Assembly: GCF_001039475.1 (NCBI RefSeq)
Contig: NZ_LELK01000001.1
Span: 221,466-285,465, forward strand
Reading direction: 5' to 3'
From: Guptibacillus hwajinpoensis
Lineage (GTDB): Bacteria > Bacillota > Bacilli > Bacillales > Guptibacillaceae
Length of the DNA: 64,000 nt
Notes under the pieces: generated by a model
What the model saw: the letters and a program-made list of their open reading frames with translations, nothing else
What the model was told of the DNA's origin: nothing
Databases searched by the model: none
Program-made: the position numbers and the translations under genes
In this document: one piece after another, positions 1 through 64,000 of the stretch
Position numbering within the stretch: the first letter of the stretch is position 1
Layout: every line of letters starts with the position of its first letter

Positions 1-632
1 CGTCTCACTTGCAATTGACCAATATGAGATCGCTGGATTATGAAAACTTCATACAAGAAGAATTGGAGCTTTTGCATAAACAGTACCCTTCAAATAGACC
101 TGTACAATTTGAGTTGTTCATTTTAGATAAAAATGATGATTTTGTTAAATCCAAACTTAATGGCGTATCAGCTTTTACGGATTGGAATGGAAAGATGTGT
201 TTTGTGATTCTTCCAGAAGAAAACGTACGTTCAACAATTAAATCTGTCGTAACACACGAATATCATCACCATTGGCGTATCAGTGCATTAGGGCTGAAAG
301 AAGATGGAGAAACGTTACTTGACCGGATGGTTTTAGAAGGATTAGCAGAGCACTTTGTGAAGGAAAGATTAGGTGTGGAATATCTTGGTCCATATAAAGA
401 TGCTTTATCTGAAACTCAAGCTAAAACAATATGGGAAAGTTCATATAAGAATCATATAGATGATAAAGGAACCTTAACTGATTTATATATGTTCGGAAGT
501 AAAGATAAAGGATTACCGTTTTGGGGCGGCTATTCATTAGGGTTTTACTTAATAAAGTGGTTTCTAGATAAAGACAAAAATATTTCTATAAAGGATTTAA
601 CAATATTACCTAGCGACCAGTTTATAAAATAA
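1..632 (+). CDS. DUF2268-type putative zinc metalloprotease, 5' partial
   Basis: The frame is open to the left edge of the window, so the gene is probably cut; the first start-like codon inside is TTG at 9. Counting from that codon, HEYHH at about residues 83-87 is an HExxH zinc-protease signature, followed about 24 residues later by a VLEGLAEHF segment whose glutamate is a likely third ligand. This layout fits the DUF2268 (predicted Zn-dependent protease) family. No signal peptide is visible in the part shown, so the location is unknown. It ends before a clear terminator at 691-723. Substrate unknown. Confidence 0.72.
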   Translation, partial: SHLQLTNMRSLDYENFIQEELELLHKQYPSNRPVQFELFILDKNDDFVKSKLNGVSAFTDWNGKMCFVILPEENVRSTIKSVVTHEYHHHWRISALGLKEDGETLLDRMVLEGLAEHFVKERLGVEYLGPYKDALSETQAKTIWESSYKNHIDDKGTLTDLYMFGSKDKGLPFWGGYSLGFYLIKWFLDKDKNISIKDLTILPSDQFIK

Positions 633-690
633 TGCTATTCCATTATCTCGGAACTTTAGTTGAATAAGCAATTGAAAATAATTAGAAGAA

Positions 691-723
691 AATCTCAGTT
701 CACTGAACTGAGATTTTTTTTTT
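691..723 (+). terminator. Rho-independent terminator after the DUF2268 gene
   Basis: An 11-bp perfect stem (691-701 with 705-715) with a 3-nt loop is followed by a run of ten T. Confidence 0.85.
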
Positions 724-849
724 AATTACAATACCACTACATAATTCTATAGTAATTTCAAATAATTTGTAATAGTTTGATTTTTTTCGCCAATCGTTGT
801 ATCCTGTTGTATGAATCCGCTTACAAAGAGAGTGAAGGAGGTACATAAT

Positions 850-2121
850 ATGCAAGCAATGAAAAACAGATGGTTAATTGCTTTATCAGCTATTTCCATC
901 CACCTTTCCATCGGAGGTGCCTACGCATATAGCGTATATACCACCCCCGTAAGTGAACAAATGGGTTGGACCCCAACTCAAGTAACGATTGCATTTACCA
1001 TTATGATGGCCCTGGCCGGGTCATCCGCGGCATTATTTGGGAAGTTTGTTGAAAAAAATGGTCCAAGAAAATCAGCAATTCTGGCTGGTGTTTTGTTTGG
1101 ATTAGGACAAGCCGGTTCAGGGATTGCGATCGCAATTGATTCACTTCCATTTTTCCTAATGTCCTACGGGGTAGCAAGTGGACTTGGACTTGGCATTGGC
1201 TATATTTCACCCGTATCAACTCTTGTGAAATGGTTCCCTGACCGAAGAGGTTTAGCAACCGGATTAGCGGTACTTGGTTTTGGAACAGGAGCTCTAATTA
1301 CAGCTCCCGTTGCAGCCAACTTAATGACTTCAATTGGAATATCTAATACATTTTACATATTAGGGGCAGCTTACTTTGTTTTTATTATATTAGGTGCTTC
1401 TTACATTGCCCCACCCCCAGAAGGCTGGATGCCAGCTTCTATGAAACAAAATATGGCCTCTGGGAATAAAGTTTATAAAAAGGATTTACAACAATTGACT
1501 TCAAAAGAAGCGGTTAAAACAAAGCGTTTTTGGCTGCTTTGGACGATGATGCTTATTAATACTACCGCAGGGATTATGATGATTTCAGTTGCTTCACCGA
1601 TGGCCCAAGAAGTTGTAGGGTTATCAGCCGCTGCAGCTGCCACGATGGTCGGAATTATGGGTGTGTTTAATGGTGGAGGTCGTCTTGGCTGGGCAACAGC
1701 TTCAGACTATATTGGCCGCCCCAATGTTTTTCTGATCTTTTTCTTAATACAAACTGTTGCTTTTTTCATGCTTCCGATTACAACAAACAGCATCTTATTC
1801 CAGCTCCTAATTTTACTCGTTGTTACTTGTTACGGCGGAGGATTCTCTAATCTACCTGCATTTATTGGTGATTTGTTTGGAACGAAACAACTCGGTGCTA
1901 TTCATGGGTACTTGTTGACAACATGGTCTCTAGGTGGCGTATTTGGACCTATGATTGTTTCACAAATTCGTGCTAGAACCGATAGTTACACTGCTGTATT
2001 TTACGTTTTTCTTGCTTTAATATTCTTAGCCCTTGTCGTCTCCATTCTTATGAAGTTAGACATTAAAAAGACTGAGAAGGATCTAAAACAACAACAAGAA
2101 GAAGAAGCTGTTAATTATTAA
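850..2121 (+). CDS. OFA-type MFS transporter (oxalate/formate or lactate antiporter family)
   Basis: Predicted 423-residue, 12-helix major facilitator protein of the plasma membrane. The N-terminus (GGAYAYSVYTTP, then a cytoplasmic-loop GRxxDRxG-like segment near EKNGPRK) and the long helix-rich C-half resemble oxalate/formate antiporter (OFA) family members, which exchange small monocarboxylates. The start chosen is ATG 850, preceded by GAAGGAGGT at optimal spacing; an upstream in-frame ATG at 811 has no ribosome binding site. It is transcribed alone. The true substrate (formate, oxalate or lactate) cannot be read from the sequence. Confidence 0.85.
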   Translation: MQAMKNRWLIALSAISIHLSIGGAYAYSVYTTPVSEQMGWTPTQVTIAFTIMMALAGSSAALFGKFVEKNGPRKSAILAGVLFGLGQAGSGIAIAIDSLPFFLMSYGVASGLGLGIGYISPVSTLVKWFPDRRGLATGLAVLGFGTGALITAPVAANLMTSIGISNTFYILGAAYFVFIILGASYIAPPPEGWMPASMKQNMASGNKVYKKDLQQLTSKEAVKTKRFWLLWTMMLINTTAGIMMISVASPMAQEVVGLSAAAAATMVGIMGVFNGGGRLGWATASDYIGRPNVFLIFFLIQTVAFFMLPITTNSILFQLLILLVVTCYGGGFSNLPAFIGDLFGTKQLGAIHGYLLTTWSLGGVFGPMIVSQIRARTDSYTAVFYVFLALIFLALVVSILMKLDIKKTEKDLKQQQEEEAVNY

Positions 2122-2434
2122 TTAGCAAACCAAAGCATTTGCATTGTAAAATTGGATCGCGTCTTACGACGAGATTCAACTTTTTTCTTAGGGATGGGAT
2201 TGTCGATTGGATTGGCATCTAGTCGCTTTCCTCAGGAGTCTTCCAGATTGCCATCCAATCAACGTCATAAGAGAAAGCTGAACGAATGTCAGAACTTAAG
2301 ATCTAACTTGTATAAAGCCTCAATTACCCTCTACTGAAATTTCAAAATTTGCATTTATTAGCTCTTCATAGTTATTCAGCAGTTAATCAAAGATAGGTGA
2401 ACAGAATTGAGATTACGTTTGCAACTAAATCGGA

Positions 2435-2464
2435 GCTTATCTGCAATAAAGATAGGCTTTTTTT
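2435..2464 (+). terminator. Terminator hairpin of a recurring GCTTATCT...AGATAGGC type
   Basis: GCTTATCT (2435-2442) pairs with AGATAGGC (2450-2457), followed by seven T. Similar hairpins recur at 46532, 49166 and 55986. Confidence 0.6.
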
Positions 2465-2479
2465 AAATGAAGAAAACGA

Positions 2480-2508
2480 TTGAGTTATCTTCATTGGTTT
2501 GAAATAAT
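2480..2508 (+). promoter_or_regulatory. Recurring promoter-like block, copy 1
   Basis: TTGAGT (2480-2485), 17-nt spacer, AATAAT (2503-2508) fits a sigma-A promoter. The same words, spacing and flanking TTTGAAATAATTGGTATT recur at 56032 and 61370, with looser copies at 43389 and 49211. It would drive the serine hydrolase gene. Confidence 0.5.
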
Positions 2509-2560
2509 TGGTATTGATGGATTGTACAGAAAATTGAAACTAGGATTATGGAGGGATTGA

Positions 2561-3724
2561 ATGACTTCTGAAAACAAACTTGAGAAGTTAGAAGAACTAT
2601 TTAGTTATCTAACAAGAGAAAAAATGTTTAATGGATGTGTGCTAGTAAGTGAGAATGGAAGCCCCATGTATGAGTATGTTAATGGGGTAGCAGCTATAGA
2701 TCAGAGTAAGCAATTAACGAAAGACTCACGTTTTGATATCGCTTCCGTTTCGAAATCTTTTACAGCTATGGCAATTATGATATTGAAAGAGCAACAGAAG
2801 ATAAGTTTTGAAGATGTTCTTGAAAAACATTTATCAAATTTGCCTTATCAAGGCATTACGATCAGAAATCTTCTGACACATACCTCAGGGCTTCCGGATT
2901 ATATTGATTGGTTCGAGGAAAAATGGGATCGCAAAAAGATTGCAACGAATAAGGAAGTTTTGGAACTATTTTTAAAAGAGCATCAGCCTTCACTTCTCTT
3001 TGAACCAGGTGACAAATGGGAGTATAGCAATACAGGTTACATCCTACTTGCTGAGGTAATAAAAGAGGTATCAGGTCTTACCTTTGAGGAATTCCTAGAA
3101 AGTAATATTTTTGGTCCACTAGAAATGCATCACACACAGCTATTATCTCGAAGGATTAATAAAGACTCACTCGAACTTGCTGAAGGGTATATCTATGATC
3201 GAGAAAATGATGATTATAAAATACCGGATCATATGGATGAACACAGATATGTGTATTTTATAGACGGAGTTCGTGGAGATGGTGCAATTAACACAACCGC
3301 AAAAGACTTATATAAATGGGAGCAAGCAATTTATGCGAACGTGCTCATAAAGGAAAACACGAAAAATGAAGCGTTTAAACCAGCTGTTCTTACTAATGGA
3401 GAAAGTCTTGGTTATTCCGTCGGTTTACACCCTGATGTAGAAGCAGGCTATGGATTTGGATGGTCTATCGAAAATAGCAGCCAAACAGGAAAGATCCTCT
3501 CACATGGGGGTTATTGTGCTGGTTTTCATTCCTTTTTGATACGTTACGTTGAAACTAATAGATCAATTATCTATCTTAGTAACGTCGATTATCTTGATTT
3601 TTATGATAATAAGATACATCACGACATCGTACTGCAGATAGAAAATATCCTTTTTGATAAGGAAGTTAAGTTACCATCATTCCCTGTTTCAAATAATATT
3701 TCTAGTGAAATAAAGACTTCGTAA
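2561..3724 (+). CDS. Serine hydrolase, beta-lactamase / class C PBP-like family
   Basis: A 387-residue protein of the Beta-lactamase (serine hydrolase) superfamily. It has an SxxK motif, SVSK at residues 62-65 (nucleophile Ser62, Lys65), YSN at 155-157, and a C-terminal HGGYCAGF segment equivalent to the KTG/HxG box. These are the three hallmarks of penicillin-recognising esterases and D-aminopeptidase-like enzymes. There is no signal peptide or membrane anchor, so it may be a cytoplasmic esterase or peptidase rather than a true antibiotic-hydrolysing enzyme. Start ATG 2561 follows ATGGAGGG. Single gene behind promoter block copy 1. Confidence 0.85.
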   Translation: MTSENKLEKLEELFSYLTREKMFNGCVLVSENGSPMYEYVNGVAAIDQSKQLTKDSRFDIASVSKSFTAMAIMILKEQQKISFEDVLEKHLSNLPYQGITIRNLLTHTSGLPDYIDWFEEKWDRKKIATNKEVLELFLKEHQPSLLFEPGDKWEYSNTGYILLAEVIKEVSGLTFEEFLESNIFGPLEMHHTQLLSRRINKDSLELAEGYIYDRENDDYKIPDHMDEHRYVYFIDGVRGDGAINTTAKDLYKWEQAIYANVLIKENTKNEAFKPAVLTNGESLGYSVGLHPDVEAGYGFGWSIENSSQTGKILSHGGYCAGFHSFLIRYVETNRSIIYLSNVDYLDFYDNKIHHDIVLQIENILFDKEVKLPSFPVSNNISSEIKTS

Positions 3725-3893
3725 ATTTCATAGCTATAGAAAATTCCAGAATGATAAATTAGATTTACATATTCCATTAAAGAGAAGCGAATCCAGAGAA
3801 TGGGTTCGCATCCTTAATGTTTTCTTTATTGAACTAGGACGAGACGATATGTGTAAATTTTGCCAAATTGACTGAAATAAGGGTGAGGATTAA

Positions 3894-4403
3894 ATGGGAA
3901 TTTCTATTGATAAGTTAAAATATGAAGATGCGGTGGAATTATTTGATTTTGAAAACGAAAATAGAACCTATTTTGAAAAGATGGTACCAAGCCGAGGTGA
4001 TGATTATTATAACTTTGACACTTTCATGATAAGACATGAAAACTTATTAGATGAACAAAATCAAGGGTTATCTTATTTTTATCTGATAAGGGAAAGAAAT
4101 GGTGAAATTTTAGGAAGAATTAACTTAGTAAATTTAGACAGATCCCAAAGCCTAGGTCACATAGGTTATAGAGTTGGTGAAAAACATACTGGTCAAGGGA
4201 TTGCACACAAAGCTATACATATTTTATTGGATAATTTCCGAAAGAATGGTTACGCCAAAATCTTAGCGAAGACAACAAATAATAACATTGCTTCACAAAA
4301 AATGTTAGAGAAAAATGGCTTTAAGAAGTTAGGAGTAAGTGACGACGAATTTGAAATGAATGGAGAAACACTTAGGTTTGTAAATTATATATGGGCTATT
4401 TAA
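3894..4403 (+). CDS. GNAT N-acetyltransferase (RimJ/RimL type)
   Basis: A 169-residue protein with the GNAT fold signature. It has a beta-strand GEILGRINLVNL, the acetyl-CoA binding loop as GEKHTGQGIAHKAI (Q/RxxGxG/A at about residues 100-110), and the C-terminal ASQKMLEKNGFKKLG helix typical of RimJ/RimL-like enzymes that acetylate N-terminal or small-molecule amines. The start has GGGTGAGG upstream. A GCGAATCC/GGGTTCGC hairpin about 90 bp upstream may end the preceding transcript but lacks a T run. Substrate unknown. Confidence 0.85.
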   Translation: MGISIDKLKYEDAVELFDFENENRTYFEKMVPSRGDDYYNFDTFMIRHENLLDEQNQGLSYFYLIRERNGEILGRINLVNLDRSQSLGHIGYRVGEKHTGQGIAHKAIHILLDNFRKNGYAKILAKTTNNNIASQKMLEKNGFKKLGVSDDEFEMNGETLRFVNYIWAI

Positions 4404-4611
4404 TAACATTATTGAAGTTGTTCATCAATCTTATTATCTCTACTGAGTCTTCATGTATCTCTGAGCGTTTGCTTAATAAGAAGTAAGCGCTGCATGAGGT
4501 TTAAAGGCCAGATTGTTGAAAATCGCTTGGTAATAAGATATTAGTTAGTGTAAAGATTATATATATTTCACTTAAACTAAACCGATTTCATAGTGAACAA
4601 TGCCGAGGAGA

Positions 4612-4720
4612 AATGGTCCCTATATTATAAAGGGATACATGGGAATAAGTTTCGACTACAGTACCCATTAATTATGGTACAAGAAAAAAGGACCGGGCGT
4701 ACTTTGTTCGGTTTTTTTTT
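4612..4720 (+). other. Structured leader with competing stems and an intrinsic terminator (candidate attenuator)
   Basis: Within the 369-bp gap 4404-4772 there is a ladder of mutually exclusive pairings: TCCCT/AGGGA (4617-4621/4631-4635), ATGGG/CCCAT (4639-4643/4664-4668), GTACC/GGTAC (4661-4665/4676-4680) and GGTCC/GGACC (4615-4619/4690-4694). The last overlaps the 5' arm of a terminator hairpin (ACCGGGC 4692-4698 with GTTCGGT 4706-4712, then nine T). This is the architecture of a transcription attenuator ahead of the sigma-factor operon. I do not recognise a known riboswitch class. Confidence 0.4.
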
Positions 4721-4727
4721 ATATTTT

Positions 4728-4755
4728 TGTAAGATATTTGAGTTTATCGCGTCTT
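4728..4755 (+). promoter_or_regulatory. Possible ECF-type (autoregulatory) promoter of the first sigma operon
   Basis: TGTAAG (4728-4733), 16-nt spacer, CGTCTT (4750-4755) resembles ECF sigma promoters (TGAAAC/TGTAAC with CGTC). It lies directly before the ribosome binding site at 4762, so the 5' UTR would be very short. Confidence 0.3.
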
Positions 4756-4772
4756 ATATGTAAGGAGGTGAG

Positions 4773-5261
4773 ATGGTGACACAGCTTGAGGATATTTATA
4801 ATACATACTTTAAAGATGTATTTTTATATGTGTATAGTTTATCTGGCGATAAGCATATCTCTGAAGATATCACTTCGGAAACTTTTATGAAGGCATTAAC
4901 ATCGCTAGACAGTTTCAGAGGGAATAGTGATATCCGTGTTTGGTTATGCCAAATTGCCAAAAACAGCTATTACTCTTATTTGCGTAAGAAAAAAAGCTTT
5001 GTGGATTTTGAGTCGGTTCCAGAATCGGCTAGTGGAGACAATGTAGAACAAGAAATAGCCATTTCAGAAGCGTCTATGGAGGTACATGAAGTTATCCAGA
5101 ATTTAAAAGAGCCATACAAAAAGGTCTTTACTCTCCGTGCACTTGGAGAACTGTCATTTAAGCAAATTGGCAAATTGTTTGGAAAAAGTGAAAACTGGGC
5201 TTGTGTTACTTATCACCGTGCTAGAGAAAAAATTAAAGCGCGATCGGAGGATTATCGATGA
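4773..5261 (+). CDS. ECF-family RNA polymerase sigma factor
   Basis: A 162-residue sigma-70 family protein with only regions 2 and 4, as in group IV (ECF) factors. Region 2 spans about residues 8-75 (DVFLYVYSLSGD...ISEDITSETFMKAL...VWLCQIAKNSYYSYLRKK). Region 4 spans about 105-155 (PYKKVFTLRALGELSFKQIGKLFGKSENWACVTYHRAREKI). AAGGAGGTG at 4762-4770 is only 2-4 nt from ATG 4773; the in-frame GTG at 4776 has better spacing, so translation may begin there. The stop overlaps the next ATG by 4 bp, coupling it to its anti-sigma factor. Confidence 0.9.
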   Translation: MVTQLEDIYNTYFKDVFLYVYSLSGDKHISEDITSETFMKALTSLDSFRGNSDIRVWLCQIAKNSYYSYLRKKKSFVDFESVPESASGDNVEQEIAISEASMEVHEVIQNLKEPYKKVFTLRALGELSFKQIGKLFGKSENWACVTYHRAREKIKARSEDYR

Positions 5262-6163
5262 ATATTAGCTGTAATATGATTAGAGATATACTGCCGTTAT
5301 ATGTCGAGAATTTGGCAAGTCAAGATACTAGAGATCTAGTTGAAGAACATATAGCTTCTTGTGAGAACTGTAAAAAACGACTTGAAGAAATGAGGACTTT
5401 TGAAGAACCGCCAGTAGATACCGATATAGCTCCCTTAAGAAACATACAAAATACATTGCGAAGGAAAAAGCTGCAAACGATTATTTTTTCAGTCATGGTA
5501 ACATTGGTTTTTGCAGTGGTTACAATGGCTTATCTGACAACGCCAGCATACATCTCTTATAATGAAAATGCGGTATCAATTATTGAAAAGGATGACGGAA
5601 CAGTACTTTTGAATTTTAGTGAAGAAGTCTCTGGATTCAATGTAACCGAATATCCAGCAGCAGACAATTCAGGTTATGTCTACGATATAACTACATGGGA
5701 AACGGTTTGGCACCAGAAAATAAACAAAAACAACCTGGAAAATACGGTCTTAAACCCGAATGGGGAAACGGTCGTTTCAATTTATTATTACAATACCGAT
5801 GGAAGTGAAGATGTTTTAATTTATGGAGATCCAAAAATGGATGGTTCTGTCATAACGTTACCTCGGCTCTTTTTAAGCTACTATGTGTTGTTTGCTATAG
5901 GGTTTTCACTTATTTGTGGAATTGGATTAGTCATATTCCGTAAGAACGAAAAAATAAGAAATGGACTAGAAAAAATCATTCTATTGCCTATCTCCTACGT
6001 GTTTGCTCACTTACTCATAAAAGGTCTTCACTCTGCCACTTACCTTGCTGAACGGGACTTTTATGCAATATTACTAGTCACATTTCCTTTATATTTTGCA
6101 TTGTTAGCTGGAAGGAACATATTTAAAAAATTATCATTTAAGAAGCCGAAAAGCACTTTATAA
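5258..6163 (+). CDS. Membrane anti-sigma factor with zinc-finger (zf-HC2) N-terminus
   Basis: A 301-residue partner of the upstream ECF factor; ATGA overlap (5258-5261) shows translational coupling. The N-terminal cytosolic segment has the HxxxCxxC anti-sigma zinc motif (His31, Cys35, Cys38, with Cys5 upstream). A first membrane helix lies at about 73-92, an extracytoplasmic domain of about 110 residues follows, then three hydrophobic helices near the C-terminus. Such proteins hold the sigma factor at the membrane until an envelope signal releases it. The signal sensed is unknown. Confidence 0.85.
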   Translation: MNISCNMIRDILPLYVENLASQDTRDLVEEHIASCENCKKRLEEMRTFEEPPVDTDIAPLRNIQNTLRRKKLQTIIFSVMVTLVFAVVTMAYLTTPAYISYNENAVSIIEKDDGTVLLNFSEEVSGFNVTEYPAADNSGYVYDITTWETVWHQKINKNNLENTVLNPNGETVVSIYYYNTDGSEDVLIYGDPKMDGSVITLPRLFLSYYVLFAIGFSLICGIGLVIFRKNEKIRNGLEKIILLPISYVFAHLLIKGLHSATYLAERDFYAILLVTFPLYFALLAGRNIFKKLSFKKPKSTL

Positions 6164-6472
6164 TAGTTGTTGCTTTCACTGGTTTGTAATAGACTCACCA
6201 ATCAGCGATTCTTTTCTTAATTTAGTTCTATATTACTTGATAAAGAAGGGTCCCTGATGGCCTCAGATTTCTAAAACATGGCCCGAAAAATATCCTTGAA
6301 TTGATTGAACCCCCAAATTCTACTGATCAGAGTCCATCTTCAACAAAATCGGAGCATTTCTTTAAGAAGTAGAAGAACACTTTTTTGTGAAATAAGTGTT
6401 CAAAATAAAGATTTCTGCAGTAAAATAAGGTATATTATATTGTTGAATAGATTCTCTTGTAGGAGAAGAAAA
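6164..6472. other. Gene-free stretch with a perfect inverted repeat
   Basis: No gene seen. GAACACTT (6375-6382) and AAGTGTTC (6394-6401) form a perfect 8-bp inverted repeat with an 11-nt spacer, about 75 bp before the small-protein start, so it could be an operator or leader hairpin. The upstream words AAATCGGAGC and TTCTTTAAG at about 6340-6365 look like a decayed copy of the recurring terminator type. Confidence 0.4.
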
Positions 6473-6634
6473 GTGGTGAACAAAGTGGGAAGATATCAAT
6501 TGGATCACAAAAGTAAGGTAGCTGTGACAAAGTTTCATGAAAAACAGACGACTGCCAAATTTGATAAAAAGAATCATCTTGAAAAAATACGTGCGGAGTA
6601 TTTAAAAAAGAAGCAAAAACAAACAGATAAATAA
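6473..6634 (+). CDS. Small basic protein of unknown function
   Basis: A 53-residue, lysine-rich soluble protein. The frame is open upstream to 6305, but AGGAGA at 6461-6466 places the start at GTG 6473 or the adjacent GTG 6476. The sequence (KVAVTKFHEKQTTAKFDKK, then EKIRAEYLKKKQKQ) is highly charged and probably helical, with no membrane segment. It resembles the many small cytosolic basic proteins of bacilli, but I do not recognise a named family. A terminator follows at 6642-6676. Confidence 0.6.
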   Translation: MVNKVGRYQLDHKSKVAVTKFHEKQTTAKFDKKNHLEKIRAEYLKKKQKQTDK

Positions 6635-6641
6635 TGTGATG

Positions 6642-6676
6642 GAAAACATAGGAAGGTTAATTTCCTATGTTTTTCT
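6642..6676 (+). terminator. Rho-independent terminator after the small basic protein
   Basis: GAAAACATAGGA (6642-6653) pairs with TCCTATGTTTTT (6663-6674). Confidence 0.75.
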
Positions 6677-6772
6677 TATAAAAAGTTTATTTCGATATCT
6701 TCTGTAATAAAAAGGTAAGCCCTCTATTCAGATGTAGGATGGTATTACAGAAGCTAGAATTGAGGTGAAATA

Positions 6773-6933
6773 GTGCCAACTGCAATTATATTACTCTTAA
6801 CTTAATACTATTATCAATTTTGCTGTTTAGGAGAGTACAAAATGGACAAATGAAATTTACTGGCAAGAAATTAATTATAGGTTTTAATTTAACCTTGGTA
6901 TGTATTAATGTGATAATGCTTTTCGTCATGTAA
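6773..6933 (+). pseudogene. Decayed small membrane protein (frameshifted)
   Basis: GAGGTGA precedes GTG 6773, which opens a hydrophobic frame (PTAIILLL) that stops after ten codons. The frame shifted by one base continues without a break as LILLSILLFRRVQNGQMKFT then KKLIIGFNLTLVCINVIMLF to a stop at 6931-6933. Together they read as a protein of about 52 residues with two membrane helices and a short charged loop. A one-base deletion near 6800 explains the split. Alternatively only ATG 6852 (26 residues) is used. An ATTACAGAAG inverted repeat (6699-6708/6744-6753) lies just upstream. Otherwise 6677-7088 holds no gene. Confidence 0.35.
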
Positions 6934-7088
6934 AAACGAAATAAAGTAATCCATTGATGCTATTCAATATAATCACAGCGATTGGTTAGTGAAAAGTAAA
7001 CGGTTTTAATAGCCGAACTCAGAAAATGTGCTTTTTTAATTTTAGCTGCGTTCTATAGCCTTAAAAATTCATTTCAGTGGGGGACAGA

Positions 7089-7370
7089 ATGAATAAGGAT
7101 AAGTTAATAGGTTTAATAATTTGGGGATCAATCATTGGAATAAGTGGATTCGTGATGTTGTTTTTCAGTGTTCATTTTGGCACTTCAATTGCTGAGAACT
7201 GGTTGATAAAACAAGGTGGAGCTGATACTGACTATTACAACATCATTGTGAAAAGCTACATTAATAACTTCTTAGTAGGTGGAGGAATATTATTTGCTGT
7301 TGGACTAGCCACAAATTTCATTGCTTATTATAAACTGCAATCCATTAAGGATAAATCTAATTTAGACTAG
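7089..7370 (+). CDS. Small two-helix membrane protein, unknown
   Basis: A 93-residue hydrophobic protein with two predicted transmembrane segments: LIGLIIWGSIIGISGFVMLFF near the N-terminus and NFLVGGGILFAVGLATNFIAY near the C-terminus, joined by about 40 polar residues. Start ATG 7089 follows GGGGGA; an in-frame GTG at 7077 lacks a ribosome binding site. No family recognised, and no operon partner. Confidence 0.6.
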   Translation: MNKDKLIGLIIWGSIIGISGFVMLFFSVHFGTSIAENWLIKQGGADTDYYNIIVKSYINNFLVGGGILFAVGLATNFIAYYKLQSIKDKSNLD

Positions 7371-7453
7371 ATTTTACTGGTTATAAAAATGAAAACAATG
7401 CGATGTTAAACAAACTCGGAGCGATCTAACCATAAAAAGTAGGGATATAACCG

Positions 7454-8078
7454 ATGCATAATGAGTTGAAAAACAAGGTAGAAAAAGTAATTGGTGATAT
7501 TTTAGAAGTAAATATCCTGGAAGATCAAGGTTGCACTTCTGTAGTGCGTCAAATGATAACAGTTCAAGGTATATATGTTCTTAAAAGTTCATTCGAACAG
7601 AAATATCGAGAGTGGTTAAAGGATGAAGCTCTCGTATTAGAAAAGCTTAATACCAACACCCAGATCCCAACACCCAGGTTCTATGGTTATATTGAAGAGA
7701 TTGATAGTAGTCATATCATTATGTCGTTTGAGAATGGAATGACTTTAACCACTGCTTTAAAGAAAGCAAGGAATCCAGATGAGAAACGTACTTTAATTAA
7801 GAGTTTTGGAAAATTCGTCTGTGGTCTTCATGAAACAAATCCAGTAGGTCTTGGAGATTAAAATCACACAAAAAGAGCTTGGCAACAATCCAAGCTCTTT
7901 TTGTGTGATTTTAAGTGTGACTACCAAAGGGTTAGCAGTGGATTAACCTCATCTGCCATTAGAGTAATGGATCACTAACGAGGAATACATATCAGCTTTT
8001 TATGAAGGCTATATTCGTTACAGGGTAACAAAGCAAGAGTTCGAGTATTTTAAAGAGGGGTTATACGAATTTTTCTAA
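7454..8078 (+). pseudogene. Broken aminoglycoside-phosphotransferase-like (APH/choline kinase) gene
   Basis: The first 135 codons (7454-7861) match the N-terminal lobe of APH-family kinases: an N-terminal strand pair, KSSFEQKYREWLKDEALVLEKL, IPTPRFYGYIEE hinge, LHETNP. The catalytic HGDxxxxN and DxD segments are absent. After the premature stop comes a perfect 23-bp inverted repeat (7860-7912), and then at 7972-8078 an out-of-context fragment reading WITNEEYISAFYEGYIRYR...EYFKEGLYEFF, which is the expected C-terminal tail of the same family. The middle has been lost, so no active kinase can be made. Confidence 0.65.
7860..7912 (+). terminator. Perfect 23-bp inverted repeat / terminator inside the broken kinase gene
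   Basis: The arms 7860-7882 and 7890-7912 are perfectly complementary with a 7-nt loop. The stem contains AAAAAGAGCTTGG/CCAAGCTCTTTTT, giving T-runs on both strands, so it may terminate in both directions. It overlaps the premature stop codon. Confidence 0.7.
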
Positions 8079-8232
8079 TCCTTAATGAATTGTCTAGAAG
8101 ACATTTTTAATAATATCCCGAGATCAAGTTTTCAACTATAACGATATACATGTTTAAAATTAAGTTATTTTAGATAAAAAGTGAACCTTTTGAGATTAGG
8201 GTGGTAATAAGTATGTGAAAGGGGATTTGAAA

Positions 8233-8805
8233 ATGACTGATGAAGAAATGAAAAAAATCTCTGAAGCTATTGATGGAAATGAGTATGCTTTTGAGATTTT
8301 AATGAAGCCACATGTAAAAAACGCCAAAAAAACAGCTTATTTATTGCTTCATGATTTTTCTTTAGCAGAGGATGCTGTACAGGATGCACTCCTCCAGATA
8401 CATAACTCTTTATTTCGTTTCAAACCAGAAATGGCAACCCTTAAAACTTGGTTTAATGGGATAGTTATTAACTGTGCATTGAAAATTGCACGCAAAAGAC
8501 GATTTTGGTCAAAGTTGAACAATGATGCTTCCGATCCAGAGACTCCTGAAAAGAAAACCATTTTAAATGAAGAATCTGCTCTTATTTTTGAATGTGTAAA
8601 GAAATTAAGTTTGAAACTTAAAACAGTTATTATTCTACATTACTATCAGGACTTGTCCATAGAGGAAATAGGCATAACGTTAGGATTAAGTGAAGGAACG
8701 GTTAAATCCCGTCTTCATAATGCTAGGAAGAAATTAAAGAAAATCATGATAGAGAATAAAAAAGGAATACATACTTGGGAGGTAGAAATATGGAGCAAAA
8801 ATTAA
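8233..8805 (+). CDS. ECF-family RNA polymerase sigma factor (second)
   Basis: A 190-residue two-domain sigma factor. Region 2 is EYAFEILMKPHV...DFSLAEDAVQDALLQIHNSL...ATLKTWFNGIVINCALKIARKRR. Region 4 is KLSLKLKTVIILHYYQDLSIEEIG...LSEGTVKSRLHNARKKLKK with a clear helix-turn-helix. Start ATG 8233 follows AAAGGGGA; an upstream in-frame GTG at 8215 is less well placed. It overlaps the following anti-sigma gene by 16 bp. A TGAACCTTTTG element about 45 bp upstream resembles an ECF -35 box, suggesting autoregulation, though no clear -10 is seen. Confidence 0.9.
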   Translation: MTDEEMKKISEAIDGNEYAFEILMKPHVKNAKKTAYLLLHDFSLAEDAVQDALLQIHNSLFRFKPEMATLKTWFNGIVINCALKIARKRRFWSKLNNDASDPETPEKKTILNEESALIFECVKKLSLKLKTVIILHYYQDLSIEEIGITLGLSEGTVKSRLHNARKKLKKIMIENKKGIHTWEVEIWSKN

Positions 8806-9608
8806 GAAAGGCTTTGACTGATGTTGCTGAAGAGTATAATTTCTCAGATAAAGTACGTATGAAGTCAAAAAATAACTCGAACAAGAGAAAGAGGCGGCAC
8901 TTACAAGTCAGGTACTATGTGGCTGCAGTTTCTCTTATTATAGGTATTCTATTTGTAGCATCACCTGATGTTAGATCTATGACTGAAGAATGGACCACTC
9001 AGGTATTTCATATTGATATCTCTTCAAAAAAAGATTTTGAAATAAGAGAAGGTTATGTGTATGTTGATGGAGTAAAAACTGTTAAAGAAGAGGAGTATAA
9101 ACTAGCTCTTTATTCCTCTGTTTATACTGATGAAGGATATGTATTACAGGAAACAAATCATAAAGAAATTGTTATGCAGAATTTCACAGAAGACCATTTA
9201 GGACAGCAGTTTTCAACTATTAAAGATGCAATGAAACATGTAGATTATCATATTAAGCAACCTACCGTTTTGCCAGAGTATCTAAGCTTGGATAAAATAT
9301 ATGTTAATAAGGACCAAGCGACTCACATTTCCTTCAAATCTGATTCAAACAAAGACTTGTCCATAAATGTTGAAGAAAGAAGTGCTAAGGAAGGGTATAT
9401 AATATTAGATGACGTTGAGAAGATTGATATTGGCGGGAATGGTCGTATTGGTAAAACACCTAATAAATATTGGGACACTGATAGTAACAAACCTGCAGTG
9501 AACGCTGAATATGCATTAACGTTTATCGATCATGGCGTTCAATATGATCTATTTGGAACCAATTTAACAAAAGAAGAATTAATAGGAATAGCAAAAACGA
9601 TGAAGTAG
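8790..9608 (+). CDS. Anti-sigma factor with DUF4367 extracytoplasmic domain
   Basis: A 272-residue single-pass membrane protein. The N-terminal cytosolic segment of about 40 residues is rich in Lys and Arg, one helix lies at about 42-57 (YYVAAVSLIIGILFVA), and the outside domain (YVYVDGVKTVKEEEYKL...PTVLPEYLSLDKIYVNKDQ...) matches the DUF4367 layout common in sigma-linked envelope sensors. Start ATG 8790 with GGGAGGT; overlapping the sigma gene implies coupled translation and direct binding. The signal is unknown. Confidence 0.8.
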   Translation: MEQKLRKALTDVAEEYNFSDKVRMKSKNNSNKRKRRHLQVRYYVAAVSLIIGILFVASPDVRSMTEEWTTQVFHIDISSKKDFEIREGYVYVDGVKTVKEEEYKLALYSSVYTDEGYVLQETNHKEIVMQNFTEDHLGQQFSTIKDAMKHVDYHIKQPTVLPEYLSLDKIYVNKDQATHISFKSDSNKDLSINVEERSAKEGYIILDDVEKIDIGGNGRIGKTPNKYWDTDSNKPAVNAEYALTFIDHGVQYDLFGTNLTKEELIGIAKTMK

Positions 9609-9938
9609 TAGTATAAATTGGAGTCTTTAGCTAGTAGTTGATGGTAGCTAATAAAAGGAATCTGCCTCAAATTCTCTTAAAAAGGGAACAATTCTGCAAT
9701 CACACTGTAGTGAAATCGTTCAATAACTATTTTGAACAAACTCGGAGTGTTAATCTTAAGGGTCGCTCTCTTTTTAAGAAATTTAATTACGGGACAGGAT
9801 TTTAAAAAATAACAGACAAAGATGATACATTAATCATTGCTTCTAATCACATTATAAATTTTTAGGTATCACTAATGTGTTGTGTTACAATTCCTGTTAA
9901 ACTTCTACCTATTGTTATAGAAAGGGAAGAAAACATAG
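9609..9938. other. Gene-free stretch before the HxlR regulator
   Basis: No gene. A weak hairpin with a T-rich tail (GGAGTG...CGCTCTC, about 9744-9776) may terminate the sigma operon; it is preceded by AAACTCGGAG, a phrase also seen at about 7411 and, as AAATCGGAGC, near 2430 and 6340. Confidence 0.35.
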
Positions 9939-10307
9939 ATGGCAGAAAGTAATAAAAAGACCTTTTATTGTAACGTTGAGTTATCCCTAGATATTATAGG
10001 TGGTAAATGGAAGCCACTAATTATTCATCATATAGGTGGCGCTGGAGTTATTAGATATGGTCAATTAAAAAGAAAAATCCCTAATATTAATGAAAGAGTA
10101 TTGTCCAGGCAGCTTAGAGAACTAGAAGAAGCGAACCTGATCCAAAGAAAAATATATGATGAAGTTCCACCTAGAGTGGAGTATTCATTAATCGGAATGG
10201 GTAAAACATTAGTTCCTATCCTAAATGAACTAGGATCTTGGGGTGCAGAGTATAATCAAACATACCAACATGGAGAAGTTGATTTCGAAAACGAGTATAC
10301 CGAATGA
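9939..10307 (+). CDS. HxlR-family winged-helix transcriptional regulator
   Basis: A 122-residue HxlR/DUF24-type DNA-binding protein. It has the conserved N-terminal cysteine (YCN, Cys11), LDIIGGKWKPLIIHHI, RYGQLKRKIPNINERVLSRQLRELEEANLI recognition helices, and the VEYSLIGMGKTLVPIL wing. Family members in bacilli such as YodB, CatR and HypR sense quinones, aldehydes or disulfide stress through that Cys and often control a nearby nitroreductase. The nitroreductase gene about 300 bp downstream fits this, so it is the likely target. Confidence 0.9.
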   Translation: MAESNKKTFYCNVELSLDIIGGKWKPLIIHHIGGAGVIRYGQLKRKIPNINERVLSRQLRELEEANLIQRKIYDEVPPRVEYSLIGMGKTLVPILNELGSWGAEYNQTYQHGEVDFENEYTE

Positions 10308-10313
10308 TTTAGT

Positions 10314-10355
10314 AGAACCGTATTCACATGTGAATACGGTTCTACTTTTGTTTTT
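10314..10355 (+). terminator. Terminator after the HxlR gene
   Basis: A perfect 14-bp stem (10314-10327 with 10330-10343) and a very short loop, followed by ACTTTTGTTTTT. Such a tight palindrome could also act in both directions. Confidence 0.7.
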
Positions 10356-10385
10356 ATGAAAACAGTTTTCTAATTAAAGCAGTTT

Positions 10386-10434
10386 TGTACTTACATGTCT
10401 GTACGGCTAAAAATGTCAGTACTTGTTACCTATT
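10386..10434. promoter_or_regulatory. Possible operator with repeated GTAC half-sites
   Basis: GTACTTACATG...GTAC and a second CAGTACTTGTTACC lie about 30 bp apart between the HxlR and nitroreductase genes. HxlR-family sites are often built from TAC/GTA half-sites, so this is a plausible binding region. No clear -35/-10 pair was identified in 10356-10604. Confidence 0.3.
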
Positions 10435-10604
10435 TAAAGGGATTATATACTGACAACGTAATTGATATTCCAGCCCCAAGAAGAAGTGAAGACCTATAGC
10501 CTAAAAGATAGAGTTATGTTTAGGGTTGTGGTGGTACTACTTTTTGGAATGGAATTGTTATAAATACAAACAAATTGTTATTGTAAAAAAGGAGAGTACA
10601 ACCC

Positions 10605-11258
10605 ATGGAACTTATGCAAGCATTAACAAATAGATATTCAACTAAGGAATTTGATCAAATAAAGAAAATTTCTGATGAAGATATAGAAACGATTAAAAAT
10701 CTGTTGCAATTGGCTCCTTCATCAACAAACGTTCAACCATGGCATTTTATTGTTGCTTCAACCGAAGAAGGAAAAAAACGTGTGGCAACTGCTGCGCAAG
10801 GAGATTTTAGTTTCAATGAACCGAAACTTTTAAATGCATCAGCGGTTGTGGTTTTCTCAACAAAGAGCGAGATCTCAGAGGATTATTTGCATCATGTCAC
10901 TGAAAAGGAAGATCAGGATGGGCGCTTTGCCGAAGAGAAACATAAACAGGGTACACATGCTGTCAGAAAGATGTTTGTCGATCTGCACAAATATGATTTA
11001 AAAGACCTTCAGCAATGGTCTGAAAAACAAGTATATTTAAATGTTGGCAGTTTCTTATTAGGTGTTGCAGAACTGGGGATTGACGCAGTTCCTATGGAGG
11101 GACTAGATTTGAAAGCTTTAGATAATGAGTTCGACCTTCGCGAAAAAGGCTTTACATCATGTGTGGTAGTGGCTTTAGGTTATCGTTCTTCAACAGACTT
11201 TAATGCAACGTTACCAAAATCAAGACTTAATCAATCAGAAATCATTGAGGAAGTGTAG
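10605..11258 (+). CDS. Oxygen-insensitive NAD(P)H nitroreductase
   Basis: A 217-residue FMN-dependent nitroreductase of the NfsB/dihydropteridine reductase group. The FMN-phosphate binding RYSTKEFD lies near the N-terminus, APSSTNVQPWHF at about residues 38-49 is the family signature, and GVAELGIDAVPMEGLD plus VVVALGYRS are in the C-half. The enzyme reduces nitroaromatics, quinones or pteridines in the cytosol. AAGGAG precedes ATG 10605. Placement behind an HxlR regulator suggests induction by electrophiles. Confidence 0.9.
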   Translation: MELMQALTNRYSTKEFDQIKKISDEDIETIKNLLQLAPSSTNVQPWHFIVASTEEGKKRVATAAQGDFSFNEPKLLNASAVVVFSTKSEISEDYLHHVTEKEDQDGRFAEEKHKQGTHAVRKMFVDLHKYDLKDLQQWSEKQVYLNVGSFLLGVAELGIDAVPMEGLDLKALDNEFDLREKGFTSCVVVALGYRSSTDFNATLPKSRLNQSEIIEEV

Positions 11259-11408
11259 CAAGGAACTTAGGCTTGAAGAGCTAGCTGGTAGTAAATCATT
11301 AGGGTAATTATCTATTGAGGTAATTACCCTCTATTGTGTAATGGAGAGGAAGTATAATTCTTAAACAAAATCATTTAATGGGGCTTACCCCTATATGGAG
11401 GGATTTAT

Positions 11409-12182
11409 GTGAAGATTTTACTGACTGGTGCTACAGATGGTATTGGACTAGCAACTGCAAGGATGTTAGTTGCTGATGGTCATAAGGTATTACTGCATGG
11501 CCGTAATAATGAGAAATTAGCAAGTGTTGCAAAAGAACTTGGGGAAGAGAATACAGAGCAATATGTGGCGGATTTATCAGAGTTAGCTCAGGTAGAAAAG
11601 TTAGCACAAGAGGTAGCGGAGAAGCATGATCGGTTAGATGTTCTCTTAAATAACGCGGGCGTGTATAATTCGTCGAATGTCGTGACTGGGGATGGTTTAG
11701 ACATTCGGTTTGCAGTCAATACGGTTGCGCCATACCTGCTGATGAAATCACTACTTCCATTAATGGACGAATCGAGTCGTGTTATTAATCTGTCATCAGC
11801 AGCGCAAGCACCTGTTGATGTTAAGGCGCTTTCTGGTTTAGCAAGGCTTAGTGACGGTGAGGCATATGCTCAGAGTAAGCTTGCATTGACGATGTGGACG
11901 TTTGAACTAGCTCAGTATGTAGCGCCTGTATTGGTTGCCGTGAATCCTAAATCATTGTTAGCGAGCAAAATGGTGAAAAGCGCGTTCGGAGTGCAAGGAC
12001 AGGATATTAACCTTGGAGCCGAAATCTTATGTCGTGCTGCCCTGGCTGATACGTTTAGGAATGCGTCAGGTAAGTATTTTGATAATGACATTGGAGAATT
12101 CACTGAGCCACATCCGGATGCACGTGACGATGAAAAACGTTCAACGCTCGTACAGCAATTGGATGCTATAATAGGAAAATAA
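11409..12182 (+). CDS. SDR-family NAD(P)-dependent oxidoreductase
   Basis: A 257-residue classical short-chain dehydrogenase/reductase. It has TGATDGIG near the N-terminus (cofactor loop), GRNNEKL suggesting NADP preference, LLNNAGVYN, the catalytic serine in VINLSSAAQ, and YAQSK (Tyr-Lys pair). Start GTG 11409 follows GGAGGG; ATG 11407 is out of frame and immediately stopped. Followed by a strong terminator. It may work with the preceding nitroreductase in detoxification, but that is only inferred from position. Confidence 0.88.
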   Translation: MKILLTGATDGIGLATARMLVADGHKVLLHGRNNEKLASVAKELGEENTEQYVADLSELAQVEKLAQEVAEKHDRLDVLLNNAGVYNSSNVVTGDGLDIRFAVNTVAPYLLMKSLLPLMDESSRVINLSSAAQAPVDVKALSGLARLSDGEAYAQSKLALTMWTFELAQYVAPVLVAVNPKSLLASKMVKSAFGVQGQDINLGAEILCRAALADTFRNASGKYFDNDIGEFTEPHPDARDDEKRSTLVQQLDAIIGK

Positions 12183-12228
12183 AAAGGTCAGACGCTTGTG
12201 AAATGAATCAAGTGTCTGACCTTTTTTT
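12182..12228 (+). terminator. Terminator after the SDR gene
   Basis: AAAGGTCAGAC(G/A)CTTG pairs with CAAGTGTCTGACCTTT around a 10-nt loop, followed by seven T. Confidence 0.85.
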
Positions 12229-12375
12229 GTTCCTTAATTCTGGGAGCATTATATGGTTTTATTTGTAATTATAGGTACTATAATCATCTAAATGACATAT
12301 ATATGTTGCAAAAAGACATTCTTATTATATAATGGAAAAAGAAGGTTATTATTTTACAAATTGTGGGGTGGGGAA

Positions 12376-13239
12376 ATGAGTATCGAAATGAAGCGTCTTT
12401 CGAAATCGTTCAAGAAAGGCGAACTTGCATTATCAAAGGTTGATTTTACGATGCAAAGAGGCGAGGTTGTTGGGTTGGTTGGTCCGAACGGGGCGGGGAA
12501 GACGACGCTGATGAAAGTACTATCTGGGATCATTGTGAAGTACGACGGTGAGTTAATTATGGGTGATCAAGCAAAGGTAGGGAGTTTAATAGAGAAACCG
12601 AAGTTCTTTCCGAATAGGAGTGGGTTGTACAACATCAACTACTTTAGTGCATTGTATGGAGCGAGCAATAAGCAAATGGATGACATCATTGAGTCGCTTA
12701 AAATGGCTTCCTATTTGAAAAAGAAGGTGAAGCATTATTCGCTTGGTATGAAGCAGCGGCTTGGAATTGCGCTTGCACTCATTTCGAACCCTGACTATCT
12801 TATTTTAGATGAACCGACGAACGGTATGGACCCTGATGGGATACGAAATATTCTTGGTTATGTAAGAGAGCTTGTTAAGGAACGAAACATTGGCGTGCTG
12901 ATTTCCAGTCACATTTTAGAAGATGTGGAGAACATCAGTGACCGCGTGTATGTGATCAAAGATGGGGCGTTCGTGAATCAGTATAGTTGTGACCGTGAGC
13001 ATGAGCAGGTGATCAGCCTTGCTTTTTCAGAGGGTGAGGTTCATAAAGCGTTCAGCATGTTGGGTAATGAAGAAGGCATCAACAAACAGCAGAATTTGAT
13101 TTCCTTTATCTACGATGGAGACATGAAGCCGATCTTGCAGCACTTAGGTCAGCAAGAAATCTATCCGACTGACGTGAAGTCGAAGAGTGCAACGTTAGAA
13201 GACTTTTACTTTGAACAGATGAAAGGGGAAGCGAAATGA
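12376..13239 (+). CDS. ABC transporter ATP-binding protein
   Basis: A 287-residue ABC ATPase. Walker A is GPNGAGKTT at about residues 36-44, the signature segment YSLGMKQRLGIALAL is a variant of LSGGQ as found in BcrA/NatA-type exporters, Walker B is YLILDEPTNGMD, and the switch histidine is in ISSHILEDV. Start ATG 12376 (GTGGGGTGGGG upstream). First gene of a four-gene operon; a TATAAT at 12279-12284 is the likely -10 box. The stop overlaps the permease start by 4 bp. The substrate is probably a lantibiotic, peptide or lipid, not determinable here. Confidence 0.9.
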   Translation: MSIEMKRLSKSFKKGELALSKVDFTMQRGEVVGLVGPNGAGKTTLMKVLSGIIVKYDGELIMGDQAKVGSLIEKPKFFPNRSGLYNINYFSALYGASNKQMDDIIESLKMASYLKKKVKHYSLGMKQRLGIALALISNPDYLILDEPTNGMDPDGIRNILGYVRELVKERNIGVLISSHILEDVENISDRVYVIKDGAFVNQYSCDREHEQVISLAFSEGEVHKAFSMLGNEEGINKQQNLISFIYDGDMKPILQHLGQQEIYPTDVKSKSATLEDFYFEQMKGEAK

Positions 13240-13955
13240 ATTTTGGAAAATATCTCACACTTGAGCTTAGACGAAACGTCCTCAGTATACCGCTATTTCT
13301 AGCGATCGGACTTTCGCTTGTGATAGGTGGCGGCATCGTCTACTCGATTTATGAGATGGATGGACCTTTTCGTCCGGAAAATGTAACTGCGTTGTACTCA
13401 ATGATCGCGACGGTTGCACTGGGGGTGTATTGTGCAAAGCTCGTCATCATAGACCTTCATTACGGAACGATCTACTTGCTGTTCACGTCAGCACGAGACA
13501 GACTAAAGTTCCTTATATCAAGAGTGATCGTCATCATGGCCGTGTCAGTAATGTTTGGCATCGGTTGCGGTGCGCTTGTCTATGTAAATCATTTTCTTAA
13601 CGATCAGGCGTTTTCATGGGGAGATGTTGGCTCATCCGTTTTCCACTATGTATTGTTCGGGGTGTTCTTCACACTATTCTTTCTCGTGATTTCGATGTTC
13701 TACCAGAAGACGATGAACCTTTTCGTTCTTTCGATCGTGACGATTCTTGTGCTACCAAGCATCCTCGGCATCATATTGCAGGTCGATGCTGTGCCAGCAT
13801 TTATAAAAGACTTCGTAACCTATCTGCCGTTATATAGCTTGCCGAACGATCTTCCGTTTCTTGAATTGGAGAGTCTTGACATGGTTGTCGTAACGACCGT
13901 CAGCCTCAGCTTGTTCGCATTTGCGTATTATCGGTTACCCAAAACAGATTACTAA
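13236..13955 (+). CDS. ABC transporter permease subunit
   Basis: A 239-residue integral membrane protein with about six hydrophobic helices (for example FLAIGLSLVIGGGIVYSIY and VIVIMAVSVMFGIGCGALVY). It overlaps the ATPase gene by ATGA and is the membrane half of the same transporter. The size and helix number match ABC-2-type permeases used with BcrA/NatA ATPases. Fourteen bp separate it from the next gene. Confidence 0.8.
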   Translation: MNFGKYLTLELRRNVLSIPLFLAIGLSLVIGGGIVYSIYEMDGPFRPENVTALYSMIATVALGVYCAKLVIIDLHYGTIYLLFTSARDRLKFLISRVIVIMAVSVMFGIGCGALVYVNHFLNDQAFSWGDVGSSVFHYVLFGVFFTLFFLVISMFYQKTMNLFVLSIVTILVLPSILGIILQVDAVPAFIKDFVTYLPLYSLPNDLPFLELESLDMVVVTTVSLSLFAFAYYRLPKTDY

Positions 13956-13969
13956 CAGGAGGGGAAGTA

Positions 13970-14506
13970 ATGAAACTATTTTCAAAACGAAAAGTGTTGG
14001 ATGAGCGCTTATCGGGGCTTCAAAACGGGATTTTTCGAGAACTTTATTCAATCGTTGTAGGGCTTTGTGGACTGTCGATCTTTTATGAACAGTTCTTTGG
14101 AGAGGTTGGTTTAGCAAATATTTGGCTGGAACTCGTGATCATCATTGGGGGCGGGGCTTATTATATGATACGCTCTTCAATGCTTGGTATTTTCACAGAT
14201 GAAGTCGAGATGCATGATCGTTCGAGTAAGTGGAAGATGAGTACGAAGAATATTGTGATCAGCGTGCTCGTAGGACTAGGAATTTCATTAACGTTTGCGA
14301 CAATCAATTCGCAGCGATTCGGCGAAACGAGAGGAGAAACAATCGAGTTCTTCTTCACTATCTTTTTTACATGCATTATGATTTACATTCCTTTCTTATT
14401 TGCAATCCTTGTTCTTCCTTACGCGTTTGCGAAGTACCGAAGCGATAAGGTTAACAAGCAAGAGTTAGAGGACATAGACGATGAAGACGAACAGGATGTG
14501 CGGTGA
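13970..14506 (+). CDS. DUF6773-like membrane protein of the ABC/XRE operon
   Basis: A 178-residue protein with four predicted helices in two hairpins (about 45-80 and 90-150) and a very acidic C-terminal tail (QELEDIDDEDEQDV). The start region KVLDERLSGLQNGIFRELYSI resembles the DUF6773 family, regularly encoded between a small ABC transporter and a short XRE regulator in Firmicutes. Its role is unknown; an accessory or immunity-like part of the transporter is a guess from context. Confidence 0.6.
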   Translation: MKLFSKRKVLDERLSGLQNGIFRELYSIVVGLCGLSIFYEQFFGEVGLANIWLELVIIIGGGAYYMIRSSMLGIFTDEVEMHDRSSKWKMSTKNIVISVLVGLGISLTFATINSQRFGETRGETIEFFFTIFFTCIMIYIPFLFAILVLPYAFAKYRSDKVNKQELEDIDDEDEQDVR

Positions 14507-14512
14507 TCGACG

Positions 14513-14707
14513 TTGAAAAATAAAAAACTAAAGATGGCGCGAGTGGAGCACGACCTTTCGCAGCAGGAACTTGCGAAAAAGGTTGGTGTGTCGAGGCAAA
14601 CGATTGGCTTGATTGAACTCGGAAAATATAATCCTACGCTTCAATTATGTGTAGCGATTTGTAAGGCTCTTGGAAAGACGCTCGATGAGTTGTTTTGGGA
14701 GGAGTAG
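14513..14707 (+). CDS. Short XRE-family helix-turn-helix regulator
   Basis: A 64-residue single-domain repressor of the Cro/CI type with no sensor domain. It carries KMARVEHDLSQQELAKKVGVSRQTIGLIELGKYNPTL and ends in LGKTLDELFWEE, typical of the YgzD-like group. Start TTG 14513 lies six bases after the upstream stop, so translation is probably coupled. It most likely autoregulates the operon from a site near 12279. Followed by a terminator. Confidence 0.85.
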   Translation: MKNKKLKMARVEHDLSQQELAKKVGVSRQTIGLIELGKYNPTLQLCVAICKALGKTLDELFWEE

Positions 14708-14747
14708 GAGCTCTTAAGATTGTTGTTTTTAAACGGATACTATTTAC

Positions 14748-14792
14748 AAAAACGAGTGGTGGATTGCATAGCAATCACACACTCGTTTTTTT
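14748..14792 (+). terminator. Terminator of the ABC/XRE operon
   Basis: AAAACGAGTG...CACTCGTTTT stem with an inner GGATTGC/GCAATC extension and a seven-T tail. Confidence 0.85.
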
Positions 14793-14887
14793 ATGAAATT
14801 CTAAACGTTAGGCGTAGAGCCTAGCAATAAAGTTCTGTTAAGTTCAATATTGAGTAACATTTCTATATAATCAAGTGGTGTCCCTAT

Positions 14888-14938
14888 ACAACAAAAATAT
14901 GAAAATTTTTTGTTGTAAATATAAGCATATACTTATAT
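14888..14938 (+). promoter_or_regulatory. ars promoter/operator region
   Basis: Two nested symmetries lie just ahead of arsR. ATATAAG (14919-14925) and CTTATAT (14932-14938) form a perfect 7-bp dyad typical of ArsR boxes. ACAACAAAAA (14888-14897) and TTTTTGTTGT (14907-14916) form a 10-bp inverted repeat. A promoter TTGTTG (14910-14915)-N17-TTATAT (14933-14938) would overlap the dyad, so ArsR binding would block RNA polymerase. Confidence 0.55.
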
Positions 14939-14959
14939 ACTAATGACTGAGGTGATTTT

Positions 14960-15304
14960 ATGGAAAAAATCATTATTGAATTAGAAGATACAGCCAAAAC
15001 TCTGAAACTTTTAGGAGATAAAACTCGATTAACGATCATAGGGCTCTTAAAGGATAGTGAGTGCTGTGTTTGTGAATTTGTAGAAGTATTACAAATGAGC
15101 CAGCCTTCTGTCAGCCAGCACCTAAGGAAATTACGAGATGCTGGATTAGTGAGAGAACAGAGGAGAGGGCAATGGATTTTCTATTCATTAAATGCTCAAC
15201 ATGAAACATACCCAATCATCCAACAAATTTTAGATCAAATCCCCGATCAAAAAGAGAAGTTACGAGCATTGGAGGAAGCTGGTTTACGCATCCAATGCAA
15301 CTAG
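14960..15304 (+). CDS. arsR: ArsR arsenical repressor
   Basis: A 114-residue ArsR/SmtB winged-helix repressor. SECCVCEF at about residues 34-41 carries the ELCVCDL-type As(III)/Sb(III) site on helix 3, [18 protein letters not shown] is the recognition helix, and GQWIFYSLN the wing. In the family, As(III) binding to the cysteines releases DNA. It heads the operon arsR-arsC-arsD-arsA-hesB-like. The 75-bp gap before arsC contains no gene. Confidence 0.92.
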
Positions 15305-15378
15305 TAGGGAATTCCAATAAATTTGGCAGTAGCAGCCAGTGTACCACCAATATTTTTTTATTAAAGGAGAAATGTTTC

Positions 15379-15801
15379 ATGTCTACTAAACCCGTACTTT
15401 ACTTTCTTTGCACAGGTAACTCATGTCGCAGTCAAATGGCTGAAGGCTTCGGGAAGAAATATCTTGGAGACGAGTTCGATGTTCGTTCTGCTGGGATTGA
15501 AGCGCATGGCCTAAACCCTAATGCTGTTAAAGCGATGAACGAAGTTGAAATCGATATTAGTGACCAAACGTCAGATATTATTGATTCAGATGTGTTAAAT
15601 AATGCTGCATATGCGATAACTCTTTGCGGTGATGCGAATGATAAATGCCCGATGACACCTCCACATGTCACGCGTTTTCACTGGGGATTCGATGATCCAG
15701 CTAAAGCAGAAGGTACAGATGAAGAAAAGTGGGCTGTTTTCCAGCGCGTTCGTGACCAAATTGCTGATCGTATCAAGCAATTTGCAGATGATAAAAAATA
15801 A
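15379..15801 (+). CDS. arsC: Arsenate reductase, thioredoxin-coupled type
   Basis: A 140-residue low-molecular-weight phosphatase-fold enzyme that reduces arsenate to arsenite. The catalytic loop CTGNSCRS starts at Cys11, and the disulfide relay cysteines are Cys83 (LCGDA) and Cys90 (KCPM), matching the Cys10/82/89 relay of the Bacillus thioredoxin-dependent enzymes. Start ATG 15379 follows AAAGGAG; an open extension upstream has no ribosome binding site. Product As(III) would be handed to ArsD/ArsA. Confidence 0.95.
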
Positions 15802-15884
15802 TAAGGAACAGCCAAGACTAAGTACTGTTTTGGCTGTTTTTCACGAGTATATAATTGATATTAATTTAATTATGGAGGGTTTAG

Positions 15885-16253
15885 ATGAAACTCGAAATTT
15901 TTGATCCGGCAATGTGTTGTTCTACTGGTGTATGTGGTCCAAGTGTCGATCCAGAATTAACTCGCTTTGCGAGTGCAGTGTTTTCACTTCAAAAAAAGGG
16001 TTTTCAGATTGAACGATACAACTTGGCCAATGATCCTGGGAAATTCACAGAAAATAAGAAAGCGTCAGATTTCCTTCATGAGAAAGGGCCGGATGCTTTA
16101 CCAATAGTATTGATGGATGGGGAAGTGGTTATGAATTCCTCTTATCCGAGTAATACTCAACTTTCAGAGTGGTTTGATATCGACAAAGACGAATTGAAAG
16201 AACAGCCGAAAAGCAACAGTGTAACGATTAATATTAGCGATCTTAAAAAGTAA
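15885..16253 (+). CDS. arsD: ArsD arsenic metallochaperone
   Basis: A 122-residue thioredoxin-fold metallochaperone that delivers As(III) to ArsA. MCCSTGVCGP has the required Cys11-Cys12 and Cys17; the DPELTRF and LPIVLMDGEVV segments are characteristic. The vicinal cysteine pairs near the C-terminus of the E. coli plasmid protein are absent, as is common in bacilli. ArsD normally acts only with ArsA, which is encoded 11 bp downstream. Confidence 0.92.
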   Translation: MKLEIFDPAMCCSTGVCGPSVDPELTRFASAVFSLQKKGFQIERYNLANDPGKFTENKKASDFLHEKGPDALPIVLMDGEVVMNSSYPSNTQLSEWFDIDKDELKEQPKSNSVTINISDLKK

Positions 16254-16266
16254 GGGGTGAAAAGTG

Positions 16267-18045
16267 ATGTACCAATCGTTTAACCCAAACCAACTAAAGG
16301 GAACGCCTTTCTTGTTCTTTACAGGAAAGGGTGGAGTGGGGAAAACCTCTACTGCATGTGCAACGGCCATCTATTTAGCCGATACTGGAAAGAAAGTTCT
16401 GCTCGTAAGTACCGATCCTGCATCAAATTTGCAAGATGTGTTAGAAGTAGAACTAACGAATGCTCCAAAACCTGTACCGAATATGGAGAATTTGCATGCG
16501 TCTAATATTGATCCAGAACAAGCTGCGGCAGACTACCGAGAGAAGGTGGTCGGACCTTATCGTGATCAATTACCACAAGCGGCGATTAAAAGTATGGAAG
16601 AGCAACTATCGGGTGCTTGTACGGTTGAAATGGCTGCATTTGATGAGTTTTCAGCGATTATTGCGAATTCATCGATTCGGAATCAATACGACCATATCAT
16701 TTTCGACACGGCTCCTACTGGTCATACGCTACGATTGCTACAACTTCCTACAGCATGGAACGAATTCCTGAATGAGAGCACGCATGGTGCATCTTGTCTT
16801 GGCCCGCTTTCAGGATTGCAAGAAAAAAAGCAACTGTATGAACAAACGGTTAACACGCTTTCTAATAAGAATCTAACAGCGCTAATTTTAATTGCTAGAC
16901 CGGAAACGTCTTCTCTTTACGAAGCTGAACGTTCTTCAAGGGAGCTAAAAGAAATCGGCATTAAGAATCAGTTGCTCATTATGAATGGACTACTTAAGAA
17001 TCATCTTTCCCATGATGAAGTTTCTTCGGCTTTTCATATGCGACAGCAAAAAGCACTAGAAAGTTTCCCGGAAGGTCTTAAACAAGTTGTCGTCTTTTCG
17101 GTACCGTTTGTCTCCTATTCGCTCACGGGGATTGAGAATCTGAGACACCTTTTTAAGTCTTACACTCTACCGAATAAAGATGAGCACTTTATCCAAAAAG
17201 ACACTTTGCAACTCCCTGGTTTAAATAAAATGGTCAACCACTTTTCAGATCACAATCAACGAGTGATCCTGACGATGGGTAAAGGTGGCGTTGGAAAAAC
17301 GACGGTAGCTGCTTCTATTGCCGTGGGATTAGTTGAAAAAGGACACAAAGTACATTTGACGACAACAGATCCTGCTGCGCATTTGGAGTACACATTTGGT
17401 AATACTGCAGCTCATGAGAACCTTTCAATTAGCTCTATTGATCCTAAAAGTGAAGTAGAAGCCTATAAAAAGAGAGTGTTAGCACAGGCAAGCGGTGAGC
17501 TAAATGAAGCAGGAATCGCTTATCTCAAAGAAGACCTTGATTCCCCATGTACAGAAGAAATTGCTGTCTTTCGTGCGTTTGCTGAACAAGTAGATAAATG
17601 TGAGGATGAAATAGTAGTCATCGATACAGCACCGACAGGGCATACCCTCTTACTTCTTGATTCTGCAGAAGAATATCATAAAGAAATTTCTAAATCGACT
17701 GGAGATGTGCCACAAAGCGTCAAACGACTACTCCCTCGTCTGCGTAACGCAGAAGAAACCAGTGTCGTCATCGTAACGTTGGCTGAAACAACACCAGTAC
17801 TTGAAGCTGAACGATTGCAGAGAGATCTTACTCGAGCGCATATTCAGCCTGCATGGTGGGTCATTAACCAAAGCTTACATGCGACCGTCACTCAAGATCC
17901 TGTGCTTTCGGGTAGAGCTCAAACGGAGAGAAAGTGGATCGAGAAGGTTAAGGATGAGTTTGCTCAAAACACAGTCATCATCCCATGGATCAGCGAAGAA
18001 AAAATTGGTTATGAAGAAGTCAGAGAATACATGATGGAACATTAA
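16267..18045 (+). CDS. arsA: ArsA arsenite-stimulated ATPase
   Basis: A 592-residue protein made of two homologous halves, each with a deviant Walker A GKGGVGKT(S/T) (about residues 20-28 and 338-346) and a DTAPTGHTL switch II. Metal-site cysteines are visible: SGACTVEM and HGASCLGP in the first half, DSPCTEEIAVF in the second. ArsA couples ATP hydrolysis to arsenite extrusion through ArsB or Acr3. AGGGGTG precedes ATG 16267 (or GTG 16264). No membrane partner is encoded in this operon or elsewhere in the window. Confidence 0.95.
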   Translation: MYQSFNPNQLKGTPFLFFTGKGGVGKTSTACATAIYLADTGKKVLLVSTDPASNLQDVLEVELTNAPKPVPNMENLHASNIDPEQAAADYREKVVGPYRDQLPQAAIKSMEEQLSGACTVEMAAFDEFSAIIANSSIRNQYDHIIFDTAPTGHTLRLLQLPTAWNEFLNESTHGASCLGPLSGLQEKKQLYEQTVNTLSNKNLTALILIARPETSSLYEAERSSRELKEIGIKNQLLIMNGLLKNHLSHDEVSSAFHMRQQKALESFPEGLKQVVVFSVPFVSYSLTGIENLRHLFKSYTLPNKDEHFIQKDTLQLPGLNKMVNHFSDHNQRVILTMGKGGVGKTTVAASIAVGLVEKGHKVHLTTTDPAAHLEYTFGNTAAHENLSISSIDPKSEVEAYKKRVLAQASGELNEAGIAYLKEDLDSPCTEEIAVFRAFAEQVDKCEDEIVVIDTAPTGHTLLLLDSAEEYHKEISKSTGDVPQSVKRLLPRLRNAEETSVVIVTLAETTPVLEAERLQRDLTRAHIQPAWWVINQSLHATVTQDPVLSGRAQTERKWIEKVKDEFAQNTVIIPWISEEKIGYEEVREYMMEH

Positions 18046-18122
18046 CTGCAGGGTATGTACTAGGTGTTAGACTGGAGTCAAAGTTTGTAAGGTGTTAAAC
18101 CAATCATGAGAGGAGAATTTAG

Positions 18123-18392
18123 ATGAAAATCACAGAAGAAGCTAAACTAACATTAGAAAAGGTAATAGATGAAAATGGTGTTGAAGGAATTCGTGTTCAA
18201 TCCGTAAGTGGAGGCTGTTGCGGCCCTCAAATTAGTCTTTCTCTTGATGCAGCTAAAGAATCTGATTCTATCCAAACGATCAATGATATCCGAGTTGCTA
18301 TTGACCCTGAAGTTAAAGACTTAGTGGAAGAAATTACCTTAGACAAACAAGATGATCAATTTGTATTAGTAGGATTAGATAGCTGTTGTTAA
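18123..18392 (+). CDS. HesB/IscA-like small cysteine protein of the ars operon
   Basis: An 89-residue protein resembling the Fe-S biosynthesis (HesB/IscA-like) fold: an N-terminal MKITEEAKLTLEKVIDENG helix, then VQSVSGGCCGPQISLSL and a C-terminal DSCC. The Cys-Cys-Gly-Pro and terminal Cys-Cys replace the usual Cys/CGC pattern. It lies 77 bp after arsA with its own ribosome binding site and before the operon terminator, so a role in metal or sulfur handling under arsenic stress is likely but unproven. Confidence 0.65.
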   Translation: MKITEEAKLTLEKVIDENGVEGIRVQSVSGGCCGPQISLSLDAAKESDSIQTINDIRVAIDPEVKDLVEEITLDKQDDQFVLVGLDSCC

Positions 18393-18416
18393 AGACCTCC
18401 TTTGGAGGTTTTTTCT
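18392..18416 (+). terminator. Terminator of the ars operon
   Basis: ACCTCC-TTT-GGAGGT hairpin followed by six T. Confidence 0.75.
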
Positions 18417-18530
18417 ATTTATAGATCACGTTAAGCCACCTCCGTAGATCACTAGGAGATGGCTCTTTCTCATGCATTGTCAATATCTCTTATCACAGAA
18501 ATGCTTTTACAACTTTAGACATTAGAAAAC

Positions 18531-18872
18531 TTAGTAAGAGGCATTTCTTACGTTATCCTTTTCTTTGCATATAGTAGTAGCATCGGTAGAGCGATATTTT
18601 ACAATAAACGGCAGGCAAAGGAGGATTCCTACTGTATAAACTATCGCAACTACTGTCGTAGTCGAAAAAGAAAATATAGAGGTAGCATTAACAAACATGC
18701 CTAATAAACCGATCGGAACGACACTCAGTATAGCTACTAGAATTCTAGAACCGAACGTCACTTGATTAACTGTCCCACACTCTTCACATGTAATCGGTCG
18801 ATATGCAAAAAACATAGCGCGTTGAACGGTTTTCCATGAGAATTTGTTGTTACAAACGTCGCATATTGGAAT
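18531..18872 (-). CDS. cxxc_20_cxxc family membrane protein with an apparent ATT start codon
   Basis: A 113-residue protein with paired CxxC motifs, CDVC near the N-terminus and CEEC 21 residues later (TIGR04104 pattern), then two membrane helices (ILVAILSVVPIGLLGMFV and TTTVVAIVYTVGILLCLPF). The first CxxC (IPICDVCNNKFSWK) lies upstream of the first ATG at 18815. The only start that keeps it and fits AAAGGAG (18882-18888) with 9-nt spacing is ATT at 18872-18870, giving the MP-type N-terminus expected of the family. Function unknown; probably a zinc-binding membrane protein. Confidence 0.65.
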   Translation of the reverse strand: MPICDVCNNKFSWKTVQRAMFFAYRPITCEECGTVNQVTFGSRILVAILSVVPIGLLGMFVNATSIFSFSTTTVVAIVYTVGILLCLPFIVKYRSTDATTICKEKDNVRNASY

Positions 18873-19047
18873 CGTGATTCACTCCTTTTACTTTTAGTAG
18901 TATTTTTCCATTTTAACAAATTTTGTTTGGGTTCACATTACATTCATATCGTGTCTAATTATTCAGTCTGTTAAGCTATGGAAGGAGAGCGTTTGTAGGC
19001 ATAGATATGGATACATAATAGACTTAACGTAAAAGGAGTACGGACCT

Positions 19048-19431
19048 TTGAGAACATTGCATCCTGTTAACTTGACTTTATTTGGTGTTTTTTTGATCAG
19101 TTTAGCGGTAATGATGCTGATCGTTTACAATGACACCGACAGTAAATACGACATGGTTATTGTCATCAGTTGTTTAGTATACTTTTTTCTTTATGTTGGT
19201 TATGTTACTATTATTGCTCTATTGAAGACGATTCGAATGAACAGAGACGAGAAGAAGGCGAGAATACTTAAATTTCTTGCATGGTTTTTGGTCTTGAGCG
19301 TAGTGGATATCGCTACGTCATTTGTTACTTCATCAGAGATCCGTTCGGAAGATTTCTTCGTACCATTTGGAATGGCGATCGGCATTGCTTTCTTCGATGT
19401 TATGTTTTTCAAAAAGAGAAGGTATTCGTGA
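19048..19431 (+). CDS. Four-helix membrane protein, unknown
   Basis: A 127-residue hydrophobic protein with about four predicted helices (LTLFGVFLISLAVMMLIVY, MVIVISCLVYFFLYVGYV, FLAWFLVLSVVDIATSFV, FVPFGMAIGIAFFDVMFF) and a basic loop RMNRDEKKAR. Start TTG 19048 follows AAAAGGAG. No recognised family or operon partner. Confidence 0.6.
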   Translation: MRTLHPVNLTLFGVFLISLAVMMLIVYNDTDSKYDMVIVISCLVYFFLYVGYVTIIALLKTIRMNRDEKKARILKFLAWFLVLSVVDIATSFVTSSEIRSEDFFVPFGMAIGIAFFDVMFFKKRRYS

Positions 19432-19536
19432 CGCGACAAAAGAAATGTATCAAGACGTAACTTCTAAATCTGGAGTGCGTCTTTTTATTAATTGAGTGTT
19501 TCCGTGCAATGGAGAACTAGTAAAAGGAGTTCGTGT

Positions 19537-20436
19537 ATGAAAATAAAAGGAATTATATTCGTCTTGCTAGGGGCTGGCAGCTTCGGATTCACGCCAGTTT
19601 TTGTAAAGACGGGCTTTGGGTATGGGTATTCTTTAGGACAAATTAACATTGCTCAGATGGTTCTTGCCTTCATTCTGTTGTCGAGTCTTAGCTTGATACT
19701 TGGATTGAAAGTAAAAAACTTATCAAAAAGTGATTACATTAAAATTATGATTACTGGTACTGCCATGGGGCTAACAAGTGTTTTCTATTACGGCGCGATG
19801 TTATATTTAAGCGCTTCATTAGCGATTATCCTGCTCTTTCAATTTGTATGGATCGGCATGATCTATGAGTGGGTCTTCAGCAAAGTTAAACCAACGAGAG
19901 TGAATGTCCTCTCCTTACTCGTGACGTTAACGGGCGTTGTATTCGCCTCGAACCTCATCGCTGGGGATGCGTCTGCCTTTCATCCAATCGGTTTACTTCT
20001 CGGATTTTTAGCAGGCGCTTCTTATGCAGGGTTTATTTTCTTCAGCGGTCAAGTTGCGACGCGCTCGCATCCTATTGTTCGGAGTGTATTAATGGTGGCC
20101 GGATCTATGGTTCTTGTGTTGGTCGTCTTCGTGCGAGATATTCCCACAATACCCATCACGGATGGTCGGATGTGGATATTAGGAACAGGTCTTGCGCTTG
20201 TCGGTGGCGTCATCCCAACGTTGTTCTTTGCAAAAGGTGCGCCGCTCATTACAGGAAGACTCGCGAATGTGTTGAGTTCAATCGAGCTACCAGTCGCCAT
20301 CATTTCAGCAATGATTGTGTTATCGGAATCCGTTTCGTTCTTACAATGGGTAGGAGTGCTGTTAATCGTTGTAGCGATTATCATTAATGAACTCGGGTGT
20401 ATGATGAAAGGGAAAGCAGTTAGCGATCAAGGATGA
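19537..20436 (+). CDS. EamA (DMT) family transporter
   Basis: A 299-residue protein with ten predicted helices arranged as two EamA repeats, characteristic of drug/metabolite exporters (RhaT/YdcZ-like). It starts MKIKGIIFVLLGAGSFGFTPVF and carries the typical helix-end patterns in each half (MGLTSVFYYGAML; LLQ/FFSGQVA). Start ATG 19537 with AAAAGGAG; the frame is open upstream but has no good start. Substrate unknown. Confidence 0.85.
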   Translation: MKIKGIIFVLLGAGSFGFTPVFVKTGFGYGYSLGQINIAQMVLAFILLSSLSLILGLKVKNLSKSDYIKIMITGTAMGLTSVFYYGAMLYLSASLAIILLFQFVWIGMIYEWVFSKVKPTRVNVLSLLVTLTGVVFASNLIAGDASAFHPIGLLLGFLAGASYAGFIFFSGQVATRSHPIVRSVLMVAGSMVLVLVVFVRDIPTIPITDGRMWILGTGLALVGGVIPTLFFAKGAPLITGRLANVLSSIELPVAIISAMIVLSESVSFLQWVGVLLIVVAIIINELGCMMKGKAVSDQG

Positions 20437-20568
20437 GAATGTGATGGAACATGGATGACCTTCTTCAGGAAATGCTTCGTGGTTCGACCGATCCTGTTTT
20501 TCTATAACCAAGATAAACAATACACATCAATATGAAAGTGATTTAAAAAGGAGAGTAGCGAAAGTACG

Positions 20569-21066
20569 ATGATGTATAACATAAGACAAATGATTAGATC
20601 AGATTGGAACGAAGTGAAAGAAATCTATCGATTAGGTATTGAGACAGGCAACGCCACGTTTGAAAAAGAAGTGCCTTCATATGAGAGTTTCGTCTCTAAT
20701 GCAGTTTTAGAATGTACACTAGTCGCGACGGACGAAGCTGGTATACAAGGGTGGTGCAAGTTAAACAAATCGTCGAATCGATATGTGTATCGAGGCCTTG
20801 GTGAAGTAAGTACCTATGTTCACCCTCGTGAAAAAGGGAAGGGACTGGGAGATTTGTTAGTACATACCCTGACTCAGACATCTGAAGAAAATGGCTTTTG
20901 GACACTCAGTGCTGGGATCTTTCCTGAAAATGTCGCAAGTATCAAGTTACATAGCAAACATGGATTTGAAGAAGTCGGAGTACGGAAAAGGGTAGGTCAA
21001 ATGCAAAATGGCCAATGGAGAGATGTGATTCTTTTTGAAAGAAGAAGTGGAAGAGTGGGAGTTTAA
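20569..21066 (+). CDS. GNAT N-acetyltransferase (phosphinothricin acetyltransferase-like)
   Basis: A 165-residue GNAT protein close in layout to the phosphinothricin/methionine-sulfone acetyltransferases: IRQMIRSDWNEVKEIYRLGIETGNATFEKE at the N-terminus, VSTYVHPREKGKGLGDLLVHTL as acetyl-CoA loop (KGxGxG) at about residues 84-105, then ENVASIKLHSKHGFEEVGVRKRVGQ. These enzymes acetylate amino-acid analogues or methionine derivatives. AAAAGGAG upstream. Substrate assignment is by family only. Confidence 0.85.
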   Translation: MMYNIRQMIRSDWNEVKEIYRLGIETGNATFEKEVPSYESFVSNAVLECTLVATDEAGIQGWCKLNKSSNRYVYRGLGEVSTYVHPREKGKGLGDLLVHTLTQTSEENGFWTLSAGIFPENVASIKLHSKHGFEEVGVRKRVGQMQNGQWRDVILFERRSGRVGV

Positions 21067-21138
21067 GCGTAAATAGGAGAACAGATAACACTAAAATGCA
21101 GTACCTGGTGGATGGAGTAGTGTTTAAAGGAGGATTAT

Positions 21139-21687
21139 GTGAAATTCGCAAAGTATATTATTTTGTCATTGATGTTGAGTATGCTATTTGGATGTAACGA
21201 TTCAAATGAAGCGGAAGAATCTAATAATAATAGTCTACCCGTAGATTCTTCTATGGCTGATGAGAAAGGGACGCCTGTTGATGTTGATCGTAAGGTGATT
21301 CAAAACATTGATTGGGAAGTATCAGAAACATTCAATTCTGGCAGTTTTGTAATGAGAGGGCTTCCTGAAAAAGTCGCGTTTATTGATGAACCATTTAAAG
21401 AGAATATTGGAAATAAATATATGTGGCATTTTTGGGGTGACATACCTGATGGAAAGTTAACGGTATTAGCTATTAAAGAAGGGAGTAATGAAATTGTTCC
21501 TGCACTAATAGTATCTTCTTTTGAAGATGAACGACATGTTTGGACCTCTGATTCTCCTGCTGGACCAAACAATGGCGCCGATGCTCATTTGCCTTCTAAT
21601 ATGAAGTTAAATGAGAAAGGGAAATGGGCACTGCTGGTTTATCTTGGAGAGAACCACGTTGACAATATAGTAGTTGAGGTTAACTAA
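21139..21687 (+). CDS. Putative lipoprotein, unknown
   Basis: A 182-residue secreted lipoprotein. The signal peptide MKFAKYIILSLMLSMLFGC ends in a lipobox (LFGC, Cys19), followed by an acidic linker. The mature domain (WEVSETFNSGSFVMRGLPEKV, WHFWGDIPDGKLTVLAIKEG) looks like a small beta-sandwich of about 120 residues. Start GTG 21139 follows AAAGGAGG. No family recognised. Confidence 0.65.
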   Translation: MKFAKYIILSLMLSMLFGCNDSNEAEESNNNSLPVDSSMADEKGTPVDVDRKVIQNIDWEVSETFNSGSFVMRGLPEKVAFIDEPFKENIGNKYMWHFWGDIPDGKLTVLAIKEGSNEIVPALIVSSFEDERHVWTSDSPAGPNNGADAHLPSNMKLNEKGKWALLVYLGENHVDNIVVEVN

Positions 21688-21768
21688 ATTGTTATACTTA
21701 CAATTTTAGCTGTTTAATAGGGAGCAATCAGTTTAAGCGATCGTGTTATTCCGGTAGGAGGGTTAAAA

Positions 21769-22602
21769 ATGATTCGTGAACTTGATGAAACTGAATTCTA
21801 TAAATGCGAACCGTTAATAAATGATGTTGGACACTTGGAAGTTAAAGCTGTAATCGAAGGAAATAACCCTGGTCGGATTTTTGTAGATCATATCGATTTT
21901 CCTAAAACAGGACTTATCTGGTTGGGTAATAATGATGGTTTCTTCTTTATTGGGGATGAGAAAAATGAGTGTTTTAATAACGATATAAATGAATTTATCG
22001 ATAAGGTAGTCTATCCTGAAGCAAAGAAGCTTGGGTTAAAGAGTTTTATAGCAATCGGTAACCATGCAAGATGGGAGAAAACAATAGAGAGGATATTTAG
22101 TCATCGTCATATACAAGTATCTCATCAAAATGTTTATAAGTTGAGAAGTCACTATAAAGTTGATAATGAACCTTCAGTTAAAAATGGTTATGAAGCATTA
22201 AAAGTCGATGAATGTTTATATGAGAATGAGAAAAATTATCTTCATAACATAGAATTTTTACACTCCAAAATCTTGGGATTTTGGTCTTCTTCTGAACGGT
22301 TTTTTCGAACAGGGATTGGGTACTGTATTGTCTACCAAAATAAGATTGTGAGTTTATGTTTTTCAGGATTTGTAGCTGAGAATGTTCACGGTATAGATAT
22401 AGAAACAATAGAGGAACATCAGGGAAATAAATTAGGTCAGCATGCAGCCCACTATGTTGTCAAAGAATGTGTGAGTAATGGTATGATACCATACTGGGAT
22501 TGTGAGGAGGCAAATAAGCCTTCTAATCAAATCGCAAAGAATATTGGATTAGAAAATTATTCACATTATTTAGTATACATTTTTCCGATGGATGAAGATT
22601 GA
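21769..22602 (+). CDS. GNAT acetyltransferase (large type)
   Basis: A 277-residue protein. The C-terminal half (FFRTGIGYCIVYQNKIVSLCFSGF, then GIDIETIEEHQGNKLGQHAA, YWDCEEANKPSNQIAKNIGL) matches the GNAT_acetyltran family, with the acetyl-CoA loop HQGNKLG and an alpha-helix that ends with the N/Q-rich segment. The N-terminal half is a second, degenerate GNAT-like domain. GGAGGG precedes the ATG. Substrate unknown. Confidence 0.75.
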   Translation: MIRELDETEFYKCEPLINDVGHLEVKAVIEGNNPGRIFVDHIDFPKTGLIWLGNNDGFFFIGDEKNECFNNDINEFIDKVVYPEAKKLGLKSFIAIGNHARWEKTIERIFSHRHIQVSHQNVYKLRSHYKVDNEPSVKNGYEALKVDECLYENEKNYLHNIEFLHSKILGFWSSSERFFRTGIGYCIVYQNKIVSLCFSGFVAENVHGIDIETIEEHQGNKLGQHAAHYVVKECVSNGMIPYWDCEEANKPSNQIAKNIGLENYSHYLVYIFPMDED

Positions 22603-22688
22603 TGTGTTGTGATATTTACGTTGCGCTTCTAATGAATATCTGAGTGTTTGAGTTACGAAAATGCTTATCTTACTAATGAATACAATTA

Positions 22689-22721
22689 GGAACTTCGTGT
22701 TAAAGAAGTTCCGTTTTTTTT
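22689..22721 (+). terminator. Terminator after the large GNAT gene
   Basis: GGAACTTC...GAAGTTCC stem followed by a nine-T run. Confidence 0.85.
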
Positions 22722-22824
22722 TCAAAGAAGGTGTTTGTCCTGCCCAAGTCAACATTCATCTTCTCTAGATTTCTTAGGCCCAGCTTAATCCTTTTGTTGA
22801 CGAGGAATTGCAAGGAGCATACAC

Positions 22825-22856
22825 TATAATTAGATATTCAAACAATCGTTAGAATG
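22825..22856 (+). promoter_or_regulatory. cad promoter -10 and CadC operator
   Basis: A consensus TATAAT at 22825-22830 is followed by TATTCAAACAATCGTTAGAATG (22835-22856; dyad TATTC/GAAT with central A-T rich spacer), matching the type of site bound by CadC. No convincing -35 box is seen. Confidence 0.5.
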
Positions 22857-22867
22857 AAGGTGGAAAA

Positions 22868-23233
22868 ATGAGTGAAAAGGTAATTAAAAAAGCATCTAAA
22901 GATACATGTGATACGTTTTGTTACGATGAAGCACTTGTTCAACGAGTGCAGCCTGAAATGGAAAAAGTGGAAGGTGTAGAGTTGATTTTTAAAGCTTTAT
23001 CGGATGCGACACGTATGAAAATTGCGTATGCCTTAACGCTAGAGAAGGAACTTTGTGTTTGCGATGTGGCAAATATTATTGGTTCAACGACTGCCACCGC
23101 TTCTCATCACTTAAGGTTATTGCGAAACATGAAGTTAGCCAAATATCGTAAAGAAGGAAAACTTGTTTTTTATTCATTGGCTGACGAACATGTTCATCAG
23201 TTAGTTTCAATTGCTTTACTACATTCAAAATAA
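22868..23233 (+). CDS. cadC: CadC cadmium/lead/zinc-responsive repressor
   Basis: A 121-residue ArsR/SmtB repressor. The N-terminal KDTCDTFCYDE carries the extra CadC cysteines, ELCVCDVANII gives the helix-3 metal site, and ATASHHLRLLRNMKL is the recognition helix. Cd(II), Pb(II) or Zn(II) binding would release the operator at 22835. It is 30 bp upstream of cadA, forming a classic cadCA operon. Confidence 0.93.
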   Translation: MSEKVIKKASKDTCDTFCYDEALVQRVQPEMEKVEGVELIFKALSDATRMKIAYALTLEKELCVCDVANIIGSTTATASHHLRLLRNMKLAKYRKEGKLVFYSLADEHVHQLVSIALLHSK

Positions 23234-23263
23234 GTCTGAATGGAATAGATAGGGGGTACATCA

Positions 23264-25801
23264 ATGAGTCGTACAGAAAAAGAGCCACAAGCAAGTTGTT
23301 GCTCTAGTCATGCGGAGCCTGAATTCAATGTAAAAAGCACAAGCTCCTGCTGTTCCGAGGAAGATGCTTCTACTACTTCTACGTGTTATGGAAGTGATAC
23401 AAACACGAAAGAAGATCAAACAGCAACCACTTCTTCTAGCTGTAGTACGGGAGAAAGTAAAGACAAGCAAGTGGAACCAGTGGATAGGGAGTCAAAAGAG
23501 ACAAAGACTTTGGAATTCAAAATTCATGGAATGGATTGTCCTTCTTGTGCGGCCACCATTGAAAAAGCGCTACTAAAGACTGAAGGAATTCAATCGGTTC
23601 GAGTTAATTATGGGACCGGGAAGATGGCAGTGAGTGCGAATGATCGTTCAGTGTACGATCTAGTTCCTGATCAAGTGCATAAGCTGGGCTTTAAAGCAGA
23701 GCCTTTGGTCAAAAACACCAATATGCAAACGTATAAAATTGAAGGTATGGATTGTGGCTCTTGTGCGATGACAATTGAAAAGCATTTAAGCAAAAATCCA
23801 ACTATTCAAGAGGTTCATGTTAATTTTTCTACAGGAAAAATGCAGATTGATCATAGTACGAATCAAAATGAAATTATCAAAGAGGTACAAAGAGCCGGGT
23901 TTGATGCTTCCTTAGATTCTCAAAGGCAAGGAACCGCTAATCAAAAGAAAAAATGGATTTCGACGACCACCATATCAGGGATATTCCTTGCCCTTGGTTT
24001 TATTGGCTCGTTTACTAGCGTAACCCCTGGGTTCATTACGGCTTTATATGCTGTAGCTATCCTTATCGGTGGATTTAAGCCAGCAAAAAGTGCCTTTTAT
24101 GCCATTAAAAGTGGTTCCTTAGATATGAATGTTCTTATGTCCTCAGCAGCCATTGGAGCAGCCCTCATTGGAGAATGGTTTGAAGGGGCGACGGTCGTAT
24201 GGCTTTTCGCCTTAGGGAACACTTTACAAAACAGATCGATTGAGCGTACAAGAGAATCGATTCGTAGTCTCATTAACCTTACCCCGTCTGAAGCAACCAT
24301 TAAATCCGGTGATCAACTTATTCGAAAACCAGTAGAAGAAGTGGAAGTCAATGCCATAATCGTCATCAAACCCGGCGAGAAAATACCTCTGGATGGAGAG
24401 ATCTTGTCAGGTACATCCAGTATTAATCAAGCTCCCATCACCGGAGAATCTTTGCCTGTAGATAAACAGCGGGGAGATACAGTTTATGCAGGTACAGTTA
24501 ATGAAAGTGGCTCTTTAGAAGTCAAGGTAACAAAGTTGGTGGAAGATACAACAATTGCAAAAATTATTCATCTTGTGGAAGAAGCTCAGGAGAAAAAAGC
24601 TCCAACCCAAGCTTTTGTAGATCGTTTTGCAAATGTCTACACTCCTATTGTTTTTAGCCTTGCTCTTCTTGTCATGGTGGTACCGCCGTTATTTGGATTC
24701 GGATCGTGGGGAGAGTGGGTCTATAAAGGTCTTGCATTATTAGTGGTGGCTTGTCCTTGTGCATTGGTTATATCTACTCCAGTGGCCATTGTATCTGCGA
24801 TTGGGAATGCAGCTAAAAATGGAGTTCTCATTAAAGGGGGCACCTTCTTAGAAAAGGCTGGGGCCATTCAAGCGATTGCTTTTGATAAGACAGGAACGCT
24901 TACAGAAGGAAAACCTAACGTTGCCGAGGTGATTTCACTTTATAACAATAGAGAAGAGCTAATCGGCATTACCAGAACCATTGAAGAACATTCCACTCAT
25001 CCGATCGCTAAAGCAATCACGATTTATGCAGAAGAACGAAAAATTTCTGCTAAGAAAGGGGAAGACTTTAAAGCCATTGCGGGTAAAGGAGCTCAGGCTA
25101 CAATTAATGGTATAGAATACTTTGCTGGTAAACCTAAACTGTTTAAGGATATGGAAGTTCCTCTTAAAGAAATAGAAGAACGTATGGAATCATTGCAAAG
25201 AGACGGAAACACGCTGATAGTCGTAGGGACTCGTACGGAGGTTCTAGGTCTCATAGCTGTTGCAGATTCCATTCGTGACATTACTGTTCAATCCATTCAA
25301 AAGCTTAAACAAGTAGGAATGGGAGAAATGGTAATGTTAACAGGTGATAATGATGGAACGGCGAAGAAAATCGTAGCTGAGACAGGTATCGATCGCTATT
25401 TTGCTGAGCTGTTACCTGAAGACAAAGTGATCGCGGTGAAGAAATTACAGGATGAAGGAAAAAGTGTTGCTATGGTAGGGGATGGAATTAATGATGCTCC
25501 GGCCCTTGCGACAGCTGATCTTGGAATTGCCATGGGTGGTGCCGGAACGGACACGGCTATGGAGACTGCCGACATTGTACTAATGGCGGATAATTTAGAG
25601 AAACTTCCCCATACAATCCGCTTAAGTCGAAGAGCCATGAACATCATTAAGCAGAATGTCTGGTTTTCTTTGATTACGAAAGTGGCAGCTTTAGCTTTAA
25701 TCTTCCCTGGGTTTTTAACCTTATGGATGGCTGTGTTAAGTGATACCGGTGCAGCTCTTTTGGTCATTCTAAACAGTATGAGATTGTTAAGGCAAAAGTA
25801 A
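23264..25801 (+). CDS. cadA: CadA-type P1B heavy-metal-translocating ATPase
   Basis: An 845-residue plasma-membrane pump exporting Cd(II), Zn(II) and Pb(II). It begins with an unusually long Cys/Ser/Thr-rich tail (about residues 10-62: SCC, SSCC, STCYG, SSCS). Two HMA domains follow (CPSC at 92-95, CGSC at 164-167), then the transmembrane CPC (497-499), phosphorylation DKTGT (Asp541), and SxHP-like STHPIAKA in the nucleotide domain. The CPC plus DKTG order defines P1B-type ATPases. Two HMA domains plus the Cys tail is more metal-binding capacity than the usual single HMA. Confidence 0.95.
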   Translation: MSRTEKEPQASCCSSHAEPEFNVKSTSSCCSEEDASTTSTCYGSDTNTKEDQTATTSSSCSTGESKDKQVEPVDRESKETKTLEFKIHGMDCPSCAATIEKALLKTEGIQSVRVNYGTGKMAVSANDRSVYDLVPDQVHKLGFKAEPLVKNTNMQTYKIEGMDCGSCAMTIEKHLSKNPTIQEVHVNFSTGKMQIDHSTNQNEIIKEVQRAGFDASLDSQRQGTANQKKKWISTTTISGIFLALGFIGSFTSVTPGFITALYAVAILIGGFKPAKSAFYAIKSGSLDMNVLMSSAAIGAALIGEWFEGATVVWLFALGNTLQNRSIERTRESIRSLINLTPSEATIKSGDQLIRKPVEEVEVNAIIVIKPGEKIPLDGEILSGTSSINQAPITGESLPVDKQRGDTVYAGTVNESGSLEVKVTKLVEDTTIAKIIHLVEEAQEKKAPTQAFVDRFANVYTPIVFSLALLVMVVPPLFGFGSWGEWVYKGLALLVVACPCALVISTPVAIVSAIGNAAKNGVLIKGGTFLEKAGAIQAIAFDKTGTLTEGKPNVAEVISLYNNREELIGITRTIEEHSTHPIAKAITIYAEERKISAKKGEDFKAIAGKGAQATINGIEYFAGKPKLFKDMEVPLKEIEERMESLQRDGNTLIVVGTRTEVLGLIAVADSIRDITVQSIQKLKQVGMGEMVMLTGDNDGTAKKIVAETGIDRYFAELLPEDKVIAVKKLQDEGKSVAMVGDGINDAPALATADLGIAMGGAGTDTAMETADIVLMADNLEKLPHTIRLSRRAMNIIKQNVWFSLITKVAALALIFPGFLTLWMAVLSDTGAALLVILNSMRLLRQK

Positions 25802-25826
25802 AGAGAGGTTCGGTCCTCTCTTTTTA
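25801..25826 (+). terminator. Terminator of the cad operon
   Basis: AGAGAGG-TTCGG-TCCTCTCT hairpin followed by TTTT. Confidence 0.8.
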
Positions 25827-25845
25827 CATAACTTCAATCATGTAC

Positions 25846-25874
25846 TTGACTAAATTTGGATAAAATGATTAAAT
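25846..25874 (+). promoter_or_regulatory. Promoter of the T-box leader
   Basis: TTGACT (25846-25851), 17-nt spacer, TTAAAT (25869-25874) is a plausible sigma-A promoter whose transcript would begin just before stem I of the T-box. Confidence 0.5.
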
Positions 25875-25885
25875 TATCTTAATTT

Positions 25886-26148
25886 TATAAAAACAAGCTG
25901 TGAAAAGAAGAGTAGATAGGCATTGTTCAAAACAGAGATCTCCGGTAGCTGAGAAGGAGATGACGTGCCTATCGAAGAAAGACTTGGAGCTTCGTTATGG
26001 AAAATAGCGACGGGTTCTCCCGTTATAGAGGTAAGGTATACCTATGTGTACCTATTGAGATTGATATGGTGACGTATCGATAAACTGAGATGGTACCGCG
26101 ACTAACTTTCGCCCTCGAGAGGACATTTCTTGAGGGCGAAAGTTTTTT
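25886..26148 (+). ncRNA. T-box leader (tRNA-sensing riboswitch), likely lysine or near-cognate specifier
   Basis: All T-box parts are present. Stem I: basal AAGCT/AGCTT (25895-25899/25988-25992), AGTA (25911-25914) opposite GAA (25974-25976), helix GATAGGCA/TGCCTATC (25915-25922/25966-25973). Conserved T-box sequence GAGATGGTACCGCG at 26087-26100. Terminator ACTTTCGCCCTC/GAGGGCGAAAGT (26105-26116/26132-26143) with a T run. By spacing from the GAA of the specifier loop, the specifier codon is AAA at 25978-25980 (lysine), but neighbouring registers cannot be excluded. Uncharged tRNA would stabilise the antiterminator and switch on the GNAT gene. Confidence 0.88.
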
Positions 26149-26177
26149 GTTGTTTATTTTAGAAGGAGGGAATTCAA

Positions 26178-26735
26178 TTGGATCCACTATTAATGGAAAT
26201 TGATACACAATTAGAAACCGAACGGTTACTACTTAGAATGCCGAGGCCCGGAGATGGTACGGTAGTAAATAAAGCAATTAAATCTTCTGTTGCTGAATTG
26301 AAGCCATGGCTAGGGTTTGTACAGGAACTTCCAACCGTCGAAGAAACCGAACTCAATACGAGAGAAGCACATATTAAATTTCTAAAGCGGGAGAGTTTAC
26401 GGTACCTCATTTTTTTGAAAGAAACGAACGAATTTGTTGGTTCTACAGGGTTTCACAATATTCATTGGAGCATTCCAAAGCTCGAGATTGGTTACTGGAT
26501 CGATACGTCATATAGTGGAAATGGATATATGACAGAAGCCGTCGGTAAACTAACAGATTTCGCATTAGATCAGTTACGGTGCAGAAGAATCGAGATCAGA
26601 TGTGATCGCGAAAACGATAGAAGTCGTGCTGTTCCGGAAAGACTAGGTTTTTCATTAGAAGGGATTTTGAAGAACGAGGATTTATCAATTGATGGCTCGA
26701 AAATAACGGATACATGTGTGTATGCGAAAGTCTAA
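26178..26735 (+). CDS. GNAT N-acetyltransferase (RimJ/RimL type) under T-box control
   Basis: A 185-residue GNAT protein: TERLLLRMPRPGDGTVVNKAI, then FVGSTGFHNIHWSIPKLEIGYWIDTSYSGNGYMTEAV (acetyl-CoA loop SGNGYM) and RAVPERLGFSLEGIL. This is the Rim family layout of ribosomal or small-molecule acetyltransferases. Start TTG 26178 is 8 nt after AGAAGGAGGG; ATG 26193 is an alternative. It is the only gene downstream of the T-box, so its expression should follow amino-acid starvation, which is unusual for this family. Substrate unknown. Confidence 0.85.
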   Translation: MDPLLMEIDTQLETERLLLRMPRPGDGTVVNKAIKSSVAELKPWLGFVQELPTVEETELNTREAHIKFLKRESLRYLIFLKETNEFVGSTGFHNIHWSIPKLEIGYWIDTSYSGNGYMTEAVGKLTDFALDQLRCRRIEIRCDRENDRSRAVPERLGFSLEGILKNEDLSIDGSKITDTCVYAKV

Positions 26736-26757
26736 ATCTTGTAGCTGATTCTTAGCG

Positions 26758-27600
26758 TTATTTTGCTGCCGTTTGACGAATCCCTCTCTTAAGGAGGGCC
26801 TGCCTTAACGTACTGAATATTGTTAATCCGTTTAGATTGCAGCCTTGTGCAACCATTGAAAGAGCGGTTGATGGTTGTATACCACAAATACACATGCTGA
26901 TACCGCTATACGTAAGGGCTTTTTTCATCCGAGTTAGACTGTTTACTGTTGGAAGATCTAAGTTCGATACACCTGATAGATCAAATAAAATATCACTTAG
27001 CTGTTTGTCATAGCATTGATTTAAGGTTTCTTTCATAATCAAGTCCGTATGTTTTGGGTGAATGGAGCCTGTCATTGGCAGGAGAGCAAGGGTATCGGTG
27101 ATTGGGATAATGGTGATGTGAAGTTGATCATCAGTTAGTAAGTCCTTTACTTGATGTTGGCTGTGGTATCCTATACAAATGCCGTTATACGTAAACGTCA
27201 CTTCTTCGATGATGGCATCAATCCTTTTACTAACATCCAAAGGACAGGCGGTGAGAGATTTCATTTGAATTTCTCTCATTGCTGCTTCGAAACTTACGCG
27301 ACGAAAAAGTGTAAGCACTCGAAAGGATTCTTCAAGAGGGATTCCGTTTGAAATAGCAAGGTGGCCGGTTGCCTTTGCCCAGGTTCTAATATCGTGCGTT
27401 ATATCTGCATCGCTTATATAGAGGGCTTTCCCGATGTATTCAATAAGTTCTGCTCGCCAATCAAGGATTTGATCTTCCTTCACTCTTGAAAGCTTTAACT
27501 TTTTACCATAGCTTTCATCCTGAAGTGTAAAGATCGATTTCGCTAACTGATATCGGTCAGTAACAATTTTATTTCCTATTTCAAAAAGGATATCTTCCAT
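26758..27600 (-). CDS. RsbR-type STAS domain stress regulator
   Basis: A 280-residue soluble protein. The C-terminal STAS domain starts near HITIIPITDTLALLPMTGSI and contains LSDILFDLSGVSNLDLPTVNSLTRMKKAL, including the Ser/Thr environment phosphorylated by RsbT in RsbR/RsbS proteins. The N-terminal alpha-helical domain is a non-haem globin-like sensor typical of RsbR co-antagonists. Such proteins form stressosomes that control sigma-B. ATG 27600 is preceded by AAAGGTGG on the minus strand; GTG 27612 is an alternative start. Confidence 0.8.
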   Translation of the reverse strand: MEDILFEIGNKIVTDRYQLAKSIFTLQDESYGKKLKLSRVKEDQILDWRAELIEYIGKALYISDADITHDIRTWAKATGHLAISNGIPLEESFRVLTLFRRVSFEAAMREIQMKSLTACPLDVSKRIDAIIEEVTFTYNGICIGYHSQHQVKDLLTDDQLHITIIPITDTLALLPMTGSIHPKHTDLIMKETLNQCYDKQLSDILFDLSGVSNLDLPTVNSLTRMKKALTYSGISMCICGIQPSTALSMVAQGCNLNGLTIFSTLRQALLKRGIRQTAAK

Positions 27601-27748
27601 CCAGTCATCCACCTTTCTCTTTTAAAATGATGCTGGAGACGTGGTAGCCGCTGCTTATGTACAAATGTTTCGTCTTTATTTATTCGACTAAAAGTGATGG
27701 TCTCCTCTAATTTGCTTCACCTTTCTTCTTAATCCTCTTTTTTCCAAA

Positions 27749-27911
27749 AGGTTCTTTTTGTTAACATTCTTGCTATATGAGTGGCGAATTACCGCTCCAG
27801 GATGCTCGCTTTCCGCGGGGCGGGCGGTGAGCCTCCTTTCGCTACAATTTGCGAAGTGTGGTTTTTATTCAATAATTAATGCAAAAGCAACAATCTTTTA
27901 GAAAAGAGTCT
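27749..27911. repeat. MITE-like repeat family 1, copy A (163 bp)
   Basis: A GC-rich core (CCGCTCCAGGATGCTCGC..GCGGGGCGGGCG at 27793-27826) is bounded by imperfect terminal inverted repeats: AGGTTCTTTTTG...ATTCTTGCT at the left and AGCAACAAT...AGAAAAGAGTCT at the right. The inverted copy is the same element as at 35286. The remainder of the gap 27601-27948 holds no gene. Confidence 0.7.
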
Positions 27912-27912
27912 T

Positions 27913-27947
27913 CAAAAAAAAAGAAAAGGTGGGATCTCCACCTTTTC
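27913..27947 (-). terminator. Terminator of the SDR gene (minus strand)
   Basis: On the minus strand AAAAGGTGG and CCACCTTTT pair, followed by a run of T (plus-strand A run at 27914-27922). Confidence 0.8.
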
Positions 27948-27948
27948 C

Positions 27949-28755
27949 TTATCGCATGACACTTCCGCCTGAAATTTTCAATGATTCTCCAACGATGTTT
28001 TCTGAAGCATTAGAAAGTAGATAAATGATGCTGTTAGCCACTTCTTCTGGCTGTGTAATTCGCCCTGACGGCATCGCTTCTTCAACGGCCTTTAACTCTT
28101 CTTGAAAGCTTTTGTTTTCTCTCTTTCCTTTTGATTCAATACTGTTTCTTCCCATCTCCGTGTCAACAAATCCAGGACAAACAGCGTTAACACGAATGCC
28201 GTCTTGAATTGCTTCATGTGCAAAGGATTGTGTAAATCCTGTTATCGCAAATTTCGATGCACTATATGCTGTATTTCCGAAAGTTCCTCTAAGACCTGAG
28301 AGTGAGGAAAGGTTAACGATCGCTCCTTTTTGATGCTCGTCACGCATGCGTTGATAAACGAGTTGAGTGAGAAGAACGGTAGACGTGTAGTTAAGGTCCA
28401 TCACCTTACGAATATCTTCTTCTGTCAGTTTATCGAGCGTGTCGCCACCACCGATTCCTGCTGAGTTTACTAATCCAGTGATGCTTCCATTTTGTTTAAT
28501 AGCATTTTCTACAAGAGTTAATCGGTCTTGGTCACTTGTTAGATCAGCTGGAATGCTTGCAACCTTCGCATCTGACGAAAGCTGCTCGCACGCTTCTTTA
28601 AGTTTCTGAAGTTTCTCTTCATTTCTTCCTGTTATTGTAATAGCAGCTCCTGCTTGCACGGCTGCTTTTGCGGTCTCGTAACCAATACCACCCGTTGCGC
28701 CTGTAATCAGGATATGATCGTGTTTAAGTGCGTCTTCTTTAAAAATACCCATCAT
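27949..28755 (-). CDS. SDR-family oxidoreductase
   Basis: A 268-residue short-chain dehydrogenase: ITGATGGIGYETA (cofactor loop), GRNEEKL, LVNSAGIGG, VNLSSLSG (catalytic Ser), YSASK, VCPGFVDTEMG. The layout resembles DltE/FabG-like 3-oxoacyl-ACP or sugar reductases. Minus strand, own ribosome binding site (AAAGGAGGAG), own terminator. The second ATG at 28752 has slightly better spacing. Confidence 0.88.
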   Translation of the reverse strand: MMGIFKEDALKHDHILITGATGGIGYETAKAAVQAGAAITITGRNEEKLQKLKEACEQLSSDAKVASIPADLTSDQDRLTLVENAIKQNGSITGLVNSAGIGGGDTLDKLTEEDIRKVMDLNYTSTVLLTQLVYQRMRDEHQKGAIVNLSSLSGLRGTFGNTAYSASKFAITGFTQSFAHEAIQDGIRVNAVCPGFVDTEMGRNSIESKGKRENKSFQEELKAVEEAMPSGRITQPEEVANSIIYLLSNASENIVGESLKISGGSVMR

Positions 28756-28824
28756 ATCTCCTCCTTTTAATCATCTAGCATTTTCTTTCCCGATTGGTGT
28801 TGGATCAAACCTGTTGTAGCGTAT

Positions 28825-28857
28825 AAAAGCCAAGCAGTCAGCGACTGCTTGGCTTTT
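28825..28857 (-). terminator. Terminator of the metalloprotease gene, possibly bidirectional
   Basis: A perfect 15-bp stem AAAAGCCAAGCAGTC/GACTGCTTGGCTTTT with a 3-nt loop. Confidence 0.8.
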
Positions 28858-28862
28858 CACTA

Positions 28863-30524
<1,662 letters not shown>

Positions 30525-30741
30525 TTATATTAAGATGAGATAAATGTAGCATAATGTTTTAACTATTCAAACTATTTTAACAGTTTTGATAAATCAGGCC
30601 TATACAACTGTATATATAACTAGTCCATTTCACCTATGAATTAAAAGCCAACCGAGTCAATAGACTCAGTTGATGATGTATTCATAAACGAGATCGTGCA
30701 CAACTAAGTCAAGCTGTTTTCCTGCTGGAAGAAAGTACTTA

Positions 30742-30802
30742 TTGATAAGAGAACGTATATTCGGGTAAAATACGGGTATATATAAGAGAGAACAAATGTT
30801 CT
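30742..30802 (+). promoter_or_regulatory. SOS promoter with two LexA boxes
   Basis: Promoter TTGATA (30742-30747)-N18-TAAAAT (30766-30771). AGAACAAATGTTCT (30789-30802) matches the Bacillus LexA/DinR consensus CGAACRNRYGTTYC at 12 of 14 positions and sits just downstream of the -10. AGAACGTATATTCG (30750-30763) in the spacer matches at 11 of 14. The rest of 30513-30832 has no gene; a GAGTC/GACTC hairpin lies near 30652-30675. Confidence 0.7.
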
Positions 30803-30832
30803 ATTGTGATTTTCACGGAAGGGGTGATGCAG

Positions 30833-32089
30833 GTGGATTATTCTAAATTTCCAAAGAAAACAATTCTCTGTATTGATATGAAGAGTTTTTATGCAAGCTG
30901 CTCAGCGGTAGAGATGGGACTTGATCCGCTCACATGCTATCTAGCTGTGGTAGGTGATACAGAGCGCCAGGGGAGTGTTGTGTTAGCGGCTTCGCCGGCG
31001 TTAAAGAAAGAATTTGGTATTCGAACAGGTAGCAGATTATTTGAAATTCCAAACGATAATAGGATTCATATCGTGAATGCGAGGATGTCCTCTTATTTAA
31101 AACAGTCGATGGAAATTACAAAGCTTTTTCATCGCTATGTTCCATCAGAATGTATTCATACGTACAGTGTAGATGAATCGTTTCTACAAATAGACGGGAC
31201 GGAACGTCTATTTGGGAACCGTTTTGAGGTAGCGAAGATGATACAAGATGAAATTAGTGAGACGTTTGGATTGCCTTGTGCAATTGGAATCGGCCCGAAC
31301 CTTTTAATGGCGAAGCTTTGCCTTGATCTTGAAGCAAAGAAGGAAGGAATTGCGGAATGGACCTATGATGATATTCCTAAGAAGCTATGGCCACTTTCTC
31401 CGCTCAGTCAAATGTGGGGGATTGGGTCACGCGTTGAGCGAACGTTAAATCGTATGGGAATTATGAGCGTTAAACAGCTTGCCCATTACCCGTTACATCT
31501 TCTCGAGGAGAAATTTGGGGTTATGGGAAATCAGCTCTATCACCATGCCTGGGGAATTGATCTTTCTGAAATGGGCGCTCCAATAATGCAGGGTCAGATA
31601 AGCTTCGGAAAAAGCCAAATATTGTTGCGAGATTACCATGATCAGAAAGAAATTAAACACGTTATTCTCGAGATGAGTGAAGAAGTTGCAAGGCGTGCCA
31701 GAAGAGCTGGAAAAGCTGGGCGGACAATTAGCCTTGGCATTGGTTACAGTAAGGAAGAAGGCGGAGGCGGCTTCCATCGTTCAAGGAGCATTGATAGTGC
31801 GACATCGATCACGCTTGAAGTGTATGAGGTGTGTCTTCAATTATTTGAAGCCTTTTATGAAAGAAAAACAGTTCGCAAAATTTCAATCACCCTTTCTAAC
31901 ATTTGTGATGACGAAGAAGTGCAGCTTGATTTATTCAACACAAAGCGTCCGAAACAGCGTGATCTCGGCTATGTAATGGATTCGATTAGAGATAAGTACG
32001 GATCGTCTGCATTACTTCGCGCTGTTTCATACACCAAAGCTGGAACGGCGTTGCATAGAAGCAAGCTTGTTGGTGGTCACAAAGCATAG
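30833..32089 (+). CDS. yqjW: Y-family DNA polymerase (YqjW/UvrX type), SOS-controlled
   Basis: A 418-residue translesion polymerase. ILCIDMKSFYASCSAVEMG (metal-binding Asp, DxKxFYAS) is the Y-family hallmark, and SYSVDESFLQID (here TYSVDESFLQID) gives the SxDE catalytic pair. HhH, thumb and little-finger segments follow (MWGIGSRVERTLNRMGI, SLGIGYSKEEGGGG). GTG 30833 is 8 nt from GGAAGGGG and gives the length of YqjW; ATG 30827 is an alternative. Lies directly behind two LexA boxes, so DNA damage should induce it. Paired with a YolD-like gene. Confidence 0.92.
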   Translation: MDYSKFPKKTILCIDMKSFYASCSAVEMGLDPLTCYLAVVGDTERQGSVVLAASPALKKEFGIRTGSRLFEIPNDNRIHIVNARMSSYLKQSMEITKLFHRYVPSECIHTYSVDESFLQIDGTERLFGNRFEVAKMIQDEISETFGLPCAIGIGPNLLMAKLCLDLEAKKEGIAEWTYDDIPKKLWPLSPLSQMWGIGSRVERTLNRMGIMSVKQLAHYPLHLLEEKFGVMGNQLYHHAWGIDLSEMGAPIMQGQISFGKSQILLRDYHDQKEIKHVILEMSEEVARRARRAGKAGRTISLGIGYSKEEGGGGFHRSRSIDSATSITLEVYEVCLQLFEAFYERKTVRKISITLSNICDDEEVQLDLFNTKRPKQRDLGYVMDSIRDKYGSSALLRAVSYTKAGTALHRSKLVGGHKA

Positions 32090-32106
32090 AAAGGAGATGA
32101 TGGCAT

Positions 32107-32436
32107 ATGATTCGCGATCGTGGCAATATTAAATGGACATCAATGATGTTACCTGAACACGTGAAAGAATTGCGGGATTGGAAGGCAGAAGAACGAAGAA
32201 AGAGCAAGCCGATGCTGGATGAACAGAAGATGGAAGAAATGAATGAAATCATTTGTGAAGCAATGGAATTTCACCACCCTCTTTATTTTCACTATTTCGA
32301 AAAGGGGGAGACTAAAATTCTTTATGGGTATGTCCATTACCTGGACCAATTAAGCAAAGAGCTACGTATTCTTGATAAAGATGAGAGAAAGAGGAAGGTA
32401 GCCTTATCAGATTTAATTCATATAGAAACAGAATGA
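32107..32436 (+). CDS. YolD-like protein, partner of the SOS polymerase
   Basis: A 109-residue YolD-family protein: RDRGNIKWTSMMLPEHVKELRDW at the N-terminus is the family signature. YolD-like genes commonly follow YqjW/UvrX polymerases (YqjX in B. subtilis), and here the gap is 17 bp with AAAGGAG, giving a two-gene SOS operon. The biochemical role is unknown; a polymerase accessory function is likely. Confidence 0.9.
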   Translation: MIRDRGNIKWTSMMLPEHVKELRDWKAEERRKSKPMLDEQKMEEMNEIICEAMEFHHPLYFHYFEKGETKILYGYVHYLDQLSKELRILDKDERKRKVALSDLIHIETE

Positions 32437-32593
32437 AGAAAATGGGAACACGTCTCTAAGAACAATAGTTTTTCATTTGGAGATTGGGGTAAAATACGTA
32501 TAAAGTGAAACGCTAATAATGAATTTCTACTTCTTTAGCGTTCATGAAACCAATCGTCCCCATAAAGGTGGAGAATCCGGAGTGAGATGAAAG

Positions 32594-33433
32594 ATGCTAG
32601 TGGCTCAGAACTTTCAACAAAATAAAGAGAAAATCAAAGGAATTGACATTCATTATGAGTATTATAAGAACGCTGATGCGGTTGACCGGCCAGTATTGAC
32701 GCTTCTCCATGGCTTTCTATCCTCGAGCTTCAGCTATCGAAGACTGATTCCGCTGCTGACGAAAGCTTATACAGTGGTGGCAATTGATCTTCCTCCATTT
32801 GGGAAAAGCGAGAAGTCTAATCGTTTTGTCCATTCTTATCAAAATTATGCGGAAGTCGTTGTTGAACTTCTCGAAAAACTCTCGATTGAGCAAACTGTCA
32901 TGATTGGTCATTCGATGGGAGGTCAGGTTGCGATGAGAGCATCCGCGCTGAACGAGAACCTGGTCAGTAAGAATGTTTTACTTTGTAGCTCAGGATATCT
33001 TGAGAAAGCAAAACAGAGTCTTGTCTACACCTCTTATCTACCATTCTTCTCTGTTTATCTGAAGAGATGGCTGTACCGAAAAGGAGTGAAAGGGAATTTA
33101 ATAAATTGCGTCTATGACCCACAGCTGATTGATGAAGAAATGATGGACGGCTATATTCAACCTTTTTTCAACGAAAGTATTTTTCGTTCGCTCGTACGAA
33201 TGATTCGTGATCGAGAGGGAGACCTATCATCAGACGAATTGAAACAAATTCATACCCCAAGTCTACTTATATGGGGAGAAAATGACAGAGTCGTACCGCT
33301 AAAGGTTGGGAAGCGTCTTAGTAGTGACTTGCCGAACGCCGAATTAATCGTCTATGAAAAAACGGGCCACCTGTTGCCTGAAGAGCGTCCACGTTTAATC
33401 ATGAAGGATATTGAACGCTTTATTCACATGTAA
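32594..33433 (+). CDS. Alpha/beta hydrolase
   Basis: A 279-residue alpha/beta-hydrolase fold enzyme. LLHGFLSSSFSYR carries the oxyanion segment, GHSMGGQ is the nucleophile elbow (Ser), LLIWGENDRVVP includes the acid Asp, and KTGHLLPEE the catalytic His. Esterase, lipase or haloperoxidase-like; the substrate cannot be inferred. The ribosome binding site is weak (GGAGTGAGAT). Confidence 0.85.
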   Translation: MLVAQNFQQNKEKIKGIDIHYEYYKNADAVDRPVLTLLHGFLSSSFSYRRLIPLLTKAYTVVAIDLPPFGKSEKSNRFVHSYQNYAEVVVELLEKLSIEQTVMIGHSMGGQVAMRASALNENLVSKNVLLCSSGYLEKAKQSLVYTSYLPFFSVYLKRWLYRKGVKGNLINCVYDPQLIDEEMMDGYIQPFFNESIFRSLVRMIRDREGDLSSDELKQIHTPSLLIWGENDRVVPLKVGKRLSSDLPNAELIVYEKTGHLLPEERPRLIMKDIERFIHM

Positions 33434-33474
33434 TAAAGGTCTTAAGAAGAAGAATCAAGAAAGGGAGAAGGTTA

Positions 33475-33627
33475 GTGAACATCATCCAACAGAATAAAGA
33501 CGCTGAATACGTGCGTTTTGCTTTATGGTGGCTTGTGTCAACCGTAACGTTGAAGAAGTTACCTAGGATCGAGATGAAGAAAATGGCAGTGAAAGAAAGC
33601 TTGAAATCAAATAGGCACATCATGTAA
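33475..33627 (+). CDS. Small protein of unknown function (50 residues)
   Basis: GTG 33475 follows AAAGGGAGAAGG and opens a 50-codon frame that starts NIIQQNKDAEYVRFALWWLV, then STVTLKKLPRIEMKKMAVKE and a basic tail. A central aromatic hydrophobic stretch and a positively charged C-terminus are visible. Position just after the hydrolase gene and before a terminator-like hairpin (33625-33655) support expression with it. No homologue recognised; could be spurious. Confidence 0.4.
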   Translation: MNIIQQNKDAEYVRFALWWLVSTVTLKKLPRIEMKKMAVKESLKSNRHIM

Positions 33628-33658
33628 ACTCCTCTTATGATAAGAGGGTTTATTTTGT
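33625..33658 (+). terminator. Terminator-like hairpin after the small protein
   Basis: CCTCTTA-TGA-TAAGAGG with an AAA/TTT extension and a TTATTTTGTT tail. Confidence 0.5.
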
Positions 33659-33673
33659 TGCAGTTATTCATAG

Positions 33674-33703
33674 TTGACTCATCAGAATAATGCGTGATAA
33701 AGT
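33674..33703 (+). promoter_or_regulatory. Promoter of the SAM-I leader
   Basis: TTGACT (33674-33679), 18-nt spacer, TAAAGT (33698-33703); the transcript would begin about 50 nt before the aptamer. Confidence 0.45.
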
Positions 33704-33763
33704 GAAGCTTCACTAAATAGCAGGTTTACTCCTTTAGAGAGTAAATCTGGTTAACTGCATATT

Positions 33764-33897
33764 TCTTATTAAGAGAAGTGGAGGGACCTGGCCCGACGAA
33801 ACTTCAGCAACCTCCATCCGAAAGGTGCTGCTTCCAGCAAGAGTAATCTTGAAAGATAAGAGCAAACGTCCTCTTCTCTTGAAGTGGGCTTTTTTAG
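33764..33897 (+). ncRNA. SAM-I (S-box) riboswitch
   Basis: Aptamer core at 33764-33861: P1 TCTTAT/ATAAGA (33764-33769/33856-33861), AGAGAAGTGGAGGGAC, GGCCCGA(C)GAAACTTCAGCAACC, GTGCTGC-TTCCAGCAAGAG, and CTTGAAAGATAAGAGC. These are the conserved S-box elements, including the kink-turn and pseudoknot segments. Downstream, CTTCTCTT (33873-33880) can pair with AAGAGAAG (33771-33778), and a GGGCTTTTTT tail ends the expression platform. S-adenosylmethionine excess should terminate transcription before the MetT-type gene. Confidence 0.93.
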
Positions 33898-33929
33898 TTT
33901 GATCAGAATAGAAGAAGGAGATTACAACA

Positions 33930-35234
33930 ATGGAGAATCAAATAAAAGGAAATGGGATGGCGCTGCTTCCTCTCGCCGTATTTATTCTACTTTTTATTGG
34001 AACAGCAATCGTCACAAATGATTTCTACAGTATGCCAGTCATTCTCGCCTCATTAATTGCGGCCGGAGTAGCCCTTTCAATGAATAGGAAAGAAAGCTTT
34101 ATGAAGAAGGTTGAGATTTTCTGTAAAGGAGCAGGGAATTCTAATATTATCTTAATGATTCTCGTCTTTTTGTTAGCTGGAGCCTTTGCTGCTACAGCTG
34201 AGAAAATTGGTGCGGTGGACTCAATTGTTAATCTAGGAATTTCAATACTCCCACCCAACCTCTTAATTGTAGGGTTATTCCTTATTGGTTGTTTCATTTC
34301 CATCTCGATGGGTACATCGATGGGAACAATCGTCGCACTTGCACCGATTGGGATCGGGATTGCAGAACAAACCGGTGTCGCACCTGCTCTGGCGTTATCA
34401 GCGGTAATTGGAGGTGCAATGTTTGGTGATAATCTTTCAATGATTTCAGATACAACGATTGCAGCAGTAAGAACACAAAACACCCAAATGAAAGATAAGT
34501 TTAAAGTGAACTTCTTTATCGTGTTACCCGCAGCCATTGTGACAGCCGTTATTTATGGAGTATGGACAATGGGAGAGCAAGCTGTGGTTAGTGGAGAACA
34601 TGCTTTTGAATTCATTACAATTCTTCCTTATCTAGGCGTTTTAGTAGCTGCAATTGCTGGTGTTAACGTACTCGTTGTTCTCGTCAGTGGTGTCTTTTTT
34701 GCAGGTATAGTAGGACTTTACAATGGTTCATTTGGAATGAGTGGACTTGTTTCCACCGTAACAGAAGGCATTAGAGGCATGGAGGACCTTGCTATGATTG
34801 CGCTTGTTATCGGTGGCCTGATTGAAGTAATCAAGCATAATGGTGGTATTCAATTTGTACTCGATCGAATTCTAAGTCGAGTGAAATCTCGTAGGGGTGC
34901 CGAGTTTGGAATTGCAGGACTAGCAAGTGTTCTCGATTTATCAACAGCAAATAACACAATTTCTATTATCATGGGTGGCCCTCTAGCAAAAAACATCTCT
35001 GAAGAATACGGCGTTGATCCTCGGAAATCAGCTAGTATTCTTGATATCTTTGCAGGCAGTGTACAGGGAATGCTACCATACGGTGCACAAGTGCTTGCCG
35101 CCGCAGGTTTAGCATCGATCTCACCGCTTGCGCTTCTTCCATATTCAATCTATCCTATCTTAATTGCTGTTGCTGGAATTGTAGCCATTATGATTAATTA
35201 TCCATCATTTGAAAGAAAAGAAGCCAAGAACTAG
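33930..35234 (+). CDS. metT: MetT-type Na+/H+ antiporter-family transporter (predicted methionine uptake)
   Basis: A 434-residue polytopic membrane protein (about 11-12 helices) of the NhaC-like antiporter superfamily. GTSMGTIVALAPIGIGIAEQ and GGAMFGDNLSMISDTTIAA are the conserved motifs of the two inverted halves. S-box-controlled members are predicted methionine transporters (MetT) from comparative genomics, and the SAM-I leader directly upstream supports that role here. Actual substrate untested. AAGGAG precedes ATG 33930. Confidence 0.85.
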   Translation: MENQIKGNGMALLPLAVFILLFIGTAIVTNDFYSMPVILASLIAAGVALSMNRKESFMKKVEIFCKGAGNSNIILMILVFLLAGAFAATAEKIGAVDSIVNLGISILPPNLLIVGLFLIGCFISISMGTSMGTIVALAPIGIGIAEQTGVAPALALSAVIGGAMFGDNLSMISDTTIAAVRTQNTQMKDKFKVNFFIVLPAAIVTAVIYGVWTMGEQAVVSGEHAFEFITILPYLGVLVAAIAGVNVLVVLVSGVFFAGIVGLYNGSFGMSGLVSTVTEGIRGMEDLAMIALVIGGLIEVIKHNGGIQFVLDRILSRVKSRRGAEFGIAGLASVLDLSTANNTISIIMGGPLAKNISEEYGVDPRKSASILDIFAGSVQGMLPYGAQVLAAAGLASISPLALLPYSIYPILIAVAGIVAIMINYPSFERKEAKN

Positions 35235-35245
35235 ATTCAGATAGA

Positions 35246-35284
35246 AAAGACAGGCAGCTGAAGTTAAGCTGCCTGTCTTTTTAT
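35246..35284 (+). terminator. Terminator after metT
   Basis: AAAAGACAGGCAGC...GCTGCCTGTCTTTTT hairpin. Confidence 0.85.
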
Positions 35285-35285
35285 T

Positions 35286-35410
35286 AGGCTCTTTTCTAAA
35301 AGATTGTTGCTTTTGAAATAAATATTGAAAATACTACACTTAGTGATTGGAGCGAGCATCCTGGAGCGGAAATTAACCAGCTATAGCAACAATGTCTGCG
35401 AAAAGAGCCT
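35286..35410. repeat. MITE-like repeat family 1, copy B (125 bp)
   Basis: The ends are inverted: AGGCTCTTTTC-N6-ATTGTTGCT (35286-35311) and its complement (35385-35410). TTTATT lies on both flanks and could be a target-site duplication. The core carries AGCGAGCATCCTGGAGCGGAAATTAACC, the inverse of copy A. Confidence 0.75.
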
Positions 35411-35414
35411 TTTA

Positions 35415-36092
35415 TTATCCCTCAATTTGTTTTTGTAGATGTACGATACGTTGAGGAAGAATGTACAAGTATTCGATTAATGAATCTAGTAAATCAATAA
35501 TAAGATTAGCTGTTTCTTCACTAGTAGCTTTCTCGAGGCAAAGCAAATTATTCAAGTTGCTTCCTTTTCCAAGAAGCTGTCCTAACTTCACAATAGGTTC
35601 TTCTAAATCAATTTGCTTTGCTAGCGTCTCGAGTTGTTTAGAGAGAGGTTGTCCTAGTTCATTATCTGATAGAAAGCTTCCGGTGATGCTTTCAAGAACT
35701 CGGTTTGCCATGACAGCTGTAGCGGTCCAATCTTTCATATTATGTACATTTACAGCGGAACGGTAAACCCGTTCAAGATCATCGGGAAGTCGTGCAGAGC
35801 TAGCAAGTCTCTCTAGTGGTTCACGAGTGAATGATGTTTGGTGAACGAATAGCTCTACTTCCTCGCCTCGGTCGTTATGTGTTGTTTTAATTAAGATGAA
35901 AAGAACTGCTTCTTTACAAACGGAGCAGCGGGATAGAGTTGAGAACACTGCCTGATTAATTTGGTAATCAAATTTCAATTGAAAAGAGGCGTCGTTCCCA
36001 CATTCAGGACATTCTGTGTTAGCGGATTTTGGAAGCTTTGTTTGCCCGTATTTTACAACTGAATTGATTGTTGTCTGTTGTATCTTTCTCAT
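35415..36092 (-). CDS. DUF4145-domain protein
   Basis: A 225-residue protein. The N-terminal zinc-ribbon-like part has ECPECG and CSVCK motifs (CxxC pairs about 35 residues apart), and the C-terminal helical part (VYRSAVNVHNMKDWTATAVMANRVLESI) matches the DUF4145 domain found alone or beside restriction and defence proteins. No such partner is adjacent. ATG 36092 is 7 nt after GGGGG on the minus strand. Function unknown. Confidence 0.75.
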   Translation of the reverse strand: MRKIQQTTINSVVKYGQTKLPKSANTECPECGNDASFQLKFDYQINQAVFSTLSRCSVCKEAVLFILIKTTHNDRGEEVELFVHQTSFTREPLERLASSARLPDDLERVYRSAVNVHNMKDWTATAVMANRVLESITGSFLSDNELGQPLSKQLETLAKQIDLEEPIVKLGQLLGKGSNLNNLLCLEKATSEETANLIIDLLDSLIEYLYILPQRIVHLQKQIEG

Positions 36093-36386
36093 CAAATACC
36101 CCCTGGAATGATTTTGAGCTGCCTGGTGTGAAACATGTTGTAATCATCGAAGTTCATAGATGGATTTATTAGTTGGAATTATTGAAAAATTACGTTATCA
36201 ACTTATAATATTCGTCCCCTCTGGAAAAATAAGGGGGTTTAATAGTGTCTTCAAATCACTCCTTCTATGAAATAAAACAAAAGTCCTAACACCCGTCAAG
36301 AAAATAGTACCAAAATTGTGAATAAATTGACAGGAGATGGGTGCAAATTCTAAACTATAGATTAATGAACTAAAGGAGGTAAAGTT

Positions 36387-38009
36387 ATGCGAGTACTTTG
36401 GAATCAGCTATGGAATGAACACCATCGAGCAAAAGAGCTATTAACATTCGCTTCTTCAAACACGAGTGGAATCCCTTCTCAAACGTCACAAAAAAATACT
36501 AGAATAAAGCAATCGGGACCAGATCCGGTTTATAATAGGCGGAAATTGACAGGTCTTCTCCTTGGTCCTGCACTCTTTCTGTGTATAATGATCTTCTTCG
36601 ACCCGTCCGGACTCTCTGATGCTGGATTAGCTATTCTAGCAAGTACGGTATGGATAGCAACGTGGTGGATCACAGAAGCTATTCCGATTCCTGCCACCTC
36701 GCTACTACCACTGATTTTATTTCCATTAACGGGTGGACTGGAGGGTGATTTAACCGCTTCTGCTTATGGAGATAATACGATTTTCCTGTTTATGGGCGGT
36801 TTTTTGATTGCGCTTTCAATGCAGAAGTGGAATCTACATAAACGTATTGCACTTGTTATTATATCAGCTATCGGAACGAGTACAGAGAGAATTGTACTTG
36901 GATTTATGGTCGCCACAGGATTTCTTTCCATGTGGATATCAAACACGGCCACGTCAATGATGATGGTACCGATTGGACTTGCTGTGATTTATCAGGTTTC
37001 TGAACAGCTTGATCTGGATACGGAGGAGGGCGTCCCTCGCTTTAATTTCGGCAAAGCGATTATGCTTGGGATTGCCTATAGTGCTTCAATTGGAGGGCTT
37101 GCAACACTCATTGGTACACCTCCAAACACAATCTTTGCAGCTGTTGTAAACGAGCTATATGGAATTGAAATATCGTTCGCTCGTTGGATGATGTTTGGCG
37201 TTCCGTTAATGTTGCTCCTTCTGTTCGGATGCTGGTATTATCTTGTGAAAATGGCTTTTCCTATGCAAATAAAAGAGCTCCCTGGAGGCAAAGAAGTAAT
37301 TAATAAGGAAAGAAGAGATCTAGGGTCCATGTCAGCTGAAGAAAAAGTGATTCTTGCAGTTTTCTCGCTTACAGCACTTGCGTGGATTAGCCGTTCGTTC
37401 GTACTAAGTGAACTTAATCCAAGCATTAATGATACCGTAATTGCGATGACGGCAGCGCTTATTCTCTTTCTAGTACCAGCACCCTCGAAGAAGGGCGATT
37501 TTCTACTAGATTGGCAGACTGCCAAGGGGCTTCCGTGGGGGATTCTTCTTCTTTTTGGAGCGGGTCTTGCAATTGCGTCGGGATTTCAGGAATCAGGACT
37601 TGCTCAATGGATTGGAGATCAGTTAACGATTCTAGCAGGGATTCACCTTTTCGTTATCTTACTCCTTGTCACAGCGCTCGTCATTTTCTTAACAGAAATC
37701 ACTTCAAATACAGCAACAGCAACGATGATGTTTCCGATTATGGCATCTCTTTCATCAGCGATCTCGGTTCATCCTTATGCATTAATGATTGGAGCTGGAA
37801 TAGCGGCAAGCTGTGCCTTTATGCTTCCTGTTGCAACACCTCCGAACGCCGTCGTCTTTGGATCAGGTTATTTAAAAATTCCTGATATGGCGAAAGCAGG
37901 TTTTTGGCTAAATCTAACGTCAATCGTTATTATTACACTTGCAATCTATTTCTATATGCCAATTGTGTGGGGGATTGACCTAACTCAATTTCCTGATGCT
38001 TTAAAATAA
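36387..38009 (+). CDS. SLC13/DASS-family sodium:dicarboxylate/sulfate transporter
   Basis: A 540-residue membrane protein with about 12 helices. Family features are GLATLIGTPPNTIFA (Na-binding SNT-like motif with GTPPN), a second SNT-like repeat EITSNTATATMMFPI in the C-half, and CAFMLPVATPPNAVVFGSG, marking the two inverted repeats of DASS transporters. A soluble N-terminal extension of about 50 residues before the first helix is longer than typical. AAAGGAGG upstream. Substrate could be C4-dicarboxylates, citrate or sulfate. Confidence 0.88.
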   Translation: MRVLWNQLWNEHHRAKELLTFASSNTSGIPSQTSQKNTRIKQSGPDPVYNRRKLTGLLLGPALFLCIMIFFDPSGLSDAGLAILASTVWIATWWITEAIPIPATSLLPLILFPLTGGLEGDLTASAYGDNTIFLFMGGFLIALSMQKWNLHKRIALVIISAIGTSTERIVLGFMVATGFLSMWISNTATSMMMVPIGLAVIYQVSEQLDLDTEEGVPRFNFGKAIMLGIAYSASIGGLATLIGTPPNTIFAAVVNELYGIEISFARWMMFGVPLMLLLLFGCWYYLVKMAFPMQIKELPGGKEVINKERRDLGSMSAEEKVILAVFSLTALAWISRSFVLSELNPSINDTVIAMTAALILFLVPAPSKKGDFLLDWQTAKGLPWGILLLFGAGLAIASGFQESGLAQWIGDQLTILAGIHLFVILLLVTALVIFLTEITSNTATATMMFPIMASLSSAISVHPYALMIGAGIAASCAFMLPVATPPNAVVFGSGYLKIPDMAKAGFWLNLTSIVIITLAIYFYMPIVWGIDLTQFPDALK

Positions 38010-38040
38010 GCAGTAAGTAGACAAAAAGGTGCTGATACGT

Positions 38041-39273
38041 ATGACAAATCAACCGGTTAACAATAAAGCATACACGTCGAAAGACTCCGGTTTTTGGCGA
38101 GCAGCAGGTAGTCTTGGCTGTGGCGCCTTATTAATTTTCTCAGCACTATATGCTTTCCAACCATTGCTTCCTGTTTTTGCGACTGAATTCAACCTCACTG
38201 CGACGACGTCTAGTTTACTTATGTCAACACCGGTGATGACGATGATTCCAGGGCTTCTCGTTCTTGGATTTATCTCAGATCGCTATGGAAGAACAGCAGT
38301 CATGAAGATTTCACTACTATTCGTACTTGCCAGCTTATTCGCGATGCCTTTTGCAGAATCTTTTGTATTGTTAGTTGTGATTCGATGTATCGAAGGGTTT
38401 TTCCTTGCTGGTATTCCAGCTGCAGCAATGGGGTATCTTGCTGACGAGGTCGATCCCTCAAGTGTTGGGCTTGCAACAAGCATCTTTATTGGGAGTAACG
38501 CAATGGGAGGACTAAGTGGAAGAGTTGTAACGGGGTATTTGACGGATCTGTACAGTTGGGAGATTAGTTTCCTTGTGCTGGCGGCTTTTGCTTTGGTTGC
38601 AACACTTTTCTTTTTCTGGCTTCTTCCTGCTTCTCGCTTTTTCGAAGGAGGCAGTGGGGGGGTTATAAAAGATATTAAGGGAATGCTGATTCACTTAACC
38701 GACCGAAGACTGCTAGCGCTATTTACTGTCGGATTCCTCATTCAAGTAATCTTTACAGGTATATGGACATATCTCCCTTTTTACTTGGAACAGGATCCAT
38801 ATGCTCTTTCGTTGAAATGGATTTCACTCACTTATTTTGCATATATACTTGGTGTGATTTCTCCACCAGTAGCTGGAAGACTATCATCTGAAATTGGTCT
38901 TCGTCGAACGATGATGGCTGGTTTATTTATTCTTGCTGGAGGTGCTTTGTTAACACTCAACAATGGATATACACTCGTCATGATAGGTCTATGTGCGGTT
39001 TGCACAGGGTTCTTCATTTCGCACTCGATGGCGTCTGCATCTGTCGCAAGTACAGCAGAGCACCATAAGAGTGGTGCTTCAAGCTTCTATCTTATTAGTT
39101 ATTACGCTGGCGTAGCCGCTGGTAGTTCAGGTGTAGGTGTTCTGTGGGATCATTTAGGCTGGGTTGGCGTTATGAGCTTACTTATTCTCATAGTGCCGTT
39201 GCTTATCCTATTTACAAACAAACGCGTTTCGAAACGACACAATCGTTATGCAATAGAGGAGGGTCTAAAGTGA
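38041..39273 (+). CDS. MFS transporter
   Basis: A 410-residue major facilitator with 12 predicted helices. GFISDRYGRTAVMKISLL after helix 2 is the motif A loop, and GYLADEVDPSSVG and RLSSEIGLRRTMM are loop 4 and loop 8 equivalents. The layout is like YnfM/AraJ-type exporters. ATG 38041 is better placed than 38029 relative to AAAAAGGTG. It overlaps the GNAT gene by 4 bp, so the two are co-translated. Confidence 0.85.
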   Translation: MTNQPVNNKAYTSKDSGFWRAAGSLGCGALLIFSALYAFQPLLPVFATEFNLTATTSSLLMSTPVMTMIPGLLVLGFISDRYGRTAVMKISLLFVLASLFAMPFAESFVLLVVIRCIEGFFLAGIPAAAMGYLADEVDPSSVGLATSIFIGSNAMGGLSGRVVTGYLTDLYSWEISFLVLAAFALVATLFFFWLLPASRFFEGGSGGVIKDIKGMLIHLTDRRLLALFTVGFLIQVIFTGIWTYLPFYLEQDPYALSLKWISLTYFAYILGVISPPVAGRLSSEIGLRRTMMAGLFILAGGALLTLNNGYTLVMIGLCAVCTGFFISHSMASASVASTAEHHKSGASSFYLISYYAGVAAGSSGVGVLWDHLGWVGVMSLLILIVPLLILFTNKRVSKRHNRYAIEEGLK

Positions 39274-39704
39274 AAATACGAGAAGCAGTAGCAGGTGATG
39301 AAGAAGAAATGGGTTTGCTTTTAGCTGATATGGGTTATCCTGCATCTGCTTTACAGCTTAAAGAAAGGTTAGAGCCCATAATGAATAACAGCTCTTATCT
39401 CACCCTTGTTACCGAAGAGAACGGATCGCTCGTTAGTATGCTTGGCATGCACTTTGAACGTTCTTATGTTTCGGACATAGTAGTTGCGAGAATCATTACT
39501 ATGGTAACAGCATCTGACTATAGACAAAGAGGCATTGGTAGAAACATGCTTAATGAAGCAGAAAAACGAGCAGTAAAAGAAGGCACAACACTTGTCGTTC
39601 TAAATAGTGGAAATCGGGATGAGCGCAAGGCTGCTCACAGGTTTTACGAGGGATGCGGTTTCGAAGCGAAGTCAACAGGCTTTTATAAGGCAATTGGAGA
39701 ATAG
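39270..39704 (+). CDS. GNAT N-acetyltransferase
   Basis: A 144-residue GNAT enzyme starting at GTG 39270, which overlaps the MFS stop (GTGA) and follows GGAGGG. VARIITMVTASDYRQRGIGRNMLNEAEKRA contains the acetyl-CoA loop QRGIGR; DERKAAHRFYEGCGFEAKSTGF is the C-terminal signature. Coupling to an MFS exporter suggests that both act on the same compound (acetylate and export), a recurring detoxification pairing. Substrate unknown. Confidence 0.85.
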   Translation: MKIREAVAGDEEEMGLLLADMGYPASALQLKERLEPIMNNSSYLTLVTEENGSLVSMLGMHFERSYVSDIVVARIITMVTASDYRQRGIGRNMLNEAEKRAVKEGTTLVVLNSGNRDERKAAHRFYEGCGFEAKSTGFYKAIGE

Positions 39705-39747
39705 AAAAAGCCTCACAATCCTAATTCGAGGATTGTGAGGCTCTTCT
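39704..39747 (+). terminator. Convergent terminator between the GNAT gene and the next minus-strand gene
   Basis: A perfect 14-bp AGCCTCACAATCCT/AGGATTGTGAGGCT stem; A and T runs flank it on both strands. Confidence 0.8.
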
Positions 39748-40208
39748 TATTGTCGTGTAAACCCTTCTTCATCAAGGTATTGAACAGCTTCATTTTTGGA
39801 TGGGAATGTGCCGTCAAGAATATCTCCAGCGTAAACATTCCATAACTCTAGCTCAGGCTCATACATCAGTTCAAGCGTTTGCTCTTCATCATTCATCCAG
39901 AATTCTGATTCAATATCTGATCCTGGAAGTACTGAAAGAGAGTGAATGGATTCACCAATGATTTTACGAAGCTCATTGCTTGAGAAATCGCGGATATTGA
40001 CCATGCCTCTCTCATCCAACGGATAGCCTTCAATCAAATCACCAAAAACATAGCCGTTGCCATTTGGGTGAAGATGATACACAACATTTTTCTTATCTAT
40101 AACTGCTTCTTCGTAATGAAAATTAACACGACCAAGCGAAACATCTTTTCGTGTAAGTTCCGGGAATGATGACTCAATAATTTCTAATTTCTCTTCAAAA
40201 GTTAGCAT
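39747..40208 (-). CDS. Uncharacterised acidic protein
   Basis: A 153-residue acidic cytosolic protein: VSLGRVNFHYEEAVIDKKNVVYHLHPNGNGYVFGD, then DIESEFWMNDEEQTLELMYEPELELWNVYAGD and a C-terminal EAVQYLDEEGFTRQ. No transmembrane segment or known catalytic motif. It has a good ribosome binding site (GGAGG). Looks like a lineage-specific bacilli protein; function unknown. Confidence 0.65.
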   Translation of the reverse strand: MLTFEEKLEIIESSFPELTRKDVSLGRVNFHYEEAVIDKKNVVYHLHPNGNGYVFGDLIEGYPLDERGMVNIRDFSSNELRKIIGESIHSLSVLPGSDIESEFWMNDEEQTLELMYEPELELWNVYAGDILDGTFPSKNEAVQYLDEEGFTRQ

Positions 40209-40299
40209 AATGCCTCCATGTGCTTAAATAGTCTTTCTGTACAGTTTAAACAGGAACACCCCTATTCAAACGTGCCGCACCTTATCTTATCACGGGTTC

Positions 40300-40836
40300 T
40301 TACAAAATTGTATGCTTTCTCTCTAGTTCATGAAAAAAATCATGAATTTGCGCTTTGTTTTTTAATTTGATTACTGTTTTGTTTTGTCCCGTTTCTTGAA
40401 ATTGCTCGAATCTTTTATACATTTTTTCTTTTCGTGGATAGTAAGTTGTCCAGATGAATTTGAGAAAGGATAATTCCATCTTCTCTTTGCATCCTTCCGC
40501 CATGTCTGGCCTTGTTTGACCAAGGTGAGTTAACCAGCGTTTCAGAACCCGATAAAGACAAACGAGTCTTGGTACCTCCAGGTAAATAATCGTATCAGCA
40601 TGCGTAGCGCGTATGTCATATGTATTGCTATAATTCCCTTCAATAATCCATGTTGGAGTTGTGACGATCTCCTCCAGAGAAGAACGAAACTCCTCTATAG
40701 AAGACTCTTTCCAACCTGGTTTCCAAAACAGTGTATCTAGATGATGTACATTGATGTGAAGAAGATCTCCAAGTTTCCTTGCAAAAGTGGATTTGCCTGC
40801 ACCAGCTGAAATGCCCATTACCAAAATCCGTTTCAT
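40300..40836 (-). CDS. P-loop NTPase, adenylate-kinase/FlaR-like (topology modulation protein family)
   Basis: A 178-residue P-loop kinase-like protein. GISAGAGKST at about residues 8-17 is a Walker A, VHHLDTLFWKPGW and WIIEGNYSNTYDIRATHADTIIYLEVPR form the substrate-binding core of the FlaR/AAA-like shikimate-kinase group. Start ATG 40836 follows GAGGGGG; the frame extends upstream without a start of comparable quality. Exact substrate unknown. Confidence 0.8.
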   Translation of the reverse strand: MKRILVMGISAGAGKSTFARKLGDLLHINVHHLDTLFWKPGWKESSIEEFRSSLEEIVTTPTWIIEGNYSNTYDIRATHADTIIYLEVPRLVCLYRVLKRWLTHLGQTRPDMAEGCKEKMELSFLKFIWTTYYPRKEKMYKRFEQFQETGQNKTVIKLKNKAQIHDFFHELERKHTIL

Positions 40837-40978
40837 AGTAACCCCCTCGTAACTAGTATCCTTCAAAAGTTTACCAGAAAGAGTAGGAAGTGTGTTCAAT
40901 AAGAGTGAGGATAGATGAAATTTTGTGATTAAGGTAGAATAAAGAAAAGTTAATTTCTATAAAAGGTAGGTGATCTAG

Positions 40979-41689
40979 ATGGATTTACAAGAAGTTGTTC
41001 AAACAGCTAAAGAGCTTGTATTGTCCACATTTTCTAGTTGTGAAGCAGCATTTCTTGGAGGAAGTATTGTAAGGAATGAGACAACCAAAACGTCAGATCT
41101 TGATATTGTTGTGTTTGATTTATCTGTCTCCGCTTCGTACCGTGAGAGTTTCTTCTATAAAAGCTGGCCGGTTGAATGGTATGTACATAATCTACAAAGC
41201 TACCAATTTTTTTACGAGGAGGACTGCAAACGAGCAAGGCCATCATTGCCGAAAATGGTTTCAGAAGGTGTTATTCTTCAGGACAAGGGAAACGCCGTTC
41301 AGTTACAAGAAGAAGCAAAATCGCTTCTTTTCAAAGGCCCAGAGAAGTGGACAGAAGAGACAATCATAATGAAGCGATATTTTCTTACGGACGTACTGGA
41401 TGACTTCATTGGAGCTACAAATCGAGGAGAAGAACTATTCTCTGCTGCAACACTTGCAGAGCTCCTTCATGAATTCGTTCTTAGAACAAACACTCAGTGG
41501 ATCGGATCATCTAAATGGATTGTACGTGCACTCAAGCACTATGATCCCGAATTTGCAGAAGAATTCGTTCAAGTCTTCGATCACTATTATGTTACGAGGG
41601 AAAAGGAAGCAGTGATCTCACTTGTTGATCGCGTGCTTGCTCCTTTCGGTGGCCGATTATTCGATGGTTTTTCGCTTGGGAAGAAGTAG
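40979..41689 (+). CDS. Nucleotidyltransferase-domain protein
   Basis: A 236-residue protein with a polymerase-beta-like nucleotidyltransferase fold. AAFLGGSIVRNETTKTSDLDIVVFDL carries the GS...DxD motif (metal-binding Asp pair) at about residues 22-44. The rest is alpha-helical (KNTQWIGSSKWIVRALKHYDPEF), like the C-terminal bundles of MNT/HEPN-type or aminoglycoside nucleotidyltransferase proteins. It stands alone, so a toxin-antitoxin pairing is not supported. AGGTAGGTG upstream. Confidence 0.75.
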   Translation: MDLQEVVQTAKELVLSTFSSCEAAFLGGSIVRNETTKTSDLDIVVFDLSVSASYRESFFYKSWPVEWYVHNLQSYQFFYEEDCKRARPSLPKMVSEGVILQDKGNAVQLQEEAKSLLFKGPEKWTEETIIMKRYFLTDVLDDFIGATNRGEELFSAATLAELLHEFVLRTNTQWIGSSKWIVRALKHYDPEFAEEFVQVFDHYYVTREKEAVISLVDRVLAPFGGRLFDGFSLGKK

Positions 41690-41838
41690 AAGGACTAGAT
41701 CCCACATGACCAATAACGTAGACTAACACTATGAGATGAATGGCTCGATAGATTCATATACAAGCTATTATGCTATTGGATTACTTATTCATATGTTATT
41801 CTCAGTTTATTAGAATTAGTGGCGAGGGAGGGATTGTG

Positions 41839-42408
41839 TTGAAAATCATAAAGAGTTTGCTCACTATCCTTCTACTCATAGGAAGTGGTGTTATTATACT
41901 AACGATAGCAAACCACTACATGCCATCTTCAAGCTTTTTCGAGAGAGAAGAGGTTCCGCCGCCAAACAGTCTCCATTCTACCGTCAGGGAAGCAAAAGAT
42001 ACGCTAATTGCTAGATCTGCCCAAAAAGGAATTGAAGTCGTTATAACGGATGGTCACCGGACCGATCAGGAGCAAAATGAACTCTATGAACGTGGACGCT
42101 CAAAAGAAGGTCAGGTCGTGACAAACGTAGCCGGTGGCGAATCTTATCATAACTATGGATTAGCCATTGATTTTGCGCTGAAATTAGATAATGGCGATAT
42201 CGTCTGGGACATGGAACGAGATGATAATGCTAACGGTAAAGCAGATTGGATGGAAGTCGTATCAATTGCGAAGGATTTGGGATTCCAATGGGGTGGAGAT
42301 TGGACAAGCTTTAAGGATTATCCTCATCTTCAAATGAATTTTGGTTTATCAATTCGAGAGTTAAAGTACGGAGAAAGACCGGATACGGGCGAATATGCTG
42401 CTGAATAA
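41839..42408 (+). CDS. Peptidoglycan L,D- or D,D-peptidase of the M15 family (CwlK/VanY-like)
   Basis: A 189-residue membrane-anchored peptidase. One N-terminal helix (KSLLTILLLIGSGVIILTIA) anchors it outside the membrane. The M15 zinc motif is clear: ESYHNYGLAIDFAL (HxxxxxxD) and PHLQMNF (HxH-like), with TDGHRTDQEQNELYERGRSKEG upstream as in CwlK (L-alanyl-D-glutamate peptidase). Start TTG 41839 follows GAGGGAGGG; GTG 41836 is alternative. Cell-wall turnover is likely. Confidence 0.85.
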   Translation: MKIIKSLLTILLLIGSGVIILTIANHYMPSSSFFEREEVPPPNSLHSTVREAKDTLIARSAQKGIEVVITDGHRTDQEQNELYERGRSKEGQVVTNVAGGESYHNYGLAIDFALKLDNGDIVWDMERDDNANGKADWMEVVSIAKDLGFQWGGDWTSFKDYPHLQMNFGLSIRELKYGERPDTGEYAAE

Positions 42409-42490
42409 AAAAATAATAAAAATAATAGAAAAAGAGGTTTATCAATTTAAATACGGGGTAAATTTAAACTAACATAATTTTCCCCCTTTT

Positions 42491-42520
42491 AACCGTCCGA
42501 TTAATCGGGCGGTTCTTTTT
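42491..42520 (+). terminator. Terminator after the M15 peptidase
   Basis: AACCGTCCGATT/AATCGGGCGGTT hairpin followed by CTTTTTT. Confidence 0.8.
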
Positions 42521-42524
42521 TATC

Positions 42525-42646
42525 CTTAAGACTATGTTAATGAACAGTGTTGATTTTTGGCTCATTTACGCCCAGGGGTGACCTTTCACTCGAATGAGCC
42601 AAAAGTCGAGAAATTAACAATATGAGCTAACATAGCCATCTTTAAG
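42525..42646. repeat. MITE-like repeat family 2, copy 1
   Basis: The ends are CCTTAAGACTATGTTA and its imperfect complement (TAACATAGCCATCTTTAAGG). Inside, TTTTTGGCTCATT and AATGAGCCAAAA form an inverted repeat around a GACCTTTCA(C)TCG core. A second copy lies at 56424-56575. No gene in 42409-42747 otherwise. Confidence 0.65.
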
Positions 42647-42747
42647 GAATCGAAAGTTCTGGTATAACTGGAAAGAATTAATAGTGAAACCTATTAACCT
42701 CCTATGTTACGTTGAATAAGGACAAATTCTTAGGAGGTAGATGATAA

Positions 42748-43323
42748 GTGTTTAAGAAAATTTCGATGTTAGGCATCGCGGCTGTTCTTTCATTTTCATT
42801 ACCAACACCAAGTTCTGCCGAGGTTCAAACGCATACCGTCCAAAAGGGCGAATCACTATATAAAATTGCAACGAAATACGGTGTACCAGCAAAGCAAGTA
42901 CAAGCTATGAATAATAAAAACGTTGCTAGTATAAATCCTGGCGAAGAATTACAGCTTCCAGTTGTACCGAGCGAGTATGAGAAAGATCTTCTCAGTCGAC
43001 TTGTTGAAGCTGAAGCAAAAGGAGAAAGTTACGCAGGTAAAGTTGCTGTTGCTACAGTGGTGCTAAACCGAGTACAAAGCGACCTTTTCCCTGATTCTCT
43101 ACACGGGGTTATCCATGATGGTATTCAATTCTCGCCCGTTCTAAATGGAACAATTAAACAACCTGCTAGTGAAGAATCTGTGAAAGCAGTGCACGAGGCT
43201 CTTGCCTATCAAGGCTATGACAGAGAATCACTCTATTTCTACAATCCAGATAAAGCACAAAGTAGTTATCTCAGCAGTAAAGAAGTAACTACTAGAATAG
43301 GAAATCATGTTTTCTTACGATGA
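42748..43323 (+). CDS. LysM plus SleB-like cell wall hydrolase
   Basis: A 191-residue secreted enzyme. Signal peptide about residues 1-25 (ending SSAE), a LysM domain at about 28-73 (HTVQKGESLYKIATKYGVPAKQ...NPGEELQLP), and a SleB/Hydrolase_2 catalytic domain (LLSRLVEAEAKGESYAGKVAVATVVLNRVQSDLFPDS...GIQFSPV). The SleB-type Glu lies in VEAEAKGE. These are lytic transglycosylases acting in cortex lysis or wall turnover. Start GTG 42748 follows GGAGG. Confidence 0.9.
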   Translation: MFKKISMLGIAAVLSFSLPTPSSAEVQTHTVQKGESLYKIATKYGVPAKQVQAMNNKNVASINPGEELQLPVVPSEYEKDLLSRLVEAEAKGESYAGKVAVATVVLNRVQSDLFPDSLHGVIHDGIQFSPVLNGTIKQPASEESVKAVHEALAYQGYDRESLYFYNPDKAQSSYLSSKEVTTRIGNHVFLR

Positions 43324-43333
43324 AATGTTAAAG

Positions 43334-43366
43334 GCAAGCACTCCGGTCAGGGTGCTTGCTTTTTTA
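43334..43366 (+). terminator. Terminator after the LysM/SleB gene
   Basis: GCAAGCACTCC...GGGTGCTTGC hairpin followed by six T. Confidence 0.85.
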
Positions 43367-43388
43367 TTAATCTAAAAGTGATAAGTTG

Positions 43389-43417
43389 TTGCAATATTAT
43401 CTGAAATTTGAAATAAT
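43389..43417 (+). promoter_or_regulatory. Recurring promoter-like block, divergent copy 2
   Basis: TTGCAA (43389-43394), 17-nt spacer, AATAAT (43412-43417) with the same TTTGAAATAATT run as copies 1, 4 and 5. It is 220 bp before the N-demethylase gene. The remainder of 43418-43636 has no gene, apart from a short fragment at about 43529-43598 reading FDIASISETVTSIAVATDKKW, similar to a serine hydrolase SxxK region but without the Lys. Confidence 0.35.
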
Positions 43418-43636
43418 TTCTAACATAAACGTTACTAGCTTAATCATTGTTATTGATGTGTGAAGTGGAGATGGAGTGGTTAAATAGTAAAAAGATAGAA
43501 GAAGTAGAGGGGATTTTTGTTTCTTTTTGATATCGCTTCCATTTCCGAAACAGTTACAAGTATAGCAGTGGCGACAGATAAAAAATGGTTAGGATAGACT
43601 GAGAACTTATCAAATCAAGCATGGTAGGTGGGTTAT

Positions 43637-44590
43637 ATGTCAGTTAAAGCGGAGCAATTCCCTTTTCCATTTACAGAAGATCGATACGCCTATTCGAATA
43701 ATTCATCGCTTCAAAAACCAGCTCGATCCGTTACGATGACAGATCGCTATTTAGAAGAAATACAATTAAAGAGAGAGCTGTTGCAAGCTAACCATCAAAG
43801 ATGCTTTCGCTCGTTACCACTCTCCCTTGAATCACAGTGGGAAGCTATGAGGCGTATTTTTAACGAATTAGCTGAGAATGAACCAGAGCATTTTTCTTTT
43901 GAAAAGCGAGGGAATGAATATAGGTTCCAAAACCTTTTACTAGGGGAAGAAGAGAGATTCAAATATCGAGATTTATCTTCGATAGAACGCCAACCTCTCG
44001 ATATCGCCGGACGTCATGTTCAAGAGGACCTCATTATCATGGGCGACCGACATGATGGACTTTTTCTAGAAGCTGGGCAACTCTGTTTTCCTTCCAATTG
44101 GTCGTTGACGTTTGTACTAGGCATGGATTTTAAATCTATTCACACACCGGTACCTGGTATTACTCATAAGGACTTTATTGGTAAAGTAGAGCGGTTTATT
44201 TCGAGAATACGTCAGAATGAAGCTTGGGAAAGAAAGAATTGGTCGATGACAATCTCCAACAAGCTTGATACACCGCTTGAGACGTATGCAAATTGGGGAA
44301 AGCTCCGACTTCAGGTTACCGATGAGAACGTTGGAGAGTTAGTGCATTTACGAGTCGAAGTTCAGCGTTTATTAAGGCTTCCGTTAACGAACGATATCCT
44401 TTTTACCATTCACACCTACTTATTATCACTTAATGACTTGATTCGGAATGATTTGTGGCTAAAGAGGCTATATACTACCATTCAATTCCTTTCTGACGAT
44501 ATAGCAGAGTACAAAGGAATAGCGCTTTATAAAAACGAGCTTATGCAGTTTCTAGAGAAAACGCTAAGCGAAAAAGGGATCTCGTTATGA
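43637..44590 (+). CDS. Heme-dependent oxidative N-demethylase-like subunit (DUF3445)
   Basis: A 317-residue soluble protein of the DUF3445 / HODM alpha-subunit family. Characteristic stretches are QEDLIIMGDRHDGLFLEAGQLCFPSNWS, HTPVPGI and KVERFISRIRQNEAWERKNWSM, forming the PAS-like heme domain of dimethylamine monooxygenases. It is the first of three tightly packed genes (4-bp overlap, then 67 bp). Start ATG 43637 is nearer the AGGTGGG site than GTG 43628. Reaction in the family: NADPH-dependent N-demethylation of dimethylamine to methylamine plus formaldehyde. Confidence 0.8.
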   Translation: MSVKAEQFPFPFTEDRYAYSNNSSLQKPARSVTMTDRYLEEIQLKRELLQANHQRCFRSLPLSLESQWEAMRRIFNELAENEPEHFSFEKRGNEYRFQNLLLGEEERFKYRDLSSIERQPLDIAGRHVQEDLIIMGDRHDGLFLEAGQLCFPSNWSLTFVLGMDFKSIHTPVPGITHKDFIGKVERFISRIRQNEAWERKNWSMTISNKLDTPLETYANWGKLRLQVTDENVGELVHLRVEVQRLLRLPLTNDILFTIHTYLLSLNDLIRNDLWLKRLYTTIQFLSDDIAEYKGIALYKNELMQFLEKTLSEKGISL

Positions 44591-45000
44591 CAGAATTCCA
44601 GAATAATAAACGCATACTTATCTTCAGCGATCAAAGCTATCTCTTGCAAGCAAATGAAAAAGTTCGTGAATTAACGGAGGAAGGATATCAGTGTGAAGTT
44701 GTTAGCATGCCGGTATCTTCTAATAAAGCAGAGCAGCTACTAGCTCAGCAACCGTTAGGAAGTTTGGTTTGGATATATAGCGAAGAAGACAGTGCACAGG
44801 CTATTGAATATGCAGCACGTAACGCTGGATTTTCAAAGAATGAAATTTGGATAAACAAAAGCTCCGAACAAAACACACGAATATTTTGTTCCCAATGTCA
44901 TCACATCAATGAAATCAGTAGTGCTGAGATGTTTGAATGTGAAAGGTGTCATATAAAGTTAGATCCATCAAATCATTACTCAATCTATCACAAGTCGTAG
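44587..45000 (+). CDS. DmmA-like dimethylamine monooxygenase subunit with zinc ribbon
   Basis: A 137-residue protein. The N-terminal half (RILIFSDQSYLLQANEKVREL...) looks like a Rossmann-type small domain and the C-terminus is a zinc ribbon, CSQCHHINEISSAEMFECERCHIKLDPSNHYS (CxxC...CxxC), as in the DmmA-like family that accompanies DUF3445 oxidases. It overlaps the upstream gene by 4 bp, so it is translationally coupled and probably a structural subunit of the same enzyme. Confidence 0.75.
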   Translation: MTEFQNNKRILIFSDQSYLLQANEKVRELTEEGYQCEVVSMPVSSNKAEQLLAQQPLGSLVWIYSEEDSAQAIEYAARNAGFSKNEIWINKSSEQNTRIFCSQCHHINEISSAEMFECERCHIKLDPSNHYSIYHKS

Positions 45001-45067
45001 CTTGCATATCCTATAATTAATTGACGTGACATAAAAAATGTCATTCATGTTTGAGGGTGAGGTAAAA

Positions 45068-46009
45068 ATGGAAGACTTTTATGAAGTGAAAGTACAAGAA
45101 ATTAAACAACTAACACCAACAATAAAAAGCTTTACATTCATATCTGAGAATACTGAACTTCCTTCTTTTGGAGCAGGATCACATATCACCCTTCATCTTC
45201 CTATGGGTATGCGGCAATACTCTCTCATTAATAATCCCTTAGATATGATAAATGAGTATGAGATCGCAGTTAAAAAGACTGGTCATTTAGAAAGTGGCTC
45301 TACTTACTTGCATGAGGATATTTATGAAGGAGATGTCGTAAAAGTATCTCCTCCAGATAATTATTTTCCATTACAGATGGAGGGTAAGCATCATGTGTTT
45401 TTTGCAGCTGGCATAGGGATTACACCTTTTTGGTCAATGATGTCTTACTTAAGAAGCTTAGGAGAGTCTTTTGAACTTCATTACGCTGTATCAGGCCAGG
45501 ACGCTTGTCCATTTTATAACGAGATGAATGAGAGATATGCAAATCAGGTCACTTATTATTTAATGGACAGAGACAGCAAAACAAAGAAACTAAAAGAACG
45601 ACTAAGGGAATTGAAGGTTGGAACTCACGTATATATATGTGGTCCTCAGTCATATATGGATTTCATAGTGACGTATTGCAGGGAACTTGGATATCCGAAG
45701 AAATACATTCATGAAGAACGATTTAAAGCTAGAAAATTAGAACATCCTACCCGATTCAAAGTGACGATCGTAAATGAGAAGAAAACGATTCAAGTTAATA
45801 GTAACCAAAGTTTATTAGAAGCTCTCCACGATGCTGGAATCACTATACCGTCCGCCTGTCGTCAGGGTATTTGTGGCTCTTGCGAAGTAAAAGTGTGTAA
45901 TGGAGAAGTACTTCATAACGATACTTTTCTAACAGCTAACGAGAAAACGGACAAAATGCTTACGTGTGTATCAAGAGGAAAAGGACATATTTCTATAGCG
46001 GTGGAGTGA
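45068..46009 (+). CDS. Oxidoreductase subunit with FNR-like FAD/NAD(P) and [2Fe-2S] domains (PDR/VanB type)
   Basis: A 313-residue reductase. The FAD/FMN barrel (MRQYSLINNPLD), the NAD(P)-binding part (HHVFFAAGIGITPFWSMMSYL, HVYICGPQSYMDF) and the C-terminal ferredoxin domain (PSACRQGICGSCEVKVCNGEV, then LTCVSRG) match phthalate dioxygenase reductase/VanB-type enzymes. The ferredoxin cysteines CxxxxCxxC and a fourth Cys are all present. It would pass electrons from NAD(P)H to the DUF3445 heme protein. ATG 45068 follows GAGGTGAGG. Confidence 0.88.
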   Translation: MEDFYEVKVQEIKQLTPTIKSFTFISENTELPSFGAGSHITLHLPMGMRQYSLINNPLDMINEYEIAVKKTGHLESGSTYLHEDIYEGDVVKVSPPDNYFPLQMEGKHHVFFAAGIGITPFWSMMSYLRSLGESFELHYAVSGQDACPFYNEMNERYANQVTYYLMDRDSKTKKLKERLRELKVGTHVYICGPQSYMDFIVTYCRELGYPKKYIHEERFKARKLEHPTRFKVTIVNEKKTIQVNSNQSLLEALHDAGITIPSACRQGICGSCEVKVCNGEVLHNDTFLTANEKTDKMLTCVSRGKGHISIAVE

Positions 46010-46131
46010 AAAGTTTTGATCCACTCGCTTGTGAAACGTCGAACTGTAAAGTCAGCTATCCGTCATAAAATAAGTAAATGATACAATTAGAAAATCATTA
46101 ATTTTTAAATACATGAAGGGAAGGCTATATC

Positions 46132-46482
46132 ATGACCAAACATAGAATCTATACAATGAGTTTCGCGAGTGTTTATCCGCACTATATTACGAAGGCGGAA
46201 AAAAAGGGACGTACAAAAAAAGAAGTAGATGAAATTATTCGCTGGTTGACAGGGTATAGTCAAGAAGAGTTAGAAGCTCATCTTGAACACAAGACAGACT
46301 TTGAGACCTTCTTTGCCGGAGCTTCCAAACTGAATCCTTCACGGACTATGATCAAAGGTGTCGTTTGCGGTGTACGAGTGGAAGATATTGAAGAGCCAAC
46401 TATGCAGGAAATTCGCTATTTGGATAAATTGATCGATGAGTTAGCAAAGGGAAAAGCGATGGAGAAGATCTTAAGGAAGTAA
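46132..46482 (+). CDS. DUF2200-domain protein
   Basis: A 116-residue protein matching the DUF2200 layout ([88 protein letters not shown]). Soluble, rich in charged helices. It lies 122 bp after the reductase gene with its own ribosome binding site (AAGGGAAGG), so a role in the amine oxidase operon is not implied. Function unknown. Confidence 0.8.
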
Positions 46483-46531
46483 AAGAGGTGTACAACGTAT
46501 CCATTGAAATGATTAGTAAGTAAGTCTTGGA

Positions 46532-46564
46532 AGCTTATCTTTAAAAAGGTAGGCTCTTTTTTTT
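46532..46564 (+). terminator. Terminator of the recurring type
   Basis: AGCTTATCT...AGGTAGGCT hairpin and a nine-T tail; similar to 2435 and 49166. Confidence 0.7.
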
Positions 46565-46686
46565 ATGACATAAAAAGAAGGAAAAGCTTGTCAAAAGATA
46601 GGCCGCTTATTAGGATGTATATAATCACACTATAAATATGGTAGCTTCAAACGTGTTACTCTTCCTTTAAATAAGAAGGAGAATAG

Positions 46687-47409
46687 ATGAAAGGTGGTAG
46701 GGTGGTGAAGAGAAGTAGACAGGTGAATTGTGATAAAAGGTCCTATTCTAATGAAATTCAATCTCATAAACATGATTTTGGCCAATTTCTTTTTCCGCTA
46801 CAAGGCTCTTTAGAAATCAATACGAACCAACAAGAAGTAAAACTTACTACTGAGCATTGCTTTTATCTACCGCCCACTCTTACTCATGGTTTTCATTCTA
46901 AGGAACGAAATGAATTTCTAATCTTAGACTTGCCCGACCTTTTTCTATTGCGGGATACAGAAAGCATGTACATTAAGATGGATGAGCAGTGGTCTTCTAT
47001 TCGGTTTTTACTGTTGGAAGAGGTTAGACATAATAAGAATGAATCAGCTGCTCTCAGGGATTTGGCAAGATATGTAACACATAAATTAAAAACATCTACG
47101 CCTCCATCAATTGACTATATCCACAATCATTATAAAGAATCGATAAGCTTAGATACACTAGCTGAAATAGAAAAATACCATCCTACTTACTATTCTACGT
47201 GGTTTAAACAAAAAACAGGCAAAAGCCCCAAACGATATATAACGGACTTACGATTGGCTGAAGCGAAGCAATTGCTCATGTCGACAACTTGGAACATAAC
47301 AAGTATTAGTGAAGAGATAGGGTTTGAAAACTCATCTTCTTTTACGAGATGGTTTGTAAAGTGGGAAGGGATCACTCCACAAAACTACAGAATGATTAAC
47401 AATGGATAA
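46687..47409 (+). CDS. AraC-family transcriptional regulator
   Basis: A 240-residue regulator. The N-terminal cupin (HKHDFGQFLFPLQGSLEINTNQ, FYLPPTLTHGFH) is the effector domain; the C-terminal pair of helix-turn-helix motifs (ISLDTLAEIEKYHPTYYSTWFKQKTGKSPKRYITDLRLAEAKQLL, then WNITSISEEIGFENSSSFTRWFVKWEGITPQNYR) is the AraC DNA-binding domain. Start ATG 46687 follows AAGGAG. Encoded 78 bp before an EamA exporter, its probable target. Confidence 0.9.
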   Translation: MKGGRVVKRSRQVNCDKRSYSNEIQSHKHDFGQFLFPLQGSLEINTNQQEVKLTTEHCFYLPPTLTHGFHSKERNEFLILDLPDLFLLRDTESMYIKMDEQWSSIRFLLLEEVRHNKNESAALRDLARYVTHKLKTSTPPSIDYIHNHYKESISLDTLAEIEKYHPTYYSTWFKQKTGKSPKRYITDLRLAEAKQLLMSTTWNITSISEEIGFENSSSFTRWFVKWEGITPQNYRMINNG

Positions 47410-47487
47410 AAAGAACCTTAAATTCAGTAAAGATAGATAAGTAGCAATCTTCTACAATGAGTTTAAGTTCTTTGATGGGGTGATCAT

Positions 47488-48387
47488 ATGACAGAAAAAA
47501 CAGCTCCCTTTTTGGTGTTACTTGCAGCCATTTTATGGGGAACAACAGGCACAGTTCAAACTCTGGCTCCTAGCACTGCACATCCAGTGGTGATTGGAGC
47601 TGTACGCTTATTAGTGGGGGGTATTCCTTTATTACTTATTGTTCTATTGCAAGGGAAGTTAAGGCTGAAAAATTGGCCGCTCAAAGAAACACTCCTAGCT
47701 TCGTTAAGCATGGCCTGTTACCAACCACTCTTTTTCTCTGCTGTGACAATGACTGGAGTGGCGATTGGTACGGTAATCGCAATTGGAAGCGCTCCAGTTC
47801 TATCAGGAATTATTGAGTGGGTTTTCATGAAAAAAAGTCCAGCAAAAGTATGGTGGTATTCTACTATTTTATCAATCATAGGGTGTTTAATGATATTCAT
47901 AAATAAAGAGTCCGTAACAGTAGATCCTTATGGAATAGTGATGGCTTTAGGGGCAGGGTTATCTTTTGCGGTATACGCTTTGGTTAGTGGAAAATTAGTT
48001 GAAACACAGTCTTCTGTTGCCATAGTGGGGGTCGTGTTTACGATAAGTGCACTCATTCTTTCTCCATTGTTAGTAATCTTTGACATGTCTTGGATTACTG
48101 AAGGAAGAGGGATCGCTGTAAGCTTCCATCTTGGTATTATAGCAACTGGTCTTGCTTATTTCCTGTTTGCTAGAGGTCTTATTTATGTCCCTTCCTCAAC
48201 AGCGGTTACCCTTTCACTTGCTGAACCTCTAACCGCTGCATTATTGGGAGTTTTCTTTATCGGAGAAGACTTGGCCTTAACTTCCTGGTTAGGTATAGGT
48301 TTTTTATTAGTAGGCATTGGTATGTTGATCTTATATTCCAGGAGTTCAAGTAGAGATGTAGCGAGAGACAGGGCGATTAGTCTTTAA
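47488..48387 (+). CDS. EamA (DMT) family transporter
   Basis: A 299-residue protein with ten helices in two EamA repeats (LVLLAAILWGTTGTVQTL; GIVMALGAGLSFAVYALVSGKL). The first repeat contains the characteristic AWG(T/S)-like ILWGTT motif. It follows the AraC gene by 78 bp with GGGGTGAT as ribosome binding site. Such proteins export amino acids, purines or drugs; substrate unknown. Confidence 0.88.
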   Translation: MTEKTAPFLVLLAAILWGTTGTVQTLAPSTAHPVVIGAVRLLVGGIPLLLIVLLQGKLRLKNWPLKETLLASLSMACYQPLFFSAVTMTGVAIGTVIAIGSAPVLSGIIEWVFMKKSPAKVWWYSTILSIIGCLMIFINKESVTVDPYGIVMALGAGLSFAVYALVSGKLVETQSSVAIVGVVFTISALILSPLLVIFDMSWITEGRGIAVSFHLGIIATGLAYFLFARGLIYVPSSTAVTLSLAEPLTAALLGVFFIGEDLALTSWLGIGFLLVGIGMLILYSRSSSRDVARDRAISL

Positions 48388-48390
48388 ATA

Positions 48391-48487
48391 AGACTCTTTA
48401 CTAAAAGATTGTTGCTTTGAAACAATTCTTAGCTAATTGGAGCGGAAATTAACCACTACTTTCAGCAATAGGTTACGAAAAGAGCCT
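48391..48487. repeat. MITE-like repeat family 1, copy C (97 bp)
   Basis: AGACTCTTTACTAAAAGATTGTTGCT at the left and AGCAATAGGTTACGAAAAGAGCCT at the right are the same inverted ends as in copy B; the GC-rich core is deleted, leaving TTGGAGCGGAAATTAACCA. Confidence 0.7.
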
Positions 48488-48525
48488 TTTTTAAAAGGAA
48501 AAATAATAGATAACGGAGGAAAAAA

Positions 48526-49131
48526 ATGAAACGGTTTATTATTCTAGTTGGAGTCGTGTTGTTACTTGTTTCTTGTACAAGTCATGGGAGCAGCCAAACG
48601 AAAAGTTCGTCTTCTTTGGAGATTGAACCTGCAGATTTGTCAGAACGTGAGAAAATCATTGTTAATCAAACCGGCGTTGATTATCAAACATTTTATACAA
48701 TTGATGGTGAAGTGAATGAGGGAGATGTGCTTGAGACGTCTATCGAAGTTTATGAAAAAGGGGAAGGGAAAGTTATGTTGTCTTCAACATCCATACCAGG
48801 TGACAACACGAAACATAAGGAAAACCTTAACTCGTTTCAAATTCTAATGGAAGAAGAAGTAAGTTATTTTACAATTGGAGATCCGAACGGATATGTTAGA
48901 GGAAATGAGTTTATTCCTGATAATCTCGTTAGTTTTAGCTTTGTACATTTAGAAGAAAAAATCACAATCACAAAAGACGAACCCGTTTATTTGTCTTACC
49001 TAATTGGAACAAGTCAGAATGAATTATCTGCAGAAGGTAATGAGGATGTGACAAGTTTACCGAAATCGGTTAGTGATGCAGAATATGCTGTTGTGTTTAA
49101 ACTGGAACTCAAAAATGCTTCGGATAAATAG
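48526..49131 (+). CDS. Putative lipoprotein, unknown
   Basis: A 201-residue lipoprotein with signal peptide MKRFIILVGVVLLLVSC (lipobox LVSC, Cys17), a Ser-rich linker and a beta-rich domain (DYQTFYTIDGEVNEGDVLETSIEVYEKGEG...). Strong GGAGG ribosome binding site. A recurring-type terminator and promoter block follow. No family recognised. Confidence 0.7.
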   Translation: MKRFIILVGVVLLLVSCTSHGSSQTKSSSSLEIEPADLSEREKIIVNQTGVDYQTFYTIDGEVNEGDVLETSIEVYEKGEGKVMLSSTSIPGDNTKHKENLNSFQILMEEEVSYFTIGDPNGYVRGNEFIPDNLVSFSFVHLEEKITITKDEPVYLSYLIGTSQNELSAEGNEDVTSLPKSVSDAEYAVVFKLELKNASDK

Positions 49132-49165
49132 TTCTCATCTTAGTTCAAGATGTAAGCAACTAGCG

Positions 49166-49197
49166 AGTCTATCTTTAAAAAAGGTAGGCTTTTTTTA
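49166..49197 (+). terminator. Terminator of the recurring type
   Basis: AGTCTATCT (49166-49174) pairs with AGGTAGGCT (49182-49190); seven T follow. Confidence 0.75.
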
Positions 49198-49210
49198 TTG
49201 AAAGGAACGC

Positions 49211-49239
49211 TTGAATTATTTGTATTATTTTGAAACAAT
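49211..49239 (+). promoter_or_regulatory. Recurring promoter-like block, copy 3
   Basis: TTGAAT (49211-49216), 17-nt spacer, AACAAT (49234-49239), with TTTTGAAACAATTAACATT shared in part with the other copies. Confidence 0.35.
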
Positions 49240-49347
49240 TAACATTAGATAGATTTCGGAATTGAGAATGAATTATTAAAGGATTAGAAATTGATTAAAC
49301 TCTATGCGTCACTTGCATATTAATGACCGTTGATTGTGAGGTTAAGA

Positions 49348-49794
49348 ATGACTGAAGAGTTTTTGAGCAAAGTGAGGCGTGGTCTTCTATTTATAGCCTT
49401 TCTAATGCTTGCGTTTTCATTGTCTTATTTAATTGCTTATCCGCTCGGGTATTCACCACTTGGTTACGAAGTGATTGAACTAAAGGATGATTTGGTTGTT
49501 CTACAATCTTATAATGTTTTGGGAATGGAGAACGAGAGAATTACCTATCAACCGCAGGAAGATGAGATATGGAAGTTAGGGCTTATTAACGATCTCATCG
49601 ATCAACAGCAGTCTGAATATCTCTTATTCTTCACTACACTGATGTTAGCAATATTTTTGGGAGGAATGGGCCTTCTCAGAAGTAAATCATTCAAGAGTGT
49701 GGTGTTCCAAGGTTTCCTATACGTTCTTATTCCAGGTATATCATTAGTTAGACACTTGAATGATATTAAAGACATTTTACAGAGCTCTCCGTAA
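49348..49794 (+). CDS. Two-helix membrane protein, unknown
   Basis: A 148-residue protein with predicted helices near both ends (GLLFIAFLMLAFSLSYLIAYPLGY and LLFFTTLMLAIFLGGMGLL), and an outward-facing middle domain of about 50 residues (VIELKDDLVVLQSYNVLGMENERITYQPQEDEIW). ATG 49348 is preferred over TTG 49330 because GAGGT is 8 nt upstream. No family recognised. Confidence 0.6.
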   Translation: MTEEFLSKVRRGLLFIAFLMLAFSLSYLIAYPLGYSPLGYEVIELKDDLVVLQSYNVLGMENERITYQPQEDEIWKLGLINDLIDQQQSEYLLFFTTLMLAIFLGGMGLLRSKSFKSVVFQGFLYVLIPGISLVRHLNDIKDILQSSP

Positions 49795-49953
49795 TTTGAA
49801 TGAATTAGTAGTTTTTTCTCACAGCGGAGTTCCAAACTCTGCTTTTTTATTTCTGCATATTATTTGGAATGAGAGGAAAATGATAGTCTGATCTAGAAAT
49901 GGATTTCTGAAGAAACTCGTAAAAACCAATTCGTTATGAGAGGAGAATAAAAG

Positions 49954-50433
49954 GTGGAAGAAGTTAATTCCTTGAAAATAAAGGGCGTAATTGAAGTTAG
50001 TGAGAAGAAGTTAGTCGGCTTTCGTGTAGTTTGCGATGATATGAAAGGATATGCAGAAGAAATTCCCAAAACTTCATTACTACTAAACCGTCGCAAAGAT
50101 GAGATAAAGAATCTCATAGAACCAGTTAGGCTTTATGGTGCATTTAAAGCTACAGAGACTTTAGAAGAAGACGATGGCTACTGGGTTTGTTATGAGGTCT
50201 ACGATTTTGAAGATGTTCCAGCAGGGATGGTTCCTCTTCGTGTACCTGCACAAAAGTGTGCAGTTCTTGGTTTTAAGGGACATTCTTCTGACATTTTCAA
50301 TGTATATCCTCACTTGCATCGTTGGATTGATGATAATGGGTATAAGCGGTCCACAGATAAATGGACAATAGAAGTTTATTCTAAATGGACATCGAATGAA
50401 GATGAGGTGGATCTGTGTGATCCGATTTATTAA
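49954..50433 (+). CDS. GyrI-like effector-binding domain protein
   Basis: A 159-residue protein of the AraC-effector-binding (GyrI-like) fold: VEVSEKKLVGFRVVCDDMKGYAEEIPKTSLLLNRRKDEI, DGYWVCYEVYDFEDVPAGMVPLRVPAQKCAVLGFKGH, IYPHLHRWI, WTIEVYSKW. This is the ligand-sensing module of multidrug regulators, here without DNA-binding parts. Start GTG 49954 follows GAGAGGAG. Probably binds or hydrolyses small toxic compounds. Confidence 0.8.
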   Translation: MEEVNSLKIKGVIEVSEKKLVGFRVVCDDMKGYAEEIPKTSLLLNRRKDEIKNLIEPVRLYGAFKATETLEEDDGYWVCYEVYDFEDVPAGMVPLRVPAQKCAVLGFKGHSSDIFNVYPHLHRWIDDNGYKRSTDKWTIEVYSKWTSNEDEVDLCDPIY

Positions 50434-50488
50434 CTTGTTGGAGAATAATTAATAGATGAACTTGATCAATGGAAAGGTGACAATACAT

Positions 50489-51106
50489 ATGGATAGTATT
50501 ATTTTTGATTTAGACGGAACGATATGGGATCCAATTGATACTGTTCTTGAAGCTTGGAATAGTCGCGTTAAAGAACACGATCAGATTACCAAGGAACTAA
50601 CCAGGACAGATTTTGAAGGAACAATGGGACTCCAAATGGACGATATTAGTAAAAAACTGTTTCCTTATTTAACCGAAGAAGTTCGTGGACATGTAATTAC
50701 AGAGTGTCTTAATACCGAACAGGGATACTTAAAGAAGCGAGGCGGTACTCTTTTTCCTAATGTGGAGGATGTACTTAGCAAACTTTCGAAGAAATACGAA
50801 CTCTACATCGTAAGCAATTGCCAGGATGGTTACATTGAATCGTTCTATGAGTTTCATAACCTAGATAACTATTTTGGGGACTTTGAAAATCCAGGAAGAA
50901 CCGGACTTTCAAAAGGGGAAAATATTAATTTAATTATTGAAAGGAACAACCTATCTAACCCTGTTTATATAGGTGATACAGAAGGCGATTTAAATGCAGC
51001 TAGATACGCAGGAATTCCTTTCATTTATGCAAAATATGGTTTCGGGCAAGTGAGTGAGTATGATGAGGTTATAGAGAAGTTTGATGAGCTTCTAAACTTA
51101 TTTTGA
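50489..51106 (+). CDS. HAD-superfamily phosphatase
   Basis: A 205-residue haloacid-dehalogenase hydrolase. IIFDLDGTIWD at the N-terminus is motif I (nucleophile Asp), YIVSNCQDGYIESFYEF is motif II, and YIGDTEGDLNAARYAGIPFIYAKYGFG is motif IV with a DxxxD pair. Subtype I cap. The start chosen is ATG 50489 (AAAGGTGA upstream), 11 codons after another ATG at 50456. Likely a phosphoglycolate or nucleotide phosphatase. Confidence 0.85.
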   Translation: MDSIIFDLDGTIWDPIDTVLEAWNSRVKEHDQITKELTRTDFEGTMGLQMDDISKKLFPYLTEEVRGHVITECLNTEQGYLKKRGGTLFPNVEDVLSKLSKKYELYIVSNCQDGYIESFYEFHNLDNYFGDFENPGRTGLSKGENINLIIERNNLSNPVYIGDTEGDLNAARYAGIPFIYAKYGFGQVSEYDEVIEKFDELLNLF

Positions 51107-51145
51107 TCTAAGCGTATGTGTCCAAAAAATCTTTGGAGGTGACAA

Positions 51146-51907
51146 ATGAACATAGGCAAACTTGGTCTTCCGATAGCAGTTGGTAATACAGCACAAATTT
51201 ATCTTTTTGAAAACATGGTTGTTAAAGTATTCAATGATAAATTACCTGATACGGTAATAATGAAGGAAGCAGATAAGCAAGAATTTGCTTATTCTTGTGG
51301 ACTCCATGTTCCAAAGATAGTGAATGTTGCTAATTTTGATGGAAAACAAGCAATTATAATGGAATATATACAAGGGGAAACGATAGGCGATCTTATAACT
51401 AAGAATCAAGATCAAACCGAATATTACATGGATTTATCCGTTGAAATACAACAAGAAATTCATCAGAATGAAGCACAATCGATAGAGTTTATGTCCGATA
51501 AACTAAGTCGGCAAATAGAAAACGCCCCTTATTTGGAGAAGAAACGCAAATCGATTTTAATAGAGAAGTTAAATTCTATGACATTTGAGAAACGACTTTG
51601 TCATGGGGATTATCATTTATTTAATTTAATTAAGTCAGGTGAAAAAGTGACAATTATAGATTGGGTAGATGCAAGTGCAGGGGATATTCGTGCTGATGTG
51701 TATAGAACTTATCTATTATATTCCCAATTTTCAATAAAATTAGCGGAAATGTATTTACATCTATACTGTCAGAAAAGCGGATTAACCAAAGAAGAAATTT
51801 TCGAATGGGCTCCAATTATAGCTGCAGCAAGAATGTCTGAATGGGTATCATCAGAAAGAATGGATCGTCTTTTACACATTGCGAATGGTCACAGTAGCAT
51901 AGTTTGA
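51146..51907 (+). CDS. APH-family phosphotransferase / kinase-like protein
   Basis: A 253-residue protein with the aminoglycoside-phosphotransferase/protein-kinase-like fold. VYVKVFNDKLP-type Lys (VVKVFNDK), IIMEYIQGETIGDLI hinge, LCHGDYHLFNLI (HGDxxxxN catalytic loop) and VTIIDWVDASAGDIRADVYRTYLLY (DxD motif with following loop). All catalytic residues are intact, unlike the broken copy at 7454. Substrate unknown; could be a small-molecule kinase. GGAGGTG upstream. Confidence 0.85.
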   Translation: MNIGKLGLPIAVGNTAQIYLFENMVVKVFNDKLPDTVIMKEADKQEFAYSCGLHVPKIVNVANFDGKQAIIMEYIQGETIGDLITKNQDQTEYYMDLSVEIQQEIHQNEAQSIEFMSDKLSRQIENAPYLEKKRKSILIEKLNSMTFEKRLCHGDYHLFNLIKSGEKVTIIDWVDASAGDIRADVYRTYLLYSQFSIKLAEMYLHLYCQKSGLTKEEIFEWAPIIAAARMSEWVSSERMDRLLHIANGHSSIV

Positions 51908-52000
51908 GTGTGGTAAGGTGCATGATAAAAGTCTTAATTAAGGTATTAAATTAATCCTTAGGTTAACAATTTCTTCACTATTCCTAGGACTTCTGCTTCA

Positions 52001-52052
52001 TTGTTAATCATTCTCAAAATAGTTACAATAAAAAGGAATGAATGTTCATTCC
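52001..52052 (+). promoter_or_regulatory. Promoter and FatR-type operator of the tetR gene
   Basis: TTGTTA (52001-52006)-N17-TACAAT (52024-52029) is followed by the perfect palindrome GGAATGAATGTTCATTCC (52035-52052) over the transcription start, so the repressor would block its own gene. A second, near-identical palindrome lies before the P450 gene. Confidence 0.75.
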
Positions 52053-52080
52053 GCAATAGTTGTAAGAAAGAGGTGTGTTT

Positions 52081-52650
52081 GTGAAAACCCTGAACAAACG
52101 AGATAACATTATGAAAAGCGCTCTTGCTTTATTTGCAGAGCGGGGGTTTGATGCAACAACGGTGCCAATGATTGCCACTGAAGCAAATGTTGGTGCTGGG
52201 ACGATCTACCGTTATTTTGAGAATAAAGAGGTGCTCGTTAATACCCTCTTTCAAGATTACGTTAATATGTTTACGAAGACGATTGAGGATGGATTTCCTT
52301 TTGATCAAACTATTCGCAAGCAGTTTCACCATATCTTTAAAAGCATGATTTTGTTTACGAATCAGAATGAACACGCAATATATTTTATTAAGAAGCATAG
52401 TGCTGGTCACTTTTTGAATGATCAAAGCCAGACTGATTTTACTCAGCTACTAAATTTTTTCAGAACCTTCTTTAATACTGGTAAACAAAAATCTGTTATT
52501 CGAAACCTACCTTCTGAAGCTTTAATTGCGATTCTCTATGGAGCATTTATAGAACTTCAGAACCTTGTAAGAGCAGGTGAACTGGATGTAGATCAGGACC
52601 TTCTATTTGGGATAGAAGAAAGTTTATGGGACTCAGTTAGACAGCAGTAG
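52081..52650 (+). CDS. fatR: TetR-family repressor (FatR/BscR type) of the adjacent CYP102
   Basis: A 189-residue TetR regulator. The N-terminal helix-turn-helix (IMKSALALFAERGFDATTVPMIATEANVGAGTIYRYFENKEVLVNTLF) is complete and the C-terminal part is the ligand pocket. In B. subtilis, FatR represses the neighbouring CYP102A3 gene and is released by fatty acids; the gene order and the two shared palindromes here are the same. Start GTG 52081 fits AGAGGTG better than GTG 52075. Confidence 0.85.
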   Translation: MKTLNKRDNIMKSALALFAERGFDATTVPMIATEANVGAGTIYRYFENKEVLVNTLFQDYVNMFTKTIEDGFPFDQTIRKQFHHIFKSMILFTNQNEHAIYFIKKHSAGHFLNDQSQTDFTQLLNFFRTFFNTGKQKSVIRNLPSEALIAILYGAFIELQNLVRAGELDVDQDLLFGIEESLWDSVRQQ

Positions 52651-52682
52651 TAAAGAGCAAAAGCTCTTTACTACGACGAAAT

Positions 52683-52698
52683 GAATGAATGTTCATTC
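52683..52698 (+). promoter_or_regulatory. FatR-type operator before the P450 gene
   Basis: The palindrome GAATGAATGTTCATTC repeats the sequence at 52036-52051 and lies 30 bp before the P450 start. Confidence 0.7.
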
Positions 52699-52729
52699 CG
52701 CACTAATTTATAGATGAGGTGATTGATGT

Positions 52730-55700
52730 ATGACAATTAAGAAATCGATTCCACAGCCGAAAACATATGGCCCTTTAAAGAACCTTCCACTTATTGATAA
52801 AGATAAACCAATTCAATCGTTTATGAAGCTTGCTACAGAATTTGGCCCAATTTATCAGTTTCAGTTTCCTGGACGCACCAGTACGTTCGTCTCTAGTGCA
52901 TCTCTTGTTGCGGAAATAACCGATGAGAAACGCTTCGACAAAAAAGTAGGACCAGTGCTTCAAAAAGTTCGCGCTTTTGGTGGAGATGGCTTATTCACAA
53001 GTGAGACGAACGAACAGAATTGGAAAAAAGCCCACAATATCCTCCTTCCTAGCTTTAGTCAGCAGGCAATGAAAGGCTATCATAATAAAATGGTCGACCT
53101 TGCGATACAGCTTATTCAGAAATGGGCACGCCTTAACCCTGATGAAGAAATAGATGTACCCGAAGATATGACGCGTCTAACCCTTGATACGATCGGACTT
53201 TGTGGATTCGATTTTCGCTTTAATAGCTTTTACAGAGAATCCAACCACGAGTTTGTTGATGCGATGGTTCGTGCTTTGGATGAAGCCATGAATCAATCAC
53301 AGCGTCTTGGGGTTCAAGATAAACTGATGGTACGCTCTAAAAAACAATTTAGGGAAGATATTGACTATATGTTTTCCCTTGTCGATGGCTTAATCGAAGA
53401 CCGCAAGCAAAATGGTGACCAGGGCGAAGATGACCTTTTAGCTCATATGCTAAAAGGGAAAGATCCTGAAACCGGTGAACCGCTTGATGATGAAAACATC
53501 CGTTTCCAAATTATCACTTTCCTTATCGCAGGACATGAAACGACGAGTGGATTGCTTTCATTTACACTTTACTACCTAATGAATAATCCAGATAAGCTTG
53601 CCAAAGCACAAGAAGAAGTCGACCGTGTCGTTGGTGATGCTATTCCTGATTATAAGCAGGTGAAGCAGCTCAAATATGTTCGGATGATTCTAAATGAATC
53701 CCTTCGCTTATGGCCAACCGCTCCTGCCTTTTCCCTCTATGCGAAGGAAGATACAACATTGAATGGTGAATATGATGTCGAAAAAGGTGACGAGTTCACG
53801 CTCCTACTCCCGGAACTACATCGTGATAAGTCCATTTGGGGTGATAACGTGGAAGAATTCGTACCTGAACGCTTTGAAGACCCATCTTCTATCCCACAAC
53901 ACGCTTATAAGCCGTTCGGAAATGGACAGCGCGCATGTATTGGACAACAATTCTCACTACATGAAGCGACGCTTGTTCTCGGTATGATTATTCAGCACTT
54001 TGACCTAATCGATCATTCGAACTATCAACTTGATGTTAAAGAAACATTAACGCTCAAACCTGATGGTCTAAAAATGAAAGTGAAGCAAAGGAAGGAATCG
54101 ATTTCTTTTGTTACGCAAACTTCTGAAACTGTTGAAAAAGAAAAGAAAACAGCACCGGCACCCGTCAAGAATGCGCACGGAACTCCTCTACTTGTCTTAT
54201 ATGGATCTAATTTAGGCACAGCTGAAGGAATTGCTCGTGATCTTGCTGAAACTGGCCGCCAACAGGGTTTTAGCGCTGAAGTTGCTCCTCTAAACGATTA
54301 TGTGAATGAACTTCCTCAAGACGGAGCTGTTCTGATTGTTTCCGCTTCCTATAACGGAAATCCGCCAGACAATGCGGATGAATTTGTACAGTGGCTTAAT
54401 GAGATGGAAGATGGAGCAGTAAACGGTGTCCATTATGCTGTATTTGGTTGTGGTGACCGTAACTGGGCTAACACGTATCAACGTATTCCGTCCCTAATTG
54501 ATGAGCAGCTATCAAAGAAAGGTGCTCAACGAATTTCTGAAACTGGGGATGGCGATGCAAGCGATGACTTTGAAGGCGATTATGAGAAATGGGAAGCAAC
54601 GCTATGGCCAAATCTCGCAGAAGCGATGAATATCGAACTAAATGAAAATAGCGCAGAAAACAGTGCCATTTCAATGAGCTTCGTCAGTGGCGTAAGTGAT
54701 ACGCCTCTTGCTAGAACACATCATGCGTTTACTGCGATTATTAATCGAAATATTGAATTACAGCATACAGAGAGTGGCAGAAGCACGCGACACATTGAAT
54801 TGATGTTACCTGACGGTGTGACCTATCAAGAAGGTGATCATGTCGGAATCCTTCCACAAAATAGTGATGAAATGGTTAACCGCGTTCTTGATCGCTTCTC
54901 GTTAAATGGACATGATCACGTGCTACTGACTGGAGATTCTGGTAAAGCAGCGCATCTTCCAACGGATAAACCAGTGAAACTCCAGGAGCTTCTTTCTTCT
55001 TATGTAGAACTGCAAGAACCAGCAACACGTTCTCAAATACGGGCGCTAGCATCACATACGGTTTGTCCACCACATGTTGTTGAACTCGAACAATTACTTG
55101 AAGACGACACATATAAAAAGGAAGCTCTTGAGAAGCGTGTTACGATGCTAGAACTCGTTGAACACTATCTAGCTTGTGAGATTCCGTTTGAGCGATTCAT
55201 TGCACTACTTACGCCATTAAAAGCTCGCTATTACTCTATTTCAAGTTCTCCGCTTTATAAAGAGCGAGAAGCGAGCATGACGGTTAGTGTCGTTCGTGAC
55301 ACTGCATGGAACGGTAATGGAGAGTATAAAGGTGTCGCATCAAACTACTTGGCAAATCGTGAATTTGGTGACAAAGTAGCGTGCTTTATCAACACACCTC
55401 AGTCGAACTTTCAGCTTCCAGAGAATACGGAAACACCGATAATCTTAATTGGTCCGGGTACAGGGGTAGCACCATTTAGAGGCTTCATTCAGAACAGACG
55501 TGAATTGATGAATCAAGGCAAAACACTAGGTGAAGCTCACCTTTACTTTGGCTGTCGCAATCCCGAACATGACTTCTTGTATAAAGAAGAATTAGAGCAG
55601 GCAGAAAAAGAGGGTCTTGTCACGCTGCATACTGCATTTTCTCGTTGTCCTAGACGACCAAAAATGTATGTACAGCAACGCCTATCAGAGAATGCAACTG

Positions 55701-55897
55701 AGATCCTACCACTCTTAAAGGATAATGGACATTTATACATTTGCGGTGACGGAAGTAAGATGGCACCTGAAGTTGAGCACACGTTCATCTCAAGCTATGC
55801 ATCATTCTATAAAACAACAGAAAAAGAAGCAATCCAATGGTTAGAAGAATTAGAACGTGACGGCCGATATGCGAAAGATGTGTGGGCTGGAGCATAA
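52730..55897 (+). CDS. CYP102-type self-sufficient cytochrome P450:NADPH reductase
   Basis: A 1055-residue natural fusion, as in P450 BM3. The P450 domain (about 1-470) has the I-helix AGHETTSG, ExxR in NESLRLWP and heme-binding [13 protein letters not shown] (Cys403). A linker leads to a FMN flavodoxin domain ([16 protein letters not shown]), an FAD domain (RYYSISSSP) and NADPH-binding [12 protein letters not shown], followed by the conserved C-terminal tail. It hydroxylates long-chain fatty acids at sub-terminal positions in the cytosol, helping to cope with toxic free fatty acids. Confidence 0.96.
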
Positions 55898-55902
55898 TAA
55901 GG

Positions 55903-55937
55903 AACGACAGCGAACTCAATTGCGTTCGCTGTTTTTC
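55903..55937 (+). terminator. Terminator after the P450 gene
   Basis: ACAGCGAAC (55907-55915)/GTTCGCTGT (55924-55932) followed by TTTTT. Confidence 0.75.
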
Positions 55938-55985
55938 ATCGAGTTACTTCATTCAATTACTCATTAAAAAGGCGATAAATAGGAA

Positions 55986-56018
55986 AAGAGCATATCTTCA
56001 AAGAGATAGGCTCTTTTT
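55986..56018 (+). terminator. Terminator of the recurring type
   Basis: AAGAGCATATCT/AGATAGGCTCTT with one mismatch, then a T run; immediately before promoter block copy 4. Confidence 0.7.
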
Positions 56019-56031
56019 GCGAAATAAAAGA

Positions 56032-56060
56032 TTGAGTTAATCCCGGTGTTTTGAAATAAT
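56032..56060 (+). promoter_or_regulatory. Recurring promoter-like block, copy 4
   Basis: TTGAGT (56032-56037)-N17-AATAAT (56055-56060) followed by TTGGTATTAA; identical in spacing and words to the copies at 2480 and 61370. Confidence 0.5.
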
Positions 56061-56136
56061 TGGTATTAAAGACGTAGTTTTGATAAACATTTTAATTGAT
56101 AGATTGCTATTATTTACAATTGAACGAGGAGATTAT

Positions 56137-56371
56137 ATGGTTTGGATTATGACTCAAGATAAAAAGAGTTTACTAAATGTGAAAGAAATATCAGTAAGAG
56201 GGAAGTCCCTAGAAGGGATTGTAGAGAGAAGGTTCTTTAATTAAATGGAAAAAAACGTTAGCTACATATGAAACACAAGAAAGAGCCATGGAAGTACTGG
56301 AAGAAATCCACAAAAAAATTTATGAAGCGAATGATATAATTACTATTTTCACATGCCTACAAAATAACAAG
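56137..56371 (+). pseudogene. Frameshifted small conserved bacilli protein
   Basis: ATG 56137 follows GAGGAG and reads MVWIMTQDKKSLLNVKEISV then RGKSLEGIVERRFFN before a stop at 56242-56244. In the frame shifted by one base the same protein continues: KWKKTLATYETQERAMEVLEEIHKKIYEANDI...FTCLQ. Together they match a short (about 70-77 residue) conserved Bacilli protein that normally runs FFNEWxxVLGKYETEERALEVL. A one-base insertion near 56240 breaks it, and the C-terminal end runs into repeat sequence. The remainder of 55938-56613 holds repeats only. Confidence 0.65.
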
Positions 56372-56423
56372 TTAATTTCTTCAAACGCCGAGACAAAGTA
56401 CACTCTAATTCTAATTTCGCTGA

Positions 56424-56575
56424 GATTAAGTTATGTAAGCAATTGTTATTTTGAAGGCTTGTTAATGAACAGTGGCGACCTTTCAGCAGAGCTGAAAGGC
56501 GAGTGAAACTGAGGTTTCACTCGAATGAGCCAAAAATCGAGAAATCAACAATATGAGCTAACATAGCCATTTTTA
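56424..56575. repeat. MITE-like repeat family 2, copy 2
   Basis: TGTTAATGAACAGTGGCGACC at the left, GAGCTAACATAGCC at the right. Inside are nested hairpins TTTCAGC/GCTGAAA and GAGTGAAAC/GTTTCACTC before CTCGAATGAGCCAAAAATCGAGAAATCAACA. The outer right half is nearly identical to copy 1. It ends 40 bp before the LCP gene. Confidence 0.65.
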
Positions 56576-56613
56576 AAAATTCTAGAGACAATGAATGAGT
56601 AAAGGAGAAAGAT

Positions 56614-57612
56614 ATGAAGAATCGATCCAAAGATAGAAGAAGAAAAAAGCTTAAAAGGAAGGTGCGAATCGGTCTTTCTTTGCTTCTGGTAATTCTTATT
56701 AGCATTGGTGCTTATTTGTTTTTTGAGGTATATGACACAGCCAAACAATCATTTAATGAAATCGACCGAGACAATGGTATGTCAGACCTGAGAGATACAA
56801 AAGTTGACATAGGGAAAGATCCGGTTTCGATTCTTCTACTAGGAATTGAAAATTACTCTTCTAACGGGAAGGGTGGGAGAGCAGATACCCAAATTGTTTT
56901 AACCCTTGATCCTGAATCCAAAAATGTCACTATGACAAGTATACCAAGAGACACGAAAGTGGAGATTTCAGAGGAAAAAGTTAGTGATAAATACGATGGA
57001 AGCCATAAAATAAATTCAGCTTATACTTACGGATATCTTAGTCAGTATGGAGCGAATAAACTAGCTGTAGAAACGGTGGAAGATCTATTAAATATTCCGA
57101 TTGATAGATATGTTGCAGTCGATTTCGATGGATTCCATGATATTGTTGACGCAGTAGGCGGAGTTACAGTTGATGTGAAGTATCCATTTTGGGAGAAGAA
57201 CTACTACTCGAATGATCGAATTTATTTCGATGAAGGGGTAACAGAAATGAATGGGGAAGAAGCACTCGCATTTGTAAGAATGAGAAAGCGTGATGTTAAT
57301 ACTGCATATCCAAGAGAAGAACGTCAGAAACAGTTCATTAAAGCGACGATTAATGAAGTTAAATCAGGTGACACTATTTTTGAAATAAACAAAATTTCAG
57401 ATGTGTTAAAAAATAATGTTGAAACAAATTTAACACCTGGAGAAATAGTAGCTCTACAGAGGAAGTTCAAATCAATGGGTTCAACGTCTATTGAAACGAA
57501 GGAAATAATAGGTACTACACCTGAAGGAAGCGGTCCTTCTTACTTTATACCAGATCTCGATCAGTTAGATATTCTGAAGAAAGAATTAAAAGACGCACTT
57601 AAACTATCATAA
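56614..57612 (+). CDS. LytR-CpsA-Psr (LCP) family wall-polymer ligase
   Basis: A 332-residue membrane protein: a basic N-terminus (KNRSKDRRRKKLKRK), one helix at about 17-40 (VRIGLSLLLVILISIGAYLFF), and the extracellular LCP domain. It contains SILLLGIENYSSN...GGRADTQIVLTLDP, TSIPRDTKVEI, HKINSAYTYG and YVAVDFDGFHDIVDAVGGVTVDV, plus ALAFVRMRKRD with the catalytic arginines. LCP enzymes attach teichoic acids or other glycopolymers to peptidoglycan. AAAGGAG upstream. Confidence 0.92.
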   Translation: MKNRSKDRRRKKLKRKVRIGLSLLLVILISIGAYLFFEVYDTAKQSFNEIDRDNGMSDLRDTKVDIGKDPVSILLLGIENYSSNGKGGRADTQIVLTLDPESKNVTMTSIPRDTKVEISEEKVSDKYDGSHKINSAYTYGYLSQYGANKLAVETVEDLLNIPIDRYVAVDFDGFHDIVDAVGGVTVDVKYPFWEKNYYSNDRIYFDEGVTEMNGEEALAFVRMRKRDVNTAYPREERQKQFIKATINEVKSGDTIFEINKISDVLKNNVETNLTPGEIVALQRKFKSMGSTSIETKEIIGTTPEGSGPSYFIPDLDQLDILKKELKDALKLS

Positions 57613-57660
57613 TGTTTCAAAAGGTTGTTGAATCGGCTTGATTTCAATTCTTGATCAAAT

Positions 57661-57702
57661 AAAAGGAGCGCTTTCTGAACAAAATGAAAGTGCTCCTTTT
57701 TT
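57661..57702 (+). terminator. Terminator after the LCP gene
   Basis: AAAAGGAGCGCTTTC pairs with GAAAGTGCTCCTTTT (one G-T pair), T tail. The A run on the left could also serve the minus-strand aldolase locus. Confidence 0.8.
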
Positions 57703-57724
57703 ACAGATTTATTTCTACTAGTGT

Positions 57725-58746
57725 TTAAAGATTTACTATCTTTTGAGCGGCTAACAATACATTGTTAACATCATTCCTCGTAATACCATTGTTTGTAACA
57801 AATCTAATAATGTTCGGACCAAATGCCCCTGTTAAAATATTATGTTCCTTCAATAGATTAATAAAATTCTCAGTGGTTCTATTAGAATTTGTTATGTCTA
57901 CTAACACAATGTTTGTTTCTACTTTATTCATAACTACTAGTCCTTCGATATTTTGAAGTCCTTCAGCGAGCTGCTTTGCGTTCTCATGATCTTGTTCAAG
58001 GTGCTGAATATTTTCCTCGAGGGCAATAATCCCAGGAGCAGCAAGCACACCAACCTGTCGTAGTCCACCGCCTAAACGTTTGCGCCACTTACGAGCTTGA
58101 GAAATAAAATCAGAAGAACCTGCAATAATGGAACCAACAGGTGCGCCCAATCCTTTAGATAAGCAAAATTGTACGGAATCGGTATACTTTGCAATTTCTT
58201 TTACTGGGGTGCGAGAAGCTACAGAAGCATTGAACAGTCTGGCACCATCTAAGTGAATAGGAATAGCGTAATCTCTTGATAATTGATAGATTTTTTGCAT
58301 GTTCTCAAGAGGAATAACAGCTCCGCCTGCTTTATTATGCGTGTTTTCTATGCATATAAGTCCCGTTTCAGGCTGGTGAATGTCATCCCCACGGATAGCT
58401 GCTTCCACATCACCGGGGTTCATAGCACCATTGTTACCATCTAAGGTCTTAATTTGTACGCCAGCAAATGCAGACAAAGCTGCGGCTTCGTAAAGAAAGA
58501 TATGGGCCTGAGCTTCCATTATTACTTCTTGTCCTTACAGTGTACTAGTCCAGCAATCTGATTTCCTTGAGTACCACTTGTAACAAATAGCGCATCTTCT
58601 TTTCCAAGGATGTTCGCAGCTGATTCTTCTAACTTGTTTACTGTCGGATCTTCTCCGTAAACATCATCCCCCACTTCAGCCTCGTACATCGCTTTTCTCA
58701 TTTTTTCACTTGGTTTTGTTACTGTATCACTGCGTAAATCTATCAT
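57725..58746 (-). pseudogene. ltaE: Low-specificity L-threonine aldolase, frameshifted
   Basis: A PLP enzyme split in two on the minus strand. The N-terminal 74 codons (58746-58522) read [56 protein letters not shown] and then stop. The remaining 264 codons (58519-57725) begin MEAQAHIFLYEAAA and contain IHLDGARLFNA, the PLP lysine in QFCLSKGLGAPVGS, and the C-terminal domain. Intact homologues read ...H-x-x-x-GDEVI-x-E-x-xAHI, and here a single missing base after HCK splits it (frame-shifted [10 protein letters not shown] is continuous). The stop and the next ATG are 2 nt apart, so re-initiation is possible but two half-enzymes are unlikely to work. Confidence 0.85.
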
Positions 58747-59000
58747 GATTCGTCCTCCCTATATGGTTTGAAATCAAAAGCGTACAATATAATGCACAAA
58801 AAGTATAAAGTTATTTTTTATGTGAATCAAGTTAGCACACTAGTAATACCTATGAAGGTGCGTGTTTCTTTTTTTTAAGTGATTGATTAGAACTAAGGTG
58901 TTAAAGAGTAATTAGAGATGGGTAAGGCAGTAATTGATATAGGGAAAATGGGTGCTAATCAAAGAAAAGTAATATTCCGATTTTACGATGCTGAAAAAAA
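58747..59000. other. Gene-free stretch between the aldolase and the large membrane protein
   Basis: No convincing gene. A 30-codon frame at 58918-59010 (plus strand) has no ribosome binding site and ends inside the terminator stem. Minus-strand T-run for the next terminator lies at 58994-59000. Confidence 0.4.
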
Positions 59001-59061
59001 GTTAGAGTAAGTTGAAAAAAGTTACCTCAAAGCAAGGTAACTTTTTCCAACTTACTCTAAC
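58994..59061 (-). terminator. Large terminator of the DUF4401/GDYXXLXY gene
   Basis: Arms 59001-59027 and 59035-59061 (27 nt) pair with only one mismatch around a 7-nt loop; the 3' arm on the plus strand includes the last codons of the gene. A T run follows on the minus strand. Confidence 0.85.
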
Positions 59062-61217
59062 TCAATTAATAGTGCATTTCCATTTTCACTTACTTTAATG
59101 ACTGCTATTGTTTTGTCCTCAAACTCCTGACCAGTTCCTTCTGGGATGAAGAAACTTTCGATTCCATATTGAACATCGTTATCGCCATAAGTAATCCCAT
59201 TGACCACTATATCGTCATCAGACGGTTTGTATGGCTTATTCCAATTACCTTCTACTTTATAATAACCTCCATACTCATAAGTCCCTTGTGTAGTGGGCAA
59301 GAGGACAATTTTAATCCTTTTGTTGTTCGGAAGTTCTGTTCCTTCAAACAACGTTGAGATATCGTATCGAAGGGTAACATAGTCTCCTTGTAACATAGAA
59401 CGAGGATCAATAGGTGCGAGTGCTAGACGAATTTCTTTTCCAGATTGAATGGTTGCCTCGTTTTTCACCCCATTATACGTAACGAATGCAACCATTACTA
59501 CAACGACTAACCATATAGATTTCCACTTTTTTGCTACGAAAGTGGGTTCTTGATCAGTAGGTAGCGTATATTTCCTTGACGACACCCGCGTAATCAAAAG
59601 TACGAGAAGACCAGCTACAAACAGCGTAATTGATTTATGAACGAGTGACCATGCAATATCATAGTATTTGTAGAACAGGAACGCATACCATAACGTAATG
59701 CCTACCCAGTATCGAAATGCATTTGACTGCCACGGTTTGTAAAAGATAAACGCAGTGGATAGAATTAGAAACACACTGTTTAAAAGCCAGTACAACCATT
59801 GTCCTTCAAAGAAGAACGTTAAGATGAAAAGAGGCACGACACTATAAACAAGTGCATTTCGATTAAACCAGCCGTCACGTCCTAGAATATGGATTAGTCC
59901 GTTACTGAAGACGAGAACGATCAACAGCAGCGGTTCATATTCATCAATCGAAAAGTATGATTCTTCAAGTTTAAATAAGAATAGGAGAACGACTCCATTT
60001 GCCAGTAGATATGCATATGATCCAATCCATGGGTTTTTTATCAGTTTAAGTACGACGCCTATCACACAAAATGAAATGACTAAAACCACCATTGTTTCTG
60101 GTCGTATACCATAAGTGAACACATCTGCCAGATTTGCAGATAATAGGATAGATAATCCAGACAGAAGTAAGATATTTGATAAGAACGATATGTGATCTTT
60201 TAGTGCGATACCAGGTAGTAATAATAACAAAATCGATGAGAACATGAGAGCAAGTTCATTATCCCATCTAAAGATTAGAAACATAATACCAAAGAAAGCA
60301 GAGATCAACATAACGGTACATACGACAGTTACAACAAAGAGTACGGATGATTTGAACACGCGTTTCCACGTCTCTGACTCTTTTTCACTAAGTTCTAATC
60401 TAGAAATATACTTAACTGTAAGAAATACGATTAAGCATACGATGGCTAATAATAAAAATGGCAGAAGGTCACCTAATACATCGCCTAACGCTTCTAATAG
60501 CTTACCGAATAGGAATAATCCAAATCCAATTCCTGATAAGATAAACAGTTCCTTATGTTTACGATGCTTCCATAGAAGGACGCTTAATATGCCATATCCA
60601 ACATATAGCCAAGCCATTACCGTATGATATTCCCAAAAGCCGAAACTTGATGAGATAAATACGATATGAATGAAACAAAAGCTCCCAAACATAATCCATT
60701 TCGAGTTTAGTAGAGAGTGACGCGAGAGATAAAACCATCCATGGGTAAATAGTAAATAGATGAGAACTAGAACGAGTGTTGTTTCTCCGCTCCAATCTGG
60801 AAAATAGGAAGTTGGAAACACATAGAAATAGAAAGCAAGCTGACTTAATAAGAAACCTACTACATAGAATGCTTTGTATCCCGTAAGTACGCCAAGAACC
60901 ATTACAGGTACGAACCAGATGAGATAAAGGAGATAAGAATCTGCATGTGAATTATAGGTTTGCCCTATGATTGCCACACTAATTCCAAACGCAATCGTTC
61001 CAGTCAGCCAGAGCCACTTTTCTAGAAATCTGTGCGAATGACGAAAGCGGCTGAGAACAGTAGATAATACGAAGAACACCAACATGAGCCCAACGGCTAG
61101 CCCAACCCTTTCAATTCGTTCAATTCCAAGCCAGTTAGATGCGAAGAAGTAGATCACACTACTGATTACTAAAGATAAACCTAGTAAATATCCTGTATGA
61201 ATCCGCTTTACATTCAT
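59052..61217 (-). CDS. Large membrane protein, DUF4401 and GDYXXLXY domains
   Basis: A 721-residue protein. About 15 predicted helices fill the first 550 residues, followed by one anchor helix and a soluble C-terminal domain containing MLQGDYVTLRY (the GDYXXLXY signature) with PIDPRSMLQ before it. This combination is the DUF4401 / GDYXXLXY arrangement of uncharacterised bacterial membrane proteins; homologues of the C-terminal domain are thought to be extracytoplasmic. AAGGAGG precedes ATG 61217. Function unknown. Confidence 0.8.
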   Translation of the reverse strand: MNVKRIHTGYLLGLSLVISSVIYFFASNWLGIERIERVGLAVGLMLVFFVLSTVLSRFRHSHRFLEKWLWLTGTIAFGISVAIIGQTYNSHADSYLLYLIWFVPVMVLGVLTGYKAFYVVGFLLSQLAFYFYVFPTSYFPDWSGETTLVLVLIYLLFTHGWFYLSRHSLLNSKWIMFGSFCFIHIVFISSSFGFWEYHTVMAWLYVGYGILSVLLWKHRKHKELFILSGIGFGLFLFGKLLEALGDVLGDLLPFLLLAIVCLIVFLTVKYISRLELSEKESETWKRVFKSSVLFVVTVVCTVMLISAFFGIMFLIFRWDNELALMFSSILLLLLPGIALKDHISFLSNILLLSGLSILLSANLADVFTYGIRPETMVVLVISFCVIGVVLKLIKNPWIGSYAYLLANGVVLLFLFKLEESYFSIDEYEPLLLIVLVFSNGLIHILGRDGWFNRNALVYSVVPLFILTFFFEGQWLYWLLNSVFLILSTAFIFYKPWQSNAFRYWVGITLWYAFLFYKYYDIAWSLVHKSITLFVAGLLVLLITRVSSRKYTLPTDQEPTFVAKKWKSIWLVVVVMVAFVTYNGVKNEATIQSGKEIRLALAPIDPRSMLQGDYVTLRYDISTLFEGTELPNNKRIKIVLLPTTQGTYEYGGYYKVEGNWNKPYKPSDDDIVVNGITYGDNDVQYGIESFFIPEGTGQEFEDKTIAVIKVSENGNALLIELE

Positions 61218-61369
61218 TAACGTCCTCCTTTAAAAATTACATTGTCTAACGAAGGTCACCTTGTATGGAGTATATGTTGCCTAGATCGTTAATACCTCAA
61301 GTATACCAAAAACAAGAATGGACTTTACCCACGTCATTCTACGAGGCTATCTATTTCTGAAATAAAAGA

Positions 61370-61398
61370 TTGAGTTAACCTGAACCTTTTGAAATAAT
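61370..61398 (+). promoter_or_regulatory. Recurring promoter-like block, copy 5
   Basis: TTGAGT (61370-61375)-N17-AATAAT (61393-61398), then TTGGTATTAATGA, preceded by GAAATAAAAGA exactly as in copy 4. It lies 40 bp before the GNAT gene. Confidence 0.5.
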
Positions 61399-61437
61399 TG
61401 GTATTAATGATTGAATTGATCTAAGGGAGATGAATTG

Positions 61438-61923
61438 ATGGAGTATACAATACGGAAAATGGAAGAAAGAGATGTTAAACCAGTACAGGAAGTTGCTAAA
61501 AAAAGCTGGAACACTACATATGAAAAGATCATCCCTCTAGAAATCCAGGAACGATTTCTAAAAACTGCTTATAATGATGAAATGATGATAAAACGTTTAA
61601 ATGGTTCGTACTTATATATAGCTGAAAAAGATCAGCAAATTGTTGGCTTCGCTAATTTCTCTACGGTTAAAGAAGAGGGAGAAGTCGAACTAGGTGCCAT
61701 ATACCTGTATCCAGAATATCAAGGCAAGGGCATAGGAACTGCTTTGCTCCACGAGGGGATTAAGAATCTGAAAGGTGTTAAATCAATTTATATTAATGTT
61801 GAAAAAGAGAATAGCATTGGAACGAATTTCTATCATGCAAAAGGATTTAAAGTCATTTCAGAGTTTGATGATAATCTTGAAGGTCATATAACTAAAATGT
61901 TTAGAATGGTCTTAAGCATATAA
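61438..61923 (+). CDS. GNAT N-acetyltransferase
   Basis: A 161-residue GNAT protein: YTIRKMEERDVKPVQEVAKKSW, then GEVELGAIYLYPEYQGKGIGTALLHEGI (acetyl-CoA loop QGKGIG) and VEKENSIGTNFYHAKGFKVISEF. This is the standard small N-acetyltransferase layout (YkkB/PaiA-like). ATG 61438 follows AAGGGAG; TTG 61435 immediately precedes it. Driven by promoter block copy 5. Substrate unknown. Confidence 0.85.
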   Translation: MEYTIRKMEERDVKPVQEVAKKSWNTTYEKIIPLEIQERFLKTAYNDEMMIKRLNGSYLYIAEKDQQIVGFANFSTVKEEGEVELGAIYLYPEYQGKGIGTALLHEGIKNLKGVKSIYINVEKENSIGTNFYHAKGFKVISEFDDNLEGHITKMFRMVLSI

Positions 61924-61940
61924 CCTTTTTCTACAGCATA

Positions 61941-62100
61941 AAGAGTTTGTTTTTAGTAGACATTGTTGCTTTTAGAAAGGTGGTTAATTTCCGCTCCAGG
62001 ATGCTCGCTTTCCCCAGGGCGGGCGATGAGCATCGGACAAAGTGTGACGTTTGTTCATTTTATAAGATTGCTTTAGATCAATAATTTAGGATGTCTTTTT
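61941..62100. repeat. MITE-like repeat family 1, copy D (about 160 bp)
   Basis: AAGAGTTTGTTTTTAGTAGACATTGTTGCT at the left, then the CCGCTCCAGGATGCTCGC-CCAGGGCGGGCG core found in copy A; the right end is degenerate. Confidence 0.65.
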
Positions 62101-62167
62101 GAGAAATATGTTGTAAACTTAAACTGAATAATATAATCTGAATTTTCAATTTAGTAAAGGAGGACAT

Positions 62168-62539
62168 ATGAAACTAGGTGCATTCTCAATAAGTTTAAGC
62201 GTAAAGGACATAGTGAAATCAAAATCATTTTACGAGAAATTAGGGTTTGATGCTTTCGGAGGGGACCCTAATCAAAAATGGCTTATTATGAAAAATGAGA
62301 GTTGTGTAATTGGTCTTTTCGAGGGAATGTTTGAAAACAACATCCTTACATTCAATCCAGGATGGAATCAAGACGCCGAAAATCTAGACTCATTTACGGA
62401 TATTCGAGATCTCCAACATCAGCTTAAAGAGCAAGGAATGAAAATGAGTTCAGAAGCTGATGAAACTAGTACAGGACCTGCGAGTTTTACTATTGAAGAT
62501 CCTGATGGGAATACTATCCTAGTCGATCAACATAGATGA
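62168..62539 (+). CDS. VOC (glyoxalase/bleomycin-resistance) family protein
   Basis: A 123-residue vicinal-oxygen-chelate fold protein. MKLGAFSISLSVKDIVKSKSFYEKLGFDAFGG is the first beta-alpha module, VIGLFEGM the metal-loop area, and ASFTIEDPDGNTILVDQHR the conserved C-terminal EDPDGN motif. Related to glyoxalase, dioxygenase and fosfomycin or bleomycin resistance proteins. AAAGGAGG upstream. Substrate unknown. Confidence 0.88.
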   Translation: MKLGAFSISLSVKDIVKSKSFYEKLGFDAFGGDPNQKWLIMKNESCVIGLFEGMFENNILTFNPGWNQDAENLDSFTDIRDLQHQLKEQGMKMSSEADETSTGPASFTIEDPDGNTILVDQHR

Positions 62540-62607
62540 AATTCAACTAAACTGTTCTTTACTTAAGTAACGACCAACAAAAGAAAACTTTACTTTAACT
62601 GAATTAA

Positions 62608-62649
62608 CTAAAAAAGCATTGGAGTCATGTGACTCCAATGCTTTTTTAG
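62608..62649 (+). terminator. Convergent terminator between the VOC and ArsR-type genes
   Basis: A perfect 20-bp stem (62608-62627/62630-62649) with a 2-nt loop; A and T runs serve both strands. Confidence 0.9.
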
Positions 62650-62665
62650 TATGTGCATAGTTCTT

Positions 62666-63565
62666 TTAGGTAAGTAACAGATCTACCTTCCTCTTCAAGT
62701 GTGAGGTGAATCCTTTATTTGTACTATAAAAATACGTGTTTGGCTCATCTGAAATGTGTATATCTAAAAGTCCTACTCCTCTTAGTATGGAGAGATGATG
62801 ATGTATATTACCTTTTGCCATCCCAATCTCTGAGACAATGTCAGTAAACGTATATGTTCCTCGAGATAGAAGTTGTAATATTCTCAACCGTCGTTCGTCG
62901 CCTAATGCTTTAGTGATTTTCAGGACATCATTAAATGCATTCTGATTAAATTTTACAGGGTATGTGATGTACAACTTATCTCTAAACTGGTCTACTAATG
63001 ACATTGGTTGAAAGTGAAAGGCAGGAATCAAACAAACGCTAGTTATCTTGTCGGCTTCGATAATGAACCTACTTGATTGGTTAATGATATCATTGGCTGA
63101 ATATGTTTTAATCTCATCCACTTTTTCCTCTGCATCCTGTTTAAGACGTTCGAGAATTTCATGGTCTATATGTTGAAAGTACTGCTCGTTCCAAGCTTTT
63201 AATAGAGCAATTGAGTTATCTCTTTGCAAGGAGAGATCTGTTGGTAGAGTTTTTTTATCATCTAGTAAAGGAGCAATGCGTTCATAGATCTCACCTGCTG
63301 ACATGGACGCTAACCAATCGAAGAAAGATTTAATATTATTTTGAGCAGGAGACTGCTCAATCAACAATACCATTAAATCTTCGAAGAAAAGGTTCTCTTT
63401 TAATTTTATAGCTTCTTTTAGCTCAGGTGAAATGGATGCATCTATTTCCTCTGGCCAATTAGAACCTAATTCTAAATACTTCATGAAGGTTTGTCTTTTA
63501 TATAAAGAAAAGCTTAAAAGCAATTCATATACAGGAGAGGATAATATTTTTAATTCATAAGACAA
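62666..63565 (-). CDS. ArsR-type winged-helix regulator with long N-terminal domain
   Basis: A 299-residue regulator. The C-terminal third (KALGDERRLRILQLLSRGTYTFTDIVSEIGMAKGNIHHHLSILRGVGLL) is an ArsR-type winged helix; the first 200 residues are a helical domain resembling DUF5937 (ASISPELKEAIKLKENLFFEDLM...). These proteins regulate a divergently transcribed gene, here the one starting at 63704, across a perfect operator. Start TTG 63565 lies 7 nt after GGAGG. Confidence 0.8.
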   Translation of the reverse strand: MSYELKILSSPVYELLLSFSLYKRQTFMKYLELGSNWPEEIDASISPELKEAIKLKENLFFEDLMVLLIEQSPAQNNIKSFFDWLASMSAGEIYERIAPLLDDKKTLPTDLSLQRDNSIALLKAWNEQYFQHIDHEILERLKQDAEEKVDEIKTYSANDIINQSSRFIIEADKITSVCLIPAFHFQPMSLVDQFRDKLYITYPVKFNQNAFNDVLKITKALGDERRLRILQLLSRGTYTFTDIVSEIGMAKGNIHHHLSILRGVGLLDIHISDEPNTYFYSTNKGFTSHLKRKVDLLLT

Positions 63566-63660
63566 TAAGCTTCCTCCTCATTTTCTTATTATTTTATCAT
63601 GAATAGTTTCAAATAAAAATAATGTAATTGTTTGTTTTTAATATATTGAATAATTAACAT

Positions 63661-63680
63661 AGTTCAATTAATATTGAACT
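63661..63680. promoter_or_regulatory. Palindromic operator between the divergent genes
   Basis: AGTTCAAT-TAAT-ATTGAACT is a perfect 8-bp inverted repeat with a 4-nt spacer, placed 24 bp before the rightward start codon and 95 bp before the ArsR-type gene. It is the likely binding site of that regulator. Confidence 0.7.
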
Positions 63681-63703
63681 ACAAAGTGAAAGGGGAGGAT
63701 TTA

Positions 63704-64000
63704 ATGAACTTCGCTAATCTACAAAAACACGTCATCGAGCTTGTTCAAGAGAAAAGAAGTGATGAGGCTTTATCGATAATGGAAGATGCTAAGAAGGATT
63801 TTCCTAATAAGATCGATCGATTGGGTCATTGGAAAGCGAATCTTTATTCAATTGAAGGCAAGAAGGAAGAAGCACTTGCAGAATTGAATGAAGTTCTGGC
63901 AAATGGTTTGTGGTGGAATCCCGATCTACTGACTTCAGATCCTGAATTGGATATTCTAAAGGATTCAACTGAGTTCAAGAACATTGTAAACACGTGTCAG
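63704..64000 (+). CDS. Start of an uncharacterised gene controlled by the ArsR-type regulator (3' partial)
   Basis: ATG 63704 follows AAAGGGGAGG and is open to the window edge (99 codons). The helical repeats (LQKHVIELVQEKRSDEALSI, KKDFPNKIDRLGHWKANLYSI, GKKEEALAELNEVLANGLWW) look TPR-like; genes of this layout beside DUF5937/ArsR regulators often continue into a hydrolase domain, but that part is outside the window. Confidence 0.7.
   Translation, partial: MNFANLQKHVIELVQEKRSDEALSIMEDAKKDFPNKIDRLGHWKANLYSIEGKKEEALAELNEVLANGLWWNPDLLTSDPELDILKDSTEFKNIVNTCQ

Follow-up and report, generated by a model that had tools for sequence, protein, structure and literature searches.

The window, a stretch of 64,000 nucleotides of Guptibacillus hwajinpoensis DNA, contains a T-box riboswitch, very probably specific for tRNA-Lys, directly in front of a gene for a RimL/MccE-like GNAT acetyltransferase, and this arrangement recurs across at least seven families. 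Neither the T-box RNA nor the GNAT enzyme is unusual in itself; judging from the open-access literature, the novelty lies in their conserved pairing. No report of a T-box ahead of a GNAT or other acetyltransferase gene was found in the open-access literature searched, and individual cases may be listed in databases such as TBDB. T-boxes serve to infer the function of the genes that they control, and a conserved Lys T-box supplies an otherwise anonymous RimL-like GNAT with a precise trigger in physiology and with a class of substrates that can be tested. We tentatively propose that this GNAT is an inducible protector against a blocker of lysyl-tRNA charging.

The T-box leader and its target gene

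The genome to which the window belongs is of the Bacillales type and 4.26 Mb in size; by the GNAT protein, its closest named relatives are Pseudalkalibacillus hwajinpoensis and Bacillus sp. NTK071. An initial annotation had described a complete T-box with the AGTA and GAA motifs of stem I, a T-box sequence and a terminator. A search with the Rfam covariance model supported this description and its coordinates: RF00230 was matched over the full model (1-219) at 25891-26119 of the + strand, with 103.1 bits (gathering score 93) and an E-value of 1.2e-21, which places the leader in this family. In the Rfam alignment and in our own leader model, the stem I region spans 25895-25992 and carries the AGUA motif, the specifier-loop motif GAA within GAA-G-AAA-G, and the distal loop (the 94 bits given to this region by our model R1 follow from its construction, the window sequence being a member of the model). 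The T-box sequence TGGTACCGCGA (26091-26101) includes a UGGU that is complementary to the ACCA end of tRNA-Lys. It is followed by the best terminator-like stem of the region, an intrinsic terminator of 19 pairs (stem 26104-26144) with a T run (whole element 26104-26150). The 3' arm of the antiterminator sits inside the 5' arm of the terminator, making the two structures mutually exclusive as in other T-boxes, and the antiterminator pairs covary (helices 9 and 10 of the leader alignment). The minimum fold of 25886-26155 gave z = -6.4 relative to dinucleotide shuffles. A chance T-box look-alike was ruled out by conservation and by covariation in 30 homologous leaders.

The initial annotation depended on transcription starting upstream of 25886, and a scan for promoters detected by consensus match a sigma-A-type promoter-like site just upstream, at 25846-25875 (+). 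It consists of a -35 hexamer TTGACT (25846-25851) and a -10 hexamer TTAAAT (25869-25874), or TAAATT one base on, from which the transcript would be expected to start near 25881-25886. Similar hexamers (TTGACG...TTAAAT) are present in two relatives (L022 and L023). The leader and its terminator are followed by a ribosome binding site, AAGGAGGG (26163-26170), and by the GNAT gene (26178-26735, +), which has a TTG start and encodes 185 amino acids. Upstream of the promoter-like site, a heavy-metal P-type ATPase gene ends at 25801 and is followed by a hairpin; downstream lies a convergent STAS-domain gene (26758-27612). As no further + strand gene precedes this convergent gene, the promoter-like site, T-box leader, strong terminator and GNAT gene form a single-gene unit, in line with the earlier observation that the T-box serves only a RimJ/RimL-type acetyltransferase.

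Two further loci were recorded. A SAM riboswitch at 33763-33862 (RF00162, 81.5 bits) precedes a gene of the Na+/H+ antiporter family (PF03553; 33930-35234), which is possibly a methionine transporter. A GNAT paralogue with 53% identity (L084, G000:C14:307925-308476) is found about 60 kb further on; it has its own promoter-like TTGACA...TATAAT, and no T-box was detected upstream of it. Counterparts of this second paralogue are present in other genomes of the genus, again with no T-box detected upstream.

Specifier codon and tRNA identity

In the RF00230 alignment, GAA-G-AAA-G is followed by nine bases up to the end of stem I, placing AAA (Lys) at 25978-25980 (+), after GAA (25974-25976) and G25977 and before G25981. 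The same 3'-side spacing was observed in the leaders of tyrS (UAC), valS (GUC), trpS (UGG), leuS (CUC) and serS (UCC) of the same genome. Because the frame of the window leader equals that of these aminoacyl-tRNA synthetase-linked leaders, whose gene reveals the codon, the specifier was assigned to AAA at this position. AAA had been proposed initially from spacing alone, together with an Rfam search as a check; that search, once run, placed the same codon in the specifier loop. A specifier one base later (AAG, also a Lys codon in the GNAT leader) was excluded by the frame of the genome's synthetase-linked leaders.

A second, independent sign for Lys came from the discriminator end. The tRNA-Lys(UUU) of the genome ends in ACCA, which the UGGU of the leader matches, whereas tRNA-Asn and tRNA-Gln both end in GCCA and are mismatched. 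AAA was retained in all 12 GNAT leaders. We therefore regard the window leader, with high confidence, as a tRNA-Lys T-box. A response to another tRNA is highly improbable: the lysK leader of B. cereus is reported to be cross-induced in part by uncharged tRNA-Asn (PMC2916919), but here AAA is fixed and the GCCA end of the genome's tRNA-Asn would mismatch UGGU. The genome contains 21 T-box matches, 16 of them above the curated score, and no other lysine-linked T-box was found among those whose downstream genes were read.

Conservation of the T-box-GNAT linkage

The protein search for GNAT relatives, which did not look for T-boxes, revealed one directly upstream in four of 46 relatives (L022, L023, L047 and L062), or in four of the 43 usable loci. 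Within the genus of the window, four of 14 genomes have the arrangement. When the other GNAT orthologues were scanned with the model of the window leader, no hidden T-box was found upstream; in one of them (L052) a T-box lies at 1358, far from the GNAT gene. The absence of the T-box from most orthologues indicates that the enzyme does not depend on T-box control everywhere.

We then scanned 397 Bacillales genomes with a stem I pattern; the reversed pattern, run as a control, gave almost no matches. In 15 matches the specifier frame contained AAA, and 14 of these were genuine; the other (L119) lacked the T-box sequence and was discarded as a chance match. All 14 AAA leaders of this subtype precede either a GNAT gene (10 genomes, seven families) or lysK, the gene for class I lysyl-tRNA synthetase (four genomes); the pattern being strict, these counts are lower bounds and the 10:4 ratio is valid for this pattern only. 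A second, stricter order-wide scan, whose gap was too tight to recover the window, was used only for extra lysK matches and gave four more lysK leaders. The distant GNAT leaders scored 99-123 bits with the Rfam model. Comparison of the leaders of orthologous GNAT genes, recommended in the initial annotation, showed that AAA, UGGU and the pairing are conserved.

The genes neighbouring the GNAT gene vary between families, which indicates that the leader travels with the gene and that both form their own unit. Mapped onto the tree of GNAT proteins, presence of the T-box requires four changes, at least three of which are forced by well-supported branches. This distribution would fit either an old linkage with repeated losses or a small number of gains. 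At one locus (L133), group II intron matches are located at 1526-2047, just upstream of the T-box-GNAT unit.

Relationship to other T-box leaders

Thirty leaders with four types of target (GNAT, lysK, MFS and glnS) could be aligned along their whole length. Their consensus structure comprises 49 pairs, 26 of which have changed on both sides without loss of pairing. Such two-sided changes accounted for 160 cells, against 37 in shuffles and 8-36 when the partner was slid, and 96.8% of cells were paired, against 86.8% and 37-47%, respectively. Pattern matches with GAA-N-CAA-G, among those read, precede either a DHA3-type MFS transporter gene or a glutaminyl-tRNA synthetase gene; these gene names are readings of translations, backed by Pfam and NCBIfam for one locus (L010). 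As glnS genes follow such leaders, CAA was read as a Gln specifier, and the frame of these members is further supported, in most MFS leaders, by UGGC. UGGU accompanied AAA in 16 of 16 aligned leaders. UGGC accompanied CAA in 11 of the 12 MFS leaders, but both glnS leaders lacked it. A leader tree built without the specifier grouped 11 of the 12 MFS leaders with glnS. A single origin was not rejected on this tree, with p-AU 0.26 for the GNAT leaders and p-AU 0.47 when all Lys leaders were taken together. By sequence comparison, one leader lineage thus appears to serve Lys and Gln through a one-base change of the specifier (AAA/CAA). The Gln members differ from the GNAT leader in this base, in a mostly UGGC sequence that matches the GCCA end of tRNA-Gln, and in their target genes.

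A Gln member is present as a second non-canonical T-box in the genome of the window itself (L010, G000:C14:1868221-1868472, minus strand), with a CAA specifier and UGGC, before a gene for a 412-aa DHA3-type MFS protein. The best family matches of this protein are an H+-antiporter subfamily, EntS, and tetracycline and macrolide exporters, all NCBIfam matches being below their cut-offs. Two Bacillales loci (L106 and L107) carry a glutaminyl-tRNA synthetase-like gene behind a CAA T-box; the indirect route is the usual source of Gln-tRNA in this order. One lysK gene behind a Lys T-box looks interrupted (L140/L126, G111 contig 145): the open frame begins late, and the part coding for the N-terminus lies in another frame.

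Among known systems, the lysK T-box of B. cereus is the closest. It also belongs to RF00230, and the lysK leaders sampled here share AAA and UGGU and align over their full length with the GNAT leaders. It drives an aminoacyl-tRNA synthetase, whereas the window leader drives an acetyltransferase in a genome where no class I lysyl-tRNA synthetase was detected above cut-off. Tested in B. subtilis, the B. cereus leader responded to uncharged tRNA-Lys, with up to 120-fold induction upon depletion of lysine or lysyl-tRNA synthetase (PMC2916919). The authors called T-box control of lysyl-tRNA synthetase very rare and suggested that this T-box perhaps evolved from an element for a different tRNA (PMC2916919), an idea with which the Gln relatives described here seem to fit. 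The lysK-type Lys T-box, which has been regarded as very rare, fronts an acetyltransferase as well as a synthetase. A non-synthetase gene under a T-box read as Lys is also known from BH0807, an MFS protein proposed to be a lysine permease (Wels et al. 2008, PMC2494555); the Lys specifier is as read in that work, and the gene encodes a transporter where that of the window encodes an acetyltransferase. In the same survey, genes without a clear amino-acid link follow 8% of T-boxes (PMC2494555). BH0807, annotated there as a lysine-specific permease, may belong to the MFS family with Gln specifiers.

The acetyltransferase

The GNAT protein matched PF13302 with 98.6 bits (gathering score 25.4) and scored 57.2 bits with the RimL equivalog NF007539, far below its cut-off of 184 bits. 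Its predicted structure is confident (pLDDT 94). The best fold matches of the model were Salmonella RimL, a Vibrio RimL-like protein, MccE and B. subtilis YdaF, and the same four proteins were nearest by sequence. RimL was the best match, with MccE close behind (TM 0.84-0.87 for both), and most chains of RimL, MccE and YdaF gave TM values of 0.80-0.87 at 21-28% identity. C142, S149 and D168 of the GNAT align with C134, S141 and E160 of RimL, so that the catalytic Cys, Ser and acidic positions of the RimL/MccE type are kept. In 50 relatives, C142 and S149 were invariant (50/50 each), and the third position was Asp in 43 and Glu in two, hence acidic in 45.

RimL and MccE accept many aminoacyl groups, and acetylation by either enzyme inactivates a wide variety of aminoacyl-adenylate analogues (PMC3817062, PMC4964394); RimL also acetylates L12 (PMC4964394). 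Judged from the model, the fold of the GNAT is equally compatible with N-terminal protein acetylation, as by RimL and putatively by YdaF. T-box control of RimL, MccE or YdaF was not found in the literature searched.

Possible role of the T-box-controlled acetyltransferase

From the RNA, specifier, tRNA match, conserved linkage and enzyme family computed here, we infer how the window gene may be induced, on what its product may act and how it may protect the cell. As long as tRNA-Lys is charged, the terminator would form and the GNAT gene would be off. If uncharged tRNA-Lys accumulated, it would pair with the leader at two places, anticodon UUU with specifier AAA and the ACCA end with UGGU; the antiterminator would then form and the gene would be transcribed, as suggested by the sequence and by the tested lysK homologue. 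The substrate of the enzyme would be a blocker of lysyl-tRNA synthesis, for instance a lysyl-adenylate-like inhibitor, whose amino group it would acetylate; blocked charging would thus switch on its own remedy.

The initial annotation had left the choice between lysine or peptide metabolism and protection from an aminoacyl compound. The evidence favours protection over metabolism, because the enzyme is RimL/MccE-like and because the leader lineage otherwise serves ancillary synthetases and an exporter-like protein. Since RimL and MccE disarm aminoacyl-nucleotide inhibitors of aminoacyl-tRNA synthetases, an inducible protector is the most likely role of the GNAT. Among known inhibitors of lysyl-tRNA synthesis, none was found that is tied to hosts of the T-box-GNAT unit; if the protective role holds, such leaders would point to natural inhibitors of this kind that are not yet known. 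A wider and more speculative idea, rather unlikely as it stands, is that a Bacillales gene family treats failing tRNA charging as the signal that charging is under attack: a leader lineage re-specified by one base between Lys and Gln would turn on an acetyltransferase that detoxifies, an exporter or a replacement synthetase whenever a foreign compound blocks the synthesis of lysyl- or glutaminyl-tRNA.

The main rival of the inducible protector is a starvation-induced protein acetyltransferase, a RimL-like N-terminal enzyme that would modify a ribosomal or other translation protein in lysine starvation and so belong to a programme that slows translation. Among solved structures, the closest in sequence and fold include RimL, which modifies a ribosomal protein, and YdaF, but the GNAT lies far under the RimL cut-off, a lysine-only trigger would be odd for general ribosome modification, and genomes of the genus also keep the second paralogue without a detected T-box; we consider this role unlikely. 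Somewhat less probable still is that the enzyme acetylates the free amino group of lysine or of an analogue such as thialysine. The Lys specifier would suit such a substrate, as a toxic analogue would lower, or compete for, lysyl-tRNA charging, and the analogue version is possible. Acetylation of lysine would, however, be counterproductive in a cell short of lysyl-tRNA, and the enzyme's closest relatives modify the alpha-amino group of peptides or aminoacyl-nucleotides (PMC4964394). It is improbable that the leader is a leftover, captured from lysK or a related gene or stranded by gene loss and without meaning for the GNAT: homology to lysK leaders, the many orthologues without a leader and the four label changes would agree with this, but a single origin of the GNAT leaders was not rejected, and the pairing, specifier and UGGU, which neutral decay would have broken, were kept in all 12 GNAT leaders across seven families.
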